From: a virus | Reading direction: 5' to 3' (one strand) | Length of the DNA: 34,613 nucleotides | Virus record (IMG/VR): IMGVR_UViG_3300021170_000006 | Location: 1 to 34,613 of that record | Part shown: piece after piece, positions 1 to 34,613 of the stretch | Layout: every line of letters starts with the position of its first letter | Numbering within the stretch: position 1 is the stretch's first letter | The notes under the pieces: generated by a model | The model's database searches: none | Told to the model about the DNA's origin: nothing | Seen by the model: only the letters and a program-made list of their open reading frames with translations | Position numbers and translations under genes: made by a program

Positions 1-127
1 AAGGATTTATAGGCGCTTATCAAATGGGCGCTCAGGCCTTAGAAGACATTGGATTATTAAAACCAGGTGCTTCTAAGTTTGGCAATCAGATTTTATCTAA
101 TCCCAATGCTTGGAATATCAACGGTGG
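1..127. repeat. Terminal direct repeat, left copy (circular junction)
   Basis: These 127 bases are identical to 34487-34613. The repeat lies inside a coding sequence and the reading frame continues perfectly when the two ends are merged. It is therefore an overlap of a circular or circularly permuted assembly and not a gene duplication. A length of exactly 127 matches a common maximum assembly k-mer, so it need not be a physical terminal repeat of the virion DNA. Confidence 0.95.
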
Positions 128-380
128 CGCAAATGGGTTTTTATCCAATCCTGATATTCAAGATGAGGCCATGAAAAGATATTTAGATTTGAATAAAGCC
201 CGCTTAACAAATGCCGGATTTATTAATTCTAATACTCCTCAATCACAACAAAATGGTCTTTTAGCGGCGGCGCATATAGGTGGTGTAGTAGGGGCGGCTA
301 ACTTAAGGAGAGGTATCGCCGCGCGGGACGCTAATGGAACATCTACAGCAAATTATTACAATTTAGGTATGGGGGCATAA
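1..380 (+). CDS. C-terminal part of ejection protein with lytic transglycosylase domain (continues from 34613)
   Basis: This is the 3' end of the gene that starts at 32164; codons here begin at position 3 and the stop is TAA at 378-380. Joined across the junction the protein has 900 residues. The piece holds the rest of a transglycosylase-like (SLT/lysozyme fold) domain. The catalytic E-S-R-G segment lies just before the junction (Glu about residue 764), followed by G-A-Y-Q-M-G and then an L-A-A-A-H-I-G-G helix. Such domains occur in internal virion proteins of podophages (T7 gp16 is the known example) and cut peptidoglycan during DNA entry. The tail fibre gene starts at the next base. Confidence 0.85.
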   Translation, partial: GFIGAYQMGAQALEDIGLLKPGASKFGNQILSNPNAWNINGGANGFLSNPDIQDEAMKRYLDLNKARLTNAGFINSNTPQSQQNGLLAAAHIGGVVGAANLRRGIAARDANGTSTANYYNLGMGA

Positions 381-2027
381 ATGAGCTGGTTTGACAGATT
401 ATATAGTTGGGTAACGGATCAAAATAATGGAATTCCCATCGAATCAACTCGTATGGATGCCGAGGATAATAACTTTGCAGCTGGTATTAATAGCTGTTTG
501 AACATAAACGGGCAAAATAGCCCTACTTCCAACATTTCTTGGGGGGGCTTTTTAATCAATAACCTTGGAAGTGGTGTATCATCAACAGATGCAGCTAACG
601 TAAGCCAAGTACAAACTCGTACAGTTTCTTACGCTACAGATAGCGGATCTACAAACACCTATGTAATTACTTTATCTCCTGCTTTAACAGCTTATGCTGC
701 CGGACAAACTTTCTTTTTCTCACCAGGAAGTTCAAATACCAGTGCGGCAACCTTAAATATCAATAGTCTTGGCGCTAAAACAATAAAAAAGGATCAAAAC
801 GTTGATTTGGTAGCTAACGATTTACGCGCTAATCAAATATGTTGCGTTGCTTATGATGGGACAAACTTCCAATTATTATCGCCGCCTGCGGGTTTATTAA
901 ATCAAACAAGTTCTGCTATTTATGCGGCAGATGCAACCTCATCAGATTCTTATGTCATATCTCTTGCTCCAGCTATCACATCTTATGCAACAGGATTAGT
1001 TGTTTATTTTAAAGCCAACACTGCCAACACTGCTAATGGCGGCGCAAGCACATTAAATATCAACAGCCTTGGAGCTAAAAATATAAAGAAAGATCAAGGA
1101 GCGGCTCTTGCTCCAGGTGATATTCAAGCGGGCCAGATTGTACAGGTTATTTATGATGGGACAAACTTCCAATTATTATCGCCTATCTATGGGACTATTG
1201 GCCAAAATGGATTGTCAGTATATGCAGCTGATACGGGAAGTTCTAATGCATATGCAATATCCTTAAGCCCAGCTGCTATCCAATATACAACGGGAATGAT
1301 CGTAAGATTTAAAGCATCATTTCAGAATACAAGCGCCGCGACTTTAAATGTAAATAGTCTTGGAGCAATTTCTCTTAAGAAATTTGGATCAACTGCTCTT
1401 GCCTCCGGGGATATAACTAATGGTTTATTGGTTGAAGCTATTTATGACGGAACAAACTTTCAAATAATTTCACCGTTAGCAACAGCAGGAACTGTTACAT
1501 CTGTTGCAACAGGTGATGGACTATCTGGTGGAACAATTACCTCAACTGGAACTTTAACTGTTGCCTCCGGCGTATGTGTGCAAGTTCAAACGACTACTCT
1601 TACAGGACAGGTTACTACCAGCAGTTCGAGTTTTGCTGACTTGACGGGTTTAAGCGTAACGATCACTCCAAAGCACAACACTTCTACGATTTTAATTTTA
1701 GTTGGTTTGGGAGCAGTCGCATCCAGCACGAGTGGTAACAGTATCATGTTTCAATTAAAAAGAGGATCAAACACTATTGGTGTTGGTTCGGTTATTGGTA
1801 GCGCAACACAATGTACCGCCGCTACATTTGGTATCAGCTCAAGTAGCAACGTAGCTAATGCCCTTTATATGTCATATGTAGACTCTCCTGCAACTACTAG
1901 CTCAACAACTTATAAAGTACAATGGCTTGCAACATCTGGAACCGCATATACAAACACTTCTAATACCACTTCATCATCAGCCGATCCATCTGCCATCAGT
2001 ACTATAACTGTAATTGAAATCTATTAA
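381..2027 (+). CDS. Tail fibre protein with three 100-residue repeats
   Basis: A 548-residue Ser/Thr/Asn-rich protein, probably the receptor-binding fibre. The N-terminus (about 1-80) looks like a virion-anchoring region. Residues about 84-365 hold three repeats of about 100 residues, each ending in Y-D-G-T-N-F-Q-L-L-S-P or a close variant. Copies 1 and 2 are exactly 300 bp apart (identical 33-base blocks at 851-883 and 1151-1183). A G-T-V-T-S-V-A-T-G-D-G-L-S-G-G linker, typical of phage fibres, precedes a beta-rich C-terminal domain of about 150 residues ending in S-T-I-T-V-I-E-I-Y, a pattern seen in fibre tip domains. The ATG follows the previous stop directly, with GGGGGC as ribosome site. 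The position between ejection proteins and lysis genes fits. Confidence 0.8.
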   Translation: MSWFDRLYSWVTDQNNGIPIESTRMDAEDNNFAAGINSCLNINGQNSPTSNISWGGFLINNLGSGVSSTDAANVSQVQTRTVSYATDSGSTNTYVITLSPALTAYAAGQTFFFSPGSSNTSAATLNINSLGAKTIKKDQNVDLVANDLRANQICCVAYDGTNFQLLSPPAGLLNQTSSAIYAADATSSDSYVISLAPAITSYATGLVVYFKANTANTANGGASTLNINSLGAKNIKKDQGAALAPGDIQAGQIVQVIYDGTNFQLLSPIYGTIGQNGLSVYAADTGSSNAYAISLSPAAIQYTTGMIVRFKASFQNTSAATLNVNSLGAISLKKFGSTALASGDITNGLLVEAIYDGTNFQIISPLATAGTVTSVATGDGLSGGTITSTGTLTVASGVCVQVQTTTLTGQVTTSSSSFADLTGLSVTITPKHNTSTILILVGLGAVASSTSGNSIMFQLKRGSNTIGVGSVIGSATQCTAATFGISSSSNVANALYMSYVDSPATTSSTTYKVQWLATSGTAYTNTSNTTSSSADPSAISTITVIEIY

Positions 2028-2039
2028 TTGGGGAAAATT

Positions 2040-2375
2040 ATGAATTATTCATATGCATATGTTTTAGAAAAACAATTTCCAACAAGGAAAACAACTATTG
2101 TTGGAAATACTTACTCAGGAATTGAATGGGTAGATGGCTTACCCCCTATTTCTGATGGGGATATACAAGCTGCGGATGCTGTCTTATTCCAATCAGATTA
2201 CTTATTAAAAAGACAACAAGCTTATATGGAAAATGGAATAAATGCTTTATCTAAAATAGAAGCATTATGGGATAAAGTTATTAATAATGATTTAACTGCA
2301 AGCACAGCTATTCAGCAACATATCAATAATATAAATACTCAATTTCCAGTGCCTATTGTAACTAAGGACGTTTAA
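2040..2375 (+). CDS. Hypothetical protein, possible fibre-associated or chaperone protein
   Basis: A 111-residue protein between the tail fibre and the endolysin. I chose ATG 2040, which has GGGGA seven bases upstream; an in-frame TTG at 2028 directly abuts the fibre stop and is less likely. It contains W-V-D-G-L-P-P-I-S-D-G-D-I and a predicted helical second half. Small proteins here in other phages are often fibre assembly factors, but I recognise no family with certainty. The stop codon adjoins the endolysin ATG at 2376, so the two are probably cotranslated. Confidence 0.75.
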   Translation: MNYSYAYVLEKQFPTRKTTIVGNTYSGIEWVDGLPPISDGDIQAADAVLFQSDYLLKRQQAYMENGINALSKIEALWDKVINNDLTASTAIQQHINNINTQFPVPIVTKDV

Positions 2376-2783
2376 ATGAATATAGATCATCTTAAATTTG
2401 ATTTAATGAGAGACGAGGGATGTAAACTAAAACTTTATACGGATACCCAAGGCAATCCAACTATTGGTATTGGTCGTGATTTAATAGATCCTGGATTATC
2501 TCAAGACGAGGCAGATTATCTTTTTAATAATGATGTTAATAGGGTTATTGCTGAAGTATCTACAATTTCAGGATATGATAACTTAACGGATGCTAGACAA
2601 GGGGTTTTGGCTAACATGTGTTTTAATCTGGGAATAGAAAAATTATTGGGGTTTCATAATATGTTAGAGGCAATTGCAAATGGCGACATTCAAACCGCTT
2701 ATAATGAAATCCTTAATAGTGCTGCGGCGCGGGAATTACCTAATAGGTATAAGCGCTTAGCGGAAACATGGTTAAATGGTTAA
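2376..2783 (+). CDS. Endolysin, GH24 (T4-type) lysozyme
   Basis: A 135-residue muramidase that cuts the MurNAc-GlcNAc bond of peptidoglycan for host lysis. The catalytic triad spacing of T4 lysozyme (E11-D20-T26) is reproduced as E14, D23 and T29 in the stretch E-G-C-K-L-K-L-Y-T-D-T-Q-G-N-P-T-I-G-I-G. The family's helical C-terminal lobe follows, with F-N-L-G and W-L-N-G at the end. There is no obvious signal sequence or SAR transmembrane segment, so release should depend on the holin at 3129. It is shorter than T4 lysozyme (164 residues) but appears complete. Confidence 0.92.
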   Translation: MNIDHLKFDLMRDEGCKLKLYTDTQGNPTIGIGRDLIDPGLSQDEADYLFNNDVNRVIAEVSTISGYDNLTDARQGVLANMCFNLGIEKLLGFHNMLEAIANGDIQTAYNEILNSAAARELPNRYKRLAETWLNG

Positions 2784-2797
2784 TAAAGGAAATTATT

Positions 2798-2986
2798 ATG
2801 GTTAAAGTTAAAAAAGGGATGGGTTTTGGCGCGGCGCAAAAGAATATTTCTGAAAAGGAAGGAATTCCTATGAAGAATGCCGGCGCTATTTTAGGAAGTG
2901 CCACTAGAAATGCCTCTCCGGCTGCTAAAAAGGCCAACCCAAATTTGAAAAACGTTGCTATGCCAAGAAAGCCTAAAGGATTGTAA
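2798..2986 (+). CDS. Small basic protein
   Basis: A 62-residue lysine-rich protein. ATG 2798 is preceded by AAAGGA; an upstream in-frame ATG at 2768 lies inside the endolysin gene and lacks a good site. The core K-E-G-I-P-M-K-N-A-G-A-I-L-G-S-A-T-R resembles short basic proteins I have seen near phage lysis or structural genes, but none with a known role. The segment reads like a small helix-turn-helix with a basic tail, so nucleic acid binding is possible. Confidence 0.7.
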   Translation: MVKVKKGMGFGAAQKNISEKEGIPMKNAGAILGSATRNASPAAKKANPNLKNVAMPRKPKGL

Positions 2987-2988
2987 AG

Positions 2989-3129
2989 ATGGGGAAGACT
3001 TTTAAAAAAGGTAAGGATTTTTCTAAAGAGGAAAAAGAGGATAAAAATACACCTCCTTTGCCTAAAGGTAAGAAACCTATGTTGATGATTCAAATAGGTA
3101 TGGTTAAGCCAAAGAAAGGAAAGAAGTGA
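2989..3129 (+). CDS. 46-residue lysine-rich protein
   Basis: Very small ORF starting two bases after the preceding stop and ending in TGA at 3127-3129, whose last base is the A of the holin ATG. About a third of residues are lysine (G-K-T-F-K-K-G-K-D at the start, K-P-K-K-G-K-K at the end). The preceding GGATTGTAAAG could serve as ribosome site. The tight packing between two genes supports it; the function is unknown. Confidence 0.6.
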   Translation: MGKTFKKGKDFSKEEKEDKNTPPLPKGKKPMLMIQIGMVKPKKGKK

Positions 3130-3347
3130 TGTTCGAAACTATTAAAAACAGTTTAGGTACCTTATCAGGATGGGTAGCTATTGTTCAGATGGTGGCTAAA
3201 GGAATTGAGTATTTTTTGCCAGCTAGTGAGGATACTTTAATTGATGCTATAAGTACTCCTGCCTGCGCATTAGTTATAGCCATTGGCGCTTTATACCATT
3301 TTGTAACGGCTGGTACCCCTACGGAAACAACCACCACATCTAGATAA
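3129..3347 (+). CDS. Putative holin
   Basis: A 72-residue protein with two hydrophobic segments, about residues 11-30 and 43-62, separated by a short acidic turn (A-S-E-D-T-L-I-D-A), and a hydrophilic T/S-rich tail. Size, two-helix topology and position between endolysin and spanins fit a class II holin that would release the endolysin. The ATG overlaps the stop of the preceding ORF (TGATG), and AAAGGAAAGAAG lies just upstream. No sequence family is recognised; the call rests on topology and context. Confidence 0.7.
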   Translation: MFETIKNSLGTLSGWVAIVQMVAKGIEYFLPASEDTLIDAISTPACALVIAIGALYHFVTAGTPTETTTTSR

Positions 3348-3352
3348 ACTAT

Positions 3353-3598
3353 ATGACCTATATATTGGTGTTAATTTCTGTGATTTTTGTGATTTTAATG
3401 CCAATTATAGGGTTTTGCATATATTTTATCTCAAAAATTTCCTATAAGAGGGGGCAATCGGATGCACAACTTGCTGATACCCAAAAAGGTGAAGAGATTC
3501 AACAAGAGTATCTTGAAGAAGCCTCTAAGCCCGCTCTTTCTGCTGATGATCTGCTTAAGCTCATGTCAAAAGACGGAAACGATAACAACATGTCCTGA
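3353..3598 (+). CDS. Putative i-spanin (Rz-like inner membrane subunit)
   Basis: An 81-residue protein with an N-terminal transmembrane segment (about residues 3-28), a basic stop (K-I-S-Y-K-R-G-Q), then a charged, helical, periplasmic-facing region. This is the type II topology of Rz. It is shorter than lambda Rz (153 residues), but the next gene is embedded in its 3' half in another frame and carries a lipobox, the classic overlapping Rz/Rz1 arrangement. Together they would fuse inner and outer membranes at the last lysis step. No strong ribosome site is visible. Confidence 0.7.
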   Translation: MTYILVLISVIFVILMPIIGFCIYFISKISYKRGQSDAQLADTQKGEEIQQEYLEEASKPALSADDLLKLMSKDGNDNNMS

Positions 3599-3758
3599 AT
3601 GGCCATCGCCTAGTCCTGAGGTCGCCATTGAGTTAAAAAAACGCTGCTATCCCCAAAAAAAATGTGCTCATTTATGGGAATGGATTAATAGACTATATGT
3701 TTTGAGAAATCAGTTGCAGACGGTTAATTACAAAAGAAAATCCCCCTATTTGTTTTAG
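3462..3758 (+). CDS. Putative o-spanin (Rz1-like lipoprotein)
   Basis: A 98-residue protein in a different frame that overlaps the i-spanin for 137 bases. ATG 3462 has AGAGGGGG upstream. A basic N-terminus and hydrophobic stretch (P-L-F-L-L-M-I-C) lead to the lipobox L-S-S-C, with Cys at about residue 35. The rest is Pro-rich and periplasmic (P-E-W-P-S-P-S-P-E-V-A), then L-W-E-W-I-N-R-L-Y. The stop codon TAG lies within the terminator stem at 3756. A lipobox protein implies a host with an outer membrane. Confidence 0.75.
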   Translation: MHNLLIPKKVKRFNKSILKKPLSPLFLLMICLSSCQKTETITTCPEWPSPSPEVAIELKKRCYPQKKCAHLWEWINRLYVLRNQLQTVNYKRKSPYLF

Positions 3759-3765
3759 GGGGATT
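3739..3765 (+). terminator. Strong hairpin terminator of the late transcript
   Basis: Perfect 10-bp stem AATCCCCCTA / TAGGGGGATT with a 7-base loop (TTTGTTT), located exactly where the + strand lysis genes meet the - strand cassette at 3784. On the + strand no long T run follows, while on the - strand the stem is followed by TTTTCTTTTG. It may work in both directions. The o-spanin stop codon is part of the stem. Confidence 0.75.
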
Positions 3766-3783
3766 ACAGTATATCATTATTTT

Positions 3784-4053
3784 TTATTTTGAATGGTGAA
3801 CCTGACTAGGTAGAATTGGGCAACCAGTATCATAACAATCCTCGTCGCCAGGTATTCTCTTATCAGGAACAAATGGCACTAATTTGCTATAATATTCATT
3901 CGTGTCGTTCACCCGTGCATTTTCAGCTGTTAAGTAAGCCTTTAAACTTGGGTTAATATCCTCTTCATTATATGATGATGGAGGCGTAGCGCACCCAACC
4001 ATCATATTTGTTACTAGTATTAAAGCTAGTAATATTTTCAAATAATTACGCAT
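3784..4053 (-). CDS. Small exported lipoprotein
   Basis: An 89-residue protein with a classic lipoprotein signal: basic M-R-N-Y-L-K, hydrophobic I-L-L-A-L-I-L-V-T-N-M-M, lipobox V-G-C with Cys at residue 21. The mature part is short and acidic with two more Cys near the end. It contains L-V-P-F-V-P-D-K-R, resembling F-V-P-F-V-D-D-R in the 57-residue gene at 4487. The start site sits in a 23-base block (4044-4066) identical to the start of the next gene upstream (4468-4490). Last gene of a three-gene - strand cassette behind the lysis genes; superinfection exclusion or host surface change is conceivable but not shown. Confidence 0.8.
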   Translation of the reverse strand: MRNYLKILLALILVTNMMVGCATPPSSYNEEDINPSLKAYLTAENARVNDTNEYYSKLVPFVPDKRIPGDEDCYDTGCPILPSQVHHSK

Positions 4054-4490
4054 GACACCCTCCTATCTATAAACTAGTATATCTAGCTGGTGGAGCTAAA
4101 TTTTGTAATACTTTAGCATATAGATCAATTCTTTCGTCTACCATCTTATGAAATTCTTTTTGATTATTAGTATCAAGCATTGCTTGATTAACTATAGAAT
4201 CTATTTTATTTGAAATTATTTGTCTTTTTTCAACATCCATATGCCAAAAACTCTTTAAGTGAAGTTTTTTAAGTAACAATTTTGTAGCTCTTGTCTGCTC
4301 ATGAAGATAATTAAGGTATTTTTGATTGGAACTATTGCTAGCTCCTAAATTATGACCTCCTAGACTCTCGTTAGAGCTAGGCGTATCAGGATACCCTACT
4401 GAAGCGCTTGCATAAGCATTTCCGGTATAGACGCTAAGAGACATCACAACCGGTATGATTTTAATTAAATTACGCATGACACCCTCCTAT
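4044..4490 (-). repeat. Duplicated 23-base translation start block in the exported-protein cassette
   Basis: The - strand block from 4066 to 4044 is identical to that from 4490 to 4468. It contains AGGAGGGTGTC, the ATG and the first codons (M-R-N). Two different exported proteins thus share the same ribosome site and signal peptide start. The third gene (start 4660) has the related AGGAGGGTTTC. Confidence 0.88.
4067..4477 (-). CDS. Secreted protein of unknown function
   Basis: A 136-residue protein with a Sec signal peptide (M-R-N-L-I-K, hydrophobic core, cleavage likely after A-Y-A around residues 22-24). The mature region is Ser/Asn/Gly-rich at first, then strongly helical and basic (residues about 55-125), ending in L-A-P-P-A-R-Y-T-S-L. 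It has no recognised family. The ribosome site AGGAGGGTGTC is near-perfect. Middle gene of the cassette, 13 bases from the lipoprotein gene. Confidence 0.8.
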   Translation of the reverse strand: MRNLIKIIPVVMSLSVYTGNAYASASVGYPDTPSSNESLGGHNLGASNSSNQKYLNYLHEQTRATKLLLKKLHLKSFWHMDVEKRQIISNKIDSIVNQAMLDTNNQKEFHKMVDERIDLYAKVLQNLAPPARYTSL

Positions 4491-4660
4491 TTCCAATTCG
4501 TGTTAAACGTTTTAGCCATATAGCGGTCATCAACAAATGGAACAAACTGTTTTGCCATTTCGTTCTGACTTTTTGCGACCGTTTCTATAGTCATTTTGGT
4601 GGCTTCAGTCGTTACTTCCATGCTCGTTATCATTAAGTAGATTAAATAAGCTGTAAACAT
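4487..4660 (-). CDS. 57-residue protein, possible membrane-anchored
   Basis: Starts ATG at 4660 with AGGAGGGTTTC as ribosome site and ends TAG at 4487-4489, ten bases before the next start. The N-terminus is hydrophobic (F-T-A-Y-L-I-Y-L-M-I) without basic residues, then a polar helix, then K-Q-F-V-P-F-V-D-D-R-Y-M-A-K. Its V-P-F-V core is shared with the lipoprotein at 3784. First gene of the cassette. The ribosome site and packing are strong evidence that it is translated. Confidence 0.7.
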   Translation of the reverse strand: MFTAYLIYLMITSMEVTTEATKMTIETVAKSQNEMAKQFVPFVDDRYMAKTFNTNWK

Positions 4661-4803
4661 GAAACCCTCCTCTTTTTCCTCCCAAAGGCAGATACTATAT
4701 CTACCTTCAATTAAGGAAATAGGACGATATCAAACATTTTCAAGAGAATGTTTAACTATTTTTTAATGATTGATTAATTAAAAAATAAGATATATGTTCC
4801 CTC

Positions 4804-4862
4804 TGTAATCCCTGTTGACCAATATTTTATAAATCTCTCGCATAGTATGGGCAGGGATTACA
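4804..4862. promoter_or_regulatory. Perfect 11-bp inverted repeat flanking a TTGACC box
   Basis: TGTAATCCCTG (4804-4814) and its exact complement CAGGGATTACA (4852-4862) are separated by 37 bases. TTGACC (4815-4820) follows the left arm at once, with TATAAA and TAGTAT further on but not at ideal spacing. The element lies in the 251-base gap between divergent genes starting at 4660 (-) and 4912 (+). A two-site operator is the simplest reading. A third ATCCC/GGGAT pair brackets the ribosome site of the 4912 gene. Confidence 0.5.
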
Positions 4863-4911
4863 TTGGTAAACTTTGTTTCAATTTTTATATAAATCCCTAT
4901 AAGATGGGGAT

Positions 4912-5112
4912 ATGGAATGGTTTCAATATATAACCCTGATGGGAACGATAATAGCTGCCGCATTTGCCTTTTATAAACTTACGGCTGAGAGGATAGATAA
5001 CTTAGAAGATTATCATCGTGAGGATTTAAAGAAGATGGACAATAGATTAAAACTTATGGACGAAAAATGGGAACGGCTTTTTGAGAGGCTTCTTATTCAG
5101 GATAAAAAATGA
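4912..5112 (+). CDS. Small membrane-anchored coiled-coil protein
   Basis: A 66-residue protein with an N-terminal membrane segment (about residues 4-24) followed by a charged helix (about 25-66) with heptad-like spacing (L-K-K-M-D-N-R-L-K-L-M-D-E-K). The pattern resembles small holin-like or superinfection proteins, but it is far from the lysis cassette. GATGGGG precedes the ATG. Its stop overlaps the next ATG (ATGA), so it starts a + strand operon of small genes. Confidence 0.7.
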   Translation: MEWFQYITLMGTIIAAAFAFYKLTAERIDNLEDYHREDLKKMDNRLKLMDEKWERLFERLLIQDKK

Positions 5113-5300
5113 TTGAAGGTAAAACTTATATATTTAAATATGTTCCTCCTTGGTATAAAAAAATTTATTACTATATAAAGGTATTTATAATAGGAGAAAA
5201 GGATTTATATATTAACGTTAATAATCTTGGATCTAGAATTATAAGAAAGGGGCGGCGCGGTATTTTAGGAAAACTAGGAAAACCTCTACCTTGGAGATAA
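5109..5300 (+). CDS. 63-residue basic hypothetical protein
   Basis: Overlaps the previous gene by four bases (ATGA). Rich in Tyr, Lys and Ile; V-P-P-W-Y-K-K-I-Y-Y-Y-I-K-V-F-I-I may lie at a membrane surface. The C-terminus is strongly basic (R-I-I-R-K-G-R-R-G). No family recognised. Confidence 0.6.
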   Translation: MIEGKTYIFKYVPPWYKKIYYYIKVFIIGEKDLYINVNNLGSRIIRKGRRGILGKLGKPLPWR

Positions 5301-5319
5301 TAAGGAAATTAATAAAACA

Positions 5320-5502
5320 ATGACTGAATATAGTGATGTAGATTTCAATAAATTGCTTGATATTATAGACCAAGCGCAATTACTCGTTAATGATAGAATA
5401 GATACCCTGAGAGAAAATAGAGTAGACTCCAATTCCGAAGAGTTTACATTCTTAAAAGATTTAAGAAGTTTATTGAAATTATCTGAAAACTTTAGGGATT
5501 AA
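5320..5502 (+). CDS. 60-residue acidic helical protein
   Basis: Acidic, predicted all helical, no hydrophobic segment. AAGGAAAT lies 11-12 bases before the ATG. It sits in a tight run of + strand small genes (20 bases after the previous one, 3 before the next). Function unknown. Confidence 0.6.
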   Translation: MTEYSDVDFNKLLDIIDQAQLLVNDRIDTLRENRVDSNSEEFTFLKDLRSLLKLSENFRD

Positions 5503-5505
5503 TTT

Positions 5506-5820
5506 ATGAGTTTTTCAATGCCCCTCCAAGATGATTTAACCATTAACGGGTATAAGCTTATTTGTACTTCTTGTGGTTGTCCTGAACAATATGAAGTTTT
5601 TAAGGACGATAAACAGGTAGGTTATTTAAGACTAAGGGGAGGGGTGTTTAGGATAGATTACCCTGATATTGATGGTTTTAAACTTTATGAAAAAATTTTT
5701 GATGGAGAATTGTACAAAGGAAATTTTGAAGATGAAGAAAGGGCTTACTATTTGTCCCTAGCGATTTATTTTATTGAATCGATGATAAGGATAGAAAATG
5801 AAAAATCAAAAAGCAGCTAA
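5506..5820 (+). CDS. Conserved-looking phage hypothetical protein
   Basis: A 104-residue protein with a compact beta-rich first half: L-I-C-T-S-C-G-C-P-E-Q-Y-E-V-F, then Q-V-G-Y-L-R-L-R-G-G-V-F-R-I-D-Y-P. I recall similar small proteins in other phages with a C-P-E-Q-Y-x-V-F ... V-G-Y-L-R-L-R core, always of unknown role. Three clustered Cys could bind a metal, but a fourth ligand is not obvious. The 3' end overlaps the next gene by 23 bases. Confidence 0.7.
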   Translation: MSFSMPLQDDLTINGYKLICTSCGCPEQYEVFKDDKQVGYLRLRGGVFRIDYPDIDGFKLYEKIFDGELYKGNFEDEERAYYLSLAIYFIESMIRIENEKSKSS

Positions 5821-6043
5821 TGAATTTACCGTAGGTGAGCTTATAGACCATTTAAGGAATTTTCCTTATGAACTTCCTATTGCATTTTGCGATGTTGATA
5901 TTGCTGGTGATTGGTCTATTTATTTTGATGAAGAAAGTCCAGAAAAATCGGTATTCCCCAGCTATGAGGCATTTGAGGTTTGGGATAATGAAAATCACGG
6001 AGTGAAGTTATTGACAGTAAGGATTCCAAAGTTAGAGATTTAA
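5798..6043 (+). CDS. Small protein of the V-G-E-L-I family (copy 1)
   Basis: An 81-residue acidic protein. Residues 11-30 read T-V-G-E-L-I-D-H-L-R-N-F-P-Y-E-L-P-I-A-F, the core motif repeated in five other small genes of this region (6263, 6734, 7010, 7179, 7353). Short phage proteins with this helix-F-P-strand pattern are common; their function is unknown. AAGGATAG precedes the ATG. The 3' end overlaps the helix-turn-helix gene in another frame. Confidence 0.75.
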   Translation: MKNQKAANEFTVGELIDHLRNFPYELPIAFCDVDIAGDWSIYFDEESPEKSVFPSYEAFEVWDNENHGVKLLTVRIPKLEI

Positions 6044-6294
6044 AAAAAATTAATGATGTTTTAGAAAAATATGGTTTATTTATTGATTCTAATTTTTATA
6101 TACGCGGATTAGAAAATTTTTACAAAAAAAGATCTTTTGAAATGTATCAAAAACACAAAAATGGGATGAAAATAAAGGACATAGCAAAAGAATATGGAAT
6201 TAGTTACGGAAGAGCATATAAAATCATTTCAAGAAGATTTAGAAAAGATGAGAGGGAATTCAATGAAAGTTGGAGAATTAAAAAAAATTCTTAA
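6010..6294 (+). CDS. Helix-turn-helix protein with unclear start (ATT 6010 or ATG 6142)
   Basis: An open frame from 5992 to the TAA at 6292-6294 encodes a protein-like sequence ending in a helix-turn-helix (M-K-I-K-D-I-A-K-E-Y-G-I-S-Y-G-R-A-Y-K-I), probably a DNA-binding regulator. No ATG, GTG or TTG lies in frame before ATG 6142, which would leave 50 residues and has a poor ribosome site. An ATT at 6010 has CGGAG seven bases upstream and would give 94 residues, including a plausible helical region (L-E-K-Y-G-L-F-I-D-S-N-F-Y-I-R-G-L). The gene overlaps its neighbours on both sides. The function is inferred from the motif alone. Confidence 0.5.
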   Translation: MDSKDSKVRDLKKINDVLEKYGLFIDSNFYIRGLENFYKKRSFEMYQKHKNGMKIKDIAKEYGISYGRAYKIISRRFRKDEREFNESWRIKKNS

Positions 6295-6505
6295 TAATTT
6301 TGATGATAATTTTACAGTTATGTATACACCAACCATGAAACTTTACATAATGGAAATTAAAAAAATAGTTTGTGATAATGAAACTCACACAGCTGTTTTG
6401 TATAAGGGAGAGCTAGCTGTTTTGGATAAGGGAGAGACAAAGGGAGAGACAGCTGTTTTGTATAAGGGAGAGATTGATCTTTCTAAATCATTTTTTAGTG
6501 ACTAA
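6263..6505 (+). CDS. V-G-E-L family small protein (copy 2) with internal repeats
   Basis: I chose ATG 6263 (80 residues), which has GAGAGGGAA six bases upstream; an in-frame ATG at 6194 would add 23 residues inside the helix-turn-helix gene. The N-terminus, M-K-V-G-E-L-K-K-I-L-N-N-F-D-D-N-F-T-V-M, matches the family core. Residues about 43-70 contain A-V-L-Y-K-G-E, A-V-L-D-K-G-E, T-K-G-E and A-V-L-Y-K-G-E, encoded by a DNA minisatellite (6389-6472). Confidence 0.7.
   Translation: MKVGELKKILNNFDDNFTVMYTPTMKLYIMEIKKIVCDNETHTAVLYKGELAVLDKGETKGETAVLYKGEIDLSKSFFSD
6389..6472 (+). repeat. Minisatellite inside the 6263 gene
   Basis: A 24-base block is identical at 6389-6412 and 6449-6472. A near copy (GCTGTTTTGGATAAGGGAGA) starts at 6416, and a 12-base partial unit (ACAAAGGGAGAG) lies between. 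The unit lengths are multiples of three, so the frame is preserved. This is typical of slipped-strand expansion. Confidence 0.8.
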
Positions 6506-6520
6506 AATACACAGGGGAAA

Positions 6521-6558
6521 GTGTAATTTACCATAATGCACATTATACAACTTTTTTT
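6521..6558 (+). terminator. Probable terminator between convergent genes
   Basis: A 7-bp stem GTGTAAT (6521-6527) / ATTATAC (6542-6548), one G-U pair, is followed by AACTTTTTTT. It lies in the 65-base gap between the + strand gene ending at 6505 and the - strand gene ending at 6571. The stem is AT-rich, so its strength is uncertain. Confidence 0.5.
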
Positions 6559-6570
6559 GAAGCACGTTTT

Positions 6571-6741
6571 TTAATTGTCAACTTCTTTCGTATTCATTTC
6601 ATGACCTAAAATACGATATGCAATTTCAAGAGCTTTTAATCTCTCTTCGGTCGGTTTGTCTCTTGTTTTGTATATAACATATTTAGCTAGATGTTGTATT
6701 TCTTTCCATGCAATAACAAGAGATTTCTCATCATTAGTCAT
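6571..6741 (-). CDS. 56-residue helical hypothetical protein
   Basis: Starts at ATG 6741 within ATGACTAA, overlapping the stop of the upstream gene by eight bases, and ends with TAA at 6571-6573. It is all helical and highly charged (A-W-K-E-I-Q-H-L-A-K-Y-V-I-Y-K, then E-E-R-L-K-A-L-E-I-A-Y-R-I-L-G). Last gene of the - strand operon. No family recognised. Confidence 0.65.
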   Translation of the reverse strand: MTNDEKSLVIAWKEIQHLAKYVIYKTRDKPTEERLKALEIAYRILGHEMNTKEVDN

Positions 6742-6973
6742 CTATCTTAAAATCTCCAAACCTATGCAATAAATTTAGGGCGTCTTTTAGATTATAATAA
6801 TAATCCGACACAGATTTATCTTCACCAGATGGTGAATGGAGCTGTCCTATAGCCACTAACTGATTTCCATCAATTTGATCATCTATTAACTCTGATAACC
6901 AAGTCATGACGGGCGTATCTGGATCTGCATGTATAAGAATTTCAATTAATTTTTTTACTGTGAGTGTTTTCAT
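6734..6973 (-). CDS. V-K-K-L-I family small protein (copy 3)
   Basis: A 79-residue protein whose start, L-T-V-K-K-L-I-E-I-L-I-H-A-D-P-D-T-P-V-M, matches the family core (T-V-x-x-L-I, then P-x-D-x-P-V). The second half is acidic and ends F-K-I-D-D. The ribosome site is poor; a 36-base gap (6974-7009) with the 3' part of a 13-codon relict ORF separates it from the upstream gene. Unknown function. Confidence 0.75.
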   Translation of the reverse strand: MKTLTVKKLIEILIHADPDTPVMTWLSELIDDQIDGNQLVAIGQLHSPSGEDKSVSDYYYNLKDALNLLHRFGDFKIDD

Positions 6974-7009
6974 CGTTAAGTCAAATTTAAACAGATTTCT
7001 TCAAATTGG

Positions 7010-7186
7010 TTAGTCATCTTTTATTCTTTCTATAACAACCCACCTCACATCCCCCTCAGATTCTTCAATAACATCCCCGGCCAAATCTAGAATTTCATCA
7101 TTAATTTCCATATGAACAGGTAGGTTTTTATTAAACTTTTTTAGTTTTGTTATTAACTCGCCTACATTTATAATTTGGTTAGTCAT
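7010..7186 (-). CDS. V-G-E-L-I family small protein (copy 4)
   Basis: A 58-residue protein: M-T-N-Q-I-I-N-V-G-E-L-I-T-K-L-K-K-F-N-K, then N-L-P-V-H-M-E-I. Start and stop each lie in an ATGACTAA overlap module shared with the neighbouring frames. Acidic second half, ending W-V-V-I-E-R-I-K-D-D. Unknown function. Confidence 0.75.
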   Translation of the reverse strand: MTNQIINVGELITKLKKFNKNLPVHMEINDEILDLAGDVIEESEGDVRWVVIERIKDD

Positions 7187-7352
7187 CATCTACCGTCAAA
7201 TATACCCGTTTCTCATCACCAATATTATAACTATATACATCTGTAATGGCATACATACCAGCTGGATCACGGGTATTATAACTACAGCATGCCTCTATTT
7301 TTGCATCAGACGGAAATTGTAATAGCTCGGTTATGAGCTGTTTAACGGTCAT
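7179..7352 (-). CDS. V-K-Q-L-I family small protein (copy 5)
   Basis: A 57-residue protein beginning M-T-V-K-Q-L-I-T-E-L-L-Q-F-P-S-D-A-K-I-E, the best match to the family core. A Cys pair follows (A-C-C-S-Y), and the end is acidic (T-V-D-D-D). The ATG at 7352 directly follows the stop of the upstream gene (7353). The stop overlaps the next start in an ATGACTAA module. Confidence 0.78.
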   Translation of the reverse strand: MTVKQLITELLQFPSDAKIEACCSYNTRDPAGMYAITDVYSYNIGDEKRVYLTVDDD

Positions 7353-7544
7353 TTAAGACAACAATATAATTTTTTCCATACGCTCTTGCATGGGATATTG
7401 ATAATTATCGGATGGAAAATCTACTTCTATTAAGTCTACCGTAAATTCCACATCATTTTCATAATCCCCTTGGGGGACAAAATAACAAACTTCTAGATCC
7501 GGAGGAAATTTAGCTAGCTGCTCTTGAACCATCTTGTTTTTCAA
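7353..7544 (-). CDS. V-Q-E-Q-L family small protein (copy 6)
   Basis: A 63-residue acidic protein: residues 5-18 are M-V-Q-E-Q-L-A-K-F-P-P-D-L-E, followed by V-C-Y-F-V-P-Q-G, which keeps the L...F-P-x-D-L-x-V pattern. I chose TTG 7544 because AGAGGT is at the right distance and it overlaps the upstream stop (TTGA); ATG 7532 is the alternative. Confidence 0.7.
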   Translation of the reverse strand: MKNKMVQEQLAKFPPDLEVCYFVPQGDYENDVEFTVDLIEVDFPSDNYQYPMQERMEKIILLS

Positions 7545-7912
7545 TTTTTACCTCTTAATAGAGTTGTTATAGCGGAATCCTCAGTCTTTCTTACAAATTT
7601 ACTAAAATTTATTATATTTTCGCCCTGCATTAACTGAGATTTTTTTTCAGCTTCCATAGCTTCTAAAAATAGAAGATGTATATATTGCGCGTACATAAAT
7701 CCAGGGTAAGCGTCTTGTAATGGCACTAAGTCGTCATGAGCGGGTCCATAACAGCTATTCGTATACCGGGCAAGAAGATTATAAATTTGGTCATAATGAA
7801 AGCATTTCTTCATTTGAAAAAGACCGTCCTGGAAAGATAATGCATGATTTGCCAAAATATTGATTTTGTTATGAAGCCTATGCATTTCCTTACTGTTAAT
7901 ATCCATTTCCAT
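7541..7912 (-). CDS. 123-residue hypothetical protein, first gene of early - operon
   Basis: I chose ATG 7912, preceded by AAGGGGTG at good distance and downstream of the promoter at 7940-7968. An in-frame TTG at 7951 would begin inside the promoter -10 region and is rejected. The protein is helical, with N-K-I-N-I-L-A-N-H-A-L-S-F-Q-D and M-Y-A-Q-Y-I-H-L-L-F-L-E-A-M-E. No family recognised. It heads an operon of six overlapping small genes transcribed toward 6571. Confidence 0.72.
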   Translation of the reverse strand: MEMDINSKEMHRLHNKINILANHALSFQDGLFQMKKCFHYDQIYNLLARYTNSCYGPAHDDLVPLQDAYPGFMYAQYIHLLFLEAMEAEKKSQLMQGENIINFSKFVRKTEDSAITTLLRGKN

Positions 7913-7939
7913 TTGTACACCCCTTGTTTTTATAGGGCA

Positions 7940-7968
7940 ATCGTAACCCAAGGTAATTAAGCCGTCAA
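7940..7968 (-). promoter_or_regulatory. Sigma70-type promoter for the - strand small-gene operon
   Basis: On the - strand TTGACG (7968-7963), a 17-base spacer and TACGAT (7945-7940) fit the sigma70 consensus well (5/6 and 4/6). Transcription would start near 7933, about 20 bases before the ATG at 7912. This suggests host RNA polymerase drives the early small genes. Confidence 0.72.
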
Positions 7969-8044
7969 CAAACCTTTAATTTTTTATTAAATAATTCTTT
8001 ACCACCCACTTGAAATAAGTAATTAAAATATTATCTCATGTATT

Positions 8045-8063
8045 GAGGATAGAAAATATCCTC
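8045..8063. promoter_or_regulatory. Inverted repeat in divergent control region
   Basis: Perfect 7-bp dyad GAGGATA / TATCCTC around GAAAA, 33 bases before the ATG at 8096. TTGAAA at 8010-8015 with TATCTC at 8032-8037 (16-base spacer) could be the + strand promoter, placing the dyad just after the -10 box, as an operator or a 5' mRNA hairpin. Confidence 0.45.
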
Positions 8064-8095
8064 GTAACTTAAATATAAACAGGGGAGATTGAAAA

Positions 8096-8221
8096 ATGCC
8101 AGTAATTGTAATTATTGCAATGATAGCCATTGCAGGAGCAACAGGAAAAGCTACTTACGACCATGCAACCGGTTCAGACGTACAGCCTACGGCCATGGTT
8201 CAAAACCAAAACTCACGATAA
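8096..8221 (+). CDS. 41-residue hydrophobic peptide
   Basis: ATG 8096 has AGGGGAG eight bases upstream. The N-terminal half is hydrophobic (P-V-I-V-I-I-A-M-I-A-I-A-G-A-T-G), so it is probably membrane-inserted; the C-terminal half is polar. It is the only gene between a putative promoter and a strong terminator (8229-8259), suggesting a dedicated short transcript. Function unknown; early host-takeover or toxin-like membrane peptides have this look. Confidence 0.65.
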   Translation: MPVIVIIAMIAIAGATGKATYDHATGSDVQPTAMVQNQNSR

Positions 8222-8228
8222 ACTAAGG

Positions 8229-8259
8229 GGCTGGGGAGTAATATCCTCAGCCTTTTTTT
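8229..8259 (+). terminator. Intrinsic terminator
   Basis: Stem GGCTGGGGA (8229-8237) / TCCTCAGCC (8244-8252), nine pairs with one G-U, a 6-base loop, then seven T. A textbook rho-independent terminator eight bases after the stop of the 41-residue peptide. Confidence 0.9.
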
Positions 8260-8324
8260 ATCAAAAATACTTGAAAAATCATCCTTTAGCCCTATTTTAT
8301 AATATACCAAGGGAGGTGAGTACA

Positions 8325-8423
8325 ATGAGATACATTAAAATATTTTACATACATTTTAGGTATTTCTTAACTCATTTTGATAAAGGCGGAGTTTATGAGG
8401 ATAACGTATTGGACAACTTTTAA
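8325..8423 (+). CDS. 32-residue basic aromatic peptide
   Basis: ATG 8325 is preceded by GGGAGGTGAG, an excellent ribosome site, and TATAAT lies at 8298-8303 (no good -35 box at normal spacing). The peptide is rich in Tyr, Phe and basic residues (M-R-Y-I-K-I-F-Y-I-H-F-R-Y-F), then acidic. An in-frame extension further upstream would cross the terminator at 8229-8259, so the short form is preferred. Unknown function. Confidence 0.5.
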   Translation: MRYIKIFYIHFRYFLTHFDKGGVYEDNVLDNF

Positions 8424-8437
8424 AAGGAGTATGTGTC

Positions 8438-8677
8438 ATGCGTGCATATCAGTATAAACACATAAAGGATTATATAGACGAGTTTATGAGGGATGTGGAT
8501 CCCGATCACCCATTCGTATATACGAATAAAGAGGGTATACATTGTGTTATGCCTGTAGAGCATGTTCTTAATTCATTTCGTAAGGCTTATACAACCGGAT
8601 TCAGAGATGCCTTAATAGATGCCGTGATAAAAATTAACGAAGAAGTTCAACGTATGAAAGAGGAGAAAGTACTATGA
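8438..8677 (+). CDS. 79-residue hypothetical protein
   Basis: AAAAGGAG precedes the ATG. Acidic start (Y-I-D-E-F-M-R-D-V-D-P-D-H-P-F), then an amphipathic helix (F-R-D-A-L-I-D-A-V-I-K-I-N-E-E-V). It is the last reliable + strand gene before the - strand tRNA at 8702-8776. No family recognised. Confidence 0.7.
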   Translation: MRAYQYKHIKDYIDEFMRDVDPDHPFVYTNKEGIHCVMPVEHVLNSFRKAYTTGFRDALIDAVIKINEEVQRMKEEKVL

Positions 8678-8701
8678 AAAAATTATATGGAAAAGGAAAA
8701 T

Positions 8702-8776
8702 TGGCTCCCCGAGACGGGATCGAACCGCCGACCTAATGGTTAACAGCCATTTGCTCTACCTCTGAGCTATCGGGGA
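8702..8776 (-). tRNA. tRNA-Asn (GUU), CCA encoded
   Basis: A full cloverleaf can be drawn on the - strand: acceptor TCCCCGA/TCGGGGA, D stem GCTC/GAGC, anticodon stem AATGG/CCATT around loop CTGTTAA (anticodon GTT), T stem GGCGG/CCGTC (one G-U) around TTCGATC, discriminator G and encoded CCA. All stems pair, so it should be functional. It overlaps the last seven codons and stop of the CDS at 8756-9016, on the same strand. Phage tRNAs may offset codon bias or host tRNA cleavage; a tRNA can also be an integration site, but no integrase is seen. Confidence 0.95.
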
Positions 8777-9016
8777 ATCTTGTTTATTATTTTCATCTAT
8801 TTCGTGTTGTAATTGTTCATCTATAAACTTAAATAATGCAATATTCACAGAATTTAAAAATTCATCTAAAGACATTTCTTTAGATTCAATCTGAATATAA
8901 GAATTTGCAAGAATTTTAATTAATGTATTTATTACAGGAACACTTGAATGTCCCTCGCAAATTAAACATATATCATCAAATAGTTCTTTTAGTTCTTTAC
9001 GTTCTTCTTCAGTCAT
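8756..9016 (-). CDS. 86-residue helical hypothetical protein, 3' end inside tRNA
   Basis: An acidic helical protein (E-E-E-R-K-E-L-K-E-L-F-D-D-I-C at the start; V-I-N-T-L-I-K-I-L-A-N-S-Y in the middle). The last residues, S-P-I-A-Q-R, and the TAG stop are encoded by the 5' part of tRNA-Asn. RNase P cleavage at the tRNA 5' end would remove the stop codon from a shared transcript. GAGGGGG lies 14 bases before the ATG. Unknown function. Confidence 0.7.
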   Translation of the reverse strand: MTEEERKELKELFDDICLICEGHSSVPVINTLIKILANSYIQIESKEMSLDEFLNSVNIALFKFIDEQLQHEIDENNKQDSPIAQR

Positions 9017-9021
9017 TTTTA

Positions 9022-9327
9022 CTAATTACCCCCTCTAAACCATTTTCTCCACCCCATAGGTTTTGCATTTTCAATATTTTTTATTCTATCTGCTATGTCT
9101 TTTATGATGTCTATCATATCCTCAGGTCGTGAGACCTCTTTTTTGCCGGTTAAAACCTCTTGTCCTTTTTCAATGATGGCACGCTCTACAAATTCATAGA
9201 TAAATATATCAAGTTTATGAGACGCCTTAGTGGCCATAACAATAACCTCAGGATCTATAGAGCGGATAAGCCATGGTTTTCTAAGAGGTTTATTTTTTTT
9301 TGGTTTTGTTATGCTATTTTTAGCCAG
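9022..9327 (-). CDS. Ribbon-helix-helix-like protein, probable CTG start
   Basis: From ATG 9237 the protein would have 71 residues, but the frame is open upstream and the extension reads K-P-W-L-I-R-S-I-D-P-E-V-I-V-M-A-T-K-A-S, then H-K-L-D-I-F-I-Y-E-F-V-E-R-A-I. A strand, helix, helix order with this pattern is typical of ribbon-helix-helix DNA-binding proteins. No ATG, GTG or TTG exists in the extension; a CTG at 9327 has GGGAGG exactly seven bases upstream and an in-frame TGA lies just before it. The CTG overlaps the upstream gene's end (CTGGCTAA), so translation may be coupled. The full form has 101 residues. Confidence 0.65.
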   Translation of the reverse strand: MAKNSITKPKKNKPLRKPWLIRSIDPEVIVMATKASHKLDIFIYEFVERAIIEKGQEVLTGKKEVSRPEDMIDIIKDIADRIKNIENAKPMGWRKWFRGGN

Positions 9328-9487
9328 CTTCTTTCCTCCCGATCATTTTTTTAATATTATCTAAATCCAAGAATATATCGGATAACAGTTGGGTAGTTTC
9401 TCGATGCAATTTACCCAAATTGTTAATTCTCTCAGAGAGAGAGAATGTTAAAAATTCAAGATGGTAAATCAAATTTTGATCGTTCAT
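9320..9487 (-). CDS. 55-residue helical protein
   Basis: ATG 9487 is preceded by AAGAGGTGTAC; stop TAA at 9320-9322. Predicted helical, with regularly spaced Leu/Ile (L-E-F-L-T-F-S-L-S-E-R-I-N-N-L, then L-L-S-D-I-F-L-D-L-D-N-I), possibly a coiled coil. It lies 11 bases after the ERF stop and overlaps the next start. Function unknown. Confidence 0.65.
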   Translation of the reverse strand: MNDQNLIYHLEFLTFSLSERINNLGKLHRETTQLLSDIFLDLDNIKKMIGRKEAG

Positions 9488-9498
9488 GTACACCTCTT

Positions 9499-10107
9499 TT
9501 AAGCGGCACTTCTAGAGACCTTTTTAGCGTATAACTTTCTGCTTAAAAATATTGCGGCCTCTTCGTATTTATCCTTAGGCAAATCCTCTAAGCTTTTTAT
9601 TCCATAATGCTTTAAAAAGTTATCGTGGGTTTTTGGATCCCCTAGCTCATTAATTTTATCCTGTAGATCAATTTTATGATCTAAGTCAATCTTTTCTATC
9701 TTTTTATCAATCTCCTCTTTATCGACGGCCGCGTCATTATCAGTCTGGGTAATGCCCCCCATAGCTGCCAATCCGTAGCGTCTAGCGTAGGTAATTACAG
9801 ATCCAATAGATTGAGCTAAGCTCATGCCCTTTCCTTTTTCAACACCCATTTCTATTGTTGAACTAATCCACTGTCCTGATGAATGTATGAAGACAGTTTC
9901 TAATCTTACTTTTTCCTGATCAAAACCAGGCAACTGAACAACGGCGATCCCATATTTTGATAAAAGAGGTCTTAATATATCTAAAACACCCGATAGCTCA
10001 GCGTAGTTATATCCATAGCCCTTCTTATTTTTATGTGCATCGACAACCTCACCTTGCAATTTAGAGAGGGCGGCAGCCAATTCGTTAATATGCTCTGACT
10101 TTTCCAT
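9499..10107 (-). CDS. erf: ERF-family single-strand annealing protein
   Basis: A 202-residue protein with the ERF superfamily signature: K-G-Y-G-Y-N-Y-A-E-L-S-G-V-L-D early, then R-L-E-T-V-F-I-H-S-S-G-Q-W, and G-S-V-I-T-Y-A-R-R-Y-G-L-A-A-M (about residues 102-116), followed by D-N-D-A-A. P22 Erf is the reference: a ring-forming single-strand annealing recombinase that promotes genome circularisation and recombination. The C-terminal third is charged and helical. The ATG overlaps the upstream stop by one base (TAATG). No partner exonuclease is obvious; the nuclease at 12488 is of resolvase type. Confidence 0.9.
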   Translation of the reverse strand: MEKSEHINELAAALSKLQGEVVDAHKNKKGYGYNYAELSGVLDILRPLLSKYGIAVVQLPGFDQEKVRLETVFIHSSGQWISSTIEMGVEKGKGMSLAQSIGSVITYARRYGLAAMGGITQTDNDAAVDKEEIDKKIEKIDLDHKIDLQDKINELGDPKTHDNFLKHYGIKSLEDLPKDKYEEAAIFLSRKLYAKKVSRSAA

Positions 10108-10718
10108 TATCCCTTTTTCCTTTCACTATAATCGACAAGCTCTATAAGCTCTAACGCTATCCTCTTTTTTTCCTTTTCCATACACCATGCCGGATCGCGA
10201 TTAAGCTCACATTGTACTTTTTCATGAATCTTTCGCATAGCAAGCGCATAGTTATTTTTATCTAACTCAAACCTTCCTGTTTCATCATTATAAGAAAAGA
10301 ATGTTCCCGTATGATCGTGGGCTATTTCCGCAATAACATTTTTCATATTATTGTAATCACTTTCTGGTGGCTCAATTTCTATCTTCTCTTGGTCTCTACC
10401 ATTCATTTCTATCTCCTTTAAAACGTTATAGAAGCAATATTCCACATAAGTAGTTAAAAGATAGTTAATATCCTCATAAGTTTTTTTAGCAGGTTGAGAG
10501 AATGTCCAAGTGGTCTGTGACCCATCTTTCCATACAACCGATATCTCGCCTTTTTCTTTTGAGCCCACGATAAATTTTACACCACCACCCTTTCCTAAAG
10601 AGTTAAACCAACTCCAGGTATATGGTTCGGGTGGCGATGAAAATTCATTAAACTCGTCATTAATACCTTTTAAGCCGAAGACATAATTTTTTAATGTATA
10701 ATCTTTCCAAATACCCAC
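10107..10718 (-). CDS. Hypothetical protein upstream of ERF
   Basis: About 203 residues, first gene of the leftward recombination operon. I chose GTG 10718 with AGGTG six bases upstream; GTG 10727 is an in-frame alternative. The N-terminal half is beta-rich and Trp-rich (Y-T-W-S-W-F-N-S-L-G-K-G-G-G-V-K-F-I-V), with W-K-D-G-S-Q-T-T-W-T-F. The C-terminal half is acidic, then helical. No family recognised. Stop overlaps the ERF ATG, so a role in recombination or early takeover is only suggested by context. Confidence 0.75.
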   Translation of the reverse strand: MGIWKDYTLKNYVFGLKGINDEFNEFSSPPEPYTWSWFNSLGKGGGVKFIVGSKEKGEISVVWKDGSQTTWTFSQPAKKTYEDINYLLTTYVEYCFYNVLKEIEMNGRDQEKIEIEPPESDYNNMKNVIAEIAHDHTGTFFSYNDETGRFELDKNNYALAMRKIHEKVQCELNRDPAWCMEKEKKRIALELIELVDYSERKKG

Positions 10719-10752
10719 GATACACACCTAATTAAATATATTGATTATATAC

Positions 10753-10782
10753 ATAATGTAATATCATCCTTAATTATTTCAA
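10753..10782 (-). promoter_or_regulatory. Possible promoter for the leftward ERF operon
   Basis: On the - strand TTGAAA (10782-10777), 18-base spacer, CATTAT (10758-10753), about 35 bases ahead of the GTG at 10718. The region is very AT-rich, so chance matches are likely. Confidence 0.35.
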
Positions 10783-11058
10783 TATATTTTTGTTTAATAA
10801 AATTTATATTATAAAAAACAAACTATTAACAAAAAGTTAATTTTAATTAAAATAAAAATTTTTGGTGTTTTTTACGAAATTTTCAGAATGGATATTGATT
10901 TTTAAACGCGACCGCGCAAGGATGGTGGTTACGTTTAAACTCTGGATTAACTCAGACAACACTATTATGGGTTTAAACGCTTATTTTTATAGGGGGGTAT
11001 TATGTTTAGAAAGGGGAATCTACCGTGAATTCTAGCTGATTAACCCGTATAAAAAGAA

Positions 11059-11121
11059 AGGCGGCCGTTTAAAGCCGCCTATCCCCTACCAAGAAAATCT
11101 TCAGACTTTCAAAGTAGGGGA
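11059..11121 (+). promoter_or_regulatory. Two consecutive RNA hairpins before the initiator gene
   Basis: Hairpin 1: AGGCGGC (11059-11065) / GCCGCCT (11074-11080), 8-base loop. Hairpin 2, one base later: TCCCCTAC (11082-11089) / GTAGGGGA (11114-11121), with a further imperfect inner stem (GAAAATCT / AGACTTTC). No T run follows hairpin 1, so it is not a simple terminator. The pair sits 44 bases ahead of the initiator ATG and may be a leader RNA structure or small RNA. Confidence 0.6.
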
Positions 11122-11164
11122 AACATTCGCTTATGTCAACCATTCTTTAAAAGGTTCTTAAATT

Positions 11165-12238
11165 ATGATTAAATCCGCCACTTCAGAAAATTTATCTAAA
11201 ATTTTTCCTGGTCGTACGATTGCTTTAAACACAGCTTATATCGACATATCCGGATCTATCACCGCCGGCGTTCTTCTCTCTCAGATGGTCTATTGGGCCA
11301 CGATAAAAAACTTTGGAGAGTTTTATAAAACCAACGAGGAGTTTAGGGCTGAGACCCGCTTGGGTGAATATGAGTTTAGAAAAGCTAAAAATGATCTGAT
11401 AAACCTCGGGGTTATAAAGTGCACGAGAAGGGGCATACCAGCGGTAAGCTACTATCTTGTGGATGTGGATAGGCTATCAGAGCTTCTATCTGGTATTTCT
11501 CTCCCAACAGTACGTGTGGAAACCACGCACCATACGTGTGGAAACCACGCATCTATATATAGAACAGAGATTACTACACAGATTACTACAAAAGAAAAAG
11601 AAGAAGAAAAAGAAACCTCGCCTCCGGCTCGTGTTTTTTGTTCTAAAAAAATTGATGAAGAATTTGAAGAGGCTTACCAGGTTTACGGAGTTTATAAATC
11701 CAAGGGCTATGCTGAGGATGCCTATAAGAAAGCACGCAAGGCTGGTATAAGCCATTATGAGATCATGAAAGGAATTGAGGCTTATAAGTACGATCGGGAT
11801 CAACAGACGCTTAGAAATAACTGGATGCCCGCTCATATGAACTTCAATAGCTGGCTAAGGGCTAAGAAATGGCTAGATAAAGTTGAATTTGTTAAGATTT
11901 CAAATGAAGAAATAGAGAGGATGGAAAAGATTTTTCATGAAGATTTAAAACTTCAATCTGAAATTCACATAGAAAACTTGCCGCCGAAAACTTGGGGTAA
12001 GGTAAGTTCTATCTTGGCTGAAAAGCTAGGGGTACATTCATATAAATCTTGGATAGCGCCGCTAAGACCTAAGTTATTAACGGAGGATGGTTGTTTGTCT
12101 TTAGAGGCCCCAACGCGATTTATCTCGGATTGGGTTGATAGAAACTATGGAAAAGATTTGCTACTGGCCTTCCAAAAGATTAGTCGATCCATTTTGGATA
12201 TTAAAATCATACCGGCCCCATCGCTTAGGGCCGCTTAA
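11165..12238 (+). CDS. Replication initiator: winged helix plus DnaA domain I-like C-terminus
   Basis: A 357-residue protein with three parts. Residues about 1-105 resemble the winged-helix N-terminus of phage replication organisers (I-T-A-G-V-L-L-S-Q-M-V-Y-W, F-Y-K-T-N-E-E-F-R-A-E-T, Y-E-F-R-K-A-K-N-D-L). Residues about 165-240 resemble the middle region of O-type or loader-type proteins, ending W-M-P-A-H-M-N-F-N-S-W-L-R-A-K-K-W. Residues about 275-345 match DnaA domain I: T-W-G-K-V, Y-K-S-W-I-A-P-L-R-P, L-S-L-E-A-P-T-R-F-I-S-D-W-V. Domain I of DnaA binds DnaB and other partners, so this protein probably recruits host helicase. The linker (residues 116-142) is encoded by direct repeats that look like the origin. 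No helicase or polymerase gene is seen, consistent with host dependence. Confidence 0.85.
   Translation: MIKSATSENLSKIFPGRTIALNTAYIDISGSITAGVLLSQMVYWATIKNFGEFYKTNEEFRAETRLGEYEFRKAKNDLINLGVIKCTRRGIPAVSYYLVDVDRLSELLSGISLPTVRVETTHHTCGNHASIYRTEITTQITTKEKEEEKETSPPARVFCSKKIDEEFEEAYQVYGVYKSKGYAEDAYKKARKAGISHYEIMKGIEAYKYDRDQQTLRNNWMPAHMNFNSWLRAKKWLDKVEFVKISNEEIERMEKIFHEDLKLQSEIHIENLPPKTWGKVSSILAEKLGVHSYKSWIAPLRPKLLTEDGCLSLEAPTRFISDWVDRNYGKDLLLAFQKISRSILDIKIIPAPSLRAA
11511..11590. other. Putative replication origin inside the initiator gene
   Basis: Two identical 19-base repeats, TACGTGTGGAAACCACGCA, at 11511-11529 and 11533-11551 (22-base period), each with a GTGG-AAA-CCAC dyad. They are followed by ATATATAG and two GATTACTACA repeats (11569-11578, 11581-11590; 12-base period) and then a long A/G tract (to about 11614). 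Iterons followed by AT-rich repeats and a strand-asymmetric tract inside the initiator gene match the plan of lambda ori within O. The encoded linker is low complexity. Confidence 0.7.
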
Positions 12239-12252
12239 AGGGAGAGATATTG

Positions 12253-12315
12253 ATGACATATGCATCTATCCACGATAACGGTCTTGATTTGCATGCGGAA
12301 AATGCACTTGATTAA
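12253..12315 (+). CDS. 20-residue peptide after the initiator
   Basis: GGGAGAG lies about ten bases before ATG 12253. The peptide is M-T-Y-A-S-I-H-D-N-G-L-D-L-H-A-E-N-A-L-D. Length and lack of homology leave it uncertain; it may only be a relict of a longer gene. Confidence 0.3.
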   Translation: MTYASIHDNGLDLHAENALD

Positions 12316-12387
12316 AATAATTTTAAAAATAACTTAAAAGTTTAAGAATTAATTAATGTTTTTAGGTGATATAATTTCTTCAATAGC

Positions 12388-12479
12388 ATCCCTAAATCTA
12401 GGGATTTACTGAATAGAGAGTATATGACTGACAACATTGTACACCCAATTTTTGATCAATCTCCTAATATACTCTCTAT
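12388..12479 (+). promoter_or_regulatory. Two inverted repeats before the nuclease gene
   Basis: First: ATCCCTA (12388-12394) / TAGGGAT (12399-12405), 4-base loop. Second: ATAGAGAGTATA (12413-12424) / TATACTCTCTAT (12468-12479), a perfect 12-bp repeat with 43 bases between, followed by CTTTTTAA and then the ATG at 12488. It could be a terminator-like attenuator. A 30-codon ORF starts at 12424, at the end of the left arm, runs through the right arm and ends at 12516 within the nuclease gene, so its translation could open the structure. Confidence 0.5.
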
Positions 12480-12487
12480 CTTTTTAA

Positions 12488-12889
12488 ATGAGAATTTACA
12501 CTCGCAAAGTCTCTAAACAATCTCAAGGAAAGCGGTCTGATCTTAATGACAAATATTTTCGATCATCATGGGAAGCTAACTATGCAAGAATTCTTAATTT
12601 TCTCCAAAGAAACAAACAAATCCATAAATGGGAGTATGAGCCTGATACTTTTTGGTTTGAAAAGATAAAACGAGGGACGCGCTCTTATACCCCTGATTTC
12701 AAAATATGGGATAAGGAAGATTCCGAGCCCCATTACATTGAAATAAAGGGATGGATGGATACGACTAGTCAGACAAAGTTAAGGCGTATGAAAAAATACT
12801 TTCCTCACATAAAGGTTACCTTAATTCAACAGAGAGAATACAACACTTTAAAGCGGCAAATGAAAGGATGGATTAGAAATTGGGAATGA
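12488..12889 (+). CDS. T7 endonuclease I-like PD-(D/E)XK nuclease
   Basis: A 133-residue nuclease. The candidate active site is E29 (S-S-W-E-A-N-Y-A-R), D70 in Y-T-P-D-F, and E85-x-K87 in Y-I-E-I-K-G-W. This order and the Y-T-P-D-F ... E-x-K-G spacing match phage T7 endonuclease I, which cuts Holliday junctions and other branched DNA to resolve recombination and replication intermediates. The size also fits (T7: 149 residues). The stop overlaps the next gene's ATG (ATGA). It may partner ERF functionally. Confidence 0.82.
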   Translation: MRIYTRKVSKQSQGKRSDLNDKYFRSSWEANYARILNFLQRNKQIHKWEYEPDTFWFEKIKRGTRSYTPDFKIWDKEDSEPHYIEIKGWMDTTSQTKLRRMKKYFPHIKVTLIQQREYNTLKRQMKGWIRNWE

Positions 12890-13344
12890 ATGAAGTTTTT
12901 GATAACGTCAAAATTATATATGACCACAATATTTTAATTATTAACAAAAAGGATATTTACCTACGCCCGAAAGAAATGGATATTTTCTCTATTGTTTATG
13001 ATAAAAAAGGCATTCCCGTTAGATTGGAAACAATTGTTCAGGCTATTTGGGGGAGATTAGAGGGAATGAATTCAATAAATTCCTTGCAAGTTCATATTAA
13101 CAATATCAATAGAAAAACTCGTCCCCATGGAATTTCTTTACAGAATATACGAGGCCGGGGTTATAAGATCGCGGAAACTCGTCCGTCTGGTAAGGACGTA
13201 ACTAATGAGATTGTTGAGATAAATGGAGAGAAAAAAACCGCTAGAGAATGGGCGACGCTATATGGGGTAGCAATATCCACTCTTTATAGCACCTATTCTC
13301 GTAGAAAGCCCATAGAACATTGTTTTAGAAAACTAGCATCGTAG
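12886..13344 (+). CDS. OmpR/PhoB-type winged-helix regulator with extra helix-turn-helix
   Basis: A 152-residue DNA-binding protein. Residues about 22-96 follow the Trans_reg_C winged-helix pattern: L-R-P-K-E-M-D-I-F-S-I-V-Y, then V-Q-A-I-W-G, V-H-I-N-N-I-N-R-K-T-R, and I-R-G-R-G-Y-K-I at the end. There is no receiver domain, so activity is not phosphorylation controlled. Residues about 108-148 form a second predicted helix-turn-helix (A-R-E-W-A-T-L-Y-G-V-A-I-S-T-L-Y). I chose ATG 12886, which overlaps the nuclease stop; TTG 12880 is less likely. A late-gene activator or repressor is plausible, since it precedes the packaging and structural genes. Confidence 0.78.
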   Translation: MNEVFDNVKIIYDHNILIINKKDIYLRPKEMDIFSIVYDKKGIPVRLETIVQAIWGRLEGMNSINSLQVHINNINRKTRPHGISLQNIRGRGYKIAETRPSGKDVTNEIVEINGEKKTAREWATLYGVAISTLYSTYSRRKPIEHCFRKLAS

Positions 13345-13618
13345 AGCAGTTCGCAGGCTTAAGTATATTCATGGCTATTTTATAGGATTCGGCGATGGCA
13401 TTTGGAGGAGGGATTAAATCTTGAATAGAAATGAGTGGAGAATCGGCCGGTAGGATTTCCACTTTTAGCTTTAAATACTCAACAAGAACCATGGCGTATA
13501 TTAATGCACGTTTAGGTTCCTTTTTATCAAATAGTGTTAAAGTTTCTTTAAAATAAGAATGAACTTTGTCACAGTTTTGATAAAGATTGAAGTATTCTTC
13601 GCATTCATTACTTTTCAT
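13325..13618 (-). CDS. 97-residue hypothetical protein, antisense insert
   Basis: The only - strand gene inside the long + strand block. GGGAG precedes ATG 13618. Predicted helical (Y-F-K-E-T-L-T-L-F-D-K-K-E-P-K-R-A-L-I-Y), with a Pro-rich patch (L-I-P-P-P-N-A-I). Its last 20 bases overlap the end of the regulator gene tail to tail. The orientation suggests a separate acquisition (moron) or an antisense control role. No family recognised. Confidence 0.65.
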   Translation of the reverse strand: MKSNECEEYFNLYQNCDKVHSYFKETLTLFDKKEPKRALIYAMVLVEYLKLKVEILPADSPLISIQDLIPPPNAIAESYKIAMNILKPANCSTMLVF

Positions 13619-13748
13619 AATTAACTCCCAATGCCATCTAATTAAATTATGGTTAATTGTTTTTTAAGTTTCAAGTGTTTTTATTAATTGTGTTTTATTA
13701 AAATTTAAGGTTATTTCTAGTTAATATAGAGAAATTAAGGAAAGTTTG

Positions 13749-14963
13749 ATGACTATAAAATGGGAAGAGCGCGAAGTTCAAATTAAAGATCTTAAGGATT
13801 ATGAGCGTAACCCTCGTCGTATAAACAAAGATCAATTCGAAAATCTCGTGAGATCCCTTAAAGAGGATGGTTATCACCAAAGGTTAATCGTCAATGAGGA
13901 TGGAACTATTATTGGTGGCCATCAGCGTAAAAGAGCTTTATTGGAAGCCGGATTTAAACCATCGGATAAGATCAAGGTTTTAACCCCTCTAGATCCTTTA
14001 TCACTTGAAGATTTTAAGAGGATAAATATCCGAGATAACCTTCCCTATGGTGAATATGATATGGATATGCTCGCTGCTGATTTTGATATTGATGAGTTGG
14101 TGGATTGGGGTATGGCTCCAGAGATGTTTCCTGATTTTGAAAAAATAGGATCTGAGGGTTTAACGGATGATGATGCTGTTCCTGAAACACCTAAAGATCC
14201 AATAACAAAAATTGGTGATGTATACGTCCTTGGTAACCATAGGCTTATGTGCGGGGATTCAACGAGTATGGATGCTATTGAAAAGCTTATGGATGGGCAA
14301 AAAGCCGATATGGTATTTACCGATCCTCCTTATGGAATATCACTAGATACAGATTATACTAGATTTGGTTCCACAAAATCGGTTAAGAGCTTAACCTTCT
14401 GCAAAAGTAAGAGATACGAATACGAAAAAGTAATTGGTGATAATGATGATTTTAAGAGCGAATTAATTACTACCATATTTGCCATTTTTTCTAATTGTAA
14501 GGAAATATTCATCTGGGGTGCCGATTATTTTATTGATCTTATCCCATTTTATAAAGAAGGATCGTGGGTTGTTTGGGATAAGAGAATCGATGAAAATCTA
14601 GATAAGGTTCAAGGTAATACATTCGAATTATGTTGGAGCAAACAAAAACATAAGAGACTTATAGCTCGAATTCTTTGGTCAGGACTAAATGGGATGGATA
14701 AAAATACATCAACAGGTGATGAGGGATTTAGGAGACATCCTACTCAAAAACCCACAAAACTTATAGAGTGGTTCTTTTCTCAATGGGGAAAACCAAATGA
14801 TAATGTGGTAGATCTCTTCGGCGGCTCCGGCTCTACGCTCATAGCTTGCGAAAAGACTAACCGTAAATGCTTTATGATGGAAATATCTCCACATTACTGC
14901 GATGTTATAGTAAAAAGGTGGGAAGATTATACCGGAAAGAAAGCTGAACTTGTTAATCCATAG
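13749..14963 (+). CDS. DNA methyltransferase with N-terminal ParB-like domain
   Basis: A 404-residue protein. Residues about 8-125 form a ParB/sulfiredoxin-like domain (E-R-N-P-R-R-I, I-I-G-G-H-Q-R-K-R-A). Residues about 155-400 form an N6-adenine or N4-cytosine methyltransferase with motif IV D-P-P-Y (192-195) before motif I D-L-F-G-G-S-G-S-T (about 355-363), the beta-class order, preceded by R-H-P-T-Q-K-P. It would transfer a methyl group from S-adenosylmethionine to DNA, probably protecting phage DNA. No partner restriction nuclease is seen. ParB-MTase fusions are common in phages. AAGGAAAG precedes the ATG. Confidence 0.92.
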   Translation: MTIKWEEREVQIKDLKDYERNPRRINKDQFENLVRSLKEDGYHQRLIVNEDGTIIGGHQRKRALLEAGFKPSDKIKVLTPLDPLSLEDFKRINIRDNLPYGEYDMDMLAADFDIDELVDWGMAPEMFPDFEKIGSEGLTDDDAVPETPKDPITKIGDVYVLGNHRLMCGDSTSMDAIEKLMDGQKADMVFTDPPYGISLDTDYTRFGSTKSVKSLTFCKSKRYEYEKVIGDNDDFKSELITTIFAIFSNCKEIFIWGADYFIDLIPFYKEGSWVVWDKRIDENLDKVQGNTFELCWSKQKHKRLIARILWSGLNGMDKNTSTGDEGFRRHPTQKPTKLIEWFFSQWGKPNDNVVDLFGGSGSTLIACEKTNRKCFMMEISPHYCDVIVKRWEDYTGKKAELVNP

Positions 14964-15024
14964 AAATATTTTCACACGTGAATTATTGTATTAATAATCA
15001 CAATTAAAAGATGGAGAGATAAAC

Positions 15025-15171
15025 ATGCCGCTAATTGAAGGTAAAAAAGCCAAAACCAAAGAAGGCTTTTCAGAGAATGTTCGTAGAGAAATAGAAGCAG
15101 GTAAACCTCAAAAACAAGCCGTTGCCATCGCTTATTCCAAGAAGCGTCAGAATAATAGAAAAAAGAAATGA
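15025..15171 (+). CDS. DUF6496-like small protein
   Basis: A 48-residue basic protein with the core R-E-I-E-A-G-K-P-Q-K-Q-A-V-A-I-A-Y-S, which I recognise from very common short phage and bacterial proteins annotated as DUF6496. The N-terminus M-P-L-I-E-G-K-K also fits that family. ATGGAGAG lies upstream. Function unknown. Confidence 0.8.
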   Translation: MPLIEGKKAKTKEGFSENVRREIEAGKPQKQAVAIAYSKKRQNNRKKK

Positions 15172-15175
15172 TTCC

Positions 15176-15406
15176 ATGAATGATAATGATTTATTTGATG
15201 AAGAATGGAAGAAGAGATATTCTGATCTAACCAATGATGTTGGCCTTATAATTCAAGGATATAAAATATCTCACATTTGGAATCTAGCTGTAGAATTACT
15301 TTTAACTTGCTGGAATAGTGCTGAATGGGAGCGTAGCAAAAATGATTATGTTAATGAGGTTGTAGAATTCCTTCTTGCGAAGATGGAAGAAGATAGAAGA
15401 AGATGA
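15176..15406 (+). CDS. 76-residue acidic helical protein
   Basis: I chose ATG 15176; an earlier in-frame start at 15122 would overlap the DUF6496-like gene. Contains I-W-N-L-A-V-E-L-L-L-T-C-W-N-S-A-E-W-E-R and a charged end (K-M-E-E-D-R-R-R). The ribosome site is weak. Lies between the methyltransferase and packaging genes. No family recognised. Confidence 0.65.
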   Translation: MNDNDLFDEEWKKRYSDLTNDVGLIIQGYKISHIWNLAVELLLTCWNSAEWERSKNDYVNEVVEFLLAKMEEDRRR

Positions 15407-15434
15407 AATCTTGGAAAGTTAGGAGAATAAAAAG

Positions 15435-15644
15435 ATGTCAATAGAAATAGAATGTCTTGATTGTAAATGTAATCTTATGAATTTCTTTGATTTTTGTGAG
15501 TTTTATAACATACATGGGATTGAAGAAGAAAAAATAGCCCCCTATTTTCCTCAACATGCTACTCATAATGTTGGAGTAACCATTCCAACAATTCATAACA
15601 ATGGAGAAACAACGGAAAATGCCTCCAAATCCACAGAATCTTAA
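15435..15644 (+). CDS. 69-residue Cys-containing protein
   Basis: AGGAG lies about 10 bases before the ATG. Four Cys are clustered near the N-terminus (E-C-L-D-C-K-C, then F-C-E-F), which could bind a metal. The last 44 bases overlap the DUF5681-like gene in another frame. Unknown function. Confidence 0.55.
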   Translation: MSIEIECLDCKCNLMNFFDFCEFYNIHGIEEEKIAPYFPQHATHNVGVTIPTIHNNGETTENASKSTES

Positions 15645-15990
15645 GAACTTTCCTCCTGGAAAGTCAGGTAATCCTAACGGAAGACCTAAAGGTTCATATT
15701 CAATAGTTAGCGAACTAAAGAAGATAATGAACCGAGAGATCGAATTAACCGATCCCTTTACTAAAAAGACCACTAAGGGTGAAATACGTAAGTTCTTAGC
15801 ATTACGATTAGCAACGGCCGCACTAAAGGGTAACTTACACGCTATTAGAGAATGCTTAGATAGAATGGATGGTAAGGCTTTTCAAGAGATAGAACAGCAT
15901 CAGATTATTGATGTGACCAATATTAACCTTAAGGGATTGTCTGATGAGACATTGCAGACAATTATAAGTGAAAATAATGAAGATGGATAA
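15601..15990 (+). CDS. DUF5681-like protein, probable small terminase subunit
   Basis: A 129-residue protein with the DUF5681 hallmark F-P-P-G-K-S-G-N-P-N-G-R-P-K-G-S at about residues 18-33, followed by helices (A-L-R-L-A-T-A-A-L-K-G-N, A-I-R-E-C-L-D-R-M-D-G-K). Proteins of this type usually lie just upstream of TerL in phages and are taken as small terminase or DNA-recognition subunits. ATG 15619 is an alternative start. The position 300 bases before TerL supports the role. Confidence 0.75.
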   Translation: MEKQRKMPPNPQNLKNFPPGKSGNPNGRPKGSYSIVSELKKIMNREIELTDPFTKKTTKGEIRKFLALRLATAALKGNLHAIRECLDRMDGKAFQEIEQHQIIDVTNINLKGLSDETLQTIISENNEDG

Positions 15991-16150
15991 ACAAAAAGAA
16001 ATCAACAAGGTTATTGCAGAGACAACTTTTGACATAAAGGATGCTGTGTTAGTAATTCCTAATGAAGGTATTCCTTACGTAAAACATAAAGATAAATTAA
16101 CAAAATATGAACAAAACTATGATTCTATAGATTTAATACGTAAACAGTGA
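15977..16150 (+). CDS. 57-residue hypothetical protein
   Basis: Starts within the end of the DUF5681-like gene (ATG 15977, alternatively 15983) and ends TGA at 16148-16150. Charged, with V-L-V-I-P-N-E-G-I-P-Y-V-K-H-K-D-K-L in the centre. The sequence GTGAAAATAATGAAGATG at its start resembles that at the start of the next gene (16147), hinting at a local duplication. Function unknown. Confidence 0.5.
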   Translation: MKMDKQKEINKVIAETTFDIKDAVLVIPNEGIPYVKHKDKLTKYEQNYDSIDLIRKQ

Positions 16151-16158
16151 AAATAATA

Positions 16159-16335
16159 ATGATGAAGATTAATCAAAAAAAAATTATTAATTATATAGAA
16201 AAAATTTTAGAGAAAGAGAATATACCTATTCCTAAACACTTGGAATTTAGAGATAAAGAAAAGGACTGTGATCTTATATTAAATCAATACAAAGAGAAAA
16301 CCACTGTTATCTCCCCTAGAAAAACAACTACTTGA
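16159..16335 (+). CDS. 58-residue lysine-rich protein overlapping TerL start
   Basis: ATG 16159 (or 16162) to TGA 16335. Lys/Ile/Glu-rich (I-N-Y-I-E-K-I-L-E-K-E-N-I-P-I-P-K-H). Its 3' end overlaps the apparent beginning of TerL in the +1 frame. It may be a separate small gene, or the 5' exon-like part of TerL if a frameshift occurs. Confidence 0.45.
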   Translation: MMKINQKKIINYIEKILEKENIPIPKHLEFRDKEKDCDLILNQYKEKTTVISPRKTTT

Positions 16336-17806
16336 AAAAGCTAAATGGGAATTTGACCGTCGTCGTATTCAAAACGAAGGCTTTATAGCATTCTGCAACG
16401 CTTTCGATTACCAATTAGCCCCACATCATGTTCTTATGGCTGAAAAGCTAGAGAAAACAATATACGAACCAAACTACAATCTAATCATATGCATGCCGCC
16501 TGGACACGCTAAAAGCCGATATGCATCCGTGTTGTTCCCATCATACTACCTTGGTAGATATCCTAACAAAAACTTGCTGATGATTACCCATACGCAGGGT
16601 TTTTCCAATAAATGGGGGAGGTTTTGTAAGCGCATTCTTCTTGAACCTAAGTATCAATATCTTATGGAAACGGAATTAAGACGAGATTCGCAGTCATCAT
16701 CTGAGTTTGGTTTAAATAACGGGAGTGAGTATTTTGGTTCGGGAATTCAAGGAAATATTACGGGCCAGAGGGGAGATATCATTATCATTGATGATCCCAT
16801 CAGAGGAATTGCCGATGCTGATTCTCTAACAATACGTGAAAAGATTTGGGATGCTTGGACTTTTGATATTCGTTCTCGAATAAGCCCTAATGCTTCAAAG
16901 GTAATTGTGGCTACACGATGGCATGAGGATGATTTAATAGGACGTGTATTAAATTCTTCTGATTCTAAAAATTGGGAGGTTATCAGTTTGCCAGCTATTG
17001 CTGAAGAAGATGATCCTTTAGGGCGTCAAATAGGCGAAGCATTATGGCCAGATTACATACCTATACATATGTTACTTAATGAAAAGACAACCCGTGATAA
17101 GGAAGACATTCGCTCGTGGAACTCTCTTTATCAACAGCGCCCTACAGCAGAAGATGGATACTATTTTAGAAAAGAATGGATAAAAAGAATCAATAAGATA
17201 CCATATGGTCTCAATTATTATGGAGCATCTGACTATGCGGTTTCTGAAGGAAAGGGCGATTATACTGTTCATATTGTTGTTGGGCACGATCCTAAGCGTG
17301 ACGACATATACATTGTGGATGTTTGGCGAAAGAGATCAATTTCTGATGAGTGGATTAATGCCTTTATCGATTTATCCTATGACTACGAGCCGTTAATGTG
17401 GGGTGAGGAAAGTGGTCAGATAATAAAAAGCTTAGACCCTATTATCATAAAGGAAATGAGACGTAATAATCATTTTGTCTTTCGTCAACAATTTCCAAGC
17501 CTAACCGACAAAACATCAAGATGCCGATCTTTCCAAGCTTATATGGCGGCGGGTCGCGTTTTCATAAAGGATGCTGACTGGACTGATGATTTGGTTAGAG
17601 AAATGCTATCCTTCCCTTCCGGTAAACATGACGATCAAGTAGATGCCTTAAGCCTTATAGGTCGTATGCTTTATGATATGATGGTCATTAAAAAGAAGAA
17701 AATACCTAAAAGCTTGTTTGGGTTTAAAGATAATCAAATTATCCTTCCTGGTATTCATGAGAAGATAAAACCTAAACAACAACAGCCCCTGTTCAAGAAG
17801 TTTTAA
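16304..17806 (+). CDS. terL: Terminase large subunit (TerL), start uncertain (CTG 16304?)
   Basis: A packaging motor ATPase-nuclease of about 500 residues. Walker A-like M-P-P-G-H-A-K-S (about 64-71), Walker B I-I-I-I-D-D-P (about 159-165), nuclease-domain acidic residues in G-A-S-D-Y-A-V-S and H-D-D-Q-V-D-A-L. Homology-like sequence clearly begins before the first ATG (16436): P-H-H-V-L-M-A-E-K-L-E and F-I-A-F-C-N-A-F-D-Y-Q-L. The frame is open from 16283, but no ATG, GTG or TTG occurs there. CTG 16304, with AAGAG upstream, gives a normal-length protein. A +1 frameshift from the 16159 gene is the alternative. ATG 16436 would cut the adapter-like N-terminus. Confidence 0.88.
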   Translation: MLSPLEKQLLEKAKWEFDRRRIQNEGFIAFCNAFDYQLAPHHVLMAEKLEKTIYEPNYNLIICMPPGHAKSRYASVLFPSYYLGRYPNKNLLMITHTQGFSNKWGRFCKRILLEPKYQYLMETELRRDSQSSSEFGLNNGSEYFGSGIQGNITGQRGDIIIIDDPIRGIADADSLTIREKIWDAWTFDIRSRISPNASKVIVATRWHEDDLIGRVLNSSDSKNWEVISLPAIAEEDDPLGRQIGEALWPDYIPIHMLLNEKTTRDKEDIRSWNSLYQQRPTAEDGYYFRKEWIKRINKIPYGLNYYGASDYAVSEGKGDYTVHIVVGHDPKRDDIYIVDVWRKRSISDEWINAFIDLSYDYEPLMWGEESGQIIKSLDPIIIKEMRRNNHFVFRQQFPSLTDKTSRCRSFQAYMAAGRVFIKDADWTDDLVREMLSFPSGKHDDQVDALSLIGRMLYDMMVIKKKKIPKSLFGFKDNQIILPGIHEKIKPKQQQPLFKKF

Positions 17807-17882
17807 TATAAATTAAATAATAATTTAAGGATTATTTAATACTTAACTTTGTTAAAGTGTCATTAATTTACTTAGGTATAAG

Positions 17883-19691
17883 ATGGCATTTAACGAAGAT
17901 TCAGATCAAATGCCTCTTGGCGTTACGGCCAGTGGTGATGACGATGATCATGACGATAAGCCGTTTGATGTTCAAGAATGGCTTAATAAGATAAAAAAAG
18001 CACGCCAGAAAGAACAATGGTGGCGCGATAGAGCTAAGCGTTGTGTTAAGATATATAGAGACGATAGCACTGTCACCAGCAACACATATGCCTCTCCTCG
18101 CCCTTTTGATGATAATGAAAACACTTTTAATATACTCTGGTCAAACGTCCAGGTATTGCAACCTGCTTTATTTTCAGACGTACCAAAACCAGACGTACGC
18201 AATCGATATCTAGTTACCGATCCTGTCGCTCAGACAGTTGGAATGGTTATAGAGCGCGCTCTTTCATACTTGCTGGATATGTACGATTTCACCGGCACAA
18301 TGAAAGGAGCAATGCTTGATTATCTCTTAACGGGTAGATCTGTTGTTCGCATTCGCTTTAACAAAAATGAGGCGGTTAAATTATGGTGTGAGCTTGTCCC
18401 TTGGGATACATTCAATACAGAGCCTGTAGATAGATGGCAAGATGTTACATGGATATCTTTCCGACATCTTATAAGTAAAGACGAATTTTTAGATTCATTC
18501 CCCGATAAACCTTTAATTCAGGCAGTTAGAGAGAAAGACCAATATAGTGTAGAGCCGCGTTATGAGGTGTATGAAGTTTGGGATAAAAATACTAAGCAAG
18601 TATATTTTCTAGGGCAAGCTGATGAGCCATTAAAGATAGAGGACGATCCGTTTGGCTTAACAACATTTTGGCCTATTGCTGAGCCTCTTTATAGCATTAA
18701 GACAAACGATACTCTTGTCCCTATTCCTGAATACACAATTTATCAAGCTCAAGCGTTTGAGCTCAATCAAATTAGCTATCGCATTACCGACTTGGTTAAA
18801 TCCTGCAAGTTTATAGGTGTATATGATTCCTCTCAAACGGGATTAAGTGATTTATTAAAAGCGCACGATTCTCAATTCGTTCCGGTAACAAGCAATCTAT
18901 TGCGTGAGGGCGGAATAAAATCAGTTATAGATAGTTTAGATACCAGCCGCATTAGTCAAATCCTAACGCAGCTTTATCAACAGCGTGAGCAAATCAAGGA
19001 GATAATCTTTGAGGTTACTGGAATTTCTGACATTATCAGGGGCGATACAAAAGCTACCGAAACTGCGACGGCGCAGAGTATTAAGGCTAAATATGCTGGA
19101 TTACGTTTACGAGATAGGCGCAATAACATTGATCGCTTTGTGGTTAATCTACTTAGGATTAAAGCTGAGCTTTTAGCTAAGTACATGCCACTAGATGAAC
19201 TTCAACTCATGACGGGTGTTCAAATAACCCCTGAAATGATCGATGTTCTCCATTCAGACATTCTTAGAAATTATAAAGTAGATATCGAAACCGATAGCCT
19301 TGTCTTATCCGATATGGATATGGAATCGCAAAAACGGGCGGCTTTGGTTGGATCGATTACACAATTCATTTCACAAGTATCTCCAATTGTTGCTAGCGGC
19401 GCAATGCCTATAGAGACCGCTAAAGCTCTTTTGAAATATGCCTTACAAGCTACGAAAGTAAGCCGTGAAGTTGAAGATGCCTTAGAGCTCATTGGCACCC
19501 CGCATCCACCACCCCCACAACAACCAGGAATGCCAGGAGCGATGCCGCAACAAATGCAACCACATCCTATGATGCACCCTCATTTACGCCAACCACCACA
19601 TCCATCTCTGCAACATATGCCGATAGGCCCAAATTTACATAATGCACCACCAGGGGTAGGGCCTATACCTCGTGGTGGATCACCAGTTTAA
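17883..19691 (+). CDS. Portal protein
   Basis: A 602-residue protein in the portal position after TerL. Features: acidic N-terminus, W-L-N-K-I-K-K-A-R-Q-K-E-Q-W-W-R-D-R-A near residue 33, F-N-I-L-W-S-N-V-Q-V-L-Q-P-A-L-F, W-D-T-F-N-T-E-P, and the helical wing/stem region with G-D-T-K-A-T-E-T-A-T-A-Q-S-I-K-A-K-Y-A-G. It resembles large portals of P22-like podophages of alphaproteobacteria. The last 65 residues are extremely Pro/Met/His/Gln-rich, like the next two genes. The dodecameric portal forms the DNA channel and docks the terminase. Confidence 0.88.
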   Translation: MAFNEDSDQMPLGVTASGDDDDHDDKPFDVQEWLNKIKKARQKEQWWRDRAKRCVKIYRDDSTVTSNTYASPRPFDDNENTFNILWSNVQVLQPALFSDVPKPDVRNRYLVTDPVAQTVGMVIERALSYLLDMYDFTGTMKGAMLDYLLTGRSVVRIRFNKNEAVKLWCELVPWDTFNTEPVDRWQDVTWISFRHLISKDEFLDSFPDKPLIQAVREKDQYSVEPRYEVYEVWDKNTKQVYFLGQADEPLKIEDDPFGLTTFWPIAEPLYSIKTNDTLVPIPEYTIYQAQAFELNQISYRITDLVKSCKFIGVYDSSQTGLSDLLKAHDSQFVPVTSNLLREGGIKSVIDSLDTSRISQILTQLYQQREQIKEIIFEVTGISDIIRGDTKATETATAQSIKAKYAGLRLRDRRNNIDRFVVNLLRIKAELLAKYMPLDELQLMTGVQITPEMIDVLHSDILRNYKVDIETDSLVLSDMDMESQKRAALVGSITQFISQVSPIVASGAMPIETAKALLKYALQATKVSREVEDALELIGTPHPPPPQQPGMPGAMPQQMQPHPMMHPHLRQPPHPSLQHMPIGPNLHNAPPGVGPIPRGGSPV

Positions 19692-19705
19692 TAAAGGGAA
19701 TTTTT

Positions 19706-20293
19706 ATGGGTTCTCCCGCATTCTCACAAGTTTTATCATCCTCGCCATCCTCAACCACGCCGCCATCGCCGTATACATCGATGCAGACATCTACAGCGCC
19801 ATCCAATCCATTATCTCCTTGGAATCCTTTATATAATCAAGTTACATATCAGACAGGAACACCTCAGTATCTCACTCAATTAAATCAAACTAATCCAATG
19901 AATTCTGGTCAAACTGGTGATCAATTTTCATCAAATTTATCTCCGATGATGATGCAGATAATGGCGCAGCAGGGCCAACAATTGCCAGGTGGAACAACAA
20001 GCATGCCTGGAATGCCTGCTGGTTCTAACGGACAAACGATGATGCCGCCTGGTATGATGCCTCCCCAATTTGGTGGTGGTAATCCACAATCTCAACAACA
20101 AACATCTCAGAGACAACAGCAAGTCGCACCACCGCCACAATCTTTTAACCAATCAAATTCGAATCCATTGGACGGTCAATTGCGTCAGCAATTTGCGTCT
20201 TGGGTGAAGAATAGAGTTGGAGGGATGAATACCATTCCATCCGGAAAGACTTCAATTCCATCGGGTCAATTACCAGTAACAGGAGTAACATAA
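19706..20293 (+). CDS. Pro/Gln/Ser-rich protein with C-terminal N-P-L motif (A)
   Basis: A 195-residue low-complexity protein (Pro, Gln, Ser, Thr, Met, Gly), probably disordered for the first 150 residues. A structured-looking motif follows: N-P-L-D-G-Q-L-R-Q-Q-F-A-S-W-V-K-N-R (about residues 150-167). The next gene has nearly the same motif at its end, so the two are paralogues or share a docking peptide. AAAGGGAA precedes the ATG. Between portal and scaffold: a head assembly or minor head role is likely but not proven. Confidence 0.72.
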   Translation: MGSPAFSQVLSSSPSSTTPPSPYTSMQTSTAPSNPLSPWNPLYNQVTYQTGTPQYLTQLNQTNPMNSGQTGDQFSSNLSPMMMQIMAQQGQQLPGGTTSMPGMPAGSNGQTMMPPGMMPPQFGGGNPQSQQQTSQRQQQVAPPPQSFNQSNSNPLDGQLRQQFASWVKNRVGGMNTIPSGKTSIPSGQLPVTGVT

Positions 20294-20824
20294 ATGGGAT
20301 CACAATTAGGACAGATGCTATCTGATGATAGCGGTCAAAACCAAAATCAATCAGCTCAACAACCTCAATTACCTCCGCAAGTAATGGCAGCATTACTGGG
20401 TGGATTGGGATCTGGTTCTCCATCTATGCCATCAGTAACACCACAGGCACCTATATATCCTCCCGCACCAAATCAGATGACTCCAATACAAACATCTGGA
20501 AATCCTCCTCAGATGGGAATTCCTGGTAGTAGTTCTGGTCAACCTCCTCAACAACCTGGCTCCCCAACACCTCAAATGACGCCGGCTCAGGTGGAGACTA
20601 TTCAGAAATATATGCAAGCAGCTCAGCAAGGAACGCCGGCTCAGATGGCGTGGCAAGCACCTGGTCAAATTCAAATGACCAACGCTCAACGAGCAGCTCA
20701 ACAATCCGCATTAGCTCCAGGTAATTATAATATCAACCAACCAAACAACCCTAATGGGAACCCGCTAGAAGAGGAAATGAGAAGACAATACGCGCAATGG
20801 TTAGCTAACAGAGGTGGGAGTTAA
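20294..20824 (+). CDS. Pro/Gln-rich protein with C-terminal N-P-L motif (B)
   Basis: A 176-residue Pro/Gln/Ala/Met-rich protein that follows the previous stop directly; AGGAG precedes the ATG. The C-terminus N-P-L-E-E-E-M-R-R-Q-Y-A-Q-W-L-A-N-R matches gene A (N-P-L-x-x-x-L/M-R-x-Q-F/Y-A-x-W-V/L-x-N-R). The middle has an amphipathic part (A-Q-V-E-T-I-Q-K-Y-M-Q-A-A-Q-Q). Function unknown; see gene A. Confidence 0.72.
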   Translation: MGSQLGQMLSDDSGQNQNQSAQQPQLPPQVMAALLGGLGSGSPSMPSVTPQAPIYPPAPNQMTPIQTSGNPPQMGIPGSSSGQPPQQPGSPTPQMTPAQVETIQKYMQAAQQGTPAQMAWQAPGQIQMTNAQRAAQQSALAPGNYNINQPNNPNGNPLEEEMRRQYAQWLANRGGS

Positions 20825-20826
20825 TT

Positions 20827-21081
20827 ATGGTTTTCATCATTAAAGATTCAATAAATGTTCTCTCACATGCTGACGGTAAGCGTTATACATCACGCCGTGA
20901 ATATGAGCGTTCTTTAGATAAGAAATCCATGCAGATAATGCCTGATCAGCAATACAAGCTCATGAAAGAAAAAATCATGGACGAAATCCATTCTAAGCCG
21001 AAGAAAAAGGAAATTTATAACCACGTTCATATTGATATGGCCAATGACCGTATCGAGAAAAGCTATAAGGAAGATATTTAA
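20827..21081 (+). CDS. 84-residue protein before the scaffold
   Basis: GGGAG precedes the ATG. Basic and compact: V-L-S-H-A-D-G-K-R-Y-T-S-R-R-E-Y-E-R-S-L, then charged helices. Small proteins with a similar H-A-D-G-K...Y-x-S-x-R-x-Y-E core occur next to scaffold genes in other podophages, as far as I recall. The stop overlaps the scaffold start (TAATG), so expression is coupled. Confidence 0.72.
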   Translation: MVFIIKDSINVLSHADGKRYTSRREYERSLDKKSMQIMPDQQYKLMKEKIMDEIHSKPKKKEIYNHVHIDMANDRIEKSYKEDI

Positions 21082-22100
21082 TGAGTAGAAAAGTATTATC
21101 CCTTCGTCAACAAGTTGAGGAAGCTTTTGAGCAATCTGAAGATTCTAGAAAAGAAGAAGATAAGCAAATACACGAAATTTTAAGTGAAGAAGAGCAAGAA
21201 AAAGAAGCTGAATCGCGTGAAAGCGAGCCTATTGCTGAAGAGGAAGCAGATAACGAGTCAAAAAAAGAGGAGTTAGATGATGAGCCGAGAGCAATTGCTA
21301 ATTGGAGCGAGGAAGATAAAAAGATATTTCGATCTATGGATGATTCGGGAAGAAAATTTCTTCTTAAGCGTCATAATGAATTGGAAAAGGACTATACACG
21401 TAAACGTCAGGCCGATTCTGAAGCGTTAAAGCTTGCAGAATCCTATAAACAGTTAATTGAGCCTCATAAAGAATATTTTAGAAATCTAGGGATGGAACCA
21501 GCACAAGCTTTAAACATGCTTGCTAACGCTGAAAGGAAACTTAGATTTGGAACGGCGCAGGAAAAATTAGATACATTTAATTATCTCGCACGAAATTATG
21601 ATGTTTTAAGAGATGCCGCTGGAACTCAACAACAAATTGATCCCAATCTTAAACCAATTTTTGATGAAATTAGCCAAACTAAGGCCGAATTAGCGAGAAT
21701 TAAACAAGAAAGACAACAAACCGAGAATGATTACCTTAATCACGTCATTCAAGAGTTCAAAACAGCTAAAGATAAGAATGGCAATCTAAAATATCCCCAT
21801 TTTGAAGATGTTCGTAGTGATATGGGCGATCTTATTCGTATGAAAAAAGCAGAATCTTTAGAAGATGCTTATGAGCAGGCTATATTTTTGAATAGAGACT
21901 TGCGTGAAAAGCATATTATGGAATATACTAAGTCTAGTAAGCGTTTAGAAGAAGACCAAAGACGAGATGTCGCTTCTAAAAAAGCAAGCTTTAATGTGAA
22001 ATCTAGATCATCATCTGAAAGTGTTGAGATTAGAAAGAAAGAAAGTTTGCGGCAAACGTTAGCTAAAGTTTTTGAAGCGCAGCACAATGCTCGTTTCTAA
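21081..22100 (+). CDS. Capsid scaffolding protein
   Basis: A 339-residue, highly charged, helical protein directly upstream of the major capsid gene. Acidic N-terminal 75 residues (E-E-E-Q-E-K-E-A-E-S-R-E-S-E), then W-S-E-E-D-K-K-I-F-R-S-M-D-D-S-G-R-K-F-L (about 74-93), a pattern frequent in scaffolds of this phage type, coiled coil (about 190-220), and a basic C-terminus, where P22-type scaffolds bind coat protein. Scaffolds guide procapsid assembly and leave before maturation. Confidence 0.82.
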   Translation: MSRKVLSLRQQVEEAFEQSEDSRKEEDKQIHEILSEEEQEKEAESRESEPIAEEEADNESKKEELDDEPRAIANWSEEDKKIFRSMDDSGRKFLLKRHNELEKDYTRKRQADSEALKLAESYKQLIEPHKEYFRNLGMEPAQALNMLANAERKLRFGTAQEKLDTFNYLARNYDVLRDAAGTQQQIDPNLKPIFDEISQTKAELARIKQERQQTENDYLNHVIQEFKTAKDKNGNLKYPHFEDVRSDMGDLIRMKKAESLEDAYEQAIFLNRDLREKHIMEYTKSSKRLEEDQRRDVASKKASFNVKSRSSSESVEIRKKESLRQTLAKVFEAQHNARF

Positions 22101-22152
22101 GAGGTACCTTGCTTAGTTAGCAACCAGGCCTTCATAAAAAAACTTAAGCCCG

Positions 22153-22190
22153 CTAAAGGTGCATTCCTATATATGGAACCAGCCCTTTAG
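22153..22190 (+). promoter_or_regulatory. 5' UTR hairpin before the major capsid gene
   Basis: In the 184-base gap between scaffold and capsid genes, CTAAAGG (22153-22159) pairs perfectly with CCTTTAG (22184-22190), with an inner TTCC/GGAA pairing (22064-type positions: 22164-22167 and 22175-22178). No T run follows, so it is not a terminator. It may stabilise or process the abundant capsid mRNA. Confidence 0.45.
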
Positions 22191-22284
22191 TCACTTATCT
22201 TATGGAACTTTCTCCACATGGGGAATCTGGCCTAAAGACTTAAAAGTTTTTAATTAGATTCTTTAACCATGAGGAGATGTATTC

Positions 22285-23268
22285 ATGCCTATCGTAAATT
22301 TAGGCGATATCATTACGACAACTCTGCGCTCCCGCACCGGTGAGCTCGCGGACAACGTCACGTATAATAACGCACTTTTAACACGTTTAAACACCAAGGG
22401 ACGCATTAAGCCTGTCTCTGGTGGTTCCCAGATTTTACAAGAATTAGCGTACGCTCAGAACGGAACTGAAATGTTCTATTCTGGATACCAGCCATTAGAT
22501 TTGACACCTCAGAAGGTGATCGATTCTGCCGTATTCGATATTAAACAAGCAGCGGTAGCAGTATCAATTTCAGGGTTAGAAGCTCTGCAAAACAGCGGAA
22601 AAGAACAAATCATTGATTTGTTGGAAGCTCGTATTGAAGTAGCTGAAGACACGATGAAGAACCTGATTTCAACTGGTATCTATTCAAATGGTACCGGGTA
22701 TGGTGGTCTTCAAATTGGTGGTCTTCAATTGCTCGTTTCAACAACGCCAACATCAGGTGTTGTAGGTGGGTTTGATAGATCAAACTCCTCAAATGCTTTT
22801 TGGCGTAACCAGGCCGTATCATTTTCTAGCACACTCGGATTAACCGCCGGCGCGGATACCATTCAGCACGCTATGAACAACCTATGGGTTCAATGTGTTC
22901 GTGGTAGTGACGTGGTGGATTTGATTGTAGCTGATAACAACTATTTCATTTATTTCCTAGAATCCCTGCAAAGCATTCAACGTCTTACGGATGATAACAG
23001 CGACGTTGCAAAACTAGGGTTCCAGTCTCTTAAATACATGAATGCTGATGTTGTTTTAGACGGTGGTATCGGTGGCCAATCACCTAGCAACACCATGTAT
23101 TTCTTAAATACCAAATACATTTTCTACAGACCCCATATGGACCGGAATATGGTTGTCGATGAAAGGCCGAGAATTTCGGTGAACCAAGACGCAGAAGCAC
23201 GGGTTATCTTGTGGGCAGGAAATATGACTTTGTCTGGTGCTCAATTCCAAGGCGTTTTATCAGCTTAA
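22285..23268 (+). CDS. Major capsid protein
   Basis: A 327-residue protein after the scaffold, with the strong ribosome site GAGGAGA. The sequence R-T-G-E-L-A-D-N-V-T-Y-N-N-A-L-L-T-R-L near the N-terminus, a Q-I-L-Q-E-L-A-Y-A-Q-N segment, a D-S-A-V-F-D-I-K-Q-A-A-V-A-V-S-I-S-G helix region, and D-L-I-V-A-D-N-N-Y-F-I-Y-F fit a HK97-fold shell protein of the podophage type. Its base composition is richer in G+C than its neighbours, as often for highly expressed capsid genes. No protease gene is near, so no N-terminal processing is expected. Confidence 0.88.
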   Translation: MPIVNLGDIITTTLRSRTGELADNVTYNNALLTRLNTKGRIKPVSGGSQILQELAYAQNGTEMFYSGYQPLDLTPQKVIDSAVFDIKQAAVAVSISGLEALQNSGKEQIIDLLEARIEVAEDTMKNLISTGIYSNGTGYGGLQIGGLQLLVSTTPTSGVVGGFDRSNSSNAFWRNQAVSFSSTLGLTAGADTIQHAMNNLWVQCVRGSDVVDLIVADNNYFIYFLESLQSIQRLTDDNSDVAKLGFQSLKYMNADVVLDGGIGGQSPSNTMYFLNTKYIFYRPHMDRNMVVDERPRISVNQDAEARVILWAGNMTLSGAQFQGVLSA

Positions 23269-23286
23269 AGATCAAGGAGAAATATT

Positions 23287-23823
23287 ATGGCTACTTCAAA
23301 TCGTGCAATCAGTCCAGTTTTAGGGGTTGATGTAACCGCTACCAGCTCTCTCTTTTTGGGGAGCACCACTTCTTATAAACCTGATTTTTTACTAGGAAGT
23401 ACTATTAAAACCAGTGATGGCGAGCATATGTATATTCAGTGCTCTGCTACAATTACCGCTGGAGACGTTTTAACTATCACGCCCGTAACCGGCTTAGCGC
23501 AGGGAATTACCACTACTCTTGCAACTCAACAATCCAATAATGCAGCCTATTATATAGGAGTGGCCAACGAATCTCTCGTTGTAGGTCAACAAGGCTGGGC
23601 TTGTATTAAAGGAAGTCCAGTAAATGGAATAAGTATTGCTGCGTCTTGTACAAAGGCTGAACCTCTTTATACGACAGCTACAGCAGGCGCTCTAAGCACA
23701 ACAGCTACAAGTTCGATTTTAATATCCGGTATTGAGGCGACTGTCACAACTACTAGTGCGGCGGTTGTTGCTGGTTATTGTTCAAATCCAGTTCTGGTTA
23801 CTGGAACAGTTAATAACATTTAA
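23287..23823 (+). CDS. Probable capsid decoration protein
   Basis: A 178-residue Thr/Ala/Ser/Val-rich, predicted all-beta protein directly after the capsid gene, with AAGGAGA before the ATG. A central Y-I-Q-C-S-A-T-I-T-A-G-D-V-L-T-I-T and G-Q-Q-G-W-A-C-I-K-G resemble DUF2190-like or head decoration proteins, which bind the shell surface. The assignment is by position and composition. Confidence 0.62.
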   Translation: MATSNRAISPVLGVDVTATSSLFLGSTTSYKPDFLLGSTIKTSDGEHMYIQCSATITAGDVLTITPVTGLAQGITTTLATQQSNNAAYYIGVANESLVVGQQGWACIKGSPVNGISIAASCTKAEPLYTTATAGALSTTATSSILISGIEATVTTTSAAVVAGYCSNPVLVTGTVNNI

Positions 23824-23836
23824 ATCGGAGAATAAT

Positions 23837-24460
23837 GTGATTCCAACTCATATTTTAGATGATGGCACTGTTATTGAGGCGACTGATAAAAGACTTCGCG
23901 TGAAGTTCTTTTATGAGCCCTTTTTGCAAGAGGCCGATACTAAAAGAGAAGGTAGACCAATCTATAAAGATAAAGAGATGATCGAAATCAGAGTGCCTGG
24001 ATCGAAAGATGTTATGCATTTTGAGGCGAGTGATCACTTTAAAAAGAGATTTTCAGCTCATTATGAAGCGTTTAAGAATTCAAATTCTGAAAAAATTCAA
24101 GGGACACCTTTAGATCAATTCCCTTTTATCAGTGCGTCAGAGCGTAAGGAATTTGAATACCACAACATCTATACAGCTGAGCAGCTCATTAATATCGCTG
24201 ATGGCTATGTAGATCGTATTGGTTTGCACACGCGCGACATTATCAAAAAAGTTCAAGCTTATATGAAATCAGCAAAGGACAATTCAGGAATTGCCGCACT
24301 TGTTGATGAAAATGAAAAGCTTAAGCGTGAGATTGATTTGGTAAAGGAACAATTTCAGCAATTTTTAACTTCACAAGAAAGGAGCCAAGACGATGGCAAG
24401 GTACACAGAAGAAGAAGACAAAAAGAAAGTGAGCATGAAGAGGAAGTCCGCGCCGCGTGA
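23837..24460 (+). CDS. Structural hypothetical protein with coiled-coil C-terminus
   Basis: I chose GTG 23837, preceded by CGGAG at six bases; the frame is open further upstream (to 23732) but that part lies inside the decoration gene. The 207-residue protein has a beta-like first half (D-G-T-V-I-E-A-T-D-K-R-L-R-V-K-F-F), a helical segment resembling a helix-hairpin (N-I-Y-T-A-E-Q-L-I-N-I-A-D-G), a coiled coil (about 150-175), and a basic tail (H-R-R-R-R-Q-K). The end overlaps the next gene by 68 bases. Function unknown; head completion role possible. Confidence 0.7.
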   Translation: MIPTHILDDGTVIEATDKRLRVKFFYEPFLQEADTKREGRPIYKDKEMIEIRVPGSKDVMHFEASDHFKKRFSAHYEAFKNSNSEKIQGTPLDQFPFISASERKEFEYHNIYTAEQLINIADGYVDRIGLHTRDIIKKVQAYMKSAKDNSGIAALVDENEKLKREIDLVKEQFQQFLTSQERSQDDGKVHRRRRQKESEHEEEVRAA

Positions 24461-24611
24461 AAAAGAGGAAGATGACGCGGAAGAGGAAGATGAGGGCAGA
24501 GAAGTAGAGCACGACGAGGAACATGACGAAGAAGAAAGACATGATTCTAAATCCTCTCACTCTCTTCACGATTACACGCGTCCAATCCGCAAGAACAAGA
24601 TTTTGTATTAA
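24393..24611 (+). CDS. 72-residue highly charged acidic protein
   Basis: AAGGAG lies eight bases before the ATG, within the previous gene, strongly supporting translation of this overlapping frame. More than half of the residues are Glu, Asp, Lys or Arg (E-E-D-D-A-E-E-E-D-E-G-R-E-V-E), with His-rich H-D-E-E-H-D-E-E-E-R-H-D and a basic end. It is probably disordered. Unknown function. Confidence 0.6.
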   Translation: MARYTEEEDKKKVSMKRKSAPREKEEDDAEEEDEGREVEHDEEHDEEERHDSKSSHSLHDYTRPIRKNKILY

Positions 24612-24627
24612 TTAGAGGAATATCGAA

Positions 24628-26322
24628 ATGACCAACAGTCCTAATCTTTTAAATGAGCTAGGTGGTTTTTCAGCTAACCAGCATCGAGAGCTGATGAATA
24701 CCTTTACGCAGACGAGCGGGACTGATGGTTTAACCGCGCATGCTGGCGGGGGACAAGGTAGCGCACTTGCATTAACAACCATTATAAATCGTATTTCTAC
24801 AGTTGCGACGGCTGGCGATAGCGTTGCTCTTCCAGCCTCCACAGCTGGATCAATATGCATAATCGCAAATGATGCTGCCAATGCGTGTCAGGTATTTGGT
24901 GCAGGAACCGATACTATTAATGATGTTGCAACAGCTACTGGCGTTTCTCAATTAGGAAAATCTACGGTTCTATATGCATGTAGTACCGCCGGAAAATGGT
25001 ATTCTATAGGTCTTGCTGCATTAGGGTCTTCTTCATTTACAGACTCTATAACCGCGCATGCTGGCGGGGGACAAGGTAGCGCTACTGCCCTTACCACAAA
25101 ATTTAACCGCGTTACAACAGTTGCGACGGCTGGCGATAGCGTTGCATTGCCTGCAAGCGCTGGTGGATTAGAAATAACTGTAATTAATGCGGCCTCTAAC
25201 TCAATGCAAGTATTTGGTGCAGGAACCGATACTATTAATGGGGTGGCCACTGCTACCGGAGTTAATCAGGTTGGAAAGAGCACTATCGTTTATAGATGTA
25301 CTACAGCTGGTGCCTGGACAACCAGTTTAGTATTACAATCTGGGGATAGTTCTGGTGTTGCTGGTGGATTAACTATTTATCCTGGAACGGCTTCAAAAGG
25401 AAGTTTACAGTTATTGGCGGTAAATAATACCGGAAATACGGCAACCATTATCTCGAATGCGGCAATGGGGCAAGCATCAACTATAAGCATTCCCGACCCA
25501 GGAGCTTCTACTGATACATTCGCTTTGTTGGGAACCGCTAACGTTTTTACTGCAACTAATCAGGTTAACACTCTCAATATTGGTGCTAGTGGAACTGTTG
25601 GATCTTTAAACTTATTTTCAACGACAGCTTCTAAGGGTAAATGGAATTTTGCACCGGTAGATAATACCGGAAATACCACGATGACACTTACCAATGCCGC
25701 TCAAGGTGGTGCATATACCTATACCATTCCAAACGCTGGGGCCTCAGCAAGCTTTTTAATGTCACAAGGAACGCAGACAATTGTGGGAGCTAATACCTTT
25801 TCAGCGGCTCTTACCCCAACAGGTGGAATTGCGGCGGCTGGAGGTTTTTCAGCATCTCCTCGTGGAATTCATACTAACCAACATGGTGCATTTGCAACAA
25901 CGGATGGTACGAACGTAACCGCATCTAGCACGACTACGTATATCGCTGAAATATTTGTTCCAGCCAATATGACCATTACTGGTATAGCTTTGTTTAATGG
26001 AACATCTGTTGCCGGTAACGTAACGGTTGGTTTAGCAACTTCAGCTGGTGCTCCTATAGGTGCCGCTCTTTCGGCATCGACTTCACAATCGGGAACGACG
26101 GCATATCAATTAATACCTTTTGCTACCCCATATCCAGCAGTTGGGCCAGCTACTTATTATATTCAGGTGCAGTTTAGCAGCGGATCAGCCAACTTCAGAG
26201 CGCATGTCCTTGGAACTATTGGTGCGACCACCCAAACGGGTCAAACATATGGGGTGATGACGTCATTTACTCCTCCCACTACTTTCACCACCAACGTTGG
26301 ACCTATCGCAGGATTATATTAA
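24628..26322 (+). CDS. Repeat-containing tail or fibre structural protein
   Basis: A 564-residue Thr/Ala/Gly-rich beta protein. Residues about 35-245 hold two repeats of 106 residues (318-bp period). Each begins T-A-H-A-G-G-G-Q-G-S-A and contains T-V-A-T-A-G-D-S-V-A-L-P-A-S and V-F-G-A-G-T-D-T-I-N. A second repeat pair (about 245-380) carries T-A-S-K-G and D/N-N-T-G-N-T. The last 140 residues look like a beta-sandwich binding domain (Y-I-A-E-I-F-V-P-A-N-M-T-I-T-G-I). It lies in the head-tail region rather than beside the main fibre gene, so it could be a capsid fibre, second tail fibre or tailspike-like part. Confidence 0.72.
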   Translation: MTNSPNLLNELGGFSANQHRELMNTFTQTSGTDGLTAHAGGGQGSALALTTIINRISTVATAGDSVALPASTAGSICIIANDAANACQVFGAGTDTINDVATATGVSQLGKSTVLYACSTAGKWYSIGLAALGSSSFTDSITAHAGGGQGSATALTTKFNRVTTVATAGDSVALPASAGGLEITVINAASNSMQVFGAGTDTINGVATATGVNQVGKSTIVYRCTTAGAWTTSLVLQSGDSSGVAGGLTIYPGTASKGSLQLLAVNNTGNTATIISNAAMGQASTISIPDPGASTDTFALLGTANVFTATNQVNTLNIGASGTVGSLNLFSTTASKGKWNFAPVDNTGNTTMTLTNAAQGGAYTYTIPNAGASASFLMSQGTQTIVGANTFSAALTPTGGIAAAGGFSASPRGIHTNQHGAFATTDGTNVTASSTTTYIAEIFVPANMTITGIALFNGTSVAGNVTVGLATSAGAPIGAALSASTSQSGTTAYQLIPFATPYPAVGPATYYIQVQFSSGSANFRAHVLGTIGATTQTGQTYGVMTSFTPPTTFTTNVGPIAGLY

Positions 26323-26325
26323 AAA

Positions 26326-26751
26326 ATGACAATGATGCCCGCCCAGTTAAATCTTTTAAACGCAACCATTACGACGGCAGTAACGGCGGCAACAACTACG
26401 CCCATTACTGGTTTAGCTCGGGCCGCGTCACTAGCCATTCAATGTAACCTTGGTTATGGATCAGGTGGAACTTCAATTGATGTTTATGTTCAAACGAGTT
26501 TTGATGGTGGAAATACATGGTTTGATATAGCTGAATTTTCGATGACAACATCGAATTATAATAAAGCTTATAACCTTACCGCGAATACAGCCGTAACATC
26601 TGTCACAGCTTTAACAGATGGATCAATGTCTGCAAATACATCTCAAAGCGGTCTTATTGGCGATCAACTCCGACTTAAATACACCACGGTAGGAACTTAT
26701 GCGGGCAGCACAACTTTAGTGGTATCGGCTGTGGCAAAGGCAGGCTCATGA
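26326..26751 (+). CDS. Beta-rich structural protein
   Basis: A 141-residue Thr-rich protein with V-Y-V-Q-T-S-F-D-G-G-N-T-W-F-D-I-A-E-F, a motif frequent in small phage virion proteins of unknown role. It starts three bases after the repeat protein and its stop adjoins the next start. Probably a minor head or tail protein. Confidence 0.68.
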   Translation: MTMMPAQLNLLNATITTAVTAATTTPITGLARAASLAIQCNLGYGSGGTSIDVYVQTSFDGGNTWFDIAEFSMTTSNYNKAYNLTANTAVTSVTALTDGSMSANTSQSGLIGDQLRLKYTTVGTYAGSTTLVVSAVAKAGS

Positions 26752-27480
26752 ATGTCCATATTAACCATAGCTCAAAACGTAGCAACGGAAGCACATTTTA
26801 ATGCTCCGAGCACAATTGTAGGTAATGTTGATCCAACTTCTCAATTGTTGTTACTTTTAATTAAGAGAGCCACTACCGACATTTCTAATTCATTTAGATG
26901 GAGTGGACTTGTTAAGCAAGGGACGTTTAATTTTGTTAATAACCAAACCAATTATACGTTAGCCTCTGATTATAAAGAATATATCCCAATGACCATGTGG
27001 GATTATACAACTCGTCGCCCTATTATCGCCCCTATTGATGCTGAAGATTATGGAATTCAAACAAACTATTTGATTACCAGTGGTATCGATAAAATGGCCT
27101 ATTTTTATGGAAATCAGGTCTATATCACACCGGTTCCAAGCAATACCGATACAATTAATTATTCTTATAAAACCAATAATATTTTTAAAAGTTCAGGTGG
27201 AAGTGGTCAGACAACTATTATAGCTGATACCGATACAACAATCGTTCCTGAATACCTTGTCGAATTAAGCACTAAGCTTCGATACTTAGTCTCTAAAGGT
27301 CTTATAACCCCAGAACTTTATCAAGCATCTTATGAAAAGCTTGATTTTGAGGAGCAATTACAAGCCGCGCAAAAAGCGGATGGTATGGGTCAAAAAGGCA
27401 CTATTAACATGAATACGGGAGGGAATGCTTACTGGAAAGCAGCTTATACACAAGATTCTAACTTTCCACAAACGAGTTAA
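26752..27480 (+). CDS. Head-tail adaptor / tail accessory protein
   Basis: A 242-residue protein with an N-terminal helical region (I-A-Q-N-V-A-T-E-A-H-F-N-A-P-S-T-I-V-G), then L-I-K-R-A-T-T-D-I-S-N-S-F-R-W-S and a beta part with N-Y-T-L-A-S-D-Y-K-E-Y-I-P. This resembles the P22 gp4/T7 gp11-type connector proteins seen after the capsid module in podophages of alphaproteobacteria. It would link the portal to the tail nozzle. Confidence 0.62.
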   Translation: MSILTIAQNVATEAHFNAPSTIVGNVDPTSQLLLLLIKRATTDISNSFRWSGLVKQGTFNFVNNQTNYTLASDYKEYIPMTMWDYTTRRPIIAPIDAEDYGIQTNYLITSGIDKMAYFYGNQVYITPVPSNTDTINYSYKTNNIFKSSGGSGQTTIIADTDTTIVPEYLVELSTKLRYLVSKGLITPELYQASYEKLDFEEQLQAAQKADGMGQKGTINMNTGGNAYWKAAYTQDSNFPQTS

Positions 27481-27482
27481 GC

Positions 27483-28997
27483 ATGCCTCAATCCTTACAA
27501 ACCATACCAGCGCCTGTAGGGGGGTGGACTACCACCAGCGCCAATGTTGTGGATTTGCCAAACTTATTTGCCTTTGGGTTTTATGGGGATTCATTACAGT
27601 CCAAACCAAATACCGCGCTTATTTTAGATAATCTTATCCCAGCGCCTGGTTACGTAACCAATAGGCTAGGTGCTAGCACCTTTGCAACTGGTGTTGGAAT
27701 GGGGAATGTTGACTCTCTTTTTGAGTTAAAAGCAGGGACAGTTAATAAGTTTATAGCGGCGTCAGGGGGGGCTTTTTATGATATCACCGCCGGAGGAACA
27801 GCAACTTTACTTGCTTCAGGTTTTAATAGTAACCAGTGGGTGGGTACTTCTTTTGATGGGGAGTTAGCGCTTGTTAATGGGATAGACCACCCACAAACCT
27901 ATAATGGGACTTCCATTTCACCCCTTACTATCTCTGGTCCAGCCAGTGTTAATAACTTAATAGCGGTAAAGACTTATCAGGAAAGAACGTATTACGCCTT
28001 AAAAAACTCCCAAAGTTTTTGGTATACAACTGCAGGCGGAATTGGCGGATCTTTAACTGAGTTTCCATTAGGTGAGGTTGGTAATTTTGGCGGCAATCTT
28101 ATAGGCATTGAAGTTCTTACTACAGATGGTGGGACGGGAATGCAGGATTATATCTGCTTTTTCATGTCTACGGGCGAAATCATTATGTATTCGGGTAATG
28201 ACCCTGGAAATAACTTTTCAATAGTCGGTATTTATGTATCAGGACGGCCTATAAATCAAAGGGGTATTATAAAATATGGCCCTGATGTTTTGGTAATTAC
28301 CGATTCTGGGTACATCACTCTTTCGTCATTATTGCCATTAAGCTACGGAAAAGATAATACCGCGCTTGGGTATGCTATAAGGGGTGCCGCTAGTGCTGCT
28401 GTCCAAGCCTTTGGATCTAGTTTTGGGTGGCAAGCTATCGTATCGCCTTGCAATAACTTATTATTAATAAACGTTCCTCAAAACAATAACACCTTTGTAC
28501 AACATGTCTTAAATACCAATACAACCGGATGGTGTAGGTTTACTAATCTTAACGCCCGTTGTTGGTGTAATTTTAGTGAGACTTTATATTTCGGGGGCAC
28601 AAATGGCACTGTTTATATGTACGGCCCTAACTATACAGATTATGGGTCTAATGCAACCTATATTTATCAGTCTTTAAATTTAAGGTTATCAGCTGGCCAA
28701 GCTCAAACGGCTGGTATACGGCCTAGACTACTTTTTAATGGCCAAGCAACTCTTTCAATTCAACAATCTGTAGATTTACAGCAATTAAGTCCATCCTACT
28801 CCATTTCATATACGCCCAATGGAGCAGTTTGGGGCGATCCGTGGGGATCGCCTTGGGCGTCACCTACTTCCATAACCAATTACCTTAATTTCAATAATAC
28901 CGGTTATCTCTTCAGCGTTTATCTAACCATTACGACCGGCGCGCAGTTGTTTTTTTATGAAACAGACTTCGTTCTTAACAGCGCAGCGAGGATTTAA
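27483..28997 (+). CDS. Tail nozzle / stabilisation protein (P22 gp10 or T7 gp12 type)
   Basis: A 504-residue protein with strands suggesting a beta-propeller-like fold: repeated hydrophobic-Gly strands, Y-Q-E-R-T-Y-Y-A-L-K-N-S-Q-S-F-W-Y, L-L-P-L-S-Y-G-K, and W-C-R-F-T-N-L-N-A-R-C-W-C-N-F. Size and position directly after the adaptor match the nozzle proteins that close the podophage tail. The C-terminal W-G-D-P-W-G-S-P-W-A-S-P is notable. Assignment by general pattern and context. Confidence 0.62.
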   Translation: MPQSLQTIPAPVGGWTTTSANVVDLPNLFAFGFYGDSLQSKPNTALILDNLIPAPGYVTNRLGASTFATGVGMGNVDSLFELKAGTVNKFIAASGGAFYDITAGGTATLLASGFNSNQWVGTSFDGELALVNGIDHPQTYNGTSISPLTISGPASVNNLIAVKTYQERTYYALKNSQSFWYTTAGGIGGSLTEFPLGEVGNFGGNLIGIEVLTTDGGTGMQDYICFFMSTGEIIMYSGNDPGNNFSIVGIYVSGRPINQRGIIKYGPDVLVITDSGYITLSSLLPLSYGKDNTALGYAIRGAASAAVQAFGSSFGWQAIVSPCNNLLLINVPQNNNTFVQHVLNTNTTGWCRFTNLNARCWCNFSETLYFGGTNGTVYMYGPNYTDYGSNATYIYQSLNLRLSAGQAQTAGIRPRLLFNGQATLSIQQSVDLQQLSPSYSISYTPNGAVWGDPWGSPWASPTSITNYLNFNNTGYLFSVYLTITTGAQLFFYETDFVLNSAARI

Positions 28998-28999
28998 AG

Positions 29000-29455
29000 A
29001 TGGGAGATATTAAAATCAACGATCTTAACCTTCTTAAGCATTGTTATAGGGAAATAATAGGTGAGGAATTTCCTCATGACGGAAATAAATTCCCTGCGGA
29101 TAAGTACGCATGCTTAGGGGAATATCATGAGGATAAAGAGCCTTTTTGGGTGGTTATATTCCATTCCTTTATCAAAAATCATGATTGCATGCTTGAGCTT
29201 TTCATTAACAAGCGCGGGATGTTTAGCAGATCCGCCTTTAAACGAATGGCAGATGTGGTTTTTAACTATGTGTTTTGCCAAGCAAAATTAAATAGATGCT
29301 CTGTTCAGGTGAGAAAAAGCAATAAGCCATCGATGCGTTTAGCAAGGGCTTGGGGTTTTGAATTCGAGGGGATAAAGACCAACGGTTATGAGCCGCCGCG
29401 TATGGAAGATATGTATCTTTTTGGTCTTTTAAAAAGTAACTGCAAGTGGATTTAG
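29000..29455 (+). CDS. GNAT-like acetyltransferase
   Basis: A 151-residue protein whose C-terminal half follows the GNAT pattern: V-Q-V-R-K-S-N-K-P-S-M-R-L-A-R-A-W-G-F, then F-E-G-I (the N-x-x-S/A-x-R-L-A-x-x-x-G-F motif for the last helix and strand). The acetyl-CoA P-loop region (R-G-M-F-S-R-S-A-F-K-R) is weak, so activity is uncertain. GAGGAT precedes the ATG. GNAT-like genes do occur between tail and ejection genes in some podophages; virion or host protein modification is possible. Confidence 0.65.
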   Translation: MGDIKINDLNLLKHCYREIIGEEFPHDGNKFPADKYACLGEYHEDKEPFWVVIFHSFIKNHDCMLELFINKRGMFSRSAFKRMADVVFNYVFCQAKLNRCSVQVRKSNKPSMRLARAWGFEFEGIKTNGYEPPRMEDMYLFGLLKSNCKWI

Positions 29456-29459
29456 GGTA

Positions 29460-30587
29460 ATGGAAAATATCATTCATTTTTATACGCTGTATACGTTAGC
29501 TACGCTTGCTTATAGCCTTTTTAAATCCGTAAAGAAAAAGAGATTTAAAGATGATTTGTTAATTGCTCGTGGTGGTGGTGGTAAGGGTGGAGGCAGTAGT
29601 TCGCCTACTCCACCTGCCGCTCCAGACCCAAGTCAAACGGCATCAGCGCAAACGGGTAGTAACGTGCAAACCGCACAAGCAAATGCTTTGCTGGAAAATC
29701 CAACTGTACAATCTCCCTATGGTACTATCTCTTACGATACTAACCAACAAGGTATAGATACCTCAGCCACCAATTTGAATGTATCAAGACCAACTCAAAC
29801 CATTACATTAAGCCCACAAGAGCAAACTTTATTTAATGCAAGTATGGGGATAGGCGGGACTTTAGCTGGTGCCGGTCAACAAACAGCGAATTATTTGGCG
29901 CAAAACCCCATATTTAATCCAACATATACCGCCGTTCCCACATCAATTAATCTTTCGGGGGTTGATCAAGTACCTAACCAGAATACATATCTTGCTGAAA
30001 ATAATCAGGTTAAAAATGCTGTTTATCAGCAAGGTTTATCTCTTATACAGCCACAATTAGATCAGCAAAAACAGCAGCTACAAGATCAATTAATTGCCTC
30101 TGGTAATCCTATTGATAGCCCTGAATATCAACATCAAATGAGTATTTTTAATACTCAATATAATCAGGCTCTTTCTAATCTAGCTGATCAGGCAACAGTG
30201 CAAGGATATAACACGCAAAGCCAACTATATAATAATGAATTAGCTGGTATTAATGCTCAATACCAACAAGCCTATGCACCATATACAGCGGCTCAAACCG
30301 TAGCGAATAATGCTATTGGAACACAAAGCTCTATTTATAATCAAAACCTTAATATGCTATCAGCGCTTTTAAGGGGAAGCCCCGCAATTACATCACCAAC
30401 ATCCACTGGTTATAACCCTTCAAGTATTACGCCAACCAATGTGGGTCAAATTACTAACGAGGGATATCAAAACCAATTAGCGGCTTATAACATTGGAAAC
30501 GCCAATAACAATGCATATAACTCAGGTCTTTTTAGTATAGGTGCCCAGGCGGCTGCTCCTCTCATAAATGGAATGTTTAGCTTATAG
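29460..30587 (+). CDS. Internal virion / DNA ejection protein (T7 gp14-like position)
   Basis: A 375-residue protein. N-terminal hydrophobic segment (about 4-20), basic K-S-V-K-K-K-R-F-K, then a Gly-rich stretch (A-R-G-G-G-G-K-G-G-G), and a long Gln/Asn/Ala-rich helical body (L-I-Q-P-Q-L-D-Q-Q-K-Q-Q-L-Q-D-Q-L). Composition and location, first of three large genes after the tail nozzle, fit ejection proteins that form a channel through the cell envelope. Confidence 0.65.
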   Translation: MENIIHFYTLYTLATLAYSLFKSVKKKRFKDDLLIARGGGGKGGGSSSPTPPAAPDPSQTASAQTGSNVQTAQANALLENPTVQSPYGTISYDTNQQGIDTSATNLNVSRPTQTITLSPQEQTLFNASMGIGGTLAGAGQQTANYLAQNPIFNPTYTAVPTSINLSGVDQVPNQNTYLAENNQVKNAVYQQGLSLIQPQLDQQKQQLQDQLIASGNPIDSPEYQHQMSIFNTQYNQALSNLADQATVQGYNTQSQLYNNELAGINAQYQQAYAPYTAAQTVANNAIGTQSSIYNQNLNMLSALLRGSPAITSPTSTGYNPSSITPTNVGQITNEGYQNQLAAYNIGNANNNAYNSGLFSIGAQAAAPLINGMFSL

Positions 30588-30596
30588 GAAAATGAA

Positions 30597-32159
30597 ATGC
30601 CCGATATAAATCCAAATATCCCTCAAAATGTAATTCCCGTAGCTAACGTAGGGCTTATGAGTCCTATTCAGGGCATAACTCCTCAAGCTCCGCCCCCACA
30701 GCCTATATCACCTTTTCCTATTGGTAGGGGTGTGTCGACAAATGGGGATATGGATCCCTATACCTTTATGTCTCAACAGCAAGAGTTAAATAGTCTTTAC
30801 AACTCTGCATTAACACCTCAAACGCCTGAAAGAAGCTGGACACAAGGTTTAGCGCGTGTTCTTCAATCCGCGTTTGCTGGTTATAAGCAAGCGCAATTGA
30901 ACAATAATATGCAAACTTATAAACAAAATAAATCCGCTGATATGGTGACTTTGGCCAATTATCTTAAAAATCCGCAATCCGGTGATTTTGGAAGTATGGT
31001 TGGAGGTTTACACGATCCATCTACTCAAAATCTGGCCTTTAACTTTATGCAAGGGCAGCAAAAGTTACAGCAAGAGATGGGTATGCAAACCTTTAAAAAT
31101 AATCTTGATATGCAAAGGGATTCTGCAAAATTACAAACACAATCGGCATTAGATCCAACCCGTCAGGCTCAAGTAAATTTGGGGAACATCAATGATTCTA
31201 TAAATGGACTGCAGCAGCAAATATTAAAAGAACAAGATCCATCTACTAAAAAGGGATATCAAGATACCCTTCAACAATTGCTAACTAAGCGCGACATTCT
31301 TGATCAACAGGTTAAAGAAGGAAAAGGATTATCCCCAGATCCGCTTGCTGCAAGTAAAGCTAAAGCTATGGATTTTATGGCTAGGGGCGGAAAGCTTGAA
31401 GATTTACCCGCTGATCAAGCATATGCATTAAATCCTCAAGCCTATAATCAAGGGCTATCAACATCAAATACCACCGCGGATGCTGATATCAAAGCATTTA
31501 AAGATGCATTTAAATCTTCCCGAGATCTTCACGCACAAGGACAGCAAGTATTGCAGGATTTAGCGTCTAACCCTGATTTAACAACAGGTGCAGGGGCTGA
31601 AACTTTCACTAAGGCTAGAGCAGTTTTAAATAATGTTTTGCCTGGAGTTGATAAAAATTTGGGATCTCAAGAGCAATTCCAAGAAGCCGTTAATAATTTA
31701 TTGCCATCGGCATTAGGGCGTTTGAAAGCACAAGGTGTTCAAATCAGATCTCCTCAGATCATTAATAACGTAGCCAAGGCATTAGTTCCTAATATGGGAA
31801 CTTCTAAAGAAGGTATTCAATCGATACTTGAACTTCAGGATGTAAATCATAAGCAAATGGAAAAAGCCAATAATAATGTTTCCGAGATCGAATCTTATGC
31901 GCGAACGCATCCATTTTTTGATAAGAATGCGGCTTTTCAGGGATTACAACAACATCTTGATCAAGACATGCAAAAAGCGTCATTGGTTTATGCCAACCAA
32001 AAACTTGCACCTCAAGGTAAACAACTAATCATAAACCCTCAATATGATCCTGAGGTTGGCGGAACAAATCAATATATGCTCGCGCCGTTAAATCCACAGC
32101 CTCAGCCACAAGCCACGCCAGAGGCCCAACCAACACCTGATCAGCAGTCACAAGGATAG
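30597..32159 (+). CDS. Internal virion / DNA ejection protein
   Basis: A 520-residue protein, Pro-rich at both ends, helical and Gln/Asn-rich in between (M-Q-G-Q-Q-K-L-Q-Q-E-M-G-M-Q-T-F). A segment Q-G-L-A-R-V-L-Q-S-A-F-A-G-Y-K-Q-A-Q (about 79-96) resembles those in ejection proteins of other podophages, and residues about 300-440 look like a conserved helical domain. AGGAAAA precedes the ATG. Placed between the other two ejection-type genes. Confidence 0.65.
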   Translation: MPDINPNIPQNVIPVANVGLMSPIQGITPQAPPPQPISPFPIGRGVSTNGDMDPYTFMSQQQELNSLYNSALTPQTPERSWTQGLARVLQSAFAGYKQAQLNNNMQTYKQNKSADMVTLANYLKNPQSGDFGSMVGGLHDPSTQNLAFNFMQGQQKLQQEMGMQTFKNNLDMQRDSAKLQTQSALDPTRQAQVNLGNINDSINGLQQQILKEQDPSTKKGYQDTLQQLLTKRDILDQQVKEGKGLSPDPLAASKAKAMDFMARGGKLEDLPADQAYALNPQAYNQGLSTSNTTADADIKAFKDAFKSSRDLHAQGQQVLQDLASNPDLTTGAGAETFTKARAVLNNVLPGVDKNLGSQEQFQEAVNNLLPSALGRLKAQGVQIRSPQIINNVAKALVPNMGTSKEGIQSILELQDVNHKQMEKANNNVSEIESYARTHPFFDKNAAFQGLQQHLDQDMQKASLVYANQKLAPQGKQLIINPQYDPEVGGTNQYMLAPLNPQPQPQATPEAQPTPDQQSQG

Positions 32160-32163
32160 ATAA

Positions 32164-34613
32164 ATGTCTTCAGCAATTAGTGATGTTTTACAGAATCCTA
32201 AAGAAGAATCTTCTTCTTCCGATAGTTGGCTTGGTAAAATAGGTAACCTTTTATCTAGTGCCGCAAGCTCAACTGAGGATGCCTTAAGTTCAGCAAAAGA
32301 TTCCCTTACTGGAAATGGAGATAATCTTTTAAATCGGGGCATGTATTCTCTTAACAAAGGGATGGCATTTTTGCCAGATGCTTTAGTTAATGCTCTTTCT
32401 AAAGGAGTTGGACTTGGTAATGTAATTCCACATGATCCCATAGAATCCGCGATGCGTAAAATTGGAGCTATTCAAGATTTACCATCGGCATCAACAACTC
32501 CTCAAAAATTGGCTGAAGGAGCGGGTAGTGCTATTGGATCATCTATTTTACCGCTTGGGGTAGGAGCTGCAGGCGAAGCGGCTGGTACGATAGGGCAAGC
32601 TTTAGGTAAAGCATTGCTTGGAACCGATGCTCCTCTTACCTCAGCATCCCAGCTAGCCAATCCTACAGCCGCCGCTACTCTTGGCGCTACAGTTGCACCT
32701 GTAGCTGCTAAACCAGCTATAGAAAATTATACCCAGAATCCTTTAACCCGAGGGGCTCTTGAACTTGGATCGTCGGCGGTAGGCGGTGGGTTAGCAGGAG
32801 CATTAACAAATATGTTAATGAAATCTCCTGAAACATTACCATTGGTTACCGAGGCGCAGCGTCAAATTCCAGGCACTCCTGAGGCGCGAGATTTAGAAAG
32901 CAAACAGCTTTCATTAATTAGCAGATCACCAAAGGCCGCGGATGCTGTAGATAAAATTTCTTCGAATCAGCAGGATGCGATTATCAATAATCTTCAATCT
33001 GGCGCATCCGGTATGAAAGGAGAAGATGTTAAAGATGCCATCGTTACGGCTGTTCAAAAATTAAAAGATGAAAAGTCTCAGGCTTATCAACAAGGTATGA
33101 AATCTGTTGCAGAACAAAGCGAAAGACCAGAAGGACAACCATTACCATTAACAAATACAGAAGCTGCCGTTAATGATCTTTTGGGTCAAAAATCAAGTGG
33201 TGGAAAGATCTCAAAAACTATAGCACCTATTTTAGATCAAATTAAAGAAAATCAAAATGGAAGCTTACCTGAAATAGCGGATACAGCTAGTGACATTAGT
33301 AAACCTACTCACCCTATTTCAGGATTACAGCTCGGTCAAAAAGAACAATACGCCGCGGGTAAAATTGCCCAAGCTTATGCTGAAGATATTGAGGCGGCTT
33401 ATCCTGGGTTTAAAGCCGTTAATGAACAATATGGCGATCATATGCGCCAACTTGAGAACATTTTGCAAGGACCAGTTGGTAAAGAAGCTAAGTTAGCTGA
33501 TCAATCTCCCTCAAAAGTATTTAAAGATATTTTTGAAAAGGCCGATCCTGAATTACAAACTCAGCTTCAACAAGTTATTCCCGCTCCACTCTATAAACAA
33601 GCTTCTCAGCAATATCTTTCTAATGTAGTAGATACAACCGCCGATCAAACTCCTCTAAAAGGTATGAATAATACCAATAGAGTTGATCAAATGCAGCGTA
33701 TTGGCAATATCCTTAAAAACAAGACTTTGCCTGAAACTCTTCCTGCAGCTGAACAAAAAACAGCAGATCAAGCAATTAGAGATATTCAACAGAATATGAC
33801 TGGGCAAACAAAAGCCCCATACATTCTTAATTCACGAATAGATAATTCAACGCCTGTATTTAGTAGTGGCCAATCATTGGCTGTAGCTCAACATCCCGTC
33901 GGAGCATTAGCAAAAATTGGTGATACATTAATGGGTGGACCCATTAAAAACAATCTTCAATATAATGAAATGATGGGGGCTGGAACTCCTGCAAGTCAAA
34001 TTGCAACCTCAGCAGGACAAAACGCCGCAAGGCTTGGTCAAAGAGCCGCTGAAGTTGATTCTATGAATGCACATTCAAAGCCTCAACCTCAACAAGTTGG
34101 TTCTCAAGTGGCTTTACCTATTACTCCCCAATCACCCAGTTCGATGGATGATTACATGAATTCCCTTGGTATTCGTGGGGATAAGGCACAAGGTCAAATC
34201 CAAATGCAAAAGCCAGGAAGTTCGATGGATGATTACATGAATTCCCTTGGTATTCGTGGGGATAAATCGCCAACCGTTGCGGATAAGGGACCTTTACCAG
34301 CCCTAACTGACGACCAATTAAATTTCTTATCCAAAAAGATTAAAAGCGGGGATTTTAAACCCCTAGCTCATTTTGATGACGCTTATAAAGATTACCAAGA
34401 TCAAATCAAAAATAATCCATATCAAGGTTTAATGGATTCATTACGTGATAGGGAATCCCGCGGTAATTATCAAGCTGTTAACAAACAAGGATTTATAGGC
34501 GCTTATCAAATGGGCGCTCAGGCCTTAGAAGACATTGGATTATTAAAACCAGGTGCTTCTAAGTTTGGCAATCAGATTTTATCTAATCCCAATGCTTGGA
34601 ATATCAACGGTGG
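32164..34613 (+). CDS. Large ejection protein with C-terminal transglycosylase (N-terminal 816 residues; ends at 380)
   Basis: ATG 32164 with AAGGATAG; the frame is open to the window end and continues at position 3 of the left end, giving 900 residues. Residues about 115-235 have Gly/Ala-rich hydrophobic stretches that could insert in membranes. The middle is helical and Gln-rich. Residues about 659-701 include a duplicated 16-residue peptide (S-S-M-D-D-Y-M-N-S-L-G-I-R-G-D-K). From about residue 755 comes the transglycosylase domain with catalytic-type Glu at 764 (D-R-E-S-R-G-N-Y). T7 gp16 carries its transglycosylase at the N-terminus; here it is C-terminal. Confidence 0.85.
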   Translation, partial: MSSAISDVLQNPKEESSSSDSWLGKIGNLLSSAASSTEDALSSAKDSLTGNGDNLLNRGMYSLNKGMAFLPDALVNALSKGVGLGNVIPHDPIESAMRKIGAIQDLPSASTTPQKLAEGAGSAIGSSILPLGVGAAGEAAGTIGQALGKALLGTDAPLTSASQLANPTAAATLGATVAPVAAKPAIENYTQNPLTRGALELGSSAVGGGLAGALTNMLMKSPETLPLVTEAQRQIPGTPEARDLESKQLSLISRSPKAADAVDKISSNQQDAIINNLQSGASGMKGEDVKDAIVTAVQKLKDEKSQAYQQGMKSVAEQSERPEGQPLPLTNTEAAVNDLLGQKSSGGKISKTIAPILDQIKENQNGSLPEIADTASDISKPTHPISGLQLGQKEQYAAGKIAQAYAEDIEAAYPGFKAVNEQYGDHMRQLENILQGPVGKEAKLADQSPSKVFKDIFEKADPELQTQLQQVIPAPLYKQASQQYLSNVVDTTADQTPLKGMNNTNRVDQMQRIGNILKNKTLPETLPAAEQKTADQAIRDIQQNMTGQTKAPYILNSRIDNSTPVFSSGQSLAVAQHPVGALAKIGDTLMGGPIKNNLQYNEMMGAGTPASQIATSAGQNAARLGQRAAEVDSMNAHSKPQPQQVGSQVALPITPQSPSSMDDYMNSLGIRGDKAQGQIQMQKPGSSMDDYMNSLGIRGDKSPTVADKGPLPALTDDQLNFLSKKIKSGDFKPLAHFDDAYKDYQDQIKNNPYQGLMDSLRDRESRGNYQAVNKQGFIGAYQMGAQALEDIGLLKPGASKFGNQILSNPNAWNING
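34138..34265 (+). repeat. 47-bp direct repeat within the ejection gene
   Basis: Identical 47-base copies at 34138-34184 and 34219-34265, 81 bases (27 codons) apart, both in frame. They encode the same 15-16 residues. Perfect identity at the DNA level points to a recent duplication or to selection for a repeated protein-binding peptide. Confidence 0.92.
34487..34613. repeat. Terminal direct repeat, right copy
   Basis: Identical to 1-127; see the left copy. After removing one copy the genome circle is 34,486 bp. Confidence 0.95.

What the first reader, a model, noticed from the sequence alone, without database searches (positions are those of the whole stretch)
5798..7544. Six diverged copies of one tiny protein family on both strands
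Genes at 5798, 6263 (+) and 6734, 7010, 7179, 7353 (-) share an N-terminal helix and strand core: V-G/K-x-L-I/K-x-x-L, then F/A-P/D-x-D/N-x-x-V. The tails differ completely. A shared core with variable tails, amplified in an early region, suggests a family of binding adaptors, for example against host defences or targets.
Basis: partly seen in the sequence, partly recalled or inferred. Interest (0 to 1): 0.7.

Follow-up and report, generated by a model that had tools for sequence, protein, structure and literature searches.

The report
Small phage proteins sharing one core
Six tiny neighbouring genes in an unclassified phage encode proteins that start with the same helix-and-strand core but end differently; the same core, never named or studied as far as I could find, sits at the start of small proteins in phages of many unrelated bacteria, usually one per phage.

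Summary
A profile built only from cores of other viruses' proteins ranks the six window ORFs 1st to 6th of 17,751 ORFs. Three are secure (7010, 7179, 5798); three are probable (7353, 6263, 6734). The core, about 23 residues ([TK]V-x-E-L-I-x-x-L-x-x-[FLYM]-P-x-D-x-x-V), begins at or near the start codon. It is widespread: hypothetical proteins of Mycobacterium, Gordonia, Rhodococcus, Streptomyces, Rhizobium, Vibrio, Lactobacillus, Pseudomonas and Bacteroides phages carry it, spread over more than ten PHROGs of unknown function. No accepted Pfam, NCBIfam, PADLOC or PDB match was found. Most records carry one copy; this window carries six, one other contig five in tandem. The six are old: each core scores better against some other phage's core than against its neighbours. 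Short DNA repeats link the tails of 5798 and 6263 and reveal a seventh, partial core copy at 6028, so pieces seem to have been exchanged locally. Conserved positions read as structural, with no catalytic signature, which favours small non-enzymatic binding domains. A distant member, Waterfoul gp72, is absent from a published list of growth-inhibiting genes. The defence-adaptor idea is plausible but untested.

The parts
5798..6043 (+). copy A, 81 aa; core 5825-5893 (FTVGELIDHLRNFPYELPIAFCD)
   Evidence: third of 17,751 ORFs with a profile of other phages' cores (E 1.5e-3)
5978..5998 (+). tail segment of A (VWDNENH) repeated in the tail of B at 6368-6388, 19/21 nt, same reading frame
   Evidence: no 21-nt match of 19 or more in 150 dinucleotide shuffles
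6028..6065 (+). partial seventh core copy (KVRDLKKIND), 30/38 nt identical to the start of B; in a frame that runs into a helix-turn-helix ORF (6142-6294) and has no usual start codon upstream
   Evidence: no 38-nt match of 29 or more in 150 shuffles; HTH_23 E 1.7e-5
6263..6505 (+). copy B, 80 aa (internal ATG of ORF 6194-6505); core 6263-6331
   Evidence: rank 5 with the 46-core profile (E 0.33), rank 23 with the 12-protein profile
6380..6473 (+). in-frame tandem repeat in the tail of B (three units spaced 24 and 36 nt)
6734..6973 (-). copy C, 79 aa; core 6896-6964 (LTVKKLIEILIHADPDTPVMTWL)
   Evidence: rank 6 (8.4 bits, below the shuffle maximum) and rank 5 with the second profile (12.1 bits, above it)
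7010..7189 (-). copy D, 59 aa; core 7103-7171 (INVGELITKLKKFNKNLPVHMEI)
   Evidence: rank 1 (E 1e-7); AlphaFold2 helix 9-17, strands 26-29 and 32-35, mean pLDDT 75
7179..7352 (-). copy E, 57 aa; core 7284-7352 (MTVKQLITELLQFPSDAKIEACC)
   Evidence: rank 2 (E 3e-6); phrog_5861 E 7e-4
7353..7544 (-). copy F, 63 aa, TTG start overlapping the upstream stop, AGAGG upstream; core 7476-7544 (MKNKMVQEQLAKFPPDLEVCYFV)
   Evidence: rank 4 (E 0.036)
7541..7951 (-). gene directly upstream of F on the same strand, overlapping it by 4 nt; no known family
6571..6741 (-). small gene directly after C on the same strand, overlapping it; not a member
9499..10107 (-). Erf-like single-strand annealing protein gene on the same strand, upstream of C-F
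   Evidence: phrog_155 E 1e-38

Best explanation
The six genes encode members of a widespread, unnamed family of small phage accessory proteins. Each member has a constant N-terminal unit (a capped amphipathic helix, a Pro-x-Asp turn and a first strand) that completes a small alpha-beta domain with member-specific loops and C-terminal strands. They most likely work as non-enzymatic binding domains: the core is scaffold, and the variable part binds a different host, rival-phage or phage partner in each copy. Shown: family membership (secure for three, probable for three), wide occurrence, position of the core at the protein start, different tails, old divergence of the six, traces of local segment exchange. 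Inferred: a folded domain in all six, binding as the activity, different targets for the copies, early expression.
For: Profiles of other viruses' cores find all six. The same core starts hypothetical proteins of phages of nine or more host genera (alignment). Conserved columns in 60 non-redundant members are T2, V3, E5, L6, I7, L10, P14, D16, V19, i.e. an S/T-x-x-E helix cap, one hydrophobic helix face, a turn and a strand start, with nothing resembling a catalytic set. AlphaFold2 gives helix then hairpin for 7010, with residues 11-30 at mean pLDDT 83-89. Some relatives are only 43-48 residues long. Synonymous differences are abundant between the five cores of locus L186 (68 synonymous against 59 identical codons at unchanged residues), so the protein core is kept while the DNA drifts. 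An unrelated contig carries five tandem copies. Waterfoul gp72 is absent from the list of 30 growth inhibitors although only genes 8 and 86 are named as failing the test (PMC9339283), so it is probably not a general poison in that assay.
Against: No binding partner, expression or phenotype is known for any member. The window model covers one protein at moderate confidence (pTM 0.47), and the model of a relative was poor (pLDDT 53), so a shared fold is not shown. Three copies (6263, 6734, 7353) are individually weak matches. Fold searches gave no significant match.
Confidence: 0.45

Rival explanations
1. The constant N-terminal segment is a docking tag that takes all members to one common partner (for example a host or phage machine), and the variable tail is the effector part.
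For: The core lies at the very start of most members and is far more conserved than the rest; one cell could make six different tails on one tag.
Against: The strongly conserved positions are mainly hydrophobic or capping residues that a buried helix face needs, and the model places the helix before a hairpin. Some members have almost no tail left for an effector (43-48 aa).
Confidence: 0.2
2. Passenger genes: small ORFs that persist in a tolerant region between two convergent gene groups, kept or decaying without important function.
For: Lowest GC of the phage at 6001-7000 (0.294); a partial copy without a usual start codon at 6028; Waterfoul gp72 without a listed growth phenotype (PMC9339283); of the 44 related records searched besides the window, only one has a clear copy.
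Against: Six intact frames, mostly with overlapping start/stop junctions; the protein core is maintained across very distant phages and, in L186, through synonymous change.
Confidence: 0.2
3. Convergence: short amphipathic helix plus Pro-Asp turn patterns arose independently and the six are not related.
For: The core is only about 23 residues; several full-length pairs show no similarity; 6734 does not exceed shuffled sequences with one of the two profiles, nor 6263 with the other.
Against: The external profile ranks the six on top of 17,751 ORFs; the core sits at the start codon in members of many phages; identities of 65-76% over the first 20-odd residues between different viruses (partly forced by the 8-residue search pattern).
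Confidence: 0.08

Closest known systems
PHROG 5861, 18091 and 7217 (unknown function; with 6161, 10692, 11236, 4326, 19687, 14647, 20907 and others)
   Same: Same N-terminal core; 7179 matches phrog_5861 (E 7e-4) and 28 of the 44 proteins of alignment A4 match phrog_5861 at E <= 1e-3
   Different: Only 7179 reaches a PHROG below E 0.001, and over the first 44 residues; the other five match none at that level; these PHROGs are separate clusters and are not described as one family in anything I found
Mycobacterium phage Waterfoul gp72 (homologue of SoSeph gp71, which is in phrog_7217)
   Same: Begins MTVGELIAKLRNVNPDLLV; small hypothetical protein in a region of small genes
   Different: Single copy in its genome, unrelated tail; covered by a published overexpression screen (PMC9339283)
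Five-gene tandem array in IMG/VR contig 3300015242_000066 (locus L186)
   Same: Five small genes with the same core and different tails
   Different: All on one strand, and cores closer to each other (54% identity) than in the window (28%)
Pfam DUF6225 (PF19735)
   Same: Weak matches of several phage members over the core (up to 15.4 bits)
   Different: Below the curated cut-off of 26.5 bits; none of the six window proteins matches

Membership tests
Unnamed TVxELIxxL-PxDxxV family (phrog_5861 / 18091 / 7217 group) | Core recognised by a profile that excludes the window | tested here: met
   six window ORFs rank 1-6 of 17,751; significant on their own only for 7010, 7179 and 5798
Unnamed TVxELIxxL-PxDxxV family (phrog_5861 / 18091 / 7217 group) | Core at or within 10 residues of the protein start, protein under about 110 aa | tested here: met
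Unnamed TVxELIxxL-PxDxxV family (phrog_5861 / 18091 / 7217 group) | Common fold of the core | tested here: inconclusive
   helix-hairpin, pLDDT 75, one window protein only; relative, pLDDT 53
Pfam DUF6225 | Score above the Pfam gathering threshold (26.5 bits) | tested here: not met
Anti-defence or anti-CRISPR proteins | Inhibits a defence system | not testable with these tools
   No assay; no significant sequence match to solved structures
Components of known defence systems | Match to a PADLOC model | tested here: not met
   no match up to E 1 for the six and three relatives

The most novel reading that the evidence does not exclude
Phages share a general-purpose mini-scaffold (helix-turn-strand core) on which they evolve and swap binding surfaces, and this phage keeps a mosaic set of six or seven of them, each aimed at a different host or rival factor.
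Probability: 0.2. Interest if true: 0.75.

Novelty: new variant of a known kind. Interest (0 to 1): 0.45.

Why it matters
If right, many unrelated clusters of phage 'hypothetical proteins' collapse into one family with a recognisable N-terminal signature, which makes them annotatable and testable together. Phages with five or six copies are the natural place to ask what the tails bind.

Tried and rejected
Direct tblastn of 5798, 7010 and 7179 in annotated phages gave no convincing full-length relative. The search for related loci with 7179 (viral) and 5798 (genomes) found nothing, and the six-way alignment was too diverged to scan with. The Erf and phrog_21607 neighbours did not lead to phages carrying the cluster. 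Foldseek on PDB and BFVD and VIA-align gave no significant match; hits such as Rof at E 5.9 are noise. Profile search of PDB sequences: best E 0.5. Pfam hits such as ARMET_C, Hfq and Spt5-NGN are single weak matches and were dismissed. Literature searches for the core as a peptide string, for DUF6225 and for the PHROG numbers returned no paper. A sample of 199 genomes of the Brevibacillus phylum gave only the seed genome at E <= 1e-5, so I do not treat the family as a common cellular one. Five other mycobacteriophages with published toxicity screens (Hammy, Girr, LeBron, Amelie, Adephagia) carry no copy, so their screens add nothing. Recent duplication as the sole origin of the cluster was rejected on core identities.

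Full report
What is there. The window is a 34.6-kb virus record with terminase, portal, replication-initiation and Erf-like genes. Around 5.5-8 kb two groups of small genes converge. On the plus strand are 5506, A (5798) and B (6263); on the minus strand are 7541, F (7353), E (7179), D (7010), C (6734) and 6571, with overlapping or abutting junctions apart from 36 nt between D and C. Same-strand genes upstream of the minus group include Erf at 9499 (phrog_155, E 1e-38). Early expression of this region is an inference from that layout; promoter scans gave no clear excess over shuffles.

Is the shared core real? Over full length only A-D, A-E and D-E are convincing (shuffle p 3e-4, 1e-3, 4e-3). 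The 23-residue core is better: 10 of 15 core pairs have p < 0.05, while only one tail pair (A-B, p 0.05) does. In leave-one-out tests each left-out core is the first non-training hit among 15,486 ORFs. The cleanest test is a profile made from 46 cores of proteins outside the window. It ranks the six window ORFs 1 to 6 among 17,751 ORFs, with E 1e-7 (D), 3e-6 (E), 1.5e-3 (A), 0.036 (F), 0.33 (B) and 1.4 (C). The best of 19,900 shuffled window ORFs reaches 9.6 bits; C scores 8.4 with this profile but 12.1 (shuffle maximum 9.5) with a 12-protein profile, where B drops to 5.2. So D, E and A are secure, and F, B and C probable. Caveat: the outside proteins were collected with a bait derived from the window consensus, and the larger set with search patterns of which MTVAELIE was the productive one, so conservation at residues 1-8 of that set is inflated; positions 10 (L, 59 of 60), 14 (P, 50), 16 (D, 39) and 19 (V, 49) were not forced by that pattern.

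How widespread is it? The bait matched 64 annotated phage records, mostly from query residue 1 or 2, in phages of Mycobacterium, Gordonia, Vibrio, Rhizobium, Lactobacillus, Rhodococcus, Streptomyces, Sinorhizobium, Pseudomonas and Bacteroides among others; nearly all of the matched genes are 'hypothetical protein' (contexts). Single E-values there are weak (0.02-1) because the bait is short; the profile searches are the firmer evidence. Representatives fall into many PHROGs of unknown function that recognise one another's cores. Pfam, NCBIfam, PADLOC and PDB sequence searches gave no accepted family; DUF6225 is the nearest Pfam entry and stays below its cut-off. Of 36 virus records that carry the family, most have one copy, a few two or three, and one contig five; of the 12 annotated phages that supplied the profile, ten have one and two have two at E <= 0.01. 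Six in this window is the most I saw. Of 44 records related through the capsid or neighbouring genes, only one has a clear copy (some of these are fragments), so the genes look accessory.

How did the cluster arise? Cores inside the window are 28% identical on average against 33% to the outside set, and every one of the six has a better-scoring partner outside than inside (the outside set is larger and nearer the consensus, so this is a bias as well as a signal). They are therefore unlikely to be recent duplicates. Yet short DNA repeats exist at matching places: the tail segment VWDNENH of A and VCDNETH of B (19/21 nt, in frame), and 30/38 nt between 6028-6065 and the start of B at 6266-6303. 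Neither level was reached in 150 dinucleotide-preserving shuffles. The second repeat includes a run of A, so it is weaker than the count suggests. The 6028 element is a partial seventh core (KVRDLKKIND) in a frame that leads into a helix-turn-helix ORF and lacks ATG, GTG or TTG upstream. B's tail also holds an in-frame tandem repeat. Old divergence followed by local exchange of pieces is my reading of this.

How might it work? Conserved columns are T2-x-x-E5 (a helix-capping box), V3, L6, I7, L10 and a hydrophobic residue at 13 (one helix face), P14-x-D16 (turn) and V19 (strand). This looks like structure, not catalysis. AlphaFold2 predicts for D a helix at 9-17 and strands at 26-29 and 32-35 (mean pLDDT 75, pTM 0.47). 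A model of a longer relative was poor (pLDDT 53), though it too begins helix-strand. The model of D gave no significant PDB or viral fold match. Small acidic proteins (net charge -2 to -9) with a fixed core and differing remainder are best explained as binding domains; the targets are unknown.

Experimental hint. Waterfoul gp72 is a member (87% identical to SoSeph gp71). In the Waterfoul overexpression screen (PMC9339283) it is not among the 30 listed growth inhibitors, and only genes 8 and 86 are named as not obtained. I could not see the supplementary figure, so 'not toxic' is by omission. This argues against a general host poison and leaves counter-defence, phage-internal and passenger roles open.

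Verdict. The family is much wider than this phage and unnamed in the libraries searched. The functional claim stays an inference.

Noticed in passing
window 5990-6294 (+): A reading frame without ATG/GTG/TTG start (SEVIDSKDSKVRDLKKIND...) runs from a partial family core into a helix-turn-helix domain (HTH_23 E 1.7e-5 at 6142-6294). It may start at ATT, or be a decayed or fused gene.
   Followed up: partly
window 5506-5820 (+): Gene overlapping copy A belongs to phrog_21607 (E 7.5e-19); homologues in Acinetobacter, Rhizobium and Cronobacter phages are unknown or labelled 'F-box domain protein', a label I did not verify.
   Followed up: partly
window 7003-7023 and 7172-7192: The E-stop/D-start junction (GATGACTAACCAA) recurs just after the D stop, where a 13-codon remnant ORF MTNQFEEICLNLT follows; 18/21 nt, a level reached in 13% of shuffles.
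   Followed up: partly
window 13746-14963 (+): ParB-like N-terminal domain fused to a DNA methyltransferase (phrog_498 E 2e-82).
   Followed up: no
window 8702-8776 (-): tRNA-Asn gene (gtt anticodon) among small genes.
   Followed up: no
window 12880-13344 (+): Winged-helix response-regulator-type DNA-binding domain (Trans_reg_C, E 1.6e-9) in a phage protein; no receiver domain was matched in the same ORF.
   Followed up: no

Follow-up and report, generated by a model that had tools for sequence, protein, structure and literature searches.

The DNA analysed here (the window) is a stretch of 34,613 nucleotides, IMG/VR virus record IMGVR_UViG_3300021170_000006, whose start and end share an exact 127-base repeat; the phage genome is thus circular, with a length of about 34.5 kb and a GC content of 38%. 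It carries terminase, portal and head genes (PHROG 12082 for the portal and PHROG 9953 for the head), and the head protein is 53-55% identical to those of Myxococcus phages Mx8 and Mx9 and of Bradyrhizobium phage ppBjS10J-1. On the basis of its capsid and portal gene sequences, the phage was placed near the Mx8-like phages. An alphaproteobacterial host is likely, and the best plasmid match of the phage methylase came from Candidatus Megaera polyxenophila (38% identity). A tRNA-Asn (GTT) gene was also observed at 8702-8776 on the minus strand, where it overlaps the end of a small open reading frame (ORF).

We scanned 30 ORFs of the window against PHROG and Pfam, some short ORFs and a few ORFs of the structural region lying outside this set. 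The only replication or recombination proteins among them were the replication initiator (P0001; 11165-12238, plus strand), an Erf-like annealing protein (9499-10107, minus strand), a resolvase or endonuclease-like protein (12488-12889) and a fusion of a ParB-like protein with a DNA methylase (13746-14963, plus strand). None of the 30 ORFs was recognised as a helicase, helicase loader, primase or polymerase, in agreement with the original prediction that the phage lacks helicase and polymerase genes, and the same ORFs gave no PHROG or Pfam match to a lambda P-type loader or an AAA+ DnaC-like loader and no match to ParA. Just 3′ of the initiator gene, positions 12880-13344 (plus strand) encode a 154-amino acid protein that combines a winged helix of the OmpR type (Trans_reg_C) with an HNH-like stretch at its C-terminus.

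The initiator gene begins with an ATG codon and encodes 357 amino acids arranged as a winged helix, a linker, a loader-like middle region and a DnaA domain I. Residues 16-258 matched PHROG 9773, annotated as "replication initiation O-like", with an E-value of 5.8e-23; PHROG 270 was matched with an E-value of 9e-18, and weaker PHROG matches over the same residues were to DnaD-like loaders and primosomal proteins. The winged-helix DNA-binding domain, of the O-like family, spans approximately residues 16-110 (11210-11494, plus strand) and was delimited by PHROG 9773, by pLDDT and by fold matches. In a predicted model of the full-length protein it was the only part of confident prediction (residues ~21-110, pLDDT above 90). 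Its structural matches included the N-terminal domains of staphylococcal plasmid initiators (4pql, 4pt7 and 5kbj; Z 8.6-9.3), a likeness that taken alone shows little because many unrelated winged helices reach similar Z values. The middle region, approximately residues 160-258 (11642-11938, plus strand), was recognised by O-like and primosomal PHROG profiles, the matches to phrog_9773, 270, 9327 and 9474 extending to residues 245-258, and its pLDDT in the full-length model was just ~50-60. Matches of this region to designed repeat proteins in the PDB had repeat-summed scores and were discarded.

At the C-terminus, Pfam DnaA_N (PF11638) matched residues 276-337 (11987-12175, plus strand) with an E-value of 9e-16 and 57.8 bits, the curated cut-off being 24.6, and the NCBIfam DnaA model TIGR00362 was matched over positions 1-72 of its 437 only. 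Among the sequence matches in the PDB, the non-designed chains were DnaA (2e0g, 4tps and 8btg). AlphaFold prediction of residues 267-357 gave a domain folded over residues ~267-350 with the order helix-helix-strand-strand-helix-strand that is characteristic of domain I, at a pLDDT of 83. The top Foldseek match of this domain was the DnaA domain I of Bacillus subtilis (4tps; E-value 6.5e-6, TM 0.77, rmsd 1.4 Å), followed by the DnaA domains I of Helicobacter pylori and Escherichia coli and by the DnaB loader DciA, and VIA-align against 4tps_D gave a Z of 12.7; these fold matches depend in part on the sequence match, since the model (m37e3f56e4a4c) was built from a two-row alignment in which one row was the true DnaA of alphaproteobacterium HTCC2255. 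The domain order that had been read from the sequence, a winged helix, then a loader-like middle and, at about residues 275-345, a DnaA domain I, was thus confirmed by PHROG 9773, by Pfam and by the predicted fold, and the comparison of residues 265-357 with DnaA domain I that had been named as a check ranked 4tps first. A chance likeness to DnaA was ruled out by the E-value of 9e-16 together with the fold match. A full DnaA or a DnaA paralogue was likewise ruled out, Pfam finding DnaA_N only, with neither the AAA+ domain III nor the DNA-binding domain IV.

In E. coli DnaA domain I, F46 and E21 bind DnaB, W6 dimerises, and W25, F46 and W50 are used by DiaA (PMC5448010). The phage domain keeps W6 as W277, W25 as W296, F46 as F319 and W50 as W323. 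The DnaB-contact residue E21 is a serine in the phage initiator (S292), and the DnaA of HTCC2255, as aligned, likewise has no glutamate at this position. The E. coli dimer-patch residues L5, Q8, C9 and L10 are not kept in the phage domain.

The initiator gene also contains two exact 19-bp copies of TACGTGTGGAAACCACGCA, at 11511-11529 (starting in codon 116) and 11533-11551 (starting in codon 123). They lie 22 bp apart, a distance not divisible by three, and the copies are therefore read in two different frames, so that the repetition is one of DNA and not of peptide. None of 300 codon shuffles of the gene yielded such a repeat. Immediately beside the repeats, at 11552-11617, lies an AT-rich (73%) and purine-rich stretch that is a candidate unwinding element; by AT content it falls in the top 5.5% of the 66-bp windows of the gene and is not the highest of them. 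The detrended cumulative GC skew had its minimum at 11283, which is weak evidence for an origin because the genes switch direction at the same place. Within 82 bp we noticed three DnaA-box-like sites that each carry a single mismatch, at 11464-11472, 11515-11523 and 11537-11545 (minus strand), the latter two inside the iteron-like repeats; over the entire window such sites were not enriched (80 observed versus 95 expected).

We also surveyed exact repeats of at least 14 bases spaced 18-49 bp apart in 52 distinct initiator genes, comprising O-like relatives and proteins with a C-terminal DnaA_N. Fifteen were found in 56.6 kb of gene sequence versus nine in 523 kb of flanking sequence, that is, 0.27 versus 0.017 per kb, or about 15-fold denser within the genes. 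Nearly all of the in-gene repeats had spacings of 21-23 or 44-47 bp, and they lay 249-487 bases from the start codon, and the repeat core GGAAACC of the phage gene is similar to the repeat cores of two of the loci, L309 and L319. Lambdoid origins likewise lie in the middle of the O gene (PMC7466680). Taken at the level of DNA sequence, the repeats and the AT-rich stretch are likely to form a lambda-style origin inside the initiator gene.

C-terminal placement of DnaA_N was found to recur elsewhere. From 385 genomes of the class to which HTCC2255 belongs, the 17 with more than one DnaA_N match were followed up, and their loci encoded 21 proteins with a C-terminal DnaA_N and no AAA+ motif, five of them near ParA genes. 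A winged helix with the motif GLNEAIVLQQ-HYW is common to L271-L273, L275, L276, L283, L284, L290 and L291. One locus (L274, from G296:C259) encodes a 548-amino acid initiator with two tandem C-terminal DnaA_N domains, and in two others (L277 and L288, from G123), which also have a C-terminal DnaA_N, the N-terminal part resembles plasmid Rep_3 initiators by eye. Plasmid examples came from Paracoccus, Antarctobacter, Megaera and Paracaedibacter. In a diverse set of 12 proteins, all 12 matched Pfam DnaA_N, and their N-terminal parts gave weak and differing matches (HTH_Crp_2, RP-C, HTH_36, GntR and Rep3_C), Rep3_C being matched in one of the 12 with an E-value of 0.005.

Among viruses, an alignment-based search of IMG/VR returned five contigs with a C-terminal DnaA_N (L432-L436), and a viral scan with the single C-terminal domain sequence as query returned no match. 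In one of the five, L434, the three parts follow one another as in the phage initiator. Another encodes a 201-amino acid protein (L435:7262-7864) with a loader-like middle and DnaA_N and without a winged helix; by eye this contig is Mu-like, with a MuB-type ATPase nearby. DnaA_N was above the cut-off in none of 50 records related to the phage by capsid, terminase or initiator, and it was absent by local HMM search from about 300 viral loci that had been selected for sharing the terminase, the head protein or the winged helix. Its absence from these relatives indicates that the replication gene has been exchanged independently of the capsid genes. Phage records MT835859 and MT838018 were set aside, as their DnaA_N belongs to a true dnaA beside bacterial genes and they look like bacterial contigs, as do Salmonella and Campylobacter records with DnaA_N. 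A view of the fusion as a novelty did not hold: the arrangement was described in 2014 from plasmids of Rickettsia (PMC4316617) and occurs widely among Alphaproteobacteria, so that uniqueness is ruled out by the plasmid, alphaproteobacterial and viral examples as well as by that publication.

The phage domain was nearest in sequence to alphaproteobacterial DnaA domain I, with 39-43% identity to those of three genomes (G302, G356 and G106). A tree of 109 DnaA_N domains was poorly resolved and left the phage domain among chromosomal DnaA, having too few columns to place it. Its well-supported branches force at least two to three switches between DnaA and C-terminal placement, and the tree thus suggests more than one origin of the latter. 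We consider that the phage domain probably descends either from an alphaproteobacterial DnaA or from the initiator of an alphaproteobacterial mobile element.

Collectively, these results lead us to propose that the phage protein is probably a lambda-O-like initiator whose DnaA domain I would bring in the replicative helicase of the host. The N-terminal winged helix would bind the two iterons located in its own gene, and the adjacent AT-rich stretch would then be opened. The C-terminal domain would recruit host DnaB through F319 and its neighbours, a task that in lambda falls to the separate loader P. Primase and polymerase would be provided by the host, as none was found in the phage. The recurrence of a C-terminal DnaA_N in alphaproteobacterial initiators counts in favour of this mechanism; the replacement of E21 by S292, and the presence of only two exact iterons versus the four of the lambda origin, count against it. 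Moreover, many bacteria depend on DciA, and not on DnaA domain I, to load DnaB. The one-protein device linking phage origin and host replisome that had been predicted originally fits all of these findings and gains support from the in-gene repeats, with the qualification that only one of the two DnaB-binding residues, F46, is kept. Beyond this phage, we advance more tentatively the idea that DnaA domain I might be a portable host-adaptor, which alphaproteobacterial phages and plasmids would have joined, several times and each time independently, to origin-binding heads of unrelated kinds (O-like, HTH/Crp-like, perhaps also RP-C or Rep_3-like); a single protein could then both recognise the origin and load host DnaB without a dedicated loader.

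The main rival to direct helicase recruitment is the recruitment of host DnaA or its partners: domain I would contact host DnaA by head-to-head dimerisation, or a DiaA/HU-type partner, and host DnaA would then deliver the helicase. Conservation of the dimerisation residue W6 as W277 and of the residues W25, F46 and W50 used by DiaA would be compatible with such contacts, and the DnaA-box-like sites starting at 11464, 11515 and 11537 also count in its favour; however, two of these three are the iterons themselves, sites of this kind are not enriched across the window, and the other residues of the E. coli dimer patch, L5, Q8, C9 and L10, are not kept, and we regard this explanation as unlikely.

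It is far less probable that the domain acts as a decoy which soaks up DnaB or DnaA regulators and shuts off host replication, without being needed at the phage origin. Replication inhibitors are known that act on DnaA domain I, among them the cryptic prophage protein YfdR (PMC5448010), but a domain covalently held in an origin-binding initiator, both here and in plasmids that coexist with their hosts, ill suits a shut-off factor. Least credible of all is a recent, non-functional fusion, to which the position of the match at the extreme C-terminus and the structural relatives of the phage without the domain might point; against it stand an open reading frame, the retained fold and key residues, and the recurrence of this C-terminal placement in about 30 further initiators, where the fusion probably arose more than once. 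Recruitment of the host helicase by the C-terminal domain remains our preferred reading.

How phages and plasmids without a loader of their own bring the host helicase to their origin has been resolved in a few models, and Alphaproteobacteria are believed to rely on DciA for helicase loading. Because a natural fusion separates DnaA domain I from the remainder of DnaA, it offers a clean test of whether this domain suffices for helicase recruitment in that class. The combination of a C-terminal DnaA_N with in-gene iterons also provides a search rule for the origins of little-studied phages and plasmids of Rickettsiales, Holosporales and Rhodobacterales.

The phage protein is a phage variant of an initiator plan that is already known from alphaproteobacterial plasmids. 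After the Rickettsia plasmid DnaA-like proteins with a C-terminal DnaA_N (PMC4316617), DnaA_N proteins were described again in 2022 from plasmids of Torix Rickettsia and Megaira (PMC9098888); a Rickettsia region comprising a dnaA-like gene and parA maintains shuttle vectors and supports autonomous replication (PMC3244465), and DnaA-like is a standard replicon type in Rhodobacterales (PMC9025767). No paper describing DnaA_N on a phage initiator was found in a literature search that covered few subscription papers. The DALP of Rickettsia and Candidatus Megaera plasmids, a type that we also observed in Megaera plasmids (L011, L012 and L013), shares with the phage protein a C-terminal DnaA_N on a non-DnaA initiator with a variable N-terminal part; unlike it, DALP is plasmid-borne and often beside parA, its N-terminal part is not a lambda-O-like winged helix, and its middle region differs. 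The Paracoccus and Antarctobacter plasmid proteins, which we infer to be the published DnaA-like replicases, also combine a DNA-binding N-terminus with a C-terminal DnaA_N and lie beside parAB, but these Rhodobacterales proteins have only ~225-257 amino acids, lack the middle region and adjoin partition genes.

The C-terminal region of lambda O is directed to the helicase, which would be a further likeness to the phage initiator. Both proteins have a winged helix and a linker whose coding sequence holds the iterons and AT-rich tract of the origin (PMC7466680), a probable one in the phage. Lambda O, however, lacks DnaA_N and acts together with a separate helicase loader, P, for which no counterpart was seen among the scanned ORFs of the phage. 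The staphylococcal RepA_N initiator pSK41 Rep resembles the phage protein in its winged helix, the two N-terminal folds being similar, in a linker encoded by an in-gene origin and in a C-terminus with a proposed host-specific function (PMC5703833); it differs in that this C-terminus is DnaD-like and binds DnaG primase, and in belonging to Firmicutes plasmids. Finally, the 395-amino acid viral protein of L434 shares with the phage initiator a winged-helix-like N-terminus, a middle region that is similar by eye and DnaA_N, although identity is 24% over the aligned part, its N-terminal domain is of another subfamily, and a tail of ~40 amino acids follows DnaA_N.

Follow-up and report, generated by a model that had tools for sequence, protein, structure and literature searches.

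The DNA between the winged-helix domain and the remainder of the replication initiator gene of this phage is probably its main replication origin, of the lambda type and embedded in the initiator gene itself, a reading to which a probability of about 0.85 can be given from the sequence. Iterons, a downstream array of 12-nt units and the least stable window of the gene come together in the linker-coding DNA and are conserved as DNA in related phages, which bears out the proposal of a first-pass annotation that a lambda O-like origin lies within the initiator gene. This kind of layout is already known from lambda, Stx phages, SPP1 and RepA_N plasmids, that is, from few model phages and plasmids. 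In the present case, one protein family in phages of Firmicutes, Proteobacteria and Cyanobacteria couples phage-specific iterons to a near-invariant 12-nt array, a coupling that would allow sequence-based origin prediction in many phages, and that makes testable both the means by which a phage origin is opened and the way in which helicase recruitment swaps between modules.

Genome and initiator protein

The window (the whole stretch of 34,613 nt analysed) carries an exact terminal direct repeat of 127 bp, giving a circular map of 34,486 bp, and the genome is therefore probably complete and circular. The GC-skew check suggested by the first-pass annotation gave a divided answer on this map: the detrended minimum falls at 11,283, about 230 bp from the iterons, but the raw cumulative minimum lies at 2,008, and because of this and of the switch in gene orientation near 10,700-11,165 the skew lends weak support to the origin.

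The product of ORF 11165-12238 matches PHROG 9773, 'replication initiation O-like', over aa 16-258 (83 bits), and the Pfam model DnaA_N (PF11638) at aa 276-337 (57.8 bits, cut-off 24.6), with 20 aa left past this DnaA domain I. Residues 21-110 form a confident winged helix in the AlphaFold model (mean pLDDT >90) and carry conserved LSQxxYW...YKT..E motifs, and the protein beyond them, the DnaA_N region included, is modelled with low confidence from the alignment used. The best fold matches in the PDB include the plasmid initiators 4pql, 4pt7 and 5kbj, all weak (E of about 1e-3 or higher). In the Pfam scan RepA_N (PF06970) was absent from the window initiator at E<=1, so that this likeness is structural only, and PF04492 (Phage_rep_O) matched just one of the 70 initiators scanned, not the window protein. 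Among the phage proteins scanned, no PHROG or Pfam match to a helicase or loader gene was found, and, since most relatives also lack such a gene next door, a Walker-motif check for an adjacent helicase or loader carries little information.

Repeats and low-stability segment

The iterons, TATATATA, the two AGATTAC units and the purine tract all fall within codons 116-151, in the stretch that separates the wHTH from the remainder of the protein (Table 1), and the first-pass annotation had located all of these elements correctly, its internal dyads proving to be imperfect. The iterons, with a start-to-start distance of 22 nt, occupy codons 116-129, and each contains the dyad GTGTGG-AAA-CCACGC, which on reading the sequence has 5/6 pairs. 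They are read in offsets 1 and 2, so that their peptides differ (VRVETTH and TCGNHA), and the lag-22 repeat of the window (18/18 bases) was reached by none of 200 synonymous-codon shuffles. No further site for the 19-mer occurs elsewhere in the genome at up to 4 mismatches. The segment that follows contains the longest purine or pyrimidine run of the genome, the least stable 60-bp window of the initiator gene begins at 11551, and only 3.6% of the genome windows are less stable than 11555-11615.

Table 1. Features of the initiator gene and of the candidate origin within it (positions of the window)
Feature	Position	Strand	Basis
Initiator gene, 357 aa: O-like wHTH, linker, middle helical region, DnaA domain I	11165..12238	+	phrog_9773, PF11638
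Winged-helix DNA-binding domain codons (aa 20-110)	11222..11494	+	AlphaFold pLDDT, conserved motifs
Iteron 1, TACGTGTGGAAACCACGCA, imperfect dyad	11511..11529	+	exact 19-mer
Iteron 2, identical to iteron 1, other reading frame	11533..11551	+	exact 19-mer
CTATATATAG palindrome	11553..11562	.	sequence
Array unit 1, CAGAGATTACTA	11565..11576	+	relatives' PWM 19.7, genome best
Array unit 2, CACAGATTACTA	11577..11588	+	relatives' PWM 15.1, genome second best
Purine tract of 26 nt, right part of the proposed unwinding element	11590..11615	+	run length, duplex stability
DnaA domain I codons (aa 276-337)	11990..12175	+	PF11638 match, alignment to E. coli DnaA

Conservation of the layout in relatives

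A profile built from the wHTH alone retrieved 80 IMG/VR loci, reduced to 39 non-redundant genes, which together with ten phage genes and the window make a set of 50 genes picked by protein and not by DNA motif. The 49 other O-like initiator genes share the layout of iterons followed by the array. Upstream of the array, the best repeat recurs at a lag of 23 nt in 46/50 genes and of 22 nt in the other four, the window included, and this upstream repeat is significant against synonymous shuffles (p<0.05) in 86% of the 50. Since neither 22 nor 23 is a multiple of three, successive copies are out of frame with one another and cannot owe their existence to the protein. The window conforms to the layout of PHROG 9773, with a period of 22 and then two AGAYTAC units 12 nt apart in linker DNA, and it has two iterons, when many relatives have three or more. 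In four relatives (L144, L165, L194 and L200) an HNH-like nuclease sequence lies between the wHTH and the array within the initiator ORF, placing the array at nt ~750-790 of the gene.

The iteron sequence differs from phage to phage. None of the 15 IMG/VR matches to GTGTGGAAACCACGC from the window iteron falls in an O-like gene, and neither these IMG/VR matches nor 385 alphaproteobacterial genomes, where the protein gave one marginal match, yielded a close relative with the same initiator; the single match in the genome-contig search was a host dnaA and not the same initiator.

The downstream unit, CAGAGAYTAC(TA), is near-constant from Firmicutes to cyanobacterial phages, with a spacing of 10-12 nt. 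Of the repeats noted in the first-pass annotation, only the iterons are specific to this phage, and the GATTACTACA repeats are a family-wide element. The array is conserved at the DNA level: the genes hold 104 CAGAGAYTAC sites (<=1 mismatch) against 29 +/- 4 in synonymous shuffles, with a maximum of 41. Codon use inside the TE[ITN]T-type motif peptides is equally biased, with GAG for Glu in 65/65 cases (44% elsewhere), ATT for Ile in 31/31 (43% elsewhere) and only ACA or ACT for Thr in 164/164 (50% elsewhere). All three frames are represented among copies of the AGAYTAC core, which encodes ET/EI, DY or RL and is spaced by 12, 11 or 10 nt. The first-pass suggestion to ask in relatives whether the repeats are conserved as DNA and the linker protein is not was thus answered in its favour by shuffles, codon use and the three frames.

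An exact 22-mer from the array matches at least 120 IMG/VR stretches and, among the 80 matches listed, lies within an ORF and in the same frame in all 80, from genomes of ~32-62% GC. Phages with the array include those of Acinetobacter, Klebsiella, Staphylococcus, Bacillus, Geobacillus, Lactobacillus (mv4), Synechococcus and Vibrio, among others, and across these genes the array has an AT content of 0.61 vs 0.50 for the gene (Wilcoxon p 3e-11). No relevant description of the array sequence or its peptide was found in the open-access literature, and the paper on Pseudomonas phage MD8 notes repeats within its O-like gene. Two candidate members were discarded: the best matches of lambda, in its AT-rich region, are within shuffle range, and in a Wolbachia WO record the array-like stretch sits in an unrelated protein and matches no better than chance.

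Two further sequences resemble the array outside initiator genes. In Felixounavirus bumzen (L303:1001-1033), CACAGATTACTACACAGATTACTACAAAG (TQITTQITT) forms an annotated repeat region in a membrane protein gene. The CRISPR spacer ACTCGTCTATATATACAGAGATTACTACAGAGAT of the Picosynechococcus plasmid pAQ4 (NC_010478, L320:1988-2021), beside type I-D cas1/cas2, matches the conserved array, apparently host immunity aimed at a phage origin.

A free-standing fragment on Bacillus plasmids

Seven small Bacillus plasmid records carry iterons and array outside the genes listed for them in a collection whose gene table is incomplete. In Bacillus velezensis pBamNAU-B3a (NC_022531, L319:2405-2581), iterons like those of Bacillus phage PM1 are followed by the array, with 76% identity to PM1 limited to ~180 bp that take in the iterons, the array and a little of the DNA downstream, and with an extra base between iterons and array. 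Within the fragment examined there was no match to the wHTH or to the C-terminus, and the plasmids with the PM1-like fragment are small, mobilizable and without an initiator gene nearby. The ~180-bp fragment looks like a cis-acting origin cassette, and selection on the initiator protein hardly accounts for it. Such a fragment could allow the plasmid to exploit phage replication, or serve as an anti-phage decoy.

Origin model and alternatives

The most likely pathway would start with the N-terminal winged-helix domain, probably as dimers, binding the two dyad iterons. The bound complex would strain the adjacent low-stability segment formed by TATATATA, the AGATTAC units and the purine tract, which would open under negative supercoiling, and the C-terminal DnaA domain I would then recruit DnaB, the replicative helicase of the host, to the strand so exposed, filling the role of lambda P or of the DnaC-like or DnaD-like partners in related phages. 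The 12-nt units probably act as a recognition or entry element of the melted strand, rather than as a second duplex iteron, and any specific reader of them can be named only with low confidence.

The DnaA domain I is the part of this pathway peculiar to the window among the initiators scanned. In E. coli DnaA, Glu21 and Phe46 contact DnaB, and Trp6 mediates the dimerisation of domain I (PMC5448010). According to the alignment, Phe46, Trp6 and Trp50 are kept in the window as F319, W277 and W323, and Glu21, the second DnaB-contact residue, is replaced by a serine. The description of a DnaA-like tail in the first-pass annotation holds for domain I (PF11638) and not beyond it, since the AAA+ domain III and the DNA-binding domain IV of DnaA are absent from the Pfam scan, in which no further model matched. 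Direct recruitment of DnaB by this tail is the somewhat favoured role, and the fusion would suggest a phage initiator with a built-in docking site for the helicase, similar to the one on the initiator of the host. Among the 70 initiators scanned, the C-terminal modules were Phg_2220_C in 10, DnaB_2 in four, DnaT in two, HNH in several and DnaA_N in one, that of the window, so that the DnaA_N fusion rests on one sequence, as no relative with the same fusion was found. The best matches of this domain in the plasmid collection are alphaproteobacterial, which makes an alphaproteobacterial host plausible, if unproven.

As for the array, a tentative proposal, with somewhat more doubt than belief behind it, is that it represents an undescribed and near-universal element of O-like origins, where single-stranded or melting DNA would be read by a factor shared across phyla, either a replication factor of the host or a conserved surface of the wHTH. 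The array would then be the phage equivalent of the 13-mers in plasmid unwinding elements or of bacterial DnaA-trios, and could move together with the iterons as a cassette among initiators whose helicase-recruiting tails differ, the tail in this case being a captured DnaA domain I. A related but unlikely possibility is that the 12-nt array is itself DnaA-trio-like and bound by host DnaA, with the DnaA_N tail contacting host DnaA and not DnaB. DnaA-trios consist of consecutive 3'-[G/A]A[T/A]-5' trinucleotides next to DnaA boxes. The strand opposite AGATTACTA reads TAGTAATCT, so that each unit has a pair of neighbouring [T/A]A[G/A] trinucleotides, a DnaA box that departs from the consensus by 1 mismatch is present at 11464-11472, and the Trp through which DnaA domain I dimerises is conserved. 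However, by inspection no unit has more than these two trinucleotides in succession, DnaA-box-like sites number 18 over the window vs 10.7 expected by chance, a slight excess, and AGAYTAC, the best-conserved portion of the unit, is not a trio repeat.

Many initiators bind iterons for copy control, and sequence alone cannot separate binding from initiation, so the iterons might serve as an autoregulatory operator or incompatibility element of the initiator and not as a replication start. This alternative is less probable still, as the site is found 340 nt into the gene, far beyond the start codon, and goes together with a low-stability segment in the layout of the tested origins of lambda (PMC7466680) and pSK41 (PMC5703833). 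That the repeats arose by chance or from a protein-driven low-complexity linker (TEITTQITTKEKEEEKE), without DNA function, is very improbable: the linker is of low complexity, probably disordered and included in the PHROG family alignments, but the iteron period of 22-23 nt shifts the frame, both repeats are lost in synonymous shuffles, the array core is found in three reading frames, and a gene-less copy exists on plasmids.

Comparison with known replication systems

The embedded origin proposed here has a precedent in lambda, whose O gene contains 19-bp imperfect inverted repeats and whose origin can be unwound with no more than two iterons and the AT-rich region (PMC7466680). Lambda O/ori-lambda and the Stx phages P27 and 933W share with the window an origin in the middle of the initiator gene and 19-bp imperfect-dyad iterons ~20-24 nt apart, with a low-stability purine-rich segment just downstream (TTACAAAAGAAAAAAGAAAAG in lambda, CTACAAAAGAAAAAGAAGAAG in the window). 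However, lambda O belongs to a different wHTH family, matching PF04492 when the window initiator does not, its iteron sequence is unrelated, the CAGAGAYTAC array has no significant counterpart in lambda, and DnaB is recruited there through P, whereas a fused DnaA domain I is proposed for the window phage. The O-like initiators of PHROG 9773, 6493 and 428 have a homologous wHTH, an iteron period of 22-23 nt and the array in the same place, and differ in their C-termini, which are Phg_2220_C, DnaB_2/DnaD, DnaT or unassigned, DnaA_N being limited to the window (1/70).

The Rep protein of pSK41 has a wHTH in its N-terminal domain (NTD), boxes central within rep, a dispensable linker and a host-specific C-terminal domain (CTD) that binds DnaG, and in Rep of the phage/plasmid hybrid pPR9 the block of NTD plus origin has been swapped (PMC5703833). 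These RepA_N initiators show the same succession of NTD, ori-linker and host-recruiting CTD, and are among the best fold matches of the model, but the window lacks a RepA_N Pfam match, the CTD of pSK41 is DnaD-like and not a DnaA domain I, and the fold E value is only ~1e-3. SPP1 gp38/oriL, set beside the window by description, also has its origin within the initiator gene, whereas SPP1 encodes its own helicase and loader. Finally, two Rhodobacterales plasmid proteins (WP_347309639 and WP_094037469) combine an apparent wHTH-like N-terminus with a C-terminal DnaA_N, but they represent another, shorter alphaproteobacterial protein (225-237 aa), without O-like motifs, and have no function in their records.

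Other features of the genome

Elsewhere in the window, positions 13746-14963 encode a ParB-like N-terminal domain fused to a DNA methyltransferase (phrog_498, PF01555). An exact 47-nt direct repeat (34138-34184 and 34219-34265, 81 nt apart) lies near the map end, and a 34-nt repeat is present in 3 copies, with AGCTGTTTTG..TAAGGGAGAG, at 6380-6473.
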